Assembly (NCBI GenBank): GCA_021737425.1
Contig: JAIPDZ010000005.1
Coordinates: forward strand, 1-44,878
DNA from: Deltaproteobacteria bacterium
GTDB lineage: Bacteria > Desulfobacterota > DSM-4660 > Desulfatiglandales > Desulfatiglandaceae
Direction of reading: 5' to 3'
Length of the DNA: 44,878 nucleotides
Notes under the pieces: generated by a model
The model's database searches: none
What the model was told of the DNA's origin: nothing
Seen by the model: the letters and a program-made list of their open reading frames with translations, nothing else
In this document: piece after piece, positions 1-44,878 of the stretch
Layout: each line of letters begins with the position of its first letter
How positions within the stretch are numbered: position 1 is the first letter of the stretch
Position numbers and translations under genes: made by a program

Positions 1-104
1 TCATCCATCCCGCTGTGCCGCGGACTGGATAACCCCTGTTAGCGAGCCAGAGGCTTTCCTGCTGCCCAAACCGTCCTTCCTTGTGCTGTGAAAGAAGGTG
101 ATTC

Positions 105-1022
105 TTGAAAGTTCTCATCGCCGAAGACGACGCAACCTCCCGTACCATCCTCACCTCTGTACTCACCCAATGGGGATATGAACCGGTTCCAACCAGCGAC
201 GGACGTCAGGCATGGGATATCATGCAGCAACCCGATGCCCCCAAGCTGGCAATTCTGGACTGGGAAATGCCGGGCCTGAACGGGCTGGATATATGCCGCA
301 GAATCCAAGACATGGGCTCATCCAATCCTCCCTACTGCATTGTCCTGACCGCCAGGGACCAAAAGGCCGACATTGTCAAAGGGCTGGACGCCGGCGCCAA
401 TGACTACATGTCAAAACCGTACGACAAAAACGAATTGCAGGCGCGCATCAACGCGGGCCGCCGCATGGTGGAACTGCAGACAGAACTGCTTGAAACCAAA
501 AACGCCCTGGCCCGTGAGGCCATGCATGATCCCCTGACCGGGGCCCTGAACCGGCGGGCGGTTCTCGAAGGACTGGAGAGGGAGCTGAACCGCGCTGAGC
601 GCCATAATTCGTACCTGAGCATTGGATTATGCGACATCGATCATTTCAAGGAAGTCAACGACCGCTATGGCCACCAGGCCGGGGACGTGGTGCTGTGTGC
701 TTTCGTAAAAACGGTTCAACACAATATCAGGGGGCATGATCTTCTGGGCCGTTATGGGGGGGAAGAGTTTTTGATCGTCCTGCCGGAATCCAGAGGGGGG
801 ATCGCTGAAGGACTTTACGAACGGTTGAGAACTCGGATTGCCGATACCCGGATTACCACCCCGACAGGTGAGGTGGGCATTACGGTAAGCATCGGTGTGG
901 CCCGAGGGCGACCCGGCATTGCAGTCGAGGCGCTGCTGGCGTCGGCGGATGCAGCACTGTATAAGGCAAAACATGCGGGACGTAACCGGATTGTATATGC
1001 CTCAGACATGAATAATAAGTGA
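105..1022 (+). CDS. Receiver-GGDEF diguanylate cyclase
   Basis: A 305-aa PleD/WspR-type response regulator that should make c-di-GMP from two GTP in the cytoplasm when its receiver is phosphorylated. The receiver fills residues 1-120, with acidic pocket E7/D8/D9, acceptor D52 in the LDWEMPG motif and conserved K104. The GGDEF domain follows a short helical linker; its signature is GGEEF at 218-222, an active form, and RGHD at 209-212 lies five residues ahead, so the inhibitory I-site (RxxD) is intact and product inhibition is likely. The start is TTG, chosen because AAGGTG precedes it and the protein opens directly on the receiver. No kinase is adjacent upstream inside the window; the nearest are the large hybrid kinases downstream on the same strand. 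The family assignment is firm; the upstream partner is unknown. Confidence 0.93.
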   Translation: MKVLIAEDDATSRTILTSVLTQWGYEPVPTSDGRQAWDIMQQPDAPKLAILDWEMPGLNGLDICRRIQDMGSSNPPYCIVLTARDQKADIVKGLDAGANDYMSKPYDKNELQARINAGRRMVELQTELLETKNALAREAMHDPLTGALNRRAVLEGLERELNRAERHNSYLSIGLCDIDHFKEVNDRYGHQAGDVVLCAFVKTVQHNIRGHDLLGRYGGEEFLIVLPESRGGIAEGLYERLRTRIADTRITTPTGEVGITVSIGVARGRPGIAVEALLASADAALYKAKHAGRNRIVYASDMNNK

Positions 1023-1178
1023 ACGTGATATGGCCGCTCAGGGCTGCGCCGAGTCCTTTACGGTCAAAAATGCACAAAACAGCCGTCATTGCCGGTATTA
1101 TCCATTATCTGGTATCCTTCGGTTTATGTGAGGGGTTGGCAGCGTAAACGGTTTGAAGATTCAGTCGGAGGCGTTCTT

Positions 1179-1961
1179 ATGACGATTCTTGTTGTGGAGG
1201 ACAATCCAGTCAATGCCATGATACTGGAGGCCCATCTTAAAAGAGCGGGGTATGAGACCGCTGTGGCAAAGGATGGAAAAAGCGCCCTGGACTATCTGTC
1301 TTCCGGGGCCCCCGTGGAGCTGATGATCTCCGATATCATGATGCCGGAGATGGACGGGATACAACTGCTGGGCAAAATAAAGGAACGACCTGAATGGGAA
1401 GATATTCAGGTCATCATGTGCTCTGCCCTGTCGGACCTGGAAACGGTCAAAAAGGCAGTGAAAGCCGGATGTACACATTTTTTGATCAAGCCTGTAGAAC
1501 GACGCGATTTGCTTCGGAAAGTCCAGGAGGCCCTCAGGGGAAACCGGGCAGTTTTGGATACCAAAAAAAACATGATGACCCGCCTGGGTCTGGATGAAGC
1601 GCACTATGAGGAGATCGCCGGGGTCTTTCTGGCCAGGGTCCGTGACAGGATCGCTCGGCTTGAATCGGAGATGACCGGCGGCAATGCACCGGCGCCGGTG
1701 CTCGATTTAGCTGAACTGCATGAAAATGCGGTCTATTTCGGTGCTGAACGACTGAAGGATGTGGTCGAAAAAATAAGGTCAAAAGCCCTTTCCTCCGGCG
1801 AGGATGATGCCGGATCCCTGCTGATCAGAGAGTTAAGATTGGTTCAAAAGGCCCTGGAAGCCCATATACCGAAAGCGGAACCCCCGGCCAAAGCAAAAAA
1901 GGCCCAAAAACGGACCGGCAGAAAACCGAAAAAGGGGAAGCAGACCGAAAAAAGGAAATAA
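1179..1961 (+). CDS. Receiver with degenerate HPt-like domain and basic tail
   Basis: A 260-aa response regulator. Residues 1-120 form a complete receiver (D8, acceptor D52 in SDIMMPEMDG, Lys in the LIKPVERRDLL segment). Residues about 135-230 are helical and resemble an HPt domain: the segment ending YFGAERL matches the HPt consensus around its glycine, but the position of the phosphorylatable His is Ala, and a His lies three residues later. The last 30 residues are extremely rich in Lys and Arg. ATG at 1179 is preferred over an upstream in-frame ATG because GGAGG sits eight bases before it and the protein then begins at receiver strand 1. It lies between a diguanylate cyclase and a lone receiver, on the same strand. 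Output is unknown; the tail could bind nucleic acid or another acidic partner, which is inference. Confidence 0.85.
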   Translation: MTILVVEDNPVNAMILEAHLKRAGYETAVAKDGKSALDYLSSGAPVELMISDIMMPEMDGIQLLGKIKERPEWEDIQVIMCSALSDLETVKKAVKAGCTHFLIKPVERRDLLRKVQEALRGNRAVLDTKKNMMTRLGLDEAHYEEIAGVFLARVRDRIARLESEMTGGNAPAPVLDLAELHENAVYFGAERLKDVVEKIRSKALSSGEDDAGSLLIRELRLVQKALEAHIPKAEPPAKAKKAQKRTGRKPKKGKQTEKRK

Positions 1962-2084
1962 TGGAATGACCTGTGTGGAATGGCCGATCAGTTCAAATCC
2001 CGGCCCCCATGCGTGTCTCACATTGTCTATGAAGTACACGTAAGGACAGGGCCTGAGTCGGAGTGCAAACAGGAGAAGAAAAGC

Positions 2085-2462
2085 GTGTCAGCTCAAAAAA
2101 CGCTTCTGCTCATAGAAGACGAGGAAATGCTGCTGGATGTGATGGGCGCCTTACTTAAGAAACTGGATTATAAAGTTTTAGAGGCCCGTACCGGTCAAGA
2201 GGCAGTGGAGCTCGCCGAAACCTTTGAGGGCGCCATTGATCTGGCCATATTGGACATGCAATTGCCGGACATGAGCGGCGAAGCGGTGTTTCCGTTGATT
2301 GTAAAATCCCGGCCCCGGGTCAAAGTGATCCTCACAAGCGGTCATAATATGAACCGGCCTGCCCGGGAGACCCTGGATGCCGGCGCCAAGGCATTCATCC
2401 AAAAACCAACCTCTTTTGCGGTGCTTAAAGAGACCCTGAACCGGGTGATACAGGAGGGATAG
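2085..2462 (+). CDS. Single-domain CheY-like receiver
   Basis: A 125-aa stand-alone receiver with acidic pocket IEDEE, acceptor Asp in LAILDMQLPDMSG, the switch Ser in ILTSGH and the conserved Lys in FIQKP. GTG at 2085 is chosen because AGGAG lies nine bases upstream and translation then opens directly on strand 1; a longer reading from 1980 would add 35 residues that look like intergenic sequence. Its TAG stop shares one base with the GTG start of the 1746-aa hybrid kinase, so the two are probably translationally coupled and the receiver is a likely phosphate acceptor for that kinase. It has no output domain, so it should act by protein-protein contact or as a phosphate shuttle or sink. Confidence 0.88.
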   Translation: MSAQKTLLLIEDEEMLLDVMGALLKKLDYKVLEARTGQEAVELAETFEGAIDLAILDMQLPDMSGEAVFPLIVKSRPRVKVILTSGHNMNRPARETLDAGAKAFIQKPTSFAVLKETLNRVIQEG

Positions 2463-5400
2463 TGTCACAACAGGGCATTATGAGGAGGTATGCGAAGCTG
2501 GCCGGCATCCTTTTGTTGGTGCTGGCTGCAGGGGCTGTGATTACGGTGTGGACGGCCCGCACCACGGACAGCACACTCAGGCAAGGGCTGCTCCATCAGG
2601 CTCGGATGGTGGCCCAGAACGTGAATCCGGATCGCCTGAGGGCATTGAGCGGCACTGGGATCGATCTTAAAGAGACGGATTATAATAGGCTAAAGGCCCA
2701 GCTCGCTGCGGCCCGAACCCTATATCCCTGGTGCCGTTTCCTCTACCTGATGGGCCGGAAAGCAGACGGCAGTATTTTCTTTTATGCCGACTCTGAACCG
2801 GCCGGGTCGGCCGATGAATCCCCTCCCGGGCAGATCTATGAAGAGGCCAGCCGGGCCAACCGGCGCGCGTTTGACACGGGCATGCCGGATACCGAAGGGC
2901 CCCTTACCGACCGCTGGGGCACCTGGGTGAGCGCCTTTGTTCCCATCCACGATCTCAGGTCCGGAAAGGTGACAGGGGTGTTGGGCATGGACGTGGATGC
3001 AGGGCTGTGGAAAAAGGCGGTTCATCGTGCCTGCGCAATCCCGGCTGCCGGGACCCTGGTTTTGGTCCTGATTCTGCTGGCCGGCGCCATCCTCGCCAGA
3101 AAGGCACAAAACCGCAGTGAAGGCCCCGGGAGCGGCCTGATCAGGCATGCCCCGCTCATGACCCTTGCGGCTGCAGGGGTCCTCATCACCCTTGTGGCGG
3201 CCCAGGTGGTCCATGAACGGGCGAGTCTGAAACGCCGGAGCGATTTCTCCCGGATGGCCGCGGCCCAGGCCATGGGCATAAGCTTTGCCATGAACCGCAT
3301 CGGCACGGATCATCTCCAGGGCCTGGCCGGGTTTTTCCAGGGAAGCCGGCATGTGAGCTATCCCGAATTTCTGGATTACACGCGGCATCTGACCCGGTGG
3401 TCCGGGGTCCAGGCCTGGGAATGGGTCCCTCTGGTGCCTGGGAAGAAGGCCTCCCGGTTTGAAATCCAGGCCCGCAAACAGGGCCTTGAGGGCTTTCGCA
3501 TCTGGGAGAAAGGGGCACACGGAAAACAGGTCCCGGCTTCGGGCCGGGATACGTTCTATCCGGTCTGTTACGTGGCGCCCCGCACAGGCAACGAAAAGGC
3601 AGTGGGCTATGACCTGGGGTCGAACCCGGTCCGACGGGCCGCACTAAAGACCGCCATGCAAACCGGTTTGATTACGGCCACCGATCCCGTGACCCTGGTG
3701 CAGGAAACCGGGACCCAGCAGGCCATCCTGGTGTTCCAGCGAGTGATGGCCAACGGACTGGAATCCGGGGGTAAAGGGTTTGCTTTGGCTGTCCTCCGCA
3801 TGGGCGCCCTGCTGGAAAATGTGGCGGGCCGCACAGGGCTGCTCAGTTTTATAGATGTAAAAACCGCCCTTTATCAGGTAACGCCGGAAGGCGGGTTGAC
3901 ACAACTGGCATCCTCGTCCCGGGGAACCACGGACGGATCGGAACCAGCATCCACGGGTGCTTTTGGATCCATAGGTTCGGTGACGTACACCGCACCCGTG
4001 TTCGCATTCGGAAAGGCCTATGCGGTCACGGCCCGGCCCGGCCAGGGCTTTGTGACACAGCACCCTGTAAATGCCGGGTGGTTCACTCTGCTCACGGGCA
4101 TTTGCTTTACAGGGATTCTGGTGTTGTTTGCGGCGGTTGTGCGTCACAAACAGGAGGTCCTGGAGGCCCAGGTGGGCAGGCGGACCCGGGAACTCCGTGA
4201 CAGCCATGACAAGCTTCAGGAGAGCGAACAGAACTTCCGCACCTTTTTTGAAACACTGGACGACATGATTTTTGTGGGAGACAAAGACGGAAAGATCTTT
4301 TACACCAACCCGGCGGTCTCCCAAAAGCTGGGGTATTCCCCGGAAGAGGTCCGGCATCTGCATGTGCTGGATGTACACCCTCTGGATAAACGCGAGGAGG
4401 CTGAGGCCATCTTCGGGGCCATGTTCAAGGGAGAGCGGGACTCCTGCCCCCTGCCGCTTCAGCACAAAGACGGGGGGTTGGTGCCGGTGGAGACCCGGGT
4501 CTGGTTCGGCCAGTGGGACGGGAGGGACTGCATTTACGGCATTTCCAAGGACTTGAGCGCCCAGGCCGAGGCCCTCCAGAAATTCGACAGGCTTTTTCAC
4601 GGAAATCCGGCCCTCATGGCGGTGAGCCGATTGCCTGAACGGCGGTTTACAGATGTGAACCATGCCTTTCTCAACACGCTCGGGTATGCCCGGGATGAGG
4701 TCATCGGCAGGAGCGCTGTGGAGTTGGATATTTTTGTCGATCCCGTTGAACAGAATGCCATCCGGGAAGCCCTTGAGGCCCGGGGACGGGTGGAGAGTCT
4801 GGAAGTGAGGGTCCGAAAGAAGGACGGGAGCCCCTTAGAGGGTCTGTTCTCAGGGGAGGTGATCAAGAGCCAGGGACACGAATATTTGTTGACGGTGATG
4901 ATCGATGTGACAGAGCGAAAGTATGCCGAACAGGAACTGGCCCGCCAGAAGGCCTGGTTTGAATCCCTGTTCACCAACACCAATGATGCCATGGTCTTTT
5001 TTGATACGGACCACCGGATTATCAGTGCCAATGCGCAGTTTACCCGTATGTTCGGACACAATCCGGAAGAACTGAAGGGCCGGAACATCAACCGTGTGAC
5101 AGATCCCCAGGGCAAAGCAGATGTCTACGGCTCGCCCAGGATTTTACGCGGTGAAAACATCGACATGGAGGCGGTCCGCTATGCCAAAAACGGCGATGTC
5201 AGACAGGTGCTGATCAAAGGGGGGCCGGTATATGTGGAAGGCAGGATTGCAGGCGGTTATGCGGTTTATTCAGATATAGCGGAACGGAAAAAAGCCGAAG
5301 AGGCGGTCAAAAGCGCCCATGCCCGGGTCCGTGCGGTCATGGATTCGGTGCAGGCGGGCATTATGCTGGTGCACACCGATAACCGGGTTATTGAGGATGC

Positions 5401-7702
5401 CAATCCGGCGGCACTTCGGTTGATCGGGGCAAGGGAGGAAGACGTGATCGGCAGGCCCTGCACCGAATACATGTGTCCGGCTGAGGCGGGGAGATGCCCG
5501 GTGCTGGACCTGGGCCAGGAAATGGATAATGCGGAACGCTCCGTTCAGACTGGGGGTGGTGACACGGTGCCGGTACTCAAGACCGTGACGCGGCTGTGGA
5601 TCGACAACCAGGAATATCTCCTGGAGACATTTGTGGACATCTCACAGCAGAAACAGGTGGAACGTGAACTGGAGGAGGCCACGGCCCAGGCCAACCAGAT
5701 GGCGGCTGAGGCGGAGATGGCCAGTGCGGCCAAGAGTGAATTTCTGGCCAACATGAGCCACGAGATTCGCACCCCCATGAACGGGGTCATCGGCATGACC
5801 GGTCTCTTGCTGGACACGGACCTGACCGATGAGCAGCGCCGGTATGCGGAAGTGGTCCGGTCCAGTGGGGAATCCCTGCTCTCCCTGATCAATGACATTC
5901 TCGATTTTTCCAAGATCGAGGCCGGAAAGCTGGACCTGGAGACGCTGGAATTTGATCTGCAGGAACTCCTGGACGACTTTGCCTCTACCATGGCGATCCG
6001 GGCCCATGAAAAGGGCCTGGAGCTGTTTTCCACCATGGATCCGGCTGTGCCCACCCAGCTCAAAGGGGACCCGGGCCGGCTGCGCCAGACTCTCACCAAT
6101 CTGGTGGGCAATGCCATCAAGTTTACGCCTTCCGGGGAAGTCAGCATCCGGGTGGACTTGGGATCGGAAACAGAAAAAGCAGTAGAGCTACGGTTCTATG
6201 TGCGGGATACCGGGATCGGCATTCCCGGGGACAAAATCGGGTCGCTCTTTGAGGAATTCATGCAGGTGGATGCCTCTACCACCCGGGAATTCGGGGGGAC
6301 CGGACTGGGGCTGGCCATCTCCAGGCAGCTCACGGAGATGATGGGGGGCCAGATCGGGGTCAAAAGTCAAGAAGGGAAAGGCTCTGAATTCTGGTTTTCA
6401 GTGCGCCTTGAGAGACCGCGCGGCATGACCGCGGATATAGCCGAAGCCCCGGCAGACCTGCAAGGGGTGAAAATCCTGGTGGTGGATGACAATGCCACCA
6501 GCCGAGAGATTCTCGTGCGGCGAACCCGATCCTGGGGCATGCGGGCTTTTGAGGCCCCGGATGCGGCCGCAGCACTGAACATGCTTGAGGAAGGCGCGGG
6601 GTCAGGCGACCCTTATCATGTGGCTGTCCTGGACATGCAAATGCCCGGCATGGACGGCGAGACCCTGGGCCGAAAGATCCAGTCGGATGCAGCTCTAAAG
6701 GCTGTCCGGCTGATCATGATGACCTCCCTCGGCGTACAGCCGCACTCAGGACAAAACAAAGGGGCCCACTTTGCTGCCCGCATGACCAAACCGATCCGGC
6801 ACGATGAACTCCAGGCTGCTCTGAGGCTGGCGTTGTCCCGGGATGCATCGAGGTCCGGCAGGGACAGCGTTTCAGCGATACAGCCCCCGGTTAAGGAACG
6901 CGTGAACCGGTTTGAGGGTTACCGGGGCCGGATTCTTGTGGCGGAAGACAACATCACCAACCAGCAGGTGGCCCTGGGCATCCTCAAAAAGCTGGGAGTT
7001 CGTGCCGACGCGGTGGCGGACGGGGCCGAGGCGGTCAAGGCCCTGGAAACCATTCCCTATGACCTGGTCTTCATGGATGTTCAGATGCCGGTCATGGACG
7101 GGCTCACCGCGACGCGGGAAATACGAAACCGGGGGAAGGAAACTGGAAGCGTCCCCATCATTGCCATGACAGCCCATGCCATGGAGGGCGACCGGGAAAA
7201 ATGTCTCAATGCAGGGATGGACGATTATGTGGCCAAACCGGTCAGCCCTGATGCCGTCGCCGGGATACTGGAAAAATGGCTGTCAGACGAAACTCGAAAC
7301 TCATCCAAGATGCCGTGTTTAGGGGGGCCGGAAACTGAAGGGAAGCAGGATCAAGTTTCAACTTTCCAGTTTCAAGCATCCACCGTCTTCGACAAGTCGT
7401 TTCTGCTGGAGCAGATGATGGGAGACGAGTCCCTGACCGAGGCGGTCATCGGCGTGTTTCTGGAGGATACACCCAATCAGATCACCACGTTGCGGGAGCA
7501 GGTGGAGCAGTGCAGCTCAGACGAGGCCGGTGCACAGGCCCACAAGATCAAAGGGGCGGCGGCCAACATTGGCGCCGAGGCCTTGCGGGAGGTAGCCTTT
7601 GAAATGGAAAAGGCCGGCAAGGCCGGAGACACGGAAACATTAACCCGATTGATGCCGGAATTGGAAAACCAATTTTTACAATTGAAAAAGGCAATGACGT
7701 AG
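2462..7702 (+). CDS. Giant CHASE-PAS hybrid histidine kinase with HPt
   Basis: A 1746-aa membrane hybrid kinase of ArcB/BarA type. Order: transmembrane segment near 14-32; extracytoplasmic region; segments near 190-212 and 232-250; a CHASE-type sensor region about 255-530 (EWVPLV followed by a GLEGFRIWE segment); a last segment near 540-562; four PAS domains about 585-1080; HisKA with phospho-acceptor H1100 in MSHEIRTP; HATPase with [17 protein letters not shown] and GGTGLGL; two receivers with D1391 and D1539; and an HPt with H1694 in [14 protein letters not shown]. All parts of a His-Asp-His relay look intact. The GTG start follows GGAGG and overlaps the preceding receiver stop. The receiver 2-HPt linker (residues about 1608-1640) carries GAAACT-type repeat DNA, and the TAG stop lies inside a REP-like palindrome. 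The ligand is unknown. Confidence 0.93.
7289..7377 (+). repeat. GAAACT heptamer repeat inside a kinase gene
   Basis: Left-hand copies of GAAACTC and GAAACTG and right-hand inverted copies (AGTTTC, CCAGTTTCAAGC) bracket about 60 bases. The same words occur around 17129-17292. Here the element is read through in frame and encodes the linker between the second receiver and the HPt domain of the 1746-aa kinase, a low-complexity stretch unlike the flanking domains. Confidence 0.6.
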
Positions 7703-7726
7703 GGGCACGGCATGCCGTGCCCCTAC
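7699..7726. repeat. REP-like perfect palindrome, copy 1
   Basis: A 28-base perfect palindrome, GTAGGGGCACGGCAT and its mirror. It is identical to the copy at 10878-10905 and related to the palindromes around the tyrosine transposases. The TAG at 7700-7702 that ends the 1746-aa kinase lies inside it, so the repeat supplies the stop codon. It may also act as a transcript-stabilising or attenuating hairpin, but it has no T-run. Confidence 0.85.
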
Positions 7727-7764
7727 GAACGATGCCCTGTCCAATACGTTTAAAAGGATTGGAA

Positions 7765-10700
7765 ATGACCCATAAAGGAAAAACCTACAACGAGCAACCC
7801 AAAACCGCTGTGGTGGTCAACGATGACAGGACCCAGCTTACCCTCCTGACCGGTTTGCTGGAAAACGCCGGGATTCAGGTCCAGGGCTTTGGAAATGCAG
7901 AGGCAGCCCTGCTGGCCATGGACAGGGCCGCGCCCCCGGACCTGGTTGTCACGGATCTGTACATGCCCGGCCTGGACGGCTGGCGGTTCTGCCGCCTGCT
8001 GCGCTCGCCCGAATATGCGGCCTTTAATCCGGTGCCCATTTTGGTGGTTTCGGCCACCTTTGCCGGCGATGAGGTGTCCCGCATCACTGCTGATTTGAAT
8101 GCGGACGCCTTTCTGCCCCTGCCAGCGGACCCGAAGCGGTTCACTGAAACAGCACTATCCCTTATAGCTGGCGGTCAGCCCAAAGACCAACAGCGTGTCC
8201 TGATTGTTAGCGACAATGAGTCCCTGGTGGGTATCCTCAAAGAGGCCTTTGCTGCTGAAGGGTACCGGACCGATGCCGTTTTTACGCTCCAGGAGGCTGG
8301 AGAACGATTCATGGTGCGGATATATGATCTGGCCATGATCAATTCTGGTCTGCCGGACGGTCCCGGCGACACATTGATCGGCGATTTTCGCAGTATCCGT
8401 CCCGACTGCATTTGCATTATGATAACAGATGATCCGGACCCCCAGCTGGCCCTCAAATGGATGAAGCAGGGGGCGGCCGCCTATCTTCGCATGCCTTTTG
8501 ATCCGGCCTATCTCCTGGAAGTCTATGCCCGGGCGCGTCGGGAACGGGCCCTGCTGCGGGTGGAGGATCTGCTGGAGGAACGGACCCTTCAGCTCCGGGC
8601 CAGCGAGGAAAAATACCGTGCCCTGGTGGAGGGGTCTCTTCAGGGGGTGGTTGTTGCCAGGGAAGACCCGCTTCGGATCCTGTTCGCAAGCCCGGCCATG
8701 GCCCAGTTGACCGGTCATTCCCCTGAAGCACTTCAGAACATGAACCCGGATCAACTCAATGAACTGGTCCATCCGGAAGACCGGATTCGATTCTTCCGAA
8801 ACTATGTGAGCAGACTCAACGAAACACAAGTACCCCAAACCGATGAATTCCGTCTGATACACGAGGATGGCTCCCTCGTATGGGTCCTGCTCCATGCCGC
8901 CCATATCCAATACCAGGACGAGCCGGCCACCTTGATATCCTTTGTGGATATTACCCGACGCAAACAAATTGAAGAGATCCTGGAGAAAAAATCCCAGGAG
9001 CAGCGTCTGCTCTTAGACACCATTGACACCCAGGTATGGTACCTGACAGATGTAGAGACCTATGGCCGGCTGAATCGGACCCATGCGGATTTCCTGGGGC
9101 TGGATGTGAGAGAGGTTGCCCACAAACGGTTAGAGGAATTTGTCCCAAAAGAAGTGGCCGAGGTCTGCAAGGCTTCCAACGTCGAGGTGTTTGAGACTAA
9201 AAAACCGGTCCATACGGAAGAATGGGTCCCCAATGCGGACGGCGAAGAGCGGCTGATCGCCGTCACCAAGACCCCCAAGCTGAACGAAAAGGGGGAGGTG
9301 GAATATGAGGTCTGTGCGGGAACGGATATTACCGAGCTTCGTACCTCTGAACAATGGTTTCGCAGCATTTTTGAACTGGCACCCATCGGTATTGAAATCT
9401 ATGATGCATCGGGTCGTCTGCTGAGCGCCAATCAGACTGCTTTGAACATCTTCGGTATTTTCGATACAACGGAAATCCAGGGTTTTCAGCTGTTTGAGGA
9501 CCCCAATGTAGGCCGTAAACAAAAGGAACGACTGCTTGACGGCGAAATCGTGCAATATGAAGTTGAGTTTGATTTTGAAAAGGTCCGAGATGCTGGCCTT
9601 TATCAAACCTCCAAGCGAGGAAAAACGTCTCTGTATGTGTTGATTACGCCCATGATGACGGATGAAGAACCGTCGCCATGTGGTTTTTTGGTGCTGATTC
9701 AAGACATTACGGAGCGCCGCCGTCTGGAGCAACGGCTTCACCAGATCGAAAAGGCCGAAAGTCTTTCCCGTATGGCCGGGGCCGTGGCCCATCATTTCAA
9801 CAACATGCTGGGCGCGGTCACAGGGAACCTTGAACTGGCCCGAATGGAGATGACAGAAGGAAAAGATATCACCCACATGCTGGCCGAAGCCGAGCACGCG
9901 ACCCTGCGTGCCGCGGATATGAGCCAACTGATGCTCACCTTGCTGGGCCAGACACCCTCCAGACCTAAACCGATGGATCTCTCTCAGACCTGTGAAGCGC
10001 GGTTGACAGCGCTGAATACAGAGGTCCCAGATGGGATCACCCTCAAAACCGATATTCACCTGCCGGGTCCGGTGGTCAAGGCGGATCCGGCCCAGCTGGG
10101 CGAGGTGCTTCAAAGCCTGCTCACCAATGCCTGGGAGGCCATGGGCGATACGCGAGGCAGCCTCCGGGTGTCGGTTTCTACCCTGAAGGCAGAGGATATT
10201 ACGGATGTCCATCGATTTCCCGTGGACTGGCAGGCTTCGACAGAGGGGTACGCCTGTCTTATGGTGGCGGATGATGGGTGCGGAATGGAGGCCCAGACCA
10301 TCGCCCGGATCTTTGACCCGTTTTACACGGACAAGTTTACCGGCCGGGGGCTGGGGCTGGCCGTGAGTCTGGGAATTGTCAAGGCCGCAGGCGGGTGCAT
10401 CACGGTGGAAAGCGAACCGGGGCAGGGCAGTACATTCCAGGTTTTTCTCCCGTTGTCGTCCGAGGCCCTTCCTGTCCCGGATGTCAAAGAAAAGGGGAAA
10501 ATGGCAAAAGGGGGCGTGATCCTCCTGGCCGAAGACGAAAAAATGGTGCGCGATGCAGCCGTGGCCATACTGGAATACTTGGGGTTCGAGGTGCTGGCCG
10601 CGGGTGACGGGGTGGAGGCCGTAGGTATTTTCCGCAACCGACAGGAAGACATCCGGCTGGTCATTACCGATCTGACCATGCCCCGCATGGACGGCTGGGA

Positions 10701-10881
10701 GGTTCTGACGGCGGTACGCCGGATCCGTCCGGATATTCCGGTGATCCTGGCCAGCGGTTATGAAGCGGCACAGGCCATGAAGGGCCATCATGATCAGCAA
10801 CCGCAGGCGTTTCTCCCCAAACCGTTTCAGATGAAAGGCCTGGAGGCCGCCTTGGCCAGGGCATTAACGAAACAACCGTAG
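7765..10881 (+). CDS. Triple-receiver PAS hybrid histidine kinase
   Basis: A 1038-aa cytoplasmic kinase with no membrane segment. Order: receiver 1 with acceptor D64 in VTDLYMPGLDGW; receiver 2 in which the acceptor position is Asn (N193, LAMINSGLPDG), so it should not be phosphorylated; three PAS domains about 285-660; a HisKA domain with H676 in AHHFNNMLG; an HATPase domain with SLLTNAWEAM, ADDGCGM and GRGLGLAVS; and a C-terminal receiver with D969 in ITDLTMPRMDGW. ATG at 7765 is chosen for the upstream AAGGA and because an earlier in-frame GTG falls inside the REP palindrome. The gene follows the 1746-aa kinase closely and again ends on a TAG provided by an identical palindrome. Multiple receivers suggest it integrates phosphate from other kinases; partners are not identified. 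Confidence 0.92.
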   Translation: MTHKGKTYNEQPKTAVVVNDDRTQLTLLTGLLENAGIQVQGFGNAEAALLAMDRAAPPDLVVTDLYMPGLDGWRFCRLLRSPEYAAFNPVPILVVSATFAGDEVSRITADLNADAFLPLPADPKRFTETALSLIAGGQPKDQQRVLIVSDNESLVGILKEAFAAEGYRTDAVFTLQEAGERFMVRIYDLAMINSGLPDGPGDTLIGDFRSIRPDCICIMITDDPDPQLALKWMKQGAAAYLRMPFDPAYLLEVYARARRERALLRVEDLLEERTLQLRASEEKYRALVEGSLQGVVVAREDPLRILFASPAMAQLTGHSPEALQNMNPDQLNELVHPEDRIRFFRNYVSRLNETQVPQTDEFRLIHEDGSLVWVLLHAAHIQYQDEPATLISFVDITRRKQIEEILEKKSQEQRLLLDTIDTQVWYLTDVETYGRLNRTHADFLGLDVREVAHKRLEEFVPKEVAEVCKASNVEVFETKKPVHTEEWVPNADGEERLIAVTKTPKLNEKGEVEYEVCAGTDITELRTSEQWFRSIFELAPIGIEIYDASGRLLSANQTALNIFGIFDTTEIQGFQLFEDPNVGRKQKERLLDGEIVQYEVEFDFEKVRDAGLYQTSKRGKTSLYVLITPMMTDEEPSPCGFLVLIQDITERRRLEQRLHQIEKAESLSRMAGAVAHHFNNMLGAVTGNLELARMEMTEGKDITHMLAEAEHATLRAADMSQLMLTLLGQTPSRPKPMDLSQTCEARLTALNTEVPDGITLKTDIHLPGPVVKADPAQLGEVLQSLLTNAWEAMGDTRGSLRVSVSTLKAEDITDVHRFPVDWQASTEGYACLMVADDGCGMEAQTIARIFDPFYTDKFTGRGLGLAVSLGIVKAAGGCITVESEPGQGSTFQVFLPLSSEALPVPDVKEKGKMAKGGVILLAEDEKMVRDAAVAILEYLGFEVLAAGDGVEAVGIFRNRQEDIRLVITDLTMPRMDGWEVLTAVRRIRPDIPVILASGYEAAQAMKGHHDQQPQAFLPKPFQMKGLEAALARALTKQP

Positions 10882-10905
10882 GGGCACGGCATGCCGTGCC
10901 CCTAC
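10878..10905. repeat. REP-like perfect palindrome, copy 2
   Basis: Identical 28-base palindrome to 7699-7726. It provides the TAG stop (10879-10881) of the triple-receiver kinase and lies just upstream of the first tyrosine transposase gene, as expected for REP elements mobilised by this transposase family. Confidence 0.85.
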
Positions 10906-10950
10906 GATATGCCACCGCGAATATGGCATTGATATGGCATTGGGAACCAT

Positions 10951-11532
10951 ATGGAAATAAAAAACCGCCGTTCCATCCGGTTGCCGGGATACGATTATTC
11001 CCGGGCTGGCGCGTATTTTGTGACGGTATGCGCACAGAACCGCCGATGCCTGTTCGGGGATGTGGGGGACGGGCGGATGATGTTAAATGATGCAGGGGGG
11101 ATGGCGTTGCAATGTTGGCAGGCGATACCGGATCATTTCCCCCATATCCGTTTGGATGAATTTGTGGTGATGCCGAATCATGTGCATGGCATTTTATGCA
11201 TTGTGGCACCCGTAGGGGCGAAAAATTTTTCGCCCCTACGACGTCCGTGTGGAACGTCAAAAACAATCGGTTCGGTCATCCGGGGGTTTAAAATCGGCGT
11301 GACCAAATGGATACGGCAAAACACCGGCATCCACGACGTCTGGCAACGCAATTATTACGAACACATTATCCGGAACCATGATGAATTGACCCGCATCCGG
11401 GAATATATTACAAATAATCCGGTCCGATGGGCGTTGGATCGCGAAAACCCGGATAGGATGCCCGTGCGGGCACGGCACGGCGTGCCCCAAGGGCATGCCG
11501 CCCCATATTCACGGGATATTGATCATTCATGA
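10951..11532 (+). CDS. REP-associated tyrosine transposase (RAYT), copy 1
   Basis: A 193-aa Y1-type single-strand transposase related to IS200/IS605 TnpA. Visible signatures are the N-terminal YDYSRAGAYFVTVCAQNR motif typical of RAYTs, the metal-binding HUH motif MPNHVHG near residue 75, and the catalytic Tyr in WQRNYYEHIIRN, with a following REYITNNPVRW tail. Such enzymes cut and join REP hairpins as single strands. REP-like palindromes flank it at 10878 and 11540, and a further palindrome is embedded in the reading frame at 11212-11239, encoding a VGAKNFSPLR-like loop between the HUH and Tyr regions. ATG at 10951 opens on the conserved N-terminus. The frame is intact, so activity is possible. 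Confidence 0.92.
   Translation: MEIKNRRSIRLPGYDYSRAGAYFVTVCAQNRRCLFGDVGDGRMMLNDAGGMALQCWQAIPDHFPHIRLDEFVVMPNHVHGILCIVAPVGAKNFSPLRRPCGTSKTIGSVIRGFKIGVTKWIRQNTGIHDVWQRNYYEHIIRNHDELTRIREYITNNPVRWALDRENPDRMPVRARHGVPQGHAAPYSRDIDHS
11212..11239. repeat. Intragenic perfect palindrome in RAYT copy 1
   Basis: A 28-base perfect palindrome, GTAGGGGCGAAAAA and its mirror, sharing the GTAGGGGC outer arm with the REP copies at 7699 and 10878 but with an AT-rich centre. It is translated in frame within the transposase. Confidence 0.85.
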
Positions 11533-11539
11533 ATCGCCC

Positions 11540-11567
11540 GTACGGGCACGGCATGCCGTGCCCGTAC
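11540..11567. repeat. REP-like palindrome between the RAYT copies
   Basis: A 28-base perfect palindrome of the form GTACGGGCACGGCAT plus its mirror. It differs from the 7699/10878 type only at the outer arm (GTACGGGC instead of GTAGGGGC). It marks the junction between the two transposase repeats; degenerate relatives lie near 11461-11500 and 12176-12195. Confidence 0.8.
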
Positions 11568-11612
11568 CATATGCCGCCGCGAATATGGCATTGATATGGC
11601 ATTGGGAACCAT

Positions 11613-12171
11613 ATGGAAATAAAAAACCGCCGTTCCATCCGTTTACGGGGATATGATTATTCCCGGGCCGGCGCGTATTTTGTGACGGTATGCGCGCAAA
11701 ACCGCCGATGCCTGTTCGGGGATGTGGGGGACGGGCGGGTGATGTTGAATGATGCAGGGGGGGGTGGCGGTGCAATGCTGGCAGGGGATTCCCGATCATT
11801 TTCCCCATATCCGATTGGATGAATTTGTGGTGATGCCGAATCATGTGCATGGCATTTTATGCATTGTGGCACCCGTAGGGGCGAAAAATTTTTCGCCCCT
11901 ACGACGTCCGCGTGGAACGTCGAAAACAATCGGGTCGGTCATCCGGGGGTTTAAAATCCGCGTGACCAAATGGATACGGCAAAACACCGGCATCCACGAC
12001 GTCTGGCAACGCAATTATTACGAACATATCATCCGAAATGATACGGAATTGACCCGCATCCGGGAATATATTACAAATAACCCGGTCCGATGGGTTTTGG
12101 ACCGGGAAAACCCGGATAGGGTGCCCGTACGGCATGCCGCCCCATATTCACGGAATATTGATCATTCATAA
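11613..12171 (+). pseudogene. RAYT copy 2, frameshifted
   Basis: This second copy keeps the same N-terminus, HUH motif (MPNHVHG) and catalytic WQRNYYEH as copy 1, but the reading frame is split. The N-terminal part reads 11613-11822 and the rest is in another frame ending at 12171. The break is in a G-run at 11757-11764: copy 1 has six G followed by ATGGCG, while this copy has eight G followed by TGGCGG, and alignment requires seven. So a single extra G causes the shift. It could be a true pseudogene, a sequencing error, a slippage-prone phase-variable site, or programmed frameshifting; the intact first copy nearby makes decay the simplest reading. Confidence 0.85.
11875..11902. repeat. Intragenic palindrome in RAYT copy 2
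   Basis: Identical to the palindrome at 11212-11239 and in the same place in the coding sequence, so its insertion predates the tandem duplication. Confidence 0.85.
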
Positions 12172-12210
12172 ATCGCCCGTACATGCCGTACCCCAACAGG
12201 GAGGAAATCT

Positions 12211-13911
12211 ATGCCCAAAACAAAGAAAAAGAACGTCATGCCGTTTCTCGCCAAATCCCCCACCGGGATCCAGGGACTGGATGAAATCACTGGAGGGGGC
12301 CTGCCCAGGGGCCGGCCCACCCTGGTGTGCGGCAGTGCCGGAAGCGGAAAGACCCTCCTCGCCATGGAATTTATGGTCCACGGGGCCGTCCAGTATGATG
12401 AACCGGGGGTTTTTGTTTCCTTTGAAGAGAATGAAGAAGATCTCAAGGAGAATGTGGCCTCTTTCGGCTGGGACCTGTCTGCCTTGTCAAAGCAAGGGAA
12501 ACTGTCCGTCGAATATATCCACATTGATCGCAGCGAAATCGAAGAGACCGGGGAATACACCCTGGAAGGGCTGTTTATCATGCTCCAGGACGCCATCGAT
12601 TCCATCGGGGCCAAGCGGATTGCCATCGACACCTTGGAGGTCCTGTTCACCGGGTTCACCAGCGATCTCATCATGCGGGCCGAGATACGCCGGCTGTTCA
12701 GATGGCTGAAGGAAAAGGGACTGACCGCGGTGATCACGGGCGAGCCGGGGGGTGAGTCCATGACCCGTCACGGCCTGGAAGAATATGTGTCCGACTGTGT
12801 GATCCAGCTGCACCACCGGATTCATGAAGAGACAGCCACCCGGCGGCTGCGGATTGTCAAGTACCGGGGGTCCTCCCACGGCACCAATGAGTACCCCTTC
12901 CTCATTGAAACAGGCGGAATATCCATATTGCCTGTTACGTCCATCGGACTTAATTATGAGGTGACCACGGAGCGTATCTCCACGGGGATCGCACGGCTGG
13001 ACACCATGCTGGGCGGCGAGGGGTATTACAGGGCCACCAGCATCCTGGTGTCGGGCACGGCCGGGACCGGCAAGAGTTCGGTGGCGGCGGGTTTTGTGAA
13101 TGCAGCCTGCGGCCGGGGGGAGAAGGCCCTTTATTTCAGTTTTGAAGAGGCCCAAGAACAGATTGTCCGGAACATGCGGTCCATCGGGATGAACCTGGAA
13201 CCCTGGATAAAAAACGGGCTGCTCAGGTTCAGGACGGAACGGGCCACCACATTCGGGCTGGAAATGCATCTGGCCCTCCTGCACAAGGAAGTGAGCGATT
13301 TTGAGCCTCAGGTGGTGGTGATAGACCCCATATCCAATCTGGGCGCATCGGTCACCGCCCTGGAAATCAAGGGGATGCTCTCCCGGGTGATCGACTTTTT
13401 GAAAATGCATCACATTACCGCCCTGTTTACAGACCTGACCCACGGAGGCACGGCCCTGGAGGCGACCGAATCCGCAGTCTCCTCCCTGATGGATACCTGG
13501 ATTTTGCTGCGGGACATCGAGAGCCAGGGGGAGCGGAACCGGGGTTTGTATGTACTGAAATCCCGGGGCATGGCCCATTCCAACCAGATTCGGGAGTTTA
13601 TGATTACCGAGGACGGACTGGACCTCTTGGATGTATACGTGGGCCCAGGAGGCGTGCTCACCGGTACGGCCCGCATCGTCCGGGAGGCCGAAGAAAGTGC
13701 GGAAGAGGTCATTCGTAAGCGGGAAATTTCGCGCAGGAAACGGGAGCTTGAACGGAAAAAGACCCTGCTGGAAACCCGAATTGCAGAATTGCACGAAGCG
13801 CATGCTGCAGATGAGGAAGAATTGCAGCGGTTCATCGATGAGGCCGAATCCCGTCAGACGGTTTTCCAGGAAACCCGGAAGCGAATGGCACAGATGAGAG
13901 GCAGGGATTAA
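12211..13911 (+). CDS. kaiC: KaiC-like double-domain ATPase
   Basis: A 566-aa RecA-fold ATPase with tandem KaiC domains. Domain I has Walker A GSAGSGKT (41-48) and catalytic E72/E73; domain II has GTAGTGKSS (282-290) and E312/E313. The autophosphorylation segment aligns as ATESAVSSLMDT: S424 and S425 occupy the places of Ser431 and Thr432 of the cyanobacterial protein, so a phosphorylatable Ser-Ser pair is retained. The domain II ending (KSRGMAHSNQIREFMI) is typical. Residues about 490-566 form a charged heptad-like coiled coil, making it longer than the 519-aa cyanobacterial KaiC. ATG at 12211 follows a GGGAGG site. Two kaiB genes and a PAS kinase follow directly. In non-cyanobacteria such modules are linked to timing or stress adaptation; no kaiA is seen. 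Confidence 0.93.
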   Translation: MPKTKKKNVMPFLAKSPTGIQGLDEITGGGLPRGRPTLVCGSAGSGKTLLAMEFMVHGAVQYDEPGVFVSFEENEEDLKENVASFGWDLSALSKQGKLSVEYIHIDRSEIEETGEYTLEGLFIMLQDAIDSIGAKRIAIDTLEVLFTGFTSDLIMRAEIRRLFRWLKEKGLTAVITGEPGGESMTRHGLEEYVSDCVIQLHHRIHEETATRRLRIVKYRGSSHGTNEYPFLIETGGISILPVTSIGLNYEVTTERISTGIARLDTMLGGEGYYRATSILVSGTAGTGKSSVAAGFVNAACGRGEKALYFSFEEAQEQIVRNMRSIGMNLEPWIKNGLLRFRTERATTFGLEMHLALLHKEVSDFEPQVVVIDPISNLGASVTALEIKGMLSRVIDFLKMHHITALFTDLTHGGTALEATESAVSSLMDTWILLRDIESQGERNRGLYVLKSRGMAHSNQIREFMITEDGLDLLDVYVGPGGVLTGTARIVREAEESAEEVIRKREISRRKRELERKKTLLETRIAELHEAHAADEEELQRFIDEAESRQTVFQETRKRMAQMRGRD

Positions 13912-13993
13912 TCCGTACATGTGCGGGATAAAATATTTTTTTGACGTCTGACCCCCAAGCGTTGGAACCTTAACCTTATAAGGAGCCGCAATT

Positions 13994-14320
13994 ATGCCAG
14001 AAGAAGTTGACCCCGTATCCGAAACAGCCAAAGACCAAAATAATGAAAAATGGGAATTGAGACTCTATGTGGCCGGTCAGACGCCTAACTGTGTCAAGGC
14101 CTTTTCCAATCTCAGGAAGATTTGCGAGGAACATTTGAAAGGGCGATATACCATTGAGGTGATTGACCTGTTGGAGAATCCTCAACTGGCCAAGGGCGAT
14201 CAGATAACGGCGATTCCGACACTCATCCGAAGACTGCCGCCGCCCATAACCAAAATCGTCGGGAATCTGTCTAAGACCGAGCGGGTTCTGGTGGGACTTG
14301 ATCTTAAACCCCGCACCTGA
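13994..14320 (+). CDS. kaiB: KaiB-like protein 1
   Basis: A 108-aa KaiB-family protein with a thioredoxin-like fold. KaiB binds KaiC and acts as an adaptor between KaiC state and output kinases. Family landmarks are strand 1 [10 protein letters not shown], then [38 protein letters not shown] and [17 protein letters not shown], which match KaiB through the C-terminus. About 20 extra polar residues precede the core. ATG at 13994 follows AAGGAG. It lies 82 bases after kaiC and 13 bases before the second kaiB start, suggesting one transcript. Whether it undergoes the KaiB fold switch cannot be judged from sequence alone. Confidence 0.93.
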
Positions 14321-14333
14321 TCAGGAGAAGGTT

Positions 14334-14687
14334 ATGGAAAAAAGGAAAGCGGAGCACCCGCCCAGGGATTCCCGGGATGCGTTTGAAAAGGCGGTACAGG
14401 ACCAGACGAGTGAAACCTATGTGCTTCGGCTTTTTATCACCGGCACCACCCCCAAGTCCATGCGGGCCATCGCCAACATCAAGGATATCTGCGAAGAACA
14501 TCTCAAGGCACGCTATAAACTTGAGATCATTGACCTTTATCAATACCCCAAACTGGCCAAAGGCGAACAGATCGTGGCGGTACCCACCCTGGTCAAGCAG
14601 TTGCCCAAGCCCATACGGAAGCTCGTGGGTGAACTCAGCGATAAGGAGAAGGTCCTGTTCGGGCTTGATCTGAAGGCAAGAACCTGA
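14334..14687 (+). CDS. kaiB: KaiB-like protein 2
   Basis: A 117-aa KaiB paralogue. It shares CEEHLKARY, EIIDLYQYPKLAKGEQI, VPTLVKQLPKP and LSDKEKVLFGLDL with its neighbour but differs in strand 1 (LRLFITGTTPKS) and has a longer charged N-terminus. ATG at 14334 is chosen because AGGAG lies eight bases ahead; a longer reading would overlap the first kaiB. The PAS hybrid kinase starts 14 bases after its stop. Two diverged copies beside one kaiC suggest split roles, for example one binding KaiC and the other a kinase sensor domain, which is inference. Confidence 0.92.
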   Translation: MEKRKAEHPPRDSRDAFEKAVQDQTSETYVLRLFITGTTPKSMRAIANIKDICEEHLKARYKLEIIDLYQYPKLAKGEQIVAVPTLVKQLPKPIRKLVGELSDKEKVLFGLDLKART

Positions 14688-14701
14688 AAAGGGACAGCAC
14701 C

Positions 14702-17161
14702 ATGAAGCGGCAAGAAAAGACCAGAGCGGAACTCTTAGCCGAAATTGCGGATCTGGAGCGGCGGCTGGCTGACAGTGAAGACACCCTTGAGGCCATCCGA
14801 AACGGCGAGGTGGATGCCATTTATGTGGAAGGGCCGGTAGGGGACCAGGTCTTTACGCTCAAAGGCGCAAATCATACGTACCGGACCCTGATCGAGGAAA
14901 TGAATCAGGGCGCGGTTACGACGACCCAGGACCGGACCATCCTTTATGTAAACCCTGCATTTGCCAAGTTGCTGCAAAGACCGCCGCAAGGACTCGTGGG
15001 AACTGCTCTGGACCAGTATATCGGACCGGAAAGCGAACCTGTTTTCGAGACCCTCTGTAAAGAGGGTTTTCAGGGAGGGGCCAGGGGTGAAATCGCTTTG
15101 GCGGAAAAGGCCGGGGGATCCATACCGGTGTATGCGTCCATGAACCGGGTTCTGTTAGAAGATGAACCCATTTTGTGTATAGCAGTGACCGACCTCAGGG
15201 AACAAAAACGCCAGGAAGCCATTGTCCAGGCTGAGCGCTTCTCGCGCGCCGTGCTGGAGGCTTCGGAAGAACTCTTTTCAAAAGCCTTTCACAGTGCCCC
15301 TTTCCTGATGAGCATCAGTTCCATTGAACAGGGTGAATTTTTTGAAGTGAACGATACCTTCTGCCGGGTTACCGGGTATGAAAGAGAGGAGATTATTGGT
15401 TCGACGTCAGTGGACCTGGTCTTCCTGTCCAGGGAAGATCGACAGCGGCTAAACAGGGAGATTGCACAGAACGGACGCGTCAGGGGGGTCGAAGTAGAGC
15501 TCAGAAAAAAATCCGGGGAATTCTTCACCTGTCTGTATTTTGCGGAGGTCATTTCGCTCAAACAGGGGCGGCGCCTGCTTTCAATTGCAGAAGATATCAC
15601 CGAAAGAAGACAGGTTGAAGCAGACCGGACCCGGCTGATGACGGCCATCGAACAGATGGATGAAATCGTCGTTATCACCGATGCCCGGGGAAATATCCAA
15701 TACGTCAACCCGGCCTTTGAGAGGATTACCGGCTATACGAGGCATGATGCCGTGGGAAAAAACCCCAGAATTCTGAAAAGCGGTGTTCAGGATGAGGCGT
15801 TTTATCAGGGCCTTTGGCAGACCATCAAGAGCGGGAAGTCCTGGAAAAACCGCATGGTCAACCGGCGCAAGGATGGAGCCCTTTATACGGATGAAACCTC
15901 TATTACGCCGGTTTTGAATGTCCAAGGGGATATCACCAACTTTGTGGCGGTTAAAAGAGATATAACTGCTGAAATTGAAATGGAAAGGCGCCTGGCCCAG
16001 GCCCAGAAAATGGAGGCCATCGGCACCCTGGCTGCGGGGATCGCCCATGACTTCAACAATATCCTCTCGCCTATCCTGGTAGACTCAGAGATGGTGCTGA
16101 TGCAGTTGTCCGATGAGAGCCCGCTTCAGGTGAATCTGAGACGAATTAATAACGCAGGGGAGCGGGCCAGAGAACTGGTGAGACAGATCCTGGCGTTTGC
16201 CCGGGCCCATGACCAAGAGCTGGTTGCGGTGAAGGTGACCCCTCTCATTAAGGAGAGCGTCAAGTTCCTAAGATCCAGCATTCCTTCCACCATTGAAATT
16301 CGCAGCGACTTGGATATTGATCAGGACACAGTGATGGCCGATCCTACCCAACTGCATCAGGTGGTCATGAACCTGTGCACCAATGCGGCCCATGCCATGG
16401 CAGAAACAGGCGGCCGGCTTGACATTGTCCTGACCAATGAGACCCTTGGTTCTCGCTTGCCTGGCATGGTTTCCGAGTTGACCCCCGGCCGTTATTTAAA
16501 ATTATCGGTCGCAGATACCGGGCCGGGAATTGATCCCGGATTGCAGAAGAAAATATTCGAACCCTATTTTACCACCAAGGCCCCGGGCAAAGGCACGGGT
16601 ATGGGGCTTTCACTGGTGCATGGCATTGTGGAGCGCTTCGAGGGGACTGTCGCTGTTCAGAGCGAACCGGGCCGGGGTGCCCGGTTTGAAGTGTATCTGC
16701 CACTGATGGATGAGGAAAGCCAGGCGTCTAAAAGGATGACGGGCTCGGTTTCAGACTTGAAAGGAAACGAGCGGATCCTGCTGATCGATGATGAATCGTG
16801 GGCCGTGGAGGCGATCCGGCCCATGCTGGAGAAACTGGGGTATCACGTGACCGGTCGAACCCGCAGCATAGAGGCCTTAGAGGAGTTCAGGAACAACCCG
16901 GACGGGTTTGATCTGGTGATCACGGATATGACCATGCCCCGCATGACCGGAAAAGGGCTGGCCCGGGAGATGTTGAAGATCCGGCCGGAGATCCCCATCA
17001 TCCTGTGTACCGGCTTCAGTGAGCAGATAGATGAAAAAACAGCCCTGAAAATGGGCATCCGTGCCTATGTCATGAAGCCGATTATAATGCATCAAATGGC
17101 CCGGACCATACGGCAGGTGTTGGGGTCGCTTGATGCTGGAAACTGGAAACTTGATACTTGA
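14702..17161 (+). CDS. KaiBC-linked PAS hybrid histidine kinase
   Basis: An 819-aa soluble kinase. A short N-terminal coiled coil is followed by the segment IRNGEVDAIYVEGPVGDQVF and GANHTYRTLIEEM, a signature I associate with kinases next to bacterial kaiBC genes. Then come three PAS domains (about 60-430, the last with ITDARGNIQYVNPAFERITGY), a HisKA domain with H449 in AHDFNNILSP, HATPase motifs NLCTNAAHAM, DTGPGI and GTGMGLSL, and a C-terminal receiver with D742 in ITDMTMPRMTG. ATG follows AAAGGGA. It is 14 bases from the second kaiB, so KaiB/KaiC state may feed into its PAS region; output could be the two sigma-54 activators downstream. Its last dozen codons and TGA stop are made of GAAACT-type repeat DNA. 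Confidence 0.93.
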   Translation: MKRQEKTRAELLAEIADLERRLADSEDTLEAIRNGEVDAIYVEGPVGDQVFTLKGANHTYRTLIEEMNQGAVTTTQDRTILYVNPAFAKLLQRPPQGLVGTALDQYIGPESEPVFETLCKEGFQGGARGEIALAEKAGGSIPVYASMNRVLLEDEPILCIAVTDLREQKRQEAIVQAERFSRAVLEASEELFSKAFHSAPFLMSISSIEQGEFFEVNDTFCRVTGYEREEIIGSTSVDLVFLSREDRQRLNREIAQNGRVRGVEVELRKKSGEFFTCLYFAEVISLKQGRRLLSIAEDITERRQVEADRTRLMTAIEQMDEIVVITDARGNIQYVNPAFERITGYTRHDAVGKNPRILKSGVQDEAFYQGLWQTIKSGKSWKNRMVNRRKDGALYTDETSITPVLNVQGDITNFVAVKRDITAEIEMERRLAQAQKMEAIGTLAAGIAHDFNNILSPILVDSEMVLMQLSDESPLQVNLRRINNAGERARELVRQILAFARAHDQELVAVKVTPLIKESVKFLRSSIPSTIEIRSDLDIDQDTVMADPTQLHQVVMNLCTNAAHAMAETGGRLDIVLTNETLGSRLPGMVSELTPGRYLKLSVADTGPGIDPGLQKKIFEPYFTTKAPGKGTGMGLSLVHGIVERFEGTVAVQSEPGRGARFEVYLPLMDEESQASKRMTGSVSDLKGNERILLIDDESWAVEAIRPMLEKLGYHVTGRTRSIEALEEFRNNPDGFDLVITDMTMPRMTGKGLAREMLKIRPEIPIILCTGFSEQIDEKTALKMGIRAYVMKPIIMHQMARTIRQVLGSLDAGNWKLDT

Positions 17162-17292
17162 GACTCGAGACTCGAAACTGAATGCTGGAAGCTGGATGCT
17201 TGTTGCTACATTGTGTAGGCATTGTCATGAGGACCGAGAAGGACGGGAAGGCGATGGTGTCATTGACTATCGAGTTTCCAGTTTCAAGTTCC
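17129..17292 (+). repeat. GAAACT repeat element with inverted ends
   Basis: The left end has tandem GGAAACT, GAAACTTGATACTTGA and CGAAACT words; the right end holds their reverse complement (GAGTTTCCAGTTTCAAGTTCC-like). This gives an inverted-repeat element of about 160 bases between the kinase and the sigma-54 activator. It overlaps the 3' end of the kinase gene and supplies its final residues (DAGNWKLDT) and stop. Confidence 0.7.
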
Positions 17293-17316
17293 TCTATCAC
17301 TTGACCCTTGACGAAT

Positions 17317-18729
17317 ATGCACCGCATACTGATCATAGACGACGATAGCCTGGTGTGTGAGACCGTAACCGGCTGTGTCCATGCCATGGGTCACGAGGCC
17401 ATATCCGCCCGGAATTTGGGACGGGGTCTGGAACTGGTGTCTGCAGACTGTTTTGACCTCGTGTTCCTTGATGTGAGGCTGCCGGACGGCAACGGGCTTT
17501 CAGCCATCTCAAAGATTCGAAAGGCCCCCAGCGCTCCCCAGGTGGTGGTCATTACCGGGGAGGGAAGCCGGGACGGGGCAGAACTGGCCATTCACAGCGG
17601 TGCCTGGGATTACGTCGAGAAACCGCTTTCGATGGAAAAGATCAAGCTTCCGCTGATCCGCGTCCTTCAGTACCGGCAGGAAGAGGCCAAAAAAAAGAAG
17701 CCTTTACTCCTGAACCGGGAAGACATCACCGGAAGCAGCCCTGAGATGAAGCAGTGCCTTGAAATGCTGGCCAGGGCCGCGGATGTGGATGCCAATGTGC
17801 TGCTTACAGGAGAGACCGGGACCGGAAAGGAACTCTTTGCCCGGGCCATCCATGAAAACAGCAAACGGAAAGACCATCCTTTTGTGGTGGTGGACTGTGC
17901 ATCTTTGCCTGACAATCTGATAGAGAGCGAATTGTTCGGCCACGTGAAAGGGGCCTTTACCGGGGCGGACCGGATCCGTGAGGGCTTGATCAAGGAGGCG
18001 GACTGCGGCACGCTTTTTCTGGACGAGGTGGGGGAACTCCCCCTGGCTCAGCAGTCGGCCTTTCTCCGGGTGTTGCAGGAACACCGGTTCCGGCCCATAG
18101 GGGCCGGAAGGGATGTCCAAAGCGATTTTCGGTTAATTGCTGCAACCAATCGGCCCATCAACGAGATGGTGAAGGACAAAACGTTCAGAGAAGACCTCCT
18201 CTATCGACTCCAGTCCCTGTGCATCCCGCTTCCGCCGCTCAGGGACCGCTCAGGAGACATTCAAGAGATTCTGCTGCACTACCTGGGAAGGCTGTCAGGC
18301 AAGTATGGACCCGGACAGAAGGGATACTCTCCGGAATTCCTGGAATCCATCACCCGCTACCCCTGGCCTGGAAATGTCCGGGAACTGATCAATGCCATCG
18401 AACATGCCCTCTCAGAGTCCGGGCAGGCGCCCACCCTCTTTCGCATCCACCTGCCCACCCATATCCGATCCCACCTGGCCATGGATTCTCTTGGTGAAAC
18501 GGAGAGCGCATCCAATAACACTCTATTGCATGGCGCTTCTCCCGGTTCGGTGCCCAAAGTCAAGGACCTGCTTGAAGCGACAGAAAAAAAATATTTTCAA
18601 GACCTTATCAGAAATACGGGCGGTGATATGGAAGCCATCTGCCGCATCTCGGGTCTCAGCCGGTCCAAGGTGTATGCCCGGTTCAAGAAATACGGCCTGT
18701 CCAAGTCAAATCCCCGTCCATCCACCTGA
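17317..18729 (+). CDS. NtrC-family sigma-54 activator 1
   Basis: A 470-aa response regulator that should activate sigma-54 promoters. The receiver (1-120) has IDDDS and acceptor D52 in LDVRLPDGNG. The AAA+ domain has Walker A GETGTGKE, the sigma-54 contact loop GAFTGA in GHVKGAFTGADR, Walker B LFLDEVGELP and the arginine-finger region ATNRPI. A Fis-type helix-turn-helix closes the protein (AICRISGLSRSKVYARFKKYGL). ATG at 17317 is used; a TTG three codons earlier is also possible, and neither has a clear ribosome site because repeat DNA lies immediately upstream. It sits directly after the kaiBC-linked kinase and is the most likely output regulator for it. Confidence 0.93.
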   Translation: MHRILIIDDDSLVCETVTGCVHAMGHEAISARNLGRGLELVSADCFDLVFLDVRLPDGNGLSAISKIRKAPSAPQVVVITGEGSRDGAELAIHSGAWDYVEKPLSMEKIKLPLIRVLQYRQEEAKKKKPLLLNREDITGSSPEMKQCLEMLARAADVDANVLLTGETGTGKELFARAIHENSKRKDHPFVVVDCASLPDNLIESELFGHVKGAFTGADRIREGLIKEADCGTLFLDEVGELPLAQQSAFLRVLQEHRFRPIGAGRDVQSDFRLIAATNRPINEMVKDKTFREDLLYRLQSLCIPLPPLRDRSGDIQEILLHYLGRLSGKYGPGQKGYSPEFLESITRYPWPGNVRELINAIEHALSESGQAPTLFRIHLPTHIRSHLAMDSLGETESASNNTLLHGASPGSVPKVKDLLEATEKKYFQDLIRNTGGDMEAICRISGLSRSKVYARFKKYGLSKSNPRPST

Positions 18730-18881
18730 AACCCACCTGAGCACTCGTTTCTTTTAAGGAATAAAAATTGGCCCTAAAAGCAATAATCGCCATCTCTGCT
18801 TTCAGGAGTTCCTTTGCCGGATGTCTCTCAAAATGGAAGATTCTGTTTGCCGCTGCCATTGTTTTGATTTATGATCACAAC

Positions 18882-20249
18882 ATGAAAAAGGATGATTCCA
18901 GATTTTCGTTGCTCTGCGTAGATGACGATCCTCATGTCCTTTCTTCCCTAAAACGCCTTTTTTTTGATGAGGACTATCGGATTCATACGGCCGGGGACGG
19001 GGAATCCGCCCTGGACCTGTTGAAGCAAACCCGTATTGACGCGGCCCTGATTGATCTCAAAATGCCCGGTATGGACGGGCTTACCCTGCTCGAGAAGGTC
19101 TGTGCCGCGTACCCTCATGTCCAGGCCGTGATCCTCACCGGCCACGGCGGGGTCAGGGAGGCTGTGAAGGCCATCCAGATGGGGGCCAAAGATTTTCTGG
19201 AAAAGCCCTTTTCACCGGAAGGCCTGCGGGCCCGGGTGGGTCAACTGTGTGAAATATGGCAACTCAAGAAAGAAAACCAGCGCTTAAAGGAAAAGGTTGA
19301 GTTTACTTTCGGTTATGAACAGCTCGTAGGAAACAGTACGCCGATCCTGAAGTTAAAGGAAAGGATCCTGCGGGTGGCCCCGGATGACGCTGCGGTATTG
19401 ATCGCCGGCGAGACAGGTTCGGGCAAAGAACTGGTGGCCCGGGCCCTCCATCACCACAGTCCGCGAAGGGAACACCCTTTTGTGCCCGTGGACTGCGGGG
19501 CCATCAGTGAATCGGTTATGGAAAGCGAATTGTTCGGCCACGTGAAAGGGGCCTTTACCGGTGCGCACATGACCACAATGGGCCTGATACGGTCCTCGCA
19601 TCGGGGCACCCTTTTCCTCGATGAAGTGGGTGAACTGCCTCAGCCCATGCAGGTGAAGCTCCTGCGAACCATCCAGGAAAAGGAGGTCCGGCCGGTGGGC
19701 GGTACCACGTCCCACCGCGTGGACATGCGCCTTATCGCGGCCACCAACCGGGACCTGGATCAGGCGATCCACGAAGGCAGGTTCAGGCAGGACCTCCTTT
19801 ACCGATTGAACGTGGTGATCCTGAATATACCGCCGCTTCGGGAACACAGGGAAGACATACCGTTGCTGGCCGAGCATTTTTTAAGACGTTTGCGGAGCAG
19901 CATCTCTCCAGTGGGTGCTGTCGCTCCCGAGGCATTGGATATGATGGCCGGTTATGATTGGCCCGGGAATATCCGGGAACTGGAAAATGTCATTCGCCGG
20001 GCCATTGCCCTGGGAAAAAGCACCCGAATAGAACCGGACAGCCTGCCGGAACATATGAAGATGCCTTCAGGAGATAACACCGGGACTCCCGGATTGCCCC
20101 AAAACCACTCCTTGGCCGCCTATGAGAAAGCCGCCATCCAAAATGCCCTTCAAAAGACACAGGGGAACCGCAGGGAGGCGGCTCTCCTGCTGCAGATCAG
20201 CGAAGCCACCCTCTACCGGAAAATCAAGCATTACCGGTTGTCCCTTTGA
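18882..20249 (+). CDS. NtrC-family sigma-54 activator 2
   Basis: A 455-aa activator with receiver (VDDDP pocket, acceptor D58 in LIDLKMPGMDG, EKPFSPE Lys), AAA+ domain (GETGSGKE; GHVKGAFTGAHM; LFLDEVGELP; AATNRDL; GYDWPGNIRELENV) and Fis-type helix-turn-helix (REAALLLQISEATLYRKIKHY). All ATPase and sigma-54 motifs are intact. Start is uncertain: ATG 18882 begins just before the receiver but lacks a ribosome site, whereas in-frame TTG 18768 has AAGGA seven bases upstream and would add 38 mainly hydrophobic residues. It lies about 130 bases ahead of a good sigma-54 promoter, so it probably drives the downstream operon. Confidence 0.9.
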   Translation: MKKDDSRFSLLCVDDDPHVLSSLKRLFFDEDYRIHTAGDGESALDLLKQTRIDAALIDLKMPGMDGLTLLEKVCAAYPHVQAVILTGHGGVREAVKAIQMGAKDFLEKPFSPEGLRARVGQLCEIWQLKKENQRLKEKVEFTFGYEQLVGNSTPILKLKERILRVAPDDAAVLIAGETGSGKELVARALHHHSPRREHPFVPVDCGAISESVMESELFGHVKGAFTGAHMTTMGLIRSSHRGTLFLDEVGELPQPMQVKLLRTIQEKEVRPVGGTTSHRVDMRLIAATNRDLDQAIHEGRFRQDLLYRLNVVILNIPPLREHREDIPLLAEHFLRRLRSSISPVGAVAPEALDMMAGYDWPGNIRELENVIRRAIALGKSTRIEPDSLPEHMKMPSGDNTGTPGLPQNHSLAAYEKAAIQNALQKTQGNRREAALLLQISEATLYRKIKHYRLSL

Positions 20250-20252
20250 TGA

Positions 20253-20295
20253 CTCTCAAAATGAAATAAAACCAAAAATTCTTTCAATTTGAGAG
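20253..20295. promoter_or_regulatory. Inverted repeat: candidate activator site or terminator
   Basis: Arms CTCTCAAAATGAAA and TTTCAATTTGAGAG pair with one mismatch across 15 bases. The centre lies about 130 bases upstream of the predicted start site of the sigma-54 promoter at 20381, a usual distance for an NtrC-type enhancer site. It also follows the activator's stop codon, so a weak terminator is the alternative; no T-run of note follows. Confidence 0.45.
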
Positions 20296-20380
20296 GGTTT
20301 TGTGGTCCATGGTGTAGATTGGTCGTTTGTAAACCCACGTGAAAAGGGGCTCGTTCGGTCTTAAGGGTTTTGCTTTAAGC

Positions 20381-20396
20381 TGGCATATATTTTGCT
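20381..20396 (+). promoter_or_regulatory. Sigma-54 promoter
   Basis: TGGCATATATTTTGCT matches the -24/-12 consensus TGGCAC-N5-TTGCW with a single change, and exactly ten bases separate GG and GC. It points at the 20477-22827 operon; transcription should begin near 20407. Confidence 0.8.
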
Positions 20397-20476
20397 AATT
20401 CTCAATATATCCGCCAGTGGACCGGGCTAAATCGGATGCAAATATTTTGATACCCCAAATGTGTTAAGGATGTCGC

Positions 20477-20857
20477 ATGCCCGAGAATGGGTGTACCGTA
20501 ATCTTAGGGGATAAAAGCAAACCCAAAATAGGAAATGTGTCTGCCCTTTTGAGAGATTATTTTAGCCTGGTGAAAGTGGTGGGGAACGTGCCGGATGCCG
20601 AGTGCTGCTGTGCTCACCTGCTCCCAGGGCTTGTGGTCTTTACCGATACTGTGCATGTGGCGTCGGAGACCCTCATTGGCTTGAGGAGGTGGATGCCAGA
20701 GACCTTTTTTCTGGCCCTCTACGATGAGCTTATGCCCCAAGCAGAGACGCTGTTCAGGTGTTCGGGGATCCTGTTCCTGGGGTCTTATGACACTTTTTTC
20801 GCCTTTTCAAGGACAATCCTTAAACGTATGGTCAACCGCCAGGGAGGCACACCATGA
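20477..20857 (+). CDS. Pseudo-receiver-like protein, unknown role
   Basis: A 126-aa protein of no family I can name. Its predicted strand pattern (CTVILGDKS, GLVVFTDTV, FFLALYDEL, GILFLGSYD) resembles a CheY fold, but the acidic pocket and acceptor Asp are not convincingly present, so I read it as a degenerate receiver. A CCC cluster (residues about 43-45) is unusual. ATG at 20477 follows AAGGA and is the first gene behind the sigma-54 promoter. Its stop overlaps the next start as ATGA, which implies translational coupling to the receiver-DHp protein. A similar-looking pseudo-receiver begins the other sigma-54 operon at 30512. Confidence 0.75.
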   Translation: MPENGCTVILGDKSKPKIGNVSALLRDYFSLVKVVGNVPDAECCCAHLLPGLVVFTDTVHVASETLIGLRRWMPETFFLALYDELMPQAETLFRCSGILFLGSYDTFFAFSRTILKRMVNRQGGTP

Positions 20858-21606
20858 ATGATACCCTGATGATTGTAGACGATGAGAGTCGTGTCCTTCA
20901 GAGTTTGAAACGGGTTTTTGAGGATCTGCCGTATCGGCTGAGAACCTTCACAGACCCCCTGGAGGCCCTCAAAGCCTTCAACAGCCGTCCACCTGCTGTG
21001 GTGATGGTCGATCAGAAAATGCCGGGCATGACCGGGGTGGAATTCCTGGAGTGGGCTGCAATACAATGCCCCGCCGCCGTCCGAATCATGCTCACCGGCC
21101 GTGCAGACCTTGAAACCGCCATTGACGCCATCAACCGCGGGGCCGTGTTCCGGTTCGTCACCAAACCCTGGCATGATGGCACCCTTAAACTTCAGGTGCG
21201 GGAGGCCTTCCTCCGGCACTGCCGGATTTTTTCGGATCGGCAGCTCACCAAAGCACCATATGAAGAAAGGAAGGATGAACAGGAACGGCTATACGGCATC
21301 CTGCAACTGGCAGGAGCAGTATGTCACCAAATAAACCAGCCCCTCCAGGTGGCCATGGGATATTGGGAATTGCTTCGGCCGTATATTCCTGAGGATCCAA
21401 AGGCGGCCCGATACATGCAGGGGATCAGTAACCAGATCGACCAAATGGCACTACTTTCCCAAAAGGTGGCGGCCATCCACAGCTATAAGTTGATGGACTA
21501 TGGAGGGAGTGCACAGATTGTGGATATCGACAGGGCATCGGACCCGGATGAGGTCCCGTTTGAGGGTTCCATGCTCAACAATGCTGAGTCAGAGGAGAGC
21601 AACTGA
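20854..21606 (+). CDS. Receiver fused to a kinase DHp domain without ATPase
   Basis: A 250-aa protein. Residues 1-120 are a receiver of the RpfG/HupR type (VDDES, acceptor D53 in VDQKMPGMTGVEFL, TGRADLETAI, FVTKPW). Residues about 145-215 look like a histidine-kinase dimerisation/phosphoacceptor helix pair, with H158 in AVCHQINQPLQVAMGY, the usual H-x-I/L-N-x-P-L context. The protein then ends in an acidic tail; no N, G1 or G2 ATP-binding boxes follow. So it cannot phosphorylate itself and may act as a phosphotransfer protein or be phosphorylated in trans. The ATGA overlap with the upstream pseudo-receiver and a three-base gap to the HD-GYP gene place it in a three-gene operon. Confidence 0.85.
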   Translation: MNDTLMIVDDESRVLQSLKRVFEDLPYRLRTFTDPLEALKAFNSRPPAVVMVDQKMPGMTGVEFLEWAAIQCPAAVRIMLTGRADLETAIDAINRGAVFRFVTKPWHDGTLKLQVREAFLRHCRIFSDRQLTKAPYEERKDEQERLYGILQLAGAVCHQINQPLQVAMGYWELLRPYIPEDPKAARYMQGISNQIDQMALLSQKVAAIHSYKLMDYGGSAQIVDIDRASDPDEVPFEGSMLNNAESEESN

Positions 21607-21609
21607 ACA

Positions 21610-22827
21610 ATGGACGAAAACCACCGCATTTTAATCATAGACGACGATCCTGAGGTTCGAAACAGCTACCGGCAGATTTTGGCGCTACATGAAGACCCGG
21701 ATAGGACCAATACCGAAGCGCTCATGCAAGCGGGGGCCAGGCTCTTTCAAGACGAATCAAAGTCCTCCGACCGCCCTGCAAATTCGGCCTACGACCTCAC
21801 GCTTGTTGAAAACGGAGAAGCGGGCGTTGCCGCTGTAAAAGCATCCATGGAATCAGGCCGGCCATATGCCCTGGCCTTTGTAGACATGAAGATGCCGGGC
21901 ATGGACGGAGCCGAGACCGCAAGGCGCATATGGGAGGCCGACCCGGCCATCAACATCTTCATCGTGACGGCCTACAGTGAGGCTACGCCGGATCAGGTGG
22001 TCCGCTCGACGGGCAGGGACGACCTCTTCTATCTTAGAAAGCCTTTTACATCCCAGGAGATCCGGCAGTTCGCCCGGTGCCTGACCACCCAGTGGTCGCT
22101 CAGGGAAGATCAGAAACAGATGGCCGCGGAACTCGAGGGGGCCAATGAGGGTCTGGAGGAACGGGTAAGGGAGCGGACCCGGGCGGTAGAGCAGAGTGAA
22201 GCGGAACTCAAAACCACGCTGAAACAACTCAGAAAGGCCCTGAACGCCGCCATTGAAGCCCTGGCCGCGGCGGCCGAGGCCAGGGACCCCTATACGGCCG
22301 GACACCAGCGCCGGGTGGCGAACCTGGCCCGAGCCATTGCCACGGAACTGGGTCTTCCAAAGGATGACATCGAGGCGATCCGAATGGCCGGGGCCATCCA
22401 CGACATCGGCAAGATCCGCGTGCCGTCCGAGATCCTCAACCGGCCGGGAAAGATCACCGAGGTGGAGATGCAGCTCATTCGAATGCACCCGGAAGTCGGT
22501 TTTGAAATTCTCAAATTGATCGACTTTCCCTGGCCTGTGGCCGAGATCGAACGGGAGCACCATGAACGGCTGGACGGGTCAGGATATCCCCGGGGTCTCA
22601 AGGACGGCGAGATCCTGATGCCGGCAAGGATCATTGCCGTGGCCGACGTGGTGGAGGCCATGACCGCTCACCGGCCCTACCGCCCGGCCCTGGGACTGGA
22701 TGCAGCCCTGGCGGAAATCGAGAAGAACAGGGGCATATTGTATGATGCCGCGGCCGTGGATGCATGCGTGAGGCTTTTCAGGGAAAAGGCGTTTCAATTA
22801 AGCGGGGAGGCCGCCTTAGAGGCGTAA
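21610..22827 (+). CDS. Receiver-HD-GYP c-di-GMP phosphodiesterase
   Basis: A 405-aa RpfG-like regulator predicted to hydrolyse c-di-GMP. The receiver is enlarged: a segment of about 35 residues lies between IDDDP and the acceptor, which is therefore D92 (FVDMKMPGMDG), followed by FYLRKPFTSQEIRQFARC. A coiled coil links it to the HD-GYP domain with HD at 264-265 (HDIGK), HHERLDGSGYP (GYP at 325-327) and DVVEAMTAHRPYRP. All metal ligands of the family appear present. ATG follows GAGGAG. It is the last gene of the operon from the sigma-54 promoter and opposes the cyclase at 105-1022. Its expanded receiver is closely similar to that of the kinase at 28462. Confidence 0.93.
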   Translation: MDENHRILIIDDDPEVRNSYRQILALHEDPDRTNTEALMQAGARLFQDESKSSDRPANSAYDLTLVENGEAGVAAVKASMESGRPYALAFVDMKMPGMDGAETARRIWEADPAINIFIVTAYSEATPDQVVRSTGRDDLFYLRKPFTSQEIRQFARCLTTQWSLREDQKQMAAELEGANEGLEERVRERTRAVEQSEAELKTTLKQLRKALNAAIEALAAAAEARDPYTAGHQRRVANLARAIATELGLPKDDIEAIRMAGAIHDIGKIRVPSEILNRPGKITEVEMQLIRMHPEVGFEILKLIDFPWPVAEIEREHHERLDGSGYPRGLKDGEILMPARIIAVADVVEAMTAHRPYRPALGLDAALAEIEKNRGILYDAAAVDACVRLFREKAFQLSGEAALEA

Positions 22828-22991
22828 GGTCTCATGGACACCGATGCGCTGCCCGTTGTCGAGACGGCTTGAGAATCAAGAAGGGTATCATCTCAATAAA
22901 CCCAGGGAATGGAGGCGTTAATTCCGCCGCGCCTGCTTCCAGTCCGTAGGCTGTGAAGTTTTTGCTAAGCCTTCAAGATAAAAACACCAAA

Positions 22992-25037
22992 ATGGAAAGC
23001 AAAATGGAGAAGATATCGGATATGCCGCCTCGGAATGCCCCTGACAACTTCAGGAGCTTTTTTGACCTCTGCCCGGATTTTCTGTTTGTCCTGGATCCCC
23101 AGGGGGACGTTATCCTGGCGAATCAGGCTGCGCTTCAGTTGCTGGGATACACGGAATCCGAGCTTGAGGGGATGTCGGTTCTTCAGCTCCACCCGGAAGA
23201 CCGTCGGGAGGAGGCGGCAGCCGTTATCTGGGACATGGTGGCAGGCCGCCGGAATTTCTGCCCTATCCCACTGCTCACGCGCGAAGGGCGGCAAATCCCA
23301 GTGGAAACCAGGGTCGTCCAGGGCCGGTGGAACGACCATCCCTGTTTGTTCGGCTACAGTCGGAACCTGAGCGACCTGAAACGCTCTGAAGAGAAGTTCC
23401 GGTCCGCCTTTGAATCCAATGCCGCGCTTATGGCCATCTCTACCATGGATGAAGGCCGGTTTGTGGATGTCAATGAGGTCTTTTTAGAAACCCTGGGATA
23501 TGACAGATCCCGGGTCATCGGCAAGACCTCAAAAGAGCTGAGCCTTTTTGAGGGATTAGACACCCGGGAGAAGCTGCTGGATATGCTGAAGAAAGGGGGG
23601 TCTGTCAAAAACCAGGAGGTGCGGGTCCGGAATGCCGATGGAAAGACATTGATCGGGCTGTTCAGCGCAAACATCCTGAAAGGGAGTTCAGGTGAACCCC
23701 TGATGCTTACGATGATGAACGACATTACGGATCTGAAAAAGATGGAACATCAGCTTCAGGATAATGAAGCGAGGCTGAAAGTGGCCTTGTCCGGGGCCGA
23801 CCTGGGGACCTGGGACTGGCATATTTCCTCCGGCCGGATCTTCTTTAATGAACGATGGGCCGGCATGCTGGGCCATGAACCAAACGAGATCGAGCCCCAC
23901 GTACGGGCCTGGGAAAAACGGGTCCACCCGGAGGACAGGGATCACGTAATGGAAGCGCTTCAACAGCATCTCGACGGCCAAACCGATGCCTATGAAACCG
24001 AACACCGCATAAGGTCCAAAACCGGCGACTGGGTATGGATCCTGGACAGCGGCCGGATCATCGAACGAAACGAAGAAGGCCGGCCGACTCGAATGGCGGG
24101 CATTCACATGGATATTACGGCGCGAAAACGGGCTGAAGCAGACCTGCTGGAACATCAGGCCCGGCTCGAGGAACTGGTCAAAGAGCGAACCCGGCGACTG
24201 GAGAAGGCCCAGAAGAGGCTCGTAACCCGGGCCGTGGAAGCGGGGCGGACACAGGCCCTGGAGATCATCCTCCACAACATCGGCAATGCCCTGACCCCCA
24301 TCCTCCTTAAGGTGGAGAAGGTGACCATGCAAAGCAGCAATGAGGCCGTGAAATATCTCAAGGCATGCCACGATGAGCTTTGGACGCATCAGGGGGATCT
24401 GGATGCCTATCTGGCCCATGATCCTCGCGGCAGGGAGATCTTTTCCTATATGGGAAGGCTGCTGGACTCTCTGTCCGGGGACGAAACCGAAATCCATGAG
24501 TCGGCCTCGACCATTCGGAAAGCCGTGGAGCACATATCTCAGATCCTCAAGGCCCAGAGCGCTGCTTTAAAGGCCGGAGAGATAAAAGAAAGGCTCCGAG
24601 TGGCCGAGCTGGTGGAAACTGCCCTGGTCATTCAGGGGCCTTCCCTGGACAAGCGCAACATAGCCGTAAGCACCGACGTAGACCCGGATCTAATTGTCAC
24701 GGTGGACCGGCACCAGATCATGCAGGTGCTCATGAACTTGATCAAAAACGCCTATGAGGCCATTGATGCGCTGGGATCTGAGGCCCACGGAAAAAAGATG
24801 CATATCCGCACATTTCTTGAAAACAATCGCGTCTGTCTCGAAGTATCGGACAGCGGCGCGGGCATGACACCGGAGCAACAGGCCAGGGTCTGCGATCCGG
24901 GCGTATCGGACAAGGCGCCCTCAGGATTCGGACTGTATTATTGCAAGACCTGTATGGAGGATCAGGGCGGGACCCTCGAGATCACAAGCAACGGGGAGGG
25001 AAAAGGGGCCTCTGTGCGGCTCACATTTGGGCGATAG
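22992..25037 (+). CDS. PAS histidine kinase of the LHNIGNA type
   Basis: A soluble kinase of 681 aa. Three PAS domains (the third with GTWDWHISSGRIFFNERWAGMLG and a PAC segment) precede a coiled coil and an unusual dimerisation domain, where the acceptor motif is LHNIGNALTP (H428) instead of HEIRTP. It continues with YLKACHDEL, DPRGREIFSYM and ISQILKAQ. A complete ATPase domain follows (LMNLIKNAYEAID, DSGAGM, GFGLYYCK). There is no receiver, so it signals to separate proteins. The start is uncertain: GTG 22953, ATG 22992 or ATG 23004 are all in frame and none has a clear ribosome site. The membrane sensor at 26298 shares its dimerisation domain but lacks an ATPase domain, making this a possible trans partner. 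Confidence 0.9.
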   Translation: MESKMEKISDMPPRNAPDNFRSFFDLCPDFLFVLDPQGDVILANQAALQLLGYTESELEGMSVLQLHPEDRREEAAAVIWDMVAGRRNFCPIPLLTREGRQIPVETRVVQGRWNDHPCLFGYSRNLSDLKRSEEKFRSAFESNAALMAISTMDEGRFVDVNEVFLETLGYDRSRVIGKTSKELSLFEGLDTREKLLDMLKKGGSVKNQEVRVRNADGKTLIGLFSANILKGSSGEPLMLTMMNDITDLKKMEHQLQDNEARLKVALSGADLGTWDWHISSGRIFFNERWAGMLGHEPNEIEPHVRAWEKRVHPEDRDHVMEALQQHLDGQTDAYETEHRIRSKTGDWVWILDSGRIIERNEEGRPTRMAGIHMDITARKRAEADLLEHQARLEELVKERTRRLEKAQKRLVTRAVEAGRTQALEIILHNIGNALTPILLKVEKVTMQSSNEAVKYLKACHDELWTHQGDLDAYLAHDPRGREIFSYMGRLLDSLSGDETEIHESASTIRKAVEHISQILKAQSAALKAGEIKERLRVAELVETALVIQGPSLDKRNIAVSTDVDPDLIVTVDRHQIMQVLMNLIKNAYEAIDALGSEAHGKKMHIRTFLENNRVCLEVSDSGAGMTPEQQARVCDPGVSDKAPSGFGLYYCKTCMEDQGGTLEITSNGEGKGASVRLTFGR

Positions 25038-25074
25038 GCGCAGATTAGAAATCGAAATTCAAGTGGAGGGTGCA

Positions 25075-26301
25075 ATGGGTTGGATAAGGCTTGCAGGAAC
25101 GGTTGCGGTGGTGTCGTGCCTTTGGGTCTTGACCGAAGGTCTGCCGGTTTTCGGGGCTGGCTCGCCTGACCCGATTATGGTGGGGCTGGACGCGGATATG
25201 TCTTCAGGATCGGCCCGGTCCGGGGAGGCCATCCGCCGCGGGATTGTTCTCGCCATGGATGAGATCAATGGCCGGGGCGGCGTCCTGGGCCGACCGCTCC
25301 AACTGGTGGTCAAAGACCACCGGGGGAACCCTGCCAGGGGGGTGGACAACATCAAAGCCTTTGGCGACATGAAAAACCTGGTGGCCGTGGTGGGGGGTCT
25401 GCACACACCGGTGGCTCTGGCTGAACTTGAGGCCATTCACAAAAACAGGATTATTTACCTCGACCCGTGGGCCGCGGGCACGCCGGTGGTGGATAATGGG
25501 TATGACCCCAATTTCGTGTTCCGGGTGTCGGTGCGGGACGAATATGCAGGCGGGTTTCTCGTGGACAAAGCCCTTGAAATGGGTCACAAAAAAGTGGCCC
25601 TTCTCCTGGAGCAGACCGGCTGGGGAAGATCCAATGAGCGGTCCATGAAGGAAGCCCTCAAGACCCGGTGGCTCAGACCGGTCACGATCCAGTGGTTTCA
25701 CTGGGGTGTCCAGGACCTGACCCGGCAGATCCGGGGGGCACGGGAGGCCGGCGCGGATGTCATCATTTTGGTGGCCAATGCACCTGAAGGGATCGTGGCA
25801 GTGACGTCCATGGCGGGCCTGCCCCCGGAGCAGCGGCTTCACATCATCTCGCACTGGGGCATTACCGGCGGTGAGTTTTTCAAGCATGCAGAGGAGCGCC
25901 TCAAACAAGTGCATCTGGTGTTTCTCCAAACATATTCATTTCTGGACCCGCCCTTTCCGGAAAAGGCCGAAGCGCTTTTTTCGGCCTACCAGAAGAAATT
26001 CCCGGAGTGCAACACAGTGGAAGACATCTTTGCCCCTGTGGGGACAGCCCATGCCTATGATTTGATGCACCTCCTGGCCCTGGCCATTGAAAAGGCCGGG
26101 ACCACGGACCGACCTGCGGTCAGAAAAGCCCTGGAAAATCTCGATCCTTACCAGGGCCTGGTGCGTTACTATGACCCGGCGTTTACAAAAGACCGGCATG
26201 ACGCCCTTGACGCGAGTGATTTCAGCCTTGCCCGCTACACCCCCGAAGGCATTATCGTCCCGTTCAAAGTCGAAAACCATGTTGCTGCCGATAAAAAATG
26301 A
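25075..26301 (+). CDS. Branched-chain-type periplasmic binding protein
   Basis: A 408-aa exported ligand-binding protein of the LivK/Peripla_BP_6 type. A signal peptide (about residues 1-28) is followed by the N-lobe opening MVGLDADMSSGSARSGEAIRRG, which resembles LivK's start, then GVLGRPLQLVVKDHRGNP and VAVVGGLHTPVALA. ATG at 25075 is chosen because GGAGG precedes it and the signal peptide then starts correctly. No ABC permease or ATPase gene is nearby. Its stop overlaps the ATG of a membrane sensor (ATGA), so it probably delivers ligand occupancy to that sensor rather than to a transporter. The ligand could be an amino acid, an amide or an aromatic acid; the sequence does not decide. Confidence 0.9.
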   Translation: MGWIRLAGTVAVVSCLWVLTEGLPVFGAGSPDPIMVGLDADMSSGSARSGEAIRRGIVLAMDEINGRGGVLGRPLQLVVKDHRGNPARGVDNIKAFGDMKNLVAVVGGLHTPVALAELEAIHKNRIIYLDPWAAGTPVVDNGYDPNFVFRVSVRDEYAGGFLVDKALEMGHKKVALLLEQTGWGRSNERSMKEALKTRWLRPVTIQWFHWGVQDLTRQIRGAREAGADVIILVANAPEGIVAVTSMAGLPPEQRLHIISHWGITGGEFFKHAEERLKQVHLVFLQTYSFLDPPFPEKAEALFSAYQKKFPECNTVEDIFAPVGTAHAYDLMHLLALAIEKAGTTDRPAVRKALENLDPYQGLVRYYDPAFTKDRHDALDASDFSLARYTPEGIIVPFKVENHVAADKK

Positions 26302-28133
26302 AAAAACCTTCTCCCATTCTGCCCTACGTCCTGAAACGCGTGCTCCCGGCTTCCCTGGCGGCGCTCGTGGGAATCTGGATCTGCATGCGCCTGATCGCCC
26401 TGGATACCGTCCAAAGGGAAGTACACGAGCGGGTCAGGGTAGAGGCAGGTAAAGGGGCTGGAACTGTTGCGGCGAGGTTGAACACTCTCATGGATTCGCT
26501 CAGAAACCTGGCAGCCAACGATCTTGTCATCAACAGTCTGATCGACACCACGGCCCGGGAGAATTATCTTCCGCCGTTTTTCCGGTCCCTTCGCATCCCG
26601 GGCCCCCGGGAGGTGCGGATCACTCTGACCGACTACCGGGGCCGGGTGTTGACGTCCAACCGGCTGGATGCCACAGGCTTAGAGGGCACTAAATGTCTCA
26701 AGACAGTTATGGCGGGCCGGGAGTGCTTCAGCATTTCCAACAAGGGCCTGAGAGCAGTCGTACCCGTCCGCTACAGCGGATTGCCGGAAGGAGCTGTTTG
26801 CGCAACTTACGGACAGAAACAGGTATCTCAGATGGTGACGGTATCTGAACCCAATGCTGTCTTTGCAGTGTTCGACCGTGAAGGCGCCTGTTTATCTGCG
26901 TCGGCCGGCGCCCCCTGGAAGAGCAGGCCCTCCGCGGCAGCGCCGCATGCAGAACAATGGATTGAGGCATTTGTGAAGATTCCGGGCTTCGTCGATCTTA
27001 CCCTGGTGTGTGCGGAATCCCGGGAACAAGCCTTTGCCGCCCTGAACCGGCTGGATGGCTTTTTCCTTGTTGCCGCAGCCTTCAATCTGCTGGCCCTGTT
27101 CCTGGCGGTCTTCATGAGCGCAAGGATGGTGGCCTGGCCGCTGGCAGGCTTCATCCGGAAAATGGACCGGATAAGAGATGTGGTTCAGCTCGATGAAAAG
27201 GTCGTTGAATCCGGTCCCGAGGAATTCAGAAGACTGGCCCGCTCCTTTAACGGTTTGACAGGGAACCTGGCCCGGGTTACCAGAGGGCTGAATGAACGGA
27301 TTAAGGAACTGGATTGTCTCTATGGCATCTCACTGCTGGTTGAGTCCACAGACAGCCTCCAGGAGATTTTTGAGGGAACGCTTGATTTGATTCCTTCGGC
27401 ATTTCGGTTTCCTGAAATGACCTGTGCCCGAATCGTCCTGGATGGTGATGTTTTGGTTTCCAACCCAAACTGGGGGAACCAGTGCGAAGCATGCAATTAT
27501 CCCTGCATCTCCGAGACGCTAATGGTAGACGGCGAGCCGGCAGGGGAGATCCGTGTCTGTTATACAGAGGATCGGCCTGAATGTGATGAAGGCCTGTTTT
27601 TGCCGGAGGAGAAACGGCTTATTAAGAAGATCGCTCAGCGGTTGACGGGCGTTGTTGAGCGGTTGCGGGCAGAGGAGCGGCTCCGTAAGACCGAGGAATC
27701 ACAGGCCATGGAAGCCGGCCGGGCCCAGATGTCGGCCCTGGTGCTCCACCATGTGGGAAATGCGGTTACCCCGCTCCAGGTATACGTGGAAGAGCTAAGG
27801 GACGGCGCCGGCAGGCAGTCCCTGAATTATTTAGAAAGCGCCTATGGGGACCTCTTGAGCCATAAGGAGGGCCTGGGGGGATATGTAAACCGGGATGCCA
27901 GGGGAAAGCAGGTGTTTGCGTACATGAAGTCGGTTATTCGTTCCCTGAAGAAGCAGGATGAGCAGAGAGAAACGCTGATCCGGGAAATGGCGCAATCTGT
28001 ATTCCGGATTTCGGAAATTCTCAAGCTCCAGCAGACATACGCCGAAGAAAGGAACGACGCAAAGACGCGCGAAGCCATGAACCAGCTTCTTAATGATGTA
28101 TCAGATCGGCCCGATACTGAAAAAGAGCGGTGA
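26298..28133 (+). CDS. Membrane sensor with DHp domain but no ATPase domain
   Basis: A 611-aa sensor. A transmembrane segment (about 16-34) precedes a periplasmic region with three Cys and then a second segment (about 250-272). A HAMP-like stretch (PLAGFIRKMDRI to FNGLTGNLARV) leads to a cytoplasmic Cys-bearing domain (CEACNYPC, residues about 395-402). The C-terminal 150 residues match the dimerisation domain of the kinase at 22992: LHHVGNAVTP (H484), NYLES, DARGKQVFAYM and ISEILKLQQ. The protein then stops, with no ATP-binding boxes. It therefore needs a kinase in trans, or works as a phosphatase or scaffold. It overlaps the binding protein gene by four bases and is likely its receptor. Loss of the ATPase by deletion is possible, but the frame ends cleanly. 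Confidence 0.88.
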   Translation: MKKPSPILPYVLKRVLPASLAALVGIWICMRLIALDTVQREVHERVRVEAGKGAGTVAARLNTLMDSLRNLAANDLVINSLIDTTARENYLPPFFRSLRIPGPREVRITLTDYRGRVLTSNRLDATGLEGTKCLKTVMAGRECFSISNKGLRAVVPVRYSGLPEGAVCATYGQKQVSQMVTVSEPNAVFAVFDREGACLSASAGAPWKSRPSAAAPHAEQWIEAFVKIPGFVDLTLVCAESREQAFAALNRLDGFFLVAAAFNLLALFLAVFMSARMVAWPLAGFIRKMDRIRDVVQLDEKVVESGPEEFRRLARSFNGLTGNLARVTRGLNERIKELDCLYGISLLVESTDSLQEIFEGTLDLIPSAFRFPEMTCARIVLDGDVLVSNPNWGNQCEACNYPCISETLMVDGEPAGEIRVCYTEDRPECDEGLFLPEEKRLIKKIAQRLTGVVERLRAEERLRKTEESQAMEAGRAQMSALVLHHVGNAVTPLQVYVEELRDGAGRQSLNYLESAYGDLLSHKEGLGGYVNRDARGKQVFAYMKSVIRSLKKQDEQRETLIREMAQSVFRISEILKLQQTYAEERNDAKTREAMNQLLNDVSDRPDTEKER

Positions 28134-28277
28134 AGGGACCCGCTTGGTCGGGCCCTGGTGTCAGTCGGCTATTTGACCCCGGGACATTGAGGACCCACGA
28201 TGAAAACCGGGCAGGGCAGGAAATGTGTAACCCCCCGCTGCTGAGGAAGGGCTGTCCGGAAGGAAAGGTGGTGCACC

Positions 28278-28433
28278 ATGGCGGAATTTACACTGCTGCT
28301 GGTGGATGATGAACCGAATGTGTTACAGGCCCTGGCACGCCGTCCTCTGCGCAGACAGGTGCGGACCCAGGCCGCGGTCCTCCGTGCCCTGGAACGGGCC
28401 TATCCGGGCATCAACCGGAACCTGGATCCCTAA
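28278..28433 (+). pseudogene. Response-regulator N-terminal fragment
   Basis: A 51-codon reading frame that begins like a receiver: a good ribosome site (AAGGAAAGG), then MAEFTLLLVDDEPNVLQALARR with the acidic DDE pocket. After about 22 residues it departs from the family and ends without the acceptor Asp or the rest of the fold. It is most simply the remnant of a response-regulator gene with an internal deletion, just upstream of the receiver-kinase gene at 28462. A short functional peptide is possible but unsupported. Confidence 0.6.
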
Positions 28434-28461
28434 AGCTTGTTTAAACCCACTGAGGAGAGTC

Positions 28462-29922
28462 ATGAAAGAGAACACCCGTATTTTGGTAGTCGATGACGAC
28501 AGGGCCGTGAGGGAGGCTTACAGGGATATCCTGGCACCGCAGGACAGGGATTATCTTTCAGAAGGAGAGCGGCTTTTCGGCGGCGGTGAGCAGACGGAAA
28601 AGCCCGTTGTGGCGCATTACGATGTTGACGATGCCGGGGATGGGGGAACGGCTATTCAAAAGGTCCGGGATGCCATGGCACAGGCACGGCCATTTGCATT
28701 GGCCTTTGTGGACATGAAGATGCCCGGGATGAACGGGACCGAGACCGCCCGGCAGATCTGGCGAATCGATCCCAATATCAAGATTATGATTGTCACGGCC
28801 TACAGTGATGTCACACCGGATGAGATCATCGAGGTGGTGGACCGGGAGGACCTCTTTTATCTTCGAAAACCCTTCAATCCGCAGGAAATCCGGCAGTTTG
28901 CCCGGGCACTGTGCCAACAGTGGTCCCTGGAGCAGGAGCGGAATGCGCTGGCTGCTGAGCTAAAGCAGGCCAACCTGTCCCTGGAGGCCATGAACCGGGG
29001 CCTGGAGAAAAAGGTCAAGGCCCAGGCGGAGATGCTCATCCAGTCCGAGAAAATGGCCTCCCTCGGGATCCTGGCGGCCGGGGTGGCCCATGAGATCAAC
29101 AACCCTGTTTCCTACATCAAAGGAAACCTGTCAGCCATGAAGCGATATACCGCAGCACTCACCGGCCTGATCAATCGGTATGAAGCCTTGAGAACGGAAG
29201 CGAGCGGGGACAAAGCCTCCATGCCTGCGAGTGTTGTGGAGGAGATCCAGGATTTCAAGATGCAGAACAAAATTCCGTATATCATGGACGATCTCCCCGC
29301 GCTTCTTAAGGAATCCTTAGAAGGGGTTTCCCGGATTGAGACCATTGTGAATGATCTCAGGACTTTTTCCCGCGCTGATCAGGGGACGAAAGTGCCGGTA
29401 AATATCAATGAAACCCTTGATGCGGCCATCAATATCATCTGGAATGAACTGAAGCATAAGGTGGAGGTGATCCGGGATTACGGCGATATCCCCCCTGTCT
29501 CGGGCTACCCCCAGAAACTGAGCCAGGCCCTTGTCAATATCCTGCTCAACGCGGCCCAGGCCGTTACAGAGGCGGGCACGGTCCGAATCGCCATCCGTGA
29601 GGCCGGAAAGCCGGGTCAGGACGACTCCTGTGCTGAAATCGAGATATCGGACACCGGGTCCGGGATCGCAAAGCAGGATGTATCTCGGATTTTTGATCCT
29701 TTTTTCACCACCAAACCGGCGGGACAGGGCGTGGGTCTGGGACTCTACATCACCTATGAGATCGTCCAGGCCCATGGCGGGCACATTGAGGTGGTCAGCC
29801 GGGAGGGCGGTGGGACCACCTTTGTCATCTCGCTGCCCATAAGCGGCGGCAATACACTGATCCAGGGGCAAGCTTTTCAGAAGCCTCTGGACCCCGGATC
29901 GGAGTCCGGGGTGAGGGGTTAG
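28462..29922 (+). CDS. Receiver-histidine kinase hybrid
   Basis: A 486-aa soluble protein with the receiver first. The receiver is the enlarged form also seen in the HD-GYP regulator at 21610: VDDDR pocket, a roughly 35-residue insertion, acceptor D84 in FVDMKMPGMNGTE, and FYLRKPFNPQEIRQFARALCQQWSL. A coiled coil leads to a HisKA domain with H210 in GVAHEINNPVSYIKGN and an HATPase domain with NILLNAAQAV, DTGSGI and GVGLGLYITYE. ATG at 28462 is chosen because GAGGAG lies just upstream. The C-terminal residues after the ATPase domain (LDPGSESGVRG) are encoded by an inverted repeat at 29891-29912. It has the only complete ATPase domain immediately downstream of the ATPase-less sensor. Confidence 0.92.
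   Translation: MKENTRILVVDDDRAVREAYRDILAPQDRDYLSEGERLFGGGEQTEKPVVAHYDVDDAGDGGTAIQKVRDAMAQARPFALAFVDMKMPGMNGTETARQIWRIDPNIKIMIVTAYSDVTPDEIIEVVDREDLFYLRKPFNPQEIRQFARALCQQWSLEQERNALAAELKQANLSLEAMNRGLEKKVKAQAEMLIQSEKMASLGILAAGVAHEINNPVSYIKGNLSAMKRYTAALTGLINRYEALRTEASGDKASMPASVVEEIQDFKMQNKIPYIMDDLPALLKESLEGVSRIETIVNDLRTFSRADQGTKVPVNINETLDAAINIIWNELKHKVEVIRDYGDIPPVSGYPQKLSQALVNILLNAAQAVTEAGTVRIAIREAGKPGQDDSCAEIEISDTGSGIAKQDVSRIFDPFFTTKPAGQGVGLGLYITYEIVQAHGGHIEVVSREGGGTTFVISLPISGGNTLIQGQAFQKPLDPGSESGVRG
29891..29912. repeat. ACCCCGGA/TCCGGGGT inverted repeat
   Basis: Eight-base arms ACCCCGGA and TCCGGGGT around TCGGAG, read through as the last codons of the receiver-kinase gene. No T-run follows, so it is more repeat-like than terminator-like. 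Confidence 0.6.
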
Positions 29923-30436
29923 CCTATTAGAGTTCTACTAAAGTTAATGACATTGAGTTAAAGGCAATTGATTTTTCAGATTGTCTCATGGCACCTCCCG
30001 GTTCGTTGACGAATGGTGCCATTTTACGCATTCTATGCATGCGTAATTGATGTCACGCGTTAGAGTCACAAAGCGATCTATCCAAATCAACAACACCAAA
30101 GCTTCCTGGGCCAAAGAGAGTTGGGCGGCAACCCCATACCCGCCCATGTCACAGTGAGCGGTTTTCTAACTCCGTCAACCCCTTCAACAGCGGGTCAAAA
30201 TAGGCGACTACACGCGCGTAATGAAGCCTGCTGTAATCGTTGCTTTTAAGCACGCCCATTTTTTGTCAAAGACGTAATTTTGTCTCCTTTTGACTCCATA
30301 TGGGGACAAAATCCGTCCCCACTCCGGGACAAATCCCGAAATCAAACTCGACCCCTCGCTCCAAGAAAACCGTTCGTTTAGGGTAACTATCTGTATTGAA
30401 TGGGTAATGAAGCCATTCGCCGGGTGCTTACGCTTT
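29923..30436. other. Gene-free intergenic region
   Basis: About 510 bases without a convincing gene and with lower GC than its neighbours. It holds several small inverted repeats: GGCACC/GGTGCC around 29990-30020, ACGCAT/ATGCGT near 30026-30045, GGGGACAAAATCCGTCCCC near 30302-30321, and GAATGG/CCATTC at 30398-30418. It separates the kinase block from the chemotaxis block and ends at a sigma-54 promoter, so some repeats may be activator sites. Confidence 0.6.
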
Positions 30437-30452
30437 TGGCATGACCTATGCG
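30437..30452 (+). promoter_or_regulatory. Sigma-54 promoter of the chemoreceptor block
   Basis: TGGCATGACCTATGCG fits the -24/-12 pattern: the GG and GC are ten bases apart and the first element is TGGCA. The -12 element is ATGC rather than TTGC, so the match is weaker than at 20381. Transcription would start near 30463, ahead of the pseudo-receiver, cheW and chemoreceptor genes. Confidence 0.65.
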
Positions 30453-30511
30453 TTAAGCTACACTAAATGCCGGTATAAATTTATTAATGCTAAAAAAGGC
30501 GGTTGTTGAGA

Positions 30512-30925
30512 ATGATGGTCTTGTTCTTTTCCTCTGGAATGAGAACTGCGGAGAACCGAATGAGGCGAATCGTCCGGACCTTGGGCGCAGATATTCAGGT
30601 CTTCCGGTCTGTTACCCGATTAGCGGAGCGTTTTGAGCAGCCGCGCTGGGAATTGTCCGTGATGATTTTTAATATTGCCAACCAAGACATCCTAAATGAT
30701 CTGATCCAACTTAAAGACCGGATGTATGACCTTCCGGTCATTCTGATTCTTCCTGACAGCAAGAGAAACACAATTTTGAAAGGGCATAAACTCTATCCAC
30801 GGTTTATTACCGATATTGAATCTGACTTCAATGACTTGAATTTGGTTCTGGACAAAATACTCAGGTACAGCAGTGCTCTGGAATTCTCAATAAAAGAACG
30901 GGCACCGAAAAGAATCGCAAAATAA
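30512..30925 (+). CDS. Pseudo-receiver-like protein ahead of cheW
   Basis: A 137-aa protein with a CheY-like strand/helix rhythm (MMVLFFSS, LSVMIFNIAN, PVILILPD, RFITDIESD) but no acidic pocket and no acceptor Asp: the strand 3 end reads IFNIANQD. The conserved Lys position is also absent. I read it as a non-phosphorylatable receiver. The start could be TTG 30503 or ATG 30512; the latter avoids a rare start and leaves a purine-rich AAGGCGG upstream. It is the first gene after the sigma-54 promoter and 29 bases before cheW, so it is probably co-expressed with the chemoreceptor and may tune its signalling. Function is unknown. Confidence 0.75.
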   Translation: MMVLFFSSGMRTAENRMRRIVRTLGADIQVFRSVTRLAERFEQPRWELSVMIFNIANQDILNDLIQLKDRMYDLPVILILPDSKRNTILKGHKLYPRFITDIESDFNDLNLVLDKILRYSSALEFSIKERAPKRIAK

Positions 30926-30954
30926 CTTCATACAATGAAAGGAGGTGAAAACAG

Positions 30955-31467
30955 ATGGCTGAATTGGCGGAAACAATAGATCAAGCCGGAAAGGCCATGT
31001 CGGACAGGGAAGGCAAGTACCTGACCTTTACCATGGCAGAGGAGGAGTATGGTATCGGCATCCTGAAAATCAAGGAGATCATCGGCATGATGCCCATCAC
31101 GTCCGTGCCCCAGGCCCCCGCCTTTGTCAAGGGGGTCATTAACCTCCGGGGCAAGGTGATACCGGTCATTGATCTAAGGCTACGGTTCGGGATGGAGAAG
31201 AAGGAATATAACGAGCGAACGTGCATTATCGTGGTAGAGATCCAGGGACATTCCGACACGGTGACCATCGGCATTGTGGTGGATTCGGTTTCAGAGGTGC
31301 TGAACATCAAGGCGGATGATATCGAGGACACGCCCACTTTTGGGACCCGGCTGGATACGGATTACATCCTGGGCATGGCCAAGCTGGCCAAAAGCGTCAA
31401 GATATTGCTCGACATTGACCGGGTTCTGAGTGCTGACGCGGTCGCCGAGCTGGCGCAGGCAGCTTAA
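30955..31467 (+). CDS. cheW: CheW chemotaxis coupling protein
   Basis: A 170-aa CheW with the typical core: YLTFTMAEEEYGIGILKIKEIIG, PITSVPQAPAFVKGVINLRGKVIPVIDLRLRFG, and IGIVVDSVSEVLNI. CheW couples chemoreceptors to the CheA kinase at the inner membrane. A very strong ribosome site (AGGAGGTG) precedes ATG 30955. The chemoreceptor gene starts 44 bases after its stop. No cheA, cheR or cheB is in the window, so this pair must plug into an array encoded elsewhere. Confidence 0.95.
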   Translation: MAELAETIDQAGKAMSDREGKYLTFTMAEEEYGIGILKIKEIIGMMPITSVPQAPAFVKGVINLRGKVIPVIDLRLRFGMEKKEYNERTCIIVVEIQGHSDTVTIGIVVDSVSEVLNIKADDIEDTPTFGTRLDTDYILGMAKLAKSVKILLDIDRVLSADAVAELAQAA

Positions 31468-31511
31468 CTATAACGGAACAATGAAACTGAAAAATAGAGG
31501 AGGAATTAGAC

Positions 31512-34214
31512 ATGTCGTGGAAAAACATGACGTTTGGCAAAAAGATTGCCTTTGGGTTTTCATTATTAATTCTGATCACTGTGGTTTTGGGTGGTCTGGG
31601 TGCATGGTGGATGAAGGGCAGCCAGGCAGACTCGGAAATGCTGGCCGGGGAGTATGTCCCTGAAATGGCTATCGCCGCAGATATACGGGGGGCCGCCAAC
31701 CGGCTTATGTATCAGATGCGGGGGTATGGATTCACTGAAAACAAGCAGTATTATCAAAATGCTCAGGAGGAGCTCAAAGCGCTGAACGCAGGAATTCAAA
31801 AGGGAAATGATCTCGCGGAAAGGGCCGTTCACCTGGAGAAGCTGGGACCGCAACTCAGCAACATAGGAGCGGTTGAAAACAGATACCGAAAGGCCATGGA
31901 AGAGACCCTGAGTACTACCGAACACCTGGCGGAACAGCGCAACCAATTGGATGAAAATGCGGCCAAGTATATGCAGAACAGCAACGATTTTTTGGTTGCT
32001 CAAAACGCCGCGTTTGATAGGGATCTGGATGATCGTCAGAAAAAGATCGATATTGTCACCGATGTTGTGGCCCGGAGCACCCATGCCCGTGTGGAAAATT
32101 TTAAGGCCCAGGCCAGCAATGACATGGTTTTGATGCAGCAGGCGGCCGATCATATCCGTGAAGTGGAAACGGAGATCGAACAGCTTCGGTCCCTCACCGA
32201 CGATGCGGAGGATATTAAACGGATTGAAAACATAGAGGCGGCTGCGGAAAAATACGCCAAGAACATGGAAGCCTACATCGCCACCACCAGCATGATGGAC
32301 AAGGCTGCCGGGAATATGGACAAAAACGCCGCAGTGTACCTGAAGAATTGCAATGATTTTCTAATTAGCCAGAATCAGGCGATGCGCAGAGAGATCAACC
32401 AGCCCGGTGCAAATCTCGAAGAACGCTTGCACAAGATCACGCTCATCAACAACATCATTGATCTGGGGAATGGCGCCCGGGTCACGAACTTCAAGGCCCA
32501 GACCACCCAGGATGCAAAGCTCATGAAGGCGGCCATGGATAAGTTTAAAGGGGTAAAATCCATCACTGAAGAGCTTCGCGGCATAACGCACAGGACCGCC
32601 AATATCCAACAGATCAACACGATTGGATCCGCGGCTGACGCTTATTCAGCCGCCATGGCGGCCTATCTGAAGCATTATCTCGAACTCGATGAGCATCGAA
32701 ACGCGATGGACAAGTCAGCGGGTCTATATGTCACCAATTGTGAATCATTTTTGGAAGGCCAGCAGAAGAAACTGGGCATTGATATGCATGAGCGCCATAC
32801 AAAGATCACGGTCATGAATGACATTATCGATCTCGGCAACGACATGCGGGTCAAGGCCTTCAAATCCCAGGCCTTAAGAGACCCGGCCATCATGGAACAG
32901 GGCCAGGAGAACTTCAAAAAAATCGATGAAAGATTTGTGGAGATTCGTAAGATCACCCGGCTGGATGCGGACCTGGCGCGGCTGGACGAAATCCAGAAGG
33001 CCGGCGCCGGGTACCACGAGAGCATGGACAAGTTTCTTACGGGATGGCACAAGCTTCAGGAACTGGGCAAAACGCGGGATGCCCTGGGACAGGACATGAT
33101 CGACGGGACCAAGGTCTTGCAGGACGCGGCCGCCACTGCTACGGGTGAGGTGTCCAATACCGCAGCAGCCAACCTTTCTACGGCCTCCAGCACCATGATC
33201 ATCGGGCTGATCCTGGCCTTTGTGGTGGGCACGCTCTTGGCCTTTTTCATTGCCCGAGGGATTATTACCATCCTCAAGCGGATTTCCGCCCAGATGGATG
33301 AAGGCGCCGAACAGGTGGCCTCGGCCTCAGGTCAGGTCTCCTCTTCCAGCCAGTCCCTGGCTGAAGGGGCATCTGAGCAGGCCGCCTCCATTGAGGAGAC
33401 CTCGTCATCTCTGGAAGAGATGTCTTCCATGACCAAGCAGAATGCGGAAAATGCCGGTCAGGCCGATACCCTCATGAAAGAGGCCAATCAGGTGGTGGGC
33501 CAGGCCAATGACTCCATGACCGAATTGACCACTTCCATGGAAGAGATTTCCAAGGCCAGTGAGGAGACCTCCAAGATCATCAAGACCATCGATGAGATCG
33601 CCTTTCAGACCAATCTGCTGGCCCTGAATGCGGCTGTGGAAGCGGCACGGGCCGGTGAAGCGGGCGCCGGGTTTGCAGTGGTGGCCGATGAGGTGCGGAA
33701 TCTGGCCATGCGGGCCGCGGAAGCCGCCAAGAACACCGCGGATCTCATCGAAGGGACCGTCAAGAAGGTCAATGACGGCTCTGACCTGGTGACCAAGACC
33801 AATGAGGCCTTTGCCCAGGTGGCGGAAAGCGCCAAAAAGGTCGGCGGCCTGGTGGGTGAGATCGCTGCGGCGTCCAATGAACAGGCCCAGGGCATTGATC
33901 AGGTCAACACGGCTGTGGCCGATATGGACAAGGTAACCCAGCAGAATGCGGCCAACGCTGAGGAGTCGGCCAGCGCAGCAGAAGAGATGAATGCGCAGGC
34001 CGAGCAGATGAAGGCGTCGGTGGCTGAGTTGATGAAGCTGGTGGGCGGGGCCGGGAAAGACCATGTCTTAAAAACAGGAAAAACCGCTTCCACCCAGCCC
34101 AAAGGCCAGTCGAGCCATCATGCGCTTGCTGCGCCGAAGCAGAATGCCGGGGGTAGAGAAGCTACCCCGGAACAGACCATTCCCATGGATGATGACGACT
34201 TCAAGGATTTCTAA
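31512..34214 (+). CDS. Chemoreceptor with three helical sensor modules
   Basis: A 900-aa methyl-accepting chemotaxis protein. Transmembrane segments lie near 13-33 and 558-580. The unusually long periplasmic part (about 525 residues) is helical and contains three related modules starting near 145, 269 and 399. Each begins [LM]D[EK][NS]A and continues through a DFL..Q or SFL..Q stretch to an ARVENFKAQ-, ARVTNFKAQ- or MRVKAFKSQ-like end, resembling HBM-type double helical bundles with one module more. No clear HAMP domain follows the second segment. The signalling hairpin is standard ([38 protein letters not shown]) and Gln/Glu-rich methylation helices are present. There is no NWETF-like CheR tether; it ends in an acidic DDDDFKDF tail. 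A strong ribosome site (AGAGGAGG) precedes ATG 31512. The ligand is unknown. Confidence 0.94.
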
Positions 34215-34251
34215 ATCCATCATGAAGATCATTCTTTAAAACATTAACAAA

Positions 34252-34282
34252 AAGAAGGGGTAGCCTTTGTCTACCCCTTCTT
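34252..34282 (+). terminator. Strong hairpin terminator after the chemoreceptor
   Basis: A perfect 12-bp stem, AAGAAGGGGTAG with CTACCCCTTCTT, around a 7-base loop, 38 bases after the chemoreceptor stop. The trailing sequence is T-rich but not a clean run. Confidence 0.8.
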
Positions 34283-34325
34283 CGTATCACTTCTTCATTT
34301 TGATAATGACAGGCCATGGAGTTGG

Positions 34326-35804
34326 ATGATGAACCGAGTTTTGGGATTGTTGTTGGCCATTCTTTTGGGATGTTCGCTTCAGACATCTGTTGCTTTAGGT
34401 GGAGAAATTCAGGCTGAAACCTGCAACAGGCTGGATAAGATCCGGGAACAGAAAAAACTTCAGCTTTTCAATTACCTTGACAGGGTCAGAAAGCGTGCAG
34501 ATGCCATAAGAACAGACCATGTAATGGAGGATTTTTTCATTCTCAAAAATAAATACTATCATTTACAGCAACAAAAGACCCCTTCCAAGGGCCTCATACA
34601 AACCATTGAAACACTCAAACAGAAAATCAATGAATATTACCTCAGACGCTACCGTCTGTTTTACGATATCCTGTTCATTAATAGAGACGGCGACATATTC
34701 TATACCATCCGCAAGCAGACCGATTATCACAAGAATGTTTTTCAAGGAAAACTGGCAGACACAGCTCTTGCCCGGCAACTCAAAAAGCACCCCAAACAAA
34801 CCTTTGTGGATTATCAATATTATGATGTATCAGACGAACCCTCTTCCTTTATTGTGGAGCCCGTCATCAAGGCTGGTGAATTTGCAGGCTGGTTTGTCTT
34901 ACAGTGCGCCATCAATAAAATTAACAACATGTTTACTTATGAGGCAGGTTTGGGCAGAACCGGCGAGGTGTTTCTGGTAAACGAAGAGAATTATATGCTG
35001 ACCGATTCCCGGTTTTCCGGTGATTCCAGCATCCTGAAGAAAAGTCTTTCAGAGGAGAATATTGAGGCCAAATTCGAGGAGCGGGCAGGCCATAAGATTG
35101 TGACGGATTATCGAGGTTTCAGGGCCCTCAGCTCATTCGAAGTATGCCAGATCGCGGACAGTGAATGGCTGCTGATTGCCAAGATTGACGAAGATGAAAT
35201 TATCACCGAACAATATAAGAAACAGCGACAGCCTCTGCAAGCGGATTTAATCGAGCTTTTCAGAGAAAGGACGCTCCACAAATGCAGCGAAATTGAGGTG
35301 GATGAAAACCCGGTAGTGGTGGACATGGATGAGTTTCGGAAGGTAAAAAAAGGTGAGATGATCGGCACGTTCGGCGTTTCCACCTGTACGGCAGTGATTA
35401 TATCTTTTCCTGGAAAATTTGCATATCTCAGTCACATCAGCAACCTCGACAGGATATACGGGGGAAATACCACGGATTTGATCAGCCACATGCTCAAGCG
35501 CATCAAGACCTTTGATATATACAAATATGAGCGGCGGCAGCTTCAAGCAACCATTGTTGCCAATCATTTTGAGAGTGTCATGAACACGATTAACAGTCTT
35601 GTGGATGCGGGATTTTTCCTGTCTCAAATTAAGTTCATCTATAATGGAGAGGCTGAATATGGAAGGGTCATCCACGATTATATGACCAACGAGACCTGTG
35701 TCAGATGGCTCATGGACCGTGAATCAGGGAAGACGGTATGCCAGTGTGCTTCAGATATAGAGCCCATCGGCACCGTGATAAAACCCCTGATCGGTTATGA
35801 ATAG
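34326..35804 (+). CDS. Exported dCache protein with CheD-like domain
   Basis: A 492-aa protein with a lipoprotein-like signal (hydrophobic run ending LLGC, Cys16), so it should be outside the inner membrane. Residues about 35-295 match a double Cache sensor: RDGDIFYTIRK, then GLGRTGEVFLVNEENYMLTDSRF and DSEWLLIAKIDEDE. There is no second transmembrane segment. The C-terminal part from about 325 resembles CheD, the chemoreceptor glutamine deamidase: TFGVSTC aligns with CheD's TLGLGSC, putting T348 and C354 on the catalytic Thr and Cys, and H370 (YLSHIS) lies 16 residues after the Cys, about where the catalytic His sits. ATG 34326 or 34329 both follow GGAG. It lies just after the chemoreceptor's terminator. 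The dCache call is firm; the CheD-like call rests on motif matching. Confidence 0.8.
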   Translation: MMNRVLGLLLAILLGCSLQTSVALGGEIQAETCNRLDKIREQKKLQLFNYLDRVRKRADAIRTDHVMEDFFILKNKYYHLQQQKTPSKGLIQTIETLKQKINEYYLRRYRLFYDILFINRDGDIFYTIRKQTDYHKNVFQGKLADTALARQLKKHPKQTFVDYQYYDVSDEPSSFIVEPVIKAGEFAGWFVLQCAINKINNMFTYEAGLGRTGEVFLVNEENYMLTDSRFSGDSSILKKSLSEENIEAKFEERAGHKIVTDYRGFRALSSFEVCQIADSEWLLIAKIDEDEIITEQYKKQRQPLQADLIELFRERTLHKCSEIEVDENPVVVDMDEFRKVKKGEMIGTFGVSTCTAVIISFPGKFAYLSHISNLDRIYGGNTTDLISHMLKRIKTFDIYKYERRQLQATIVANHFESVMNTINSLVDAGFFLSQIKFIYNGEAEYGRVIHDYMTNETCVRWLMDRESGKTVCQCASDIEPIGTVIKPLIGYE

Positions 35805-35839
35805 GCCGACCGAAATAGGGGCGGCGAGGGAGGAGCGCA

Positions 35840-36286
35840 ATGTGGCTATTGGATAAGCTTTTTAAAGGGAAATCTCAGATAGAATCTTTTCCAAATGTCG
35901 AGTCAATATCCACCATGCTGGGGCCGGAGCTGGATAAACTCGCTATACGGATTTTCAGATCGTATTGGCGGCTCCTGCTTGAGCAGCCCAATACCTACAT
36001 TGTGCCGGCTGTGTGGGGAATTAAAAAGGATGGAGAGCTTGACTCCACTCAACGGGAAATATATAGCATCATCAGGCCGGTCATCGACCGGACATTAAAT
36101 GCCCCCGAATTTCAGGGGCTAAACAGGAATCAGACATTTGCCTTCAGGTACCTCATTCATGCCTATCTTATTGCAAAAATCGGGTACATGATTGAATACT
36201 TTAAAAATAGATGCGTAAAAGTGCCCATTGAATCCAATCCGCTTGACACTATAATGCAGTCTTTGGAACCTGTTGGCCATGCATAA
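35840..36286 (+). CDS. Conserved-looking protein of unknown function
   Basis: A 148-aa mostly helical cytoplasmic protein that I do not recognise. It opens MWLLDKLFKGK and contains ELDKLAIRIFRSYWRLLLEQPNTYIVPAVWG and a Tyr-rich middle (FRYLIHAYLIAKIGYMIEYFKNR). It has no signal peptide and no obvious catalytic motif. ATG at 35840 has a clear GGAGG ribosome site. It starts 35 bases after the dCache/CheD-like gene and precedes the zinc-ribbon membrane protein by 23 bases, so the three probably form one operon. A role linked to the exported sensor is inference from position only. Confidence 0.75.
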   Translation: MWLLDKLFKGKSQIESFPNVESISTMLGPELDKLAIRIFRSYWRLLLEQPNTYIVPAVWGIKKDGELDSTQREIYSIIRPVIDRTLNAPEFQGLNRNQTFAFRYLIHAYLIAKIGYMIEYFKNRCVKVPIESNPLDTIMQSLEPVGHA

Positions 36287-36309
36287 TGGGAAACTGAAAT
36301 GGATAAACA

Positions 36310-36795
36310 ATGAAAAAGCGTGTGCATATGAAACCGGATATCATAAGAGTAGCCATATTTTTCTTAGGCGGTTCGGCAGTGTTATGTGGTTGTTCAGTTG
36401 TTCAGAAAATATTTGTAGGGCTTAATCCCTTTTTGGTGTCTGGATATTATGTCCCCTTCCTATATGGTGGCGTATCCGGTGCGGCCATAGGGCTATATAC
36501 CGAAAGGATAAGAGACCTCAATTTAAGGCTTCAGAAACGGGTGGATACACTTGAAAGCTTTTTACCGATCTGTTCCAACTGCAAAAGAATCCGAAAACCA
36601 GATGCGGATCCGAAACGAATGGAATCATGGGAGGATGTGGAAACGTATATCTCCGACAAAACAGCATCTCAATTTTCTCATGGCATTTGTCCTGAGTGTG
36701 CAAGAAAACTCTATCCGGATATCTACAAGTCGTGCCGCATTAGCGCCAATAGGTCACCACCTAAATCTCACGAGTGTATAAGCTCAGGACGTTAG
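36310..36795 (+). CDS. Two-segment membrane protein with LPICSNCK zinc ribbon
   Basis: A 161-aa protein. Two hydrophobic segments (about 11-29 and 38-63) anchor it, a short coiled coil follows (RIRDLNLRLQKRVDTLE), and a four-Cys motif ends it: LPICSNCKRIR, a WEDVETYI stretch, then FSHGICPECARKLYP. This CxxC-CxxC tail is common at the end of deltaproteobacterial PAS and receiver sensors, where it is thought to bind metal; here it stands alone on a membrane anchor without sensor or kinase domains. The start ATG 36310 has only a weak ribosome site. It is third in the probable operon with the dCache/CheD-like gene. Its role is unknown. Confidence 0.8.
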   Translation: MKKRVHMKPDIIRVAIFFLGGSAVLCGCSVVQKIFVGLNPFLVSGYYVPFLYGGVSGAAIGLYTERIRDLNLRLQKRVDTLESFLPICSNCKRIRKPDADPKRMESWEDVETYISDKTASQFSHGICPECARKLYPDIYKSCRISANRSPPKSHECISSGR

Positions 36796-36854
36796 CAGAC
36801 CACGCACACTTTATCGGCAATAGCATGAAATTAGTTTAAGGGGGTAGGGAAGGG

Positions 36855-37058
36855 ATGATAAAAGGGTGGGGGGTATGTGTTCTGGTATGGGTGAGCGTGG
36901 GATGGTTTGGCGCTGAGTGCGGGCTGGTCGTTGCAGGCACGGTCAGCCTCCCCGAAACCGGACAGACCCATTGCTGGGATGCGGAAGGCAGAGTGATTCC
37001 CTGCCCGGGCACGGGCCAAAGGGGCGTACCGGCAATGAAGCATCAGAAGCCATGCTGA
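36855..37058 (+). CDS. Short exported protein, probable Lcl-type fragment
   Basis: A 67-aa reading frame with a signal-peptide-like N-terminus (VCVLVWVSVGWF) and then VSLPETGQTHCWDAEGRVIPCPGTGQ. That segment looks like the opening of exported proteins carrying an Lcl/DUF1566 domain, where the text usually continues for another 100-200 residues. Here the frame stops soon after, so this is probably the 5' remnant of such a gene. A GGGAAGGG ribosome site precedes ATG. Whether the short product is made is uncertain. Confidence 0.5.
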   Translation: MIKGWGVCVLVWVSVGWFGAECGLVVAGTVSLPETGQTHCWDAEGRVIPCPGTGQRGVPAMKHQKPC

Positions 37059-37238
37059 TTGCAGGCGATAAAAATCTCGGCCAACTAAAAACCTGCCTTG
37101 AAACGGCGTATAACTTCCACAGATCCTGAATTGTGAATTACCCAGTATTTCTGACAGTTTGCTGTGTAGGGAAATTGTTTGATGAAAAAGTGAATCAAGC
37201 GGCGTGAAGCCGGTGAAAAGTGAAAAAGGAGCATCTAT

Positions 37239-38015
37239 GTGATGTCTGCTCACTTGTCTACGGAGGAAGCGCTCCGCTATCATCGGCAGGTAACCCTGGC
37301 CGAGATCGGCGAACAGGGCCAGGAGAAGCTGAAGCACGCGCGTGTTTTCCTGGCGGGTTTAGGCGGTCTCGGATCGGTGTCGGCCCTTTATCTCGCCGCG
37401 GCAGGGGTCGGCCATCTGCATGTGGTGGACCGGGACCGGGTGGAGTTGGAGAACCTGAATCGGCAGTTGCTTCATTTTACCGGAGATATCGGTAAGCGCA
37501 AGGCTGAATCTGCAGCAAACAAACTGGATGCGCTCAATCCCCATTGCCGGGTAACGGCCGTCCATGAGACGATCACCATGGAGAACGGAGACCGTCTGGT
37601 GGGAGATGCCCAGCTCATCGTGGATGGGACCGACAATGTGGAGACCAGGAGAATCTTGAACCGCATATCCCTCAGAAAAGGAATCCCCTTTGTTCTGGGC
37701 GGCGTGGACGGGATGACCGGCATGGTGACCCTCTTTGTCCCCGGGAGGACCCCCTGTTTCGAATGTCTTTTCCCGGACAGGCCGTCCGCCAAAGGGCCGC
37801 CGGGTGTGCTGGGACCCTTGCCGGGGATCATCGGGAGCATTCAGGCCCTGGTGGCGATCAAGTTTCTGGTGGGGCTGACGCACGGCCTCCTGGAATCGCG
37901 GTTACTGTACGTGGACGGCATCCGCCTGAATTTCAAAACCATTAAGCTGGGAAAAAACGCCCAGTGTCCCGTGTGCGGGGGAAATTTCAATCCGGAGTCT
38001 TCATCCCATGCCTGA
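37239..38015 (+). CDS. ThiF/MoeB-type E1-like adenylyltransferase
   Basis: A 258-aa enzyme that should adenylate the C-terminal Gly-Gly of a ubiquitin-like sulfur carrier. Landmarks are YHRQVTLAEIG, the nucleotide loop GLGGLGS (40-46), VDRDRVELENLNRQ, the DGTDN segment, and two zinc-binding CxxC pairs (CFEC and CPVC). GTG 37239 or ATG 37242 both follow AAGGAG. The next gene overlaps by eight bases and encodes the likely carrier. No thiamine or molybdopterin genes are adjacent, so the pathway (thiazole, Moco, or a cysteine or thiocarboxylate role) is not decided by context. Confidence 0.92.
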   Translation: MMSAHLSTEEALRYHRQVTLAEIGEQGQEKLKHARVFLAGLGGLGSVSALYLAAAGVGHLHVVDRDRVELENLNRQLLHFTGDIGKRKAESAANKLDALNPHCRVTAVHETITMENGDRLVGDAQLIVDGTDNVETRRILNRISLRKGIPFVLGGVDGMTGMVTLFVPGRTPCFECLFPDRPSAKGPPGVLGPLPGIIGSIQALVAIKFLVGLTHGLLESRLLYVDGIRLNFKTIKLGKNAQCPVCGGNFNPESSSHA

Positions 38016-38229
38016 GGACAACAGCAGCATCGAGGTCATTATCAACGGGTTTAAGGAGACTGTGCCCAAAGGCGCCTCCATCAGCGAACTGATCCTGAAT
38101 TATGATGAGGTGGACGCCGCAATGATCGTGGAAAGGAACGGGCGTTTTGTCTACCCTCGGGACTACCCGACCACCCAGGCCCAGCCCGGAGACGTCCTGG
38201 AGTTTATCCATCCTGATTTTGGGGGATAG
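38008..38229 (+). CDS. ThiS/MoaD-like sulfur carrier
   Basis: A 73-aa beta-grasp protein ending in the required Gly-Gly (HPDFGG). Its core (EVIINGFKETVPKGASISELI, AMIVERNGRFVYPRDY, PGDVLEFIHPDFGG) fits ThiS more than MoaD. The E1-like enzyme upstream should activate the terminal Gly for thiocarboxylate formation. Its start overlaps the upstream stop by eight bases, and its 3' end overlaps the converging NfeD-like gene by 26 bases. Confidence 0.9.
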   Translation: MPEDNSSIEVIINGFKETVPKGASISELILNYDEVDAAMIVERNGRFVYPRDYPTTQAQPGDVLEFIHPDFGG

Positions 38230-38569
38230 GATGCGATTCCGGTGACCGGTCCTGCGGGAAGCCTGATCGAGCAGTCTTCCCCAGGGGTATTACCTTCACC
38301 GTAAGCCCATTTATATTTTGAATCACCACTTTATCCCCTTTGGTCAGCGGGACATCACTGGCCGCTCTCCAGAGTTCTCCATGGACGAAAACCTGTCCCT
38401 CAGATCCGCTCCAGCATCTGATTTCCCCCTCTTTTCCCAGTAACCCCGTGGCGCCGCAGACGGATTTCCGCTTTCGGTCTTTTATAAACCAAACCAGGGG
38501 GAAGACCACATGCTCGAAGATCTCGTACAAAATGATTCCGGTTAACAAAATAACAATTGCGCTTTTCAC
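38204..38569 (-). CDS. Short NfeD-like membrane protein
   Basis: A 121-aa protein with one N-terminal transmembrane segment (IVILLTGIILYEIFEHVVFPLVWFI) and a C-terminal OB-fold segment (GLLGKEGEIRCWSGSEGQVFVHGELWRA, LTKGDKVVIQNINGLTVKVIPL). That is the short NfeD form, which normally partners SPFH/stomatin or an NfeD protease; neither is adjacent. The start is GTG at 38569, preceded by GAGGGG. It lies 12 bases after the end of the putative haem membrane protein gene, so the two are probably co-transcribed. The gene end overlaps the convergent ThiS-like gene. Confidence 0.8.
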   Translation of the reverse strand: MKSAIVILLTGIILYEIFEHVVFPLVWFIKDRKRKSVCGATGLLGKEGEIRCWSGSEGQVFVHGELWRAASDVPLTKGDKVVIQNINGLTVKVIPLGKTARSGFPQDRSPESHPIPQNQDG

Positions 38570-38581
38570 TCCGGATTCCCC

Positions 38582-39271
38582 TCACCCCACAATCAGGTGC
38601 CCTACGAGCAGCACCAGGATCAAGGCTGAAAAAACCATCGGAGACGTATGTATCCGATATATCAGTCGTTTCGACCAACTGGGCGTTATCTGGAATTTGA
38701 CCATGAATCCAAGAAAAACCATAATGAGTGCGAATATCAACCCCCATTCAAGAATCGAAGATCGTCGACAGGTAGACAACAGGAAATGAAGGAGGGCTAT
38801 ACACAAGGCCACCGGATTCAAAAGATAATGAAACCGCATCAGGTGATTTTTCTGGAACCGGTTGAACCTCTTGATCATATCCTTTGTTCCCGGTCCCGGG
38901 CCAAAATACCGGTTAATCCCTTTTGTCAGGATGCTGAGCATAACGGTCAGGTTGGCCCCGACAAGGAGCCATGCCGCGGTCTGCCCTGTCAGCGTATTTC
39001 CTTCCCCTTTCAATTTCCCCCTACGGTCCGCATAATGATAGCCTGCTTTTACATTTTCATAGGATTCATGATCCCCGTGGCTTTTGTTTTGGTCATTCGC
39101 AGGCACTGGCGCCGGTCCGACGGGGAGGGCAAACAATATAAGAAGGACCAATACTCCAAACGACATCCTGTGTGCTTTACTCCCTATAATCGACACGGAT
39201 AATTTTCGTCTTTCCTTAGTCCATCCATCCAGTGTGCCGGAGGATGGAAGCCAGTGCGTTACCCTGTCCAA
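38582..39271 (-). CDS. Multi-pass membrane protein, possible b-haem type
   Basis: Up to 229 aa. After an N-terminal signal-like segment (FGVLVLLILFALPVG) and a His-rich polar loop (SHGDHESYENVKAGYHYADRRGK), four membrane segments follow. Paired His residues sit on the third and on the last segment (HYLLNPVALCIALLH, and HTSPMVFSALILVLLVGH), an arrangement like ferric-reductase or cytochrome b561-type haem binding. I cannot name the family. The start is uncertain: 39271 gives the longest form, but Met36 (39166) begins right at the signal segment with GGGAG somewhat far upstream. It sits directly upstream of the NfeD-like gene. Confidence 0.7.
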   Translation of the reverse strand: MDRVTHWLPSSGTLDGWTKERRKLSVSIIGSKAHRMSFGVLVLLILFALPVGPAPVPANDQNKSHGDHESYENVKAGYHYADRRGKLKGEGNTLTGQTAAWLLVGANLTVMLSILTKGINRYFGPGPGTKDMIKRFNRFQKNHLMRFHYLLNPVALCIALLHFLLSTCRRSSILEWGLIFALIMVFLGFMVKFQITPSWSKRLIYRIHTSPMVFSALILVLLVGHLIVG

Positions 39272-39303
39272 ATATCGGTATATTGGGCGGCTGATTCACC
39301 AGA

Positions 39304-39690
39304 TCAACAGAGAAAGGAGAGGTTCAGCAGATAGACCGGTGAGGATGAAACCGCTCCAACGGTCCAGGAAGGACGTGATTTGTGGAGATGATTGTATTGG
39401 AGAGAATCATTGAGGGGTGTATCCGCGATAAATACATACCCAAAGCATTTTCCAAAAAGCGTTTTCTTGATAGAGTTGACTTCTTTAAGAGTTTGAAATC
39501 GTTCCAGTTCACAGCTCTTACAAGATCCGTCTGAGCATTGCATATGAATCAGCGAATTCATGTTTGCCCCAGGGAGGGCTCCAAGGGAGTGCGCACAGGC
39601 CTCTCCGCAGAAACAGGTCTCTGTCAGGAGAGTGCTTGCCAAAAGGCCCAGGGCCACAGCCCATATAATCAGTGCTTTTTGATGTCCCAT
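39304..39690 (-). CDS. Small exported Cys-rich protein
   Basis: A 128-aa protein from ATG 39690; an alternative ATG at 39732 adds 14 residues and has an equally good AAGGGG site. A signal peptide (ALIIWAVALGLLASTLLTETCFC) is followed by CFCGEACAHSLG, a short linker and CSDGSCKSCELE. The six or so cysteines in the first half suggest disulphides or metal binding outside the membrane. I do not recognise a named family. The C-terminal half is low in Cys and unlike the rest. Confidence 0.65.
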   Translation of the reverse strand: MGHQKALIIWAVALGLLASTLLTETCFCGEACAHSLGALPGANMNSLIHMQCSDGSCKSCELERFQTLKEVNSIKKTLFGKCFGYVFIADTPLNDSLQYNHLHKSRPSWTVGAVSSSPVYLLNLSFLC

Positions 39691-39856
39691 AATCCCCTTA
39701 ACGGGAAGGCCTGAGATTCCTCTCTGCCCCATAACCCCTTCCTAAGGAATGGATAAAGCTTCAACTTAAAATATTATATCAAGGTTTGAAAAAATCGTCA
39801 AAAAATAACCGGGAAAACCAGTTATAGTGGGGCTTCACAGGCGAGGACGCCGTGGC

Positions 39857-40381
39857 TCAACGAACCGTCTTGGCGATAACCTCCGCTATTTCCCGGTCCG
39901 AAGCTGACATTATCTCGGCCACCTCAGGAGGCATCATACTTACTACTGCACCCGTATTCATTCGGGCCATAAACACCTTTCCGTCGGATGTCTGGTAAAT
40001 ACTCACGCGACAAGGCATGAACGCGGAAATGGGGCGATACGCATCATTGCTCAGTATTTGAACGCTGTATTTGCCCTTACAAACATCCAGGGTCACCACA
40101 GGATGCAGTGTAAAGCCCCGCTCCGAGAGTACCCCAGCCATGTTGTTCATGTTCAGTACACTCCAACCCGCCTGGGCCACTTCTTTCTTGAAGGTCTTGA
40201 GTGTTTGAGAAAAGGATTTCCCACTCTGCACAACCTGGACCAGTTTGGGCTGGTCACCGGCCGTACCAGGGGTCGCCAAAACGCCGATGAAGATCAAAAT
40301 CACAAAGAATGCCATAAGGCCGGAAATGATCAGGCGATGGTTGGTTTGTTTCGGTCTTGAAGATTTGCCTTTTTTGGTCAT
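39857..40381 (-). CDS. DUF302-family exported protein
   Basis: A 174-aa protein with an N-terminal membrane anchor or signal (LIISGLMAFFVILIFIGVLA) and a DUF302 domain: SFSQTLKTFKKEVAQAGWSVLNMNNM, VVTLDVCKGKYSVQILSNDAYRPISAFMPCRVSIY, and a C-terminal helix ending in DREIAEVIAKTV. The two Cys are typical of bacterial members. Biochemical function of DUF302 is not established. GGAGG lies eight bases before ATG 40381. It may share a unit with the Cys-rich exported protein, but 166 bases separate them. Confidence 0.88.
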   Translation of the reverse strand: MTKKGKSSRPKQTNHRLIISGLMAFFVILIFIGVLATPGTAGDQPKLVQVVQSGKSFSQTLKTFKKEVAQAGWSVLNMNNMAGVLSERGFTLHPVVTLDVCKGKYSVQILSNDAYRPISAFMPCRVSIYQTSDGKVFMARMNTGAVVSMMPPEVAEIMSASDREIAEVIAKTVR

Positions 40382-40485
40382 AAAAAGCCTCCTTTACCAT
40401 GTGTTGTTTATTGATTTTGGCACCCTCCGCTCGGTCGAGGTGCAGTCTTTACGGCGTCTCTGGGTAACAAGTATGGGATGTCGAT

Positions 40486-40963
40486 TCATGCTCGAAACGT
40501 GGCCACCCAGTCGCCTACCCAGTGGGTGATGGCAATGACCACAATGGCTATCAGGACATGCTCACTCACTGCCTTCCACGGCCGCTCCCCTTGGGCCTTT
40601 GCCATCATAGTAGCTCAGGACCGTAAGAACGGACAGTCCCCACACGAGACTGACGACGATGGCTGTTAAGAGCGGCAGGAGGAGAGCCGGAATGATGAAG
40701 CTCAAGGCAAAGATGAACTTTGCCATGAATGTGGCGATGGTGGCCCCCCAGATTTGCCGGGCGGTGTGAATGTTTTTGGATTCCTCTGAAATGTGGATGC
40801 CCAGGGCATCGGAAAAGGCATCGGCAACGGCTATGGTCAAAACACCCCCAATGACGACCATTTTGGACCCTGTTCCGGAGTGAAGCCCCACCATCAGCCC
40901 AAGGGTGGTAATAACGGCGGATGTGAGGCCGAACGAAATGCCGGTCCGCAACGAATCCTTCAT
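40486..40963 (-). pseudogene. VIT-family transporter, frameshifted near its end
   Basis: The first 115 or so residues are a VIT/CCC1-type membrane protein (iron or manganese transport family): GISFGLTSAVITTLGLMVGLHSG, the ADAFSDALGIHISEES motif, then three hydrophobic segments to LTVLSYY. That frame then runs into a non-membrane tail and stops at 40562. A different frame, entered around 40605-40612, continues with AKAQGERPWKAVSEHVLIAIVVIAITHWVGDWV and stops at 40486, which is just what the family's last cytoplasmic loop and final membrane segment look like. So a one-base indel has split the gene, or the base call is wrong. The start has only a weak ribosome site. Confidence 0.8.
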
Positions 40964-41081
40964 ATGCGTATAATCTCTTCCCTATCAAGCCATCGTTTCA
41001 CCGTCTTACCGGAGTGATGGCGGATTTAAGCAATGTCAGAAGTTGAATTCCCGGGGGTCAAGAACCGGCGCCCCATTCTGG

Positions 41082-41744
41082 TCATTTGAGTCCCTTTATT
41101 TTCCTGATATCCTCCGTCTTGCCCAGCATGATCAGGATGTCACTGTCCTTGATCACAAAGTCCGGTGGAGGAACAAGGCGGAAATTCTCAGGGACAATCT
41201 CGTGAATAGCGATGATGTGGACATTGTACTTGGCGCGCAGGTTCAACTCCCTGAGGGTTTTTCCAATGAACTCTCTCGGAGGACCGATCTGGACCAGATC
41301 GAACTCATCGGAAATGGGGACGAAATCCAGCATGTTCGGGCTGGAGAGACCTCTGGAGGTGCGCACGGCCATGTCCCTTTCAGGGTGGATGACGTCTGTG
41401 GCGCCCACCCGTTTTAAGATCTTTTCGTGGTCCTCATCCAGCGCTTTGACAAGGATCTTTTGGACCCCTATCTCCTGCAGATAGAGGCAGATCAGAATGC
41501 TGGTACTGATCTTGGTACCCGTGGACACAATCACTCCGTCCATGTTTTCCAAACCCAGGGCTTTTAAGGCCTCTTTGTCCGTGGCTTCAAGGACAATGGC
41601 CTCGCTGCAGTAGGCGTCAATGGCCTGCACTCGGGCCTTGTTGAGGTCGATGGCAACGACTTCATTCCCCTCTTCATACAGGGCCTTGGCCGCGTGAAAC
41701 CCGAAATTGCCGAGCCCTATGACTGCGAACCGTTTCATGTTCAT
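41082..41744 (-). CDS. ktrA: KtrA/TrkA-type K+ channel regulatory subunit
   Basis: A 220-aa cytoplasmic RCK protein that gates the K+ transporter by binding nucleotides. The Rossmann N-half opens FAVIGLGNFGFHAAKAL with the GxGxxG loop, the acidic strand 2 end AIDLN, and ATDKEAL; the C-half is a TrkA-C domain (FDLVQIGPPREFIGKTLREL, PDFVIKDSDILIMLGKTEDIRKIK). It starts five bases after the KtrB stop and is last in the K+ operon. Confidence 0.95.
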   Translation of the reverse strand: MNMKRFAVIGLGNFGFHAAKALYEEGNEVVAIDLNKARVQAIDAYCSEAIVLEATDKEALKALGLENMDGVIVSTGTKISTSILICLYLQEIGVQKILVKALDEDHEKILKRVGATDVIHPERDMAVRTSRGLSSPNMLDFVPISDEFDLVQIGPPREFIGKTLRELNLRAKYNVHIIAIHEIVPENFRLVPPPDFVIKDSDILIMLGKTEDIRKIKGLK

Positions 41745-41749
41745 ACTCC

Positions 41750-43120
41750 TTATCCGATCATCATATTCTCTTCAGCATGTTCAATCCCTTTTGCGGTGCC
41801 CGTTCCCAAAATGATGTAGGAAAAGGTCAGCACCCCCACCCTGCCGATGATCATCATTAATATGATCAAACACTTACCCCAGGTGTTAAGGTCCGGGGTA
41901 ACGCCCATGGACAATCCCACCGTGCCGAAGGCCGACACGGTTTCAAAAAAATATGCAAGAAAAAAACCTTGCCGTTCTGCACCATCCGGACCACTTACAG
42001 CAACCCCTACCAGAATCAAAAACAAGATTAAAGAGATAATTCCCGTGGAAGATAGGACCAGCGACAAACTCCGCGTTACGGTCTCCTGGGGAATGCTCTT
42101 TTTAAAGATGTTGACGCGCTGCCTTCGCTTGACCCGGGTCCAGGTAAACATGGTGATCAGCGCCAGGGTCGTTGTTTTGACCCCTCCCCCGCAGGAACCC
42201 GGAGATGCCCCGAAGAACATGAGAAATATCATCATGGCCAGTGTGGCCTCCTTCAAAGAGCCAATATCAACGGTGTTGAAACCTGCGGTACGGCAGGTGA
42301 TGGACTGGAAAACAGGCGCCAGCACACAATGGAGAATGGACGTCGACGCCTTAAGGGACTGCCTTTCCAGAAAGGCGAACATCAAGGCCCCGAGCACGAT
42401 CAAGATCAAACTGGTCAAGAGCACCGTCTTGGTCTGAATGGAGAGCCTGGCACGCCCTTGTTTATGCACCCCGAACCATTGCCGGAGGTCATAAAGTACC
42501 GGGAAGCCGAACCCCCCGCAGACAATCAACCCACACATGGTGAGGTTGAGGAGGATGTCGTTGCTGTATTGCATCATACTGTCTGAGTAGAGGGAAAACC
42601 CGGCATTGCAGAAGGCCGATACCGAGTGAAATACGGCGGTGTAAAGCGCCTGCAAAAAGGGGAGTTCGCGGCCCCAGTGCACGGTCAGCAAGAGAGCCCC
42701 GACTGCTTCCACGGTGAAGGTCAGTACCAGAATATGCACCACCAGTCCCAGGATGTCCTCCCGGGGCGTATGGGCAAACAGATCCTGGATGGCCATCCGC
42801 TGGCGGAAAGAGATGCTCCGGCCGATCCATTGAAACAGCATGACCGCAAAGGTCATAACTCCCAGCCCGCCCAGCTGAATAAGGGTCAGGATCACCCCCT
42901 GACCAAATCCGGTGAAATAACTTCCCGTATCCACGACAATCAATCCGGTAACGCATACGGCCGAAGTAGCGGTAAACAGTGCATCCACCCACGGGATATG
43001 GCCGGTGTGGGTGGAAAACGGCATTTTGAGCAGAAGCGTGCCCACCCCTATGGCCAGAAGGAAACTGAGCAGCACGAGGGTGGCGGGATGCAATTTGAGG
43101 ATTCGGCTGCGAGTGATCAT
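41750..43120 (-). CDS. ktrB: KtrB/TrkH-type K+ translocating subunit
   Basis: A 456-aa inner-membrane K+ (or Na+-coupled K+) transporter with four pore repeats. Pore-loop signatures are SAVCVTGLIV, SAFCNAGFS, TCRTAGFN and SAFGTVGLS; each carries the selectivity Gly. The flexible intramembrane region reads GASPGSCGGGVKTTT. N-terminal LHPATLVLLSFLLAIGVGTLLLKMP is typical of KtrB. Its ATG shares one base with the stop of the receiver-like Cys protein, indicating coupled translation. All four pores are intact, unlike the TrkH copy at the window edge. Confidence 0.95.
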   Translation of the reverse strand: MITRSRILKLHPATLVLLSFLLAIGVGTLLLKMPFSTHTGHIPWVDALFTATSAVCVTGLIVVDTGSYFTGFGQGVILTLIQLGGLGVMTFAVMLFQWIGRSISFRQRMAIQDLFAHTPREDILGLVVHILVLTFTVEAVGALLLTVHWGRELPFLQALYTAVFHSVSAFCNAGFSLYSDSMMQYSNDILLNLTMCGLIVCGGFGFPVLYDLRQWFGVHKQGRARLSIQTKTVLLTSLILIVLGALMFAFLERQSLKASTSILHCVLAPVFQSITCRTAGFNTVDIGSLKEATLAMMIFLMFFGASPGSCGGGVKTTTLALITMFTWTRVKRRQRVNIFKKSIPQETVTRSLSLVLSSTGIISLILFLILVGVAVSGPDGAERQGFFLAYFFETVSAFGTVGLSMGVTPDLNTWGKCLIILMMIIGRVGVLTFSYIILGTGTAKGIEHAEENMMIG

Positions 43121-43719
43121 TACTTCACTCTCGGATCCAGATAGTGTTCACAAAGAAGATGGTTTTCAGTCTCACACCACTGCTGAAGTCGGCGAGCGCC
43201 GAGGACCATCCGGTCCAGGTAAGCCCTGCACACCGTCATCTCGTGTTGTGAATCGATTTTGCTGTAATGCAGAAAGGGACAAAGAATTTCGAGGTGCCTG
43301 CCCGGGCTGTCTGCCGGCCCCAAGTCCTGGATGGTCCCACGCACGAGATTTGAATCCGGTTTGGCATCACCGAGGTACCGGATATAGTCAACTTTTGCCT
43401 GCTTGGGATCTTCGGTTAATTTGCGGTGCTTTGAAGGCAGGAGCGCCAGGACGGTACATTGTTTGGTGTGGCTGTTTCGCTTCAGCGCGGCACTTAATTC
43501 CAGGAGGGCTTCGCGCTCCCGGATCGAAATTCGCATGAATGATACCACGATCACCTTGGGCTTCCACTCAACGGCCTTGTCCAGGCACTGGATCGGGCTG
43601 GCCACCCATTTCTCTTCCCACGGCGAATCAGAAATACTTCCAAATGTATCGCACACCAAGAACTTCATCTCTCGGCTCTCAGTCTCCACTCCAGTTGGTT
43701 TGATCTCTTCTTTTTTCAT
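43120..43719 (-). CDS. Receiver-like protein with Cys-motif tail in the K+ operon
   Basis: A 199-aa protein. Residues 18-130 look like a degenerate receiver (MKFLVCDTFGS, PKVIVVSFMRIS, CTVLALLPS, YIRYLG) lacking the acidic pair and the acceptor Asp (VVSFMRIS at the strand 3 end). The C-terminus carries four Cys in the order LCPFLHY, VCRAYL, WCETENHLLC, EHY, a pattern I have seen in deltaproteobacterial regulators and which could bind a metal or Fe-S cluster. It lies between two TrkH-type genes, four bases after the first and overlapping the second by one base, so it is surely co-expressed with K+ uptake. Function is unknown; a redox or metal sensor for transport is inference. Confidence 0.75.
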   Translation of the reverse strand: MKKEEIKPTGVETESREMKFLVCDTFGSISDSPWEEKWVASPIQCLDKAVEWKPKVIVVSFMRISIREREALLELSAALKRNSHTKQCTVLALLPSKHRKLTEDPKQAKVDYIRYLGDAKPDSNLVRGTIQDLGPADSPGRHLEILCPFLHYSKIDSQHEMTVCRAYLDRMVLGARRLQQWCETENHLLCEHYLDPRVK

Positions 43720-43723
43720 TACA

Positions 43724-44731
43724 TCATTTCTCCCTTGATGTCCACGTCAACATTCGCCGGCCGTCCCCCCCGATCTTAAGGAGGCTGACGATCACCACGA
43801 TGAACTCCAGTCTTCCCAGGAACATGGCGATGGTTTCGGACCACAGGGCGCTGTCCGGCATCCGGGCCGAAGTGACACCCACTGAAAGCCCGACCGTTCC
43901 GAGAGCGGAAGCGAATTCAAAAAGGGCGTCGACAAGGTTGAAACCGCAGGCGCAGAGGATCATGACGCCGAGTACATAGGTCGCCAGATATATAAAGATA
44001 AAGACCATCACCTGGCGAATCCTGGCATCATCCACAAAAACCCGCCTGTTGCCCTCCCAGATGGGACGTTCCAATACCGCGGTGCGGGGCATGAGATGTC
44101 GTTTAATCTCCCACCAAAGCATCCGCCACAACAGATAGACGCGAAACTGCTTGATCCCGCCGGCCGTGGAACACGTTCCCCCGCCGATCAGCATCAGAGT
44201 GATCAGCAGAAATAGACCGAAAGCGTTCCAATTGCTGTAGCTAATCGTTGAAAAGCCCGTGGTGGTGACGGCCGTCACCGTTTCGAAGACTGCGACCCGG
44301 ATTGATTTTCCGATCTGCGGGTAGAAGGCCCGGCTCGTCAGCAGGAAGATGGCTGCTGCTGACAAGGAAATGAGTACAACCAGCACGCGCACCTCGCCGT
44401 TTCGCGCCACCATTCGCAGCCTGCCGCGCCACAGCAACCAGGCGGTGACAAAGCTCAAATTGCCGAGAAGCATCAGCGGCAGGGTTACGGCCTCGATGGC
44501 CGTTGAATTCCAGTATCCGATACTCTCCGCTCGTGTGGAGAATCCGCCCGTGGAGACAACGGCAAAGGCATGGTTGACCGCGTCGAAAAGCGACATGCCC
44601 GCCATCCGGTACCCAATGGTTCCGGCGAGGGCGTAGCAACCATAGATGATCAGAACCAACCGGGCCGACTGCCGGACATGCGGCACGAGTTGGTCGCTTC
44701 GACCCTCGGCGCTCGAGATGCCGACCCCCAC
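43724..44731 (-). CDS. trkH: TrkH-type K+ transporter, N-terminally truncated
   Basis: A 335-aa product covering the last three pore repeats of a TrkH protein: pore loops VSTGGFST, VTTTGFSTI and LGTVGLSVG, and the GGGTCSTAGGIK segment. The first repeat and its pore loop are missing; full TrkH proteins are about 480 aa. Just upstream, homology switches to a sigma-54 activator fragment in a different frame near 44731-44743, so the 5' end has been lost by rearrangement or misassembly. The GTG at 44731 is only the first available start and has no obvious ribosome site. With one pore missing it is unlikely to transport alone. Confidence 0.8.
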   Translation of the reverse strand: MGVGISSAEGRSDQLVPHVRQSARLVLIIYGCYALAGTIGYRMAGMSLFDAVNHAFAVVSTGGFSTRAESIGYWNSTAIEAVTLPLMLLGNLSFVTAWLLWRGRLRMVARNGEVRVLVVLISLSAAAIFLLTSRAFYPQIGKSIRVAVFETVTAVTTTGFSTISYSNWNAFGLFLLITLMLIGGGTCSTAGGIKQFRVYLLWRMLWWEIKRHLMPRTAVLERPIWEGNRRVFVDDARIRQVMVFIFIYLATYVLGVMILCACGFNLVDALFEFASALGTVGLSVGVTSARMPDSALWSETIAMFLGRLEFIVVIVSLLKIGGDGRRMLTWTSREK

Positions 44732-44742
44732 AGGCCCGACGC

Positions 44743-44878
44743 CTTGGATTCCCCCAGGCGTTCGTATTCCTTGTCTTGAATGAACCGAAGCAATTTGGCC
44801 TGCACCGACGGAGCCATGTCTCCGATCTCATCCAGGAAAAGCGTGCCGCCTTCACATGCGGCGATCCGCCCCGGATTA
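44743..44878 (-). pseudogene. Sigma-54 activator AAA+ fragment at window edge
   Basis: The reverse strand encodes GRIAACEGGTLFLDEIGDM, then APSVQAKLLRFIQDKEYERLGESK, the Walker B region of an NtrC-type AAA+ domain. Homology stops after LGESK, before the expected ATNR region, where the truncated TrkH begins in another frame. The upstream part lies outside the window. Confidence 0.75.

What the first reader, a model, noticed from the sequence alone, without database searches (positions are those of the whole stretch)
34326..35804. Exported sensor joining a dCache domain to a CheD-like deamidase fold
A lipoprotein-type signal and dCache sensor are followed, without a second membrane segment, by TFGVSTC...SH, which matches the CheD Thr-Cys-His layout (T348, C354, H370). 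CheD is a cytoplasmic chemoreceptor deamidase; an exported CheD-like domain next to a chemoreceptor with an unusually large periplasmic region would be new to me. It could modify periplasmic targets, or the fold may have been reused for binding.
Basis: partly seen in the sequence, partly recalled or inferred. Interest (0 to 1): 0.75.

Follow-up and report, generated by a model that had tools for sequence, protein, structure and literature searches.

The report
Exported sensor carrying a CheD-type deamidase
A bacterial protein with an export signal joins a chemical-sensing (dCache) domain to a domain folded like CheD, an enzyme known only from inside cells where it edits chemotaxis receptors; it probably works outside the inner membrane, possibly on the receptor encoded next door.

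Summary
The ORF at 34326-35804 (492 aa) has an N-terminal export segment, a dCache_1 domain (Pfam E=5.3e-15) and no second membrane span. Its C-terminal domain (319-492) matches no Pfam family. AlphaFold2 models it well. Foldseek against the PDB puts Thermotoga CheD (2f9z_C) first (E=5.3e-8 for the domain alone; rmsd 2.5 A, TM 0.70 of target in the full-length model), followed by NTAN1, CNF-type deamidase domains and YfiH, i.e. the CNF1/YfiH-like cysteine hydrolases. T348, C354 and H370 are invariant in all 16 homologues found (Desulfobacterota, Planctomycetota, Omnitrophota); in every one the domain is fused to dCache behind an N-terminal hydrophobic segment. Sequence-profile similarity to CheD is marginal, and the protein misses the CheD Pfam model, so it is a separate branch, not a canonical CheD. 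A lipobox is not general. In seven desulfobacterial loci the gene adjoins an HBM/4HB-type chemoreceptor with an enlarged periplasmic region; in Planctomycetota it does not, though all 12 genomes screened encode chemoreceptors. Most likely it is a ligand-gated exported amidohydrolase. Its substrate, perhaps glutamines of the neighbouring receptor's periplasmic helices, is inferred; conservation of the receptor's glutamines gave no support.

The parts
34326..35804 (+). Gene for the exported dCache + CheD-fold protein, 492 aa
   Evidence: ORF; homologues over the full length
34326..34400 (+). N-terminal signal segment / membrane anchor, residues 1-25, with lipobox-like LLGC (C16)
   Evidence: hydropathy and motif scan; first-helix prediction
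34470..35111 (+). dCache_1 sensor domain, residues 49-262
   Evidence: Pfam PF02743 E=5.3e-15; Foldseek hits to dCache ligand-binding domains
35280..35801 (+). C-terminal domain with CheD / CNF1-YfiH-like fold, residues 319-492
   Evidence: AF2 models; Foldseek 2f9z_C
35367..35369 (+). Thr348, counterpart of CheD Thr21
   Evidence: invariant in 16 homologues; in register with CheD Thr in hhalign
35385..35387 (+). Cys354, predicted nucleophile, counterpart of CheD Cys27
   Evidence: invariant in 16 homologues; hhalign register
35433..35435 (+). His370, counterpart of CheD His44
   Evidence: invariant in 16 homologues; hhalign register
31512..34214 (+). Neighbouring chemoreceptor, 900 aa, HBM/4HB-like periplasmic region about residues 33-557; candidate substrate or partner
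   Evidence: Pfam; relatives adjoin the enzyme gene in seven desulfobacterial loci
30955..31467 (+). CheW
   Evidence: Pfam PF01584 E=8.5e-40
34251..34283 (.). Strong hairpin between the receptor gene and the enzyme gene; possible terminator, mainly for the - strand
   Evidence: z = -5.3

Best explanation
The protein is a membrane-tethered or exported sensor-enzyme. The dCache domain binds a small ligand outside the inner membrane, and the C-terminal domain is a Cys-His-Thr amidohydrolase of the CNF1/YfiH-like superfamily, closest in fold to the chemoreceptor glutamine deamidase CheD. Ligand binding would control the enzyme. In the desulfobacteria the most likely substrate is side-chain amides on the all-helical periplasmic region of the chemoreceptor encoded beside it, so the receptor would be tuned from outside, as CheD tunes the signalling helices from inside. 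Shown by computation: export topology, domain order, fold, invariant triad, neighbourhood. Inferred: catalysis, ligand gating, substrate.
For: Foldseek: 2f9z_C (CheD) E=6.8e-7, prob 1.00, TMt 0.70, rmsd 2.5 over 153 columns in the full-length model. With the domain alone, CheD is first (E=5.3e-8), then NTAN1, CNF1, CNFy and YfiH; unrelated folds appear only from E of about 0.1. T348/C354/H370 are invariant in 16 sequences from three phyla, the homologues being 35-73% identical to the window protein. hhalign puts T, C and H in register with CheD (E=0.023; 3 of 300 shuffles as good). One N-terminal hydrophobic segment and no second span in nine sequences. Gene order with a related receptor is kept in both arrangements, MCP-enzyme and enzyme-MCP. 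In a 395-genome phylum sample all 4 genomes with the enzyme, and only 1 of the other 391, have a strong match to this receptor's periplasmic region. The Omnitrophota genome has a relative of the receptor on the same contig about 6 kb away.
Against: Sequence profiles alone do not prove homology to CheD (E=0.11; no Pfam CheD match). In Planctomycetota the gene is not next to a receptor gene. Receptor glutamines that are conserved in partnered receptors are equally conserved in most unpartnered ones (Q164). One receptor relative (G020, 43% identical, 904 aa) exists without the enzyme. A hairpin separates the two genes here. Atomic geometry of the triad was not measured.
Confidence: 0.5

Rival explanations
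1. The CheD fold is kept as a binding module: the exported protein docks on the chemoreceptor's periplasmic helices and reports dCache ligand state without chemistry, like a periplasmic binding protein.
For: Receptor neighbourhood and enlarged receptor periplasmic region; periplasmic-binding-protein-to-receptor signalling is established (general knowledge).
Against: Strict invariance of T348, C354 and H370 across three phyla is expected of an active site, not of a docking surface.
Confidence: 0.2
2. It is an exported amidohydrolase with a different substrate, such as a cell-wall amide, a small molecule or other envelope proteins; the receptor link is coincidental or regulatory.
For: Planctomycetota copies sit beside unrelated genes. 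The same fold includes YfiH/PgeF, which acts on UDP-MurNAc-peptide (PDB titles), and NTAN1, which acts on N-terminal Asn (PMC7022378). Receptor glutamines show no enzyme-linked conservation.
Against: Seven desulfobacterial loci keep a related receptor next door in either order, and the two co-occur.
Confidence: 0.25
3. The protein stays in the cytoplasm or inner leaflet and acts as an ordinary CheD on receptor signalling helices.
For: Known CheD proteins are cytoplasmic and act there (general knowledge).
Against: N-terminal signal segments in all homologues examined, positively charged N-termini in many of them, lipoprotein-like GC motifs in several, and a dCache domain, a typically extracytoplasmic module. 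The genome already has two canonical CheD genes.
Confidence: 0.05

Closest known systems
CheD chemoreceptor glutamine deamidase (Pfam PF03975, PDB 2F9Z)
   Same: Same fold by structure search, Thr-Cys-His in the same order with near-identical spacing, linked to chemoreceptors
   Different: Exported rather than cytoplasmic, fused to a dCache sensor, below detection by the CheD Pfam model, lacks an obvious counterpart of the CheD GGA...IGxRN segment
NTAN1 N-terminal asparagine amidohydrolase (PDB 6A0E)
   Same: Same superfamily fold (E about 5e-4), Cys-His plus hydroxyl residue
   Different: Eukaryotic and intracellular, Ser instead of Thr, extra C-terminal region
CNF1 / BLF1-type deamidase domains and YfiH/PgeF
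   Same: Same superfamily fold (CNF1 E=7e-4; YfiH E=4e-3)
   Different: CNF1 and BLF1 are toxins that act on host-cell proteins; YfiH is a zinc-bound cytoplasmic enzyme; none is known to carry a sensor domain
dCache_1 chemoreceptor and kinase ligand-binding domains
   Same: Sensor domain found by Pfam and Foldseek
   Different: Here there is no second membrane helix and no cytoplasmic output; the output domain lies on the same side as the sensor

Membership tests
CNF1/YfiH-like cysteine hydrolases (superfamily) | alpha-beta-beta sandwich fold | tested here: met
   Foldseek: all top domain hits belong to this superfamily
CNF1/YfiH-like cysteine hydrolases (superfamily) | Cys nucleophile and His, with Ser/Thr or carbonyl as third member | tested here: met
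   C354, H370, T348 invariant in 16 homologues; 3-D geometry not measured
CNF1/YfiH-like cysteine hydrolases (superfamily) | amidohydrolase/deamidase activity | not testable with these tools
   needs biochemistry
CheD (PF03975) | match to the CheD family profile | tested here: not met
   no match for any of 9 members
CheD (PF03975) | profile-profile similarity to CheD | tested here: inconclusive
   hhalign E=0.11, 0.023 with 16 sequences, 3 of 300 shuffles as good
CheD (PF03975) | cytoplasmic location | tested here: not met
   signal segments and sensor on the same side in all homologues; prediction only
CheD (PF03975) | deamidates chemoreceptor glutamines | not testable with these tools
   receptor glutamine conservation uninformative
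dCache_1 | Pfam match over the curated cut-off | tested here: met
   56.1 bits against a cut-off of 45
Bacterial lipoproteins | conserved lipobox | tested here: inconclusive
   LLGC here; absent in eight homologues; GC motifs in planctomycete homologues

The most novel reading that the evidence does not exclude
A new family of exported, ligand-gated deamidases that adjust chemoreceptors covalently from the periplasmic side, a second and outward-facing adaptation mechanism parallel to cytoplasmic CheD/CheR/CheB.
Probability: 0.3. Interest if true: 0.9.

Novelty: new variant of a known kind. Interest (0 to 1): 0.7.

Why it matters
Covalent tuning of chemoreceptors is known, to my knowledge, only on their cytoplasmic helices. 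A sensor-fused CheD-type enzyme outside the membrane would mean that the receptor's sensing part can be edited too, and that the edit can depend on a second ligand. Even if the substrate is something else, it is an exported branch of a superfamily whose known bacterial members, as far as I know, act in the cytoplasm or as toxins in host cells. It makes one clean experiment possible: mass spectrometry of the receptor's periplasmic domain with and without the enzyme. I found no paper describing this architecture in the held library.

Tried and rejected
PDB sequence search with the protein and with the domain profile: no relatives. Pfam and NCBIfam on the domain: nothing above cut-off; weak XopAK matches (best E=0.0084) noted but not used as evidence. 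hhalign against 23 CheD sequences: not significant with 9 sequences, marginal with 16. Search of 198 phylum genomes for the NTAN1 family: no match over its cut-off. Search for receptor glutamines conserved only in partnered receptors: none convincing, Q164 is general. Plasmid tblastn: no match. L028 (Saprospiraceae) and G154 hits were judged chance: short, low-scoring, no architecture match. The longer periplasmic regions of partnered receptors (774-916 aa total against a median of 679, p=5e-5) are not independent of phylogeny and are treated as suggestive only.

Full report
What is there. The ORF at 34326-35804 encodes 492 residues. Pfam finds only dCache_1 at 49-262 (E=5.3e-15). A hydropathy scan finds one membrane-type segment at the N-terminus and nothing comparable after residue 60, in this protein and in eight homologues, so sensor and C-terminal domain should lie on the same side of the membrane. 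LLGC gives a lipobox here, but the other eight sequences of that scan lack one; seven further planctomycete homologues carry LFGC, NTGC or NPGC. Export is therefore well supported, lipidation only for some members.

The fold. AlphaFold2 with nine homologues gives pLDDT near 90 over most of residues 330-490, and 84.8 for the domain alone. Foldseek of the full model against the PDB returns dCache domains plus Thermotoga CheD 2f9z_C at E=6.8e-7, probability 1.00, rmsd 2.5, 19% identity. The isolated domain returns CheD first (E=5.3e-8), then NTAN1, CNF1, CNFy and YfiH. These are the families that a structural paper on NTAN1 groups as CNF1/YfiH-like cysteine hydrolases with a Cys/His/Ser-or-Thr triad, CheD being T21/C27/H44 (PMC7022378). 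The window domain has T348/C354/H370.

Conservation. Homologues were found in desulfobacterial genomes, a Phycisphaerae MAG and an Omnitrophota MAG and in further Planctomycetota. In the 16-sequence alignment T348, C354 and H370 are invariant, with D333, E336, E344, G350, T355, F365, Y367, D375 and Y378 around them. Every member has the same dCache-plus-domain layout; I found no free-standing copy. Sequence-only comparison with CheD is marginal (E=0.11 with 9 sequences; 0.023 with 16 and 3 of 300 shuffles as good), but its best alignment puts T on T, C on C and H on H. The CheD Pfam model does not match any of nine members. It is thus a separate branch of the superfamily rather than a canonical CheD. 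The genome itself has two canonical CheD genes, one fused to HDOD.

Neighbourhood. Here the order is CheW, chemoreceptor, enzyme. A 73%-identical second copy of the module lies on contig C250 of the same genome, with its own receptor and CheW. Relatives of the receptor adjoin the enzyme gene in BH30 (L023), DeMMO2_31 (L026/L027), G433, G247 and G095, sometimes with the enzyme first. In the Omnitrophota genome the receptor relative is about 6 kb away on the same contig, with a kinase and a sigma-54-type regulator between. In the Phycisphaerae genome it is on another contig. In the other Planctomycetota the flanking genes differ, but all 12 enzyme-bearing genomes screened contain chemoreceptors. 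In a 395-genome phylum sample, strong matches to the receptor's periplasmic region occur in 5 genomes, 4 of which are the 4 with the enzyme; these genomes are related, so the p-value overstates the independence.

Mechanism. A dCache-gated exported amidohydrolase is the simplest reading of the anatomy. The receptor's all-helical periplasmic region (inferred from its 4HB/HBM-like Pfam matches) resembles the kind of substrate CheD uses, which deamidates Gln in receptor alpha-helices (PMC7022378). I looked for receptor glutamines conserved only where the enzyme is present and found none; Q164 is conserved in most relatives with or without the enzyme. The substrate is therefore open. A hairpin between the two genes (34251-34283) warns that they may not share a transcript here.

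Verdict. Observation confirmed; structural interpretation confirmed by prediction; function plausible and untested. It is a new variant of a known kind: a CheD-fold enzyme moved outside the membrane and coupled to its own sensor.

Noticed in passing
G000:C250 (L069:9819-15808): A second copy of the module in the same genome: enzyme 73% identical, its own large receptor (65% identical over the periplasmic region), CheW-containing ORF, a copy of the 140-aa ORF and, downstream, a 910-aa dCache receptor.
   Followed up: partly
30503-30925 +: 140-aa ORF with TTG start and no Pfam match; a 50%-identical copy lies beside the second module, and a faint relative may lie in the Omnitrophota locus.
   Followed up: partly
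17308-18729 +: Sigma-54-type response regulator 50% identical to the one beside the enzyme in the Omnitrophota locus; a similar regulator precedes CheW in the C250 copy. It may belong to the same system.
   Followed up: partly
34182-34214 + and partner receptors: Receptor C-terminus ends in a conserved acidic tail ([11 protein letters not shown]-like) in most partnered receptors, reminiscent of a tethering tail.
   Followed up: no
L071:3899-5242: CheD fused to HDOD (447 aa); similar-length CheD-containing frames occur widely in related genomes.
   Followed up: partly
35280-35801 + (domain): Three of nine homologous domains weakly match the XopAK effector family of NCBIfam (best E=0.0084, far below cut-off).
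   Followed up: no
L119:5977-8691: Receptor 43% identical over the periplasmic region in a 100%-complete genome without the enzyme: a natural comparison for what the enzyme adds.
   Followed up: partly
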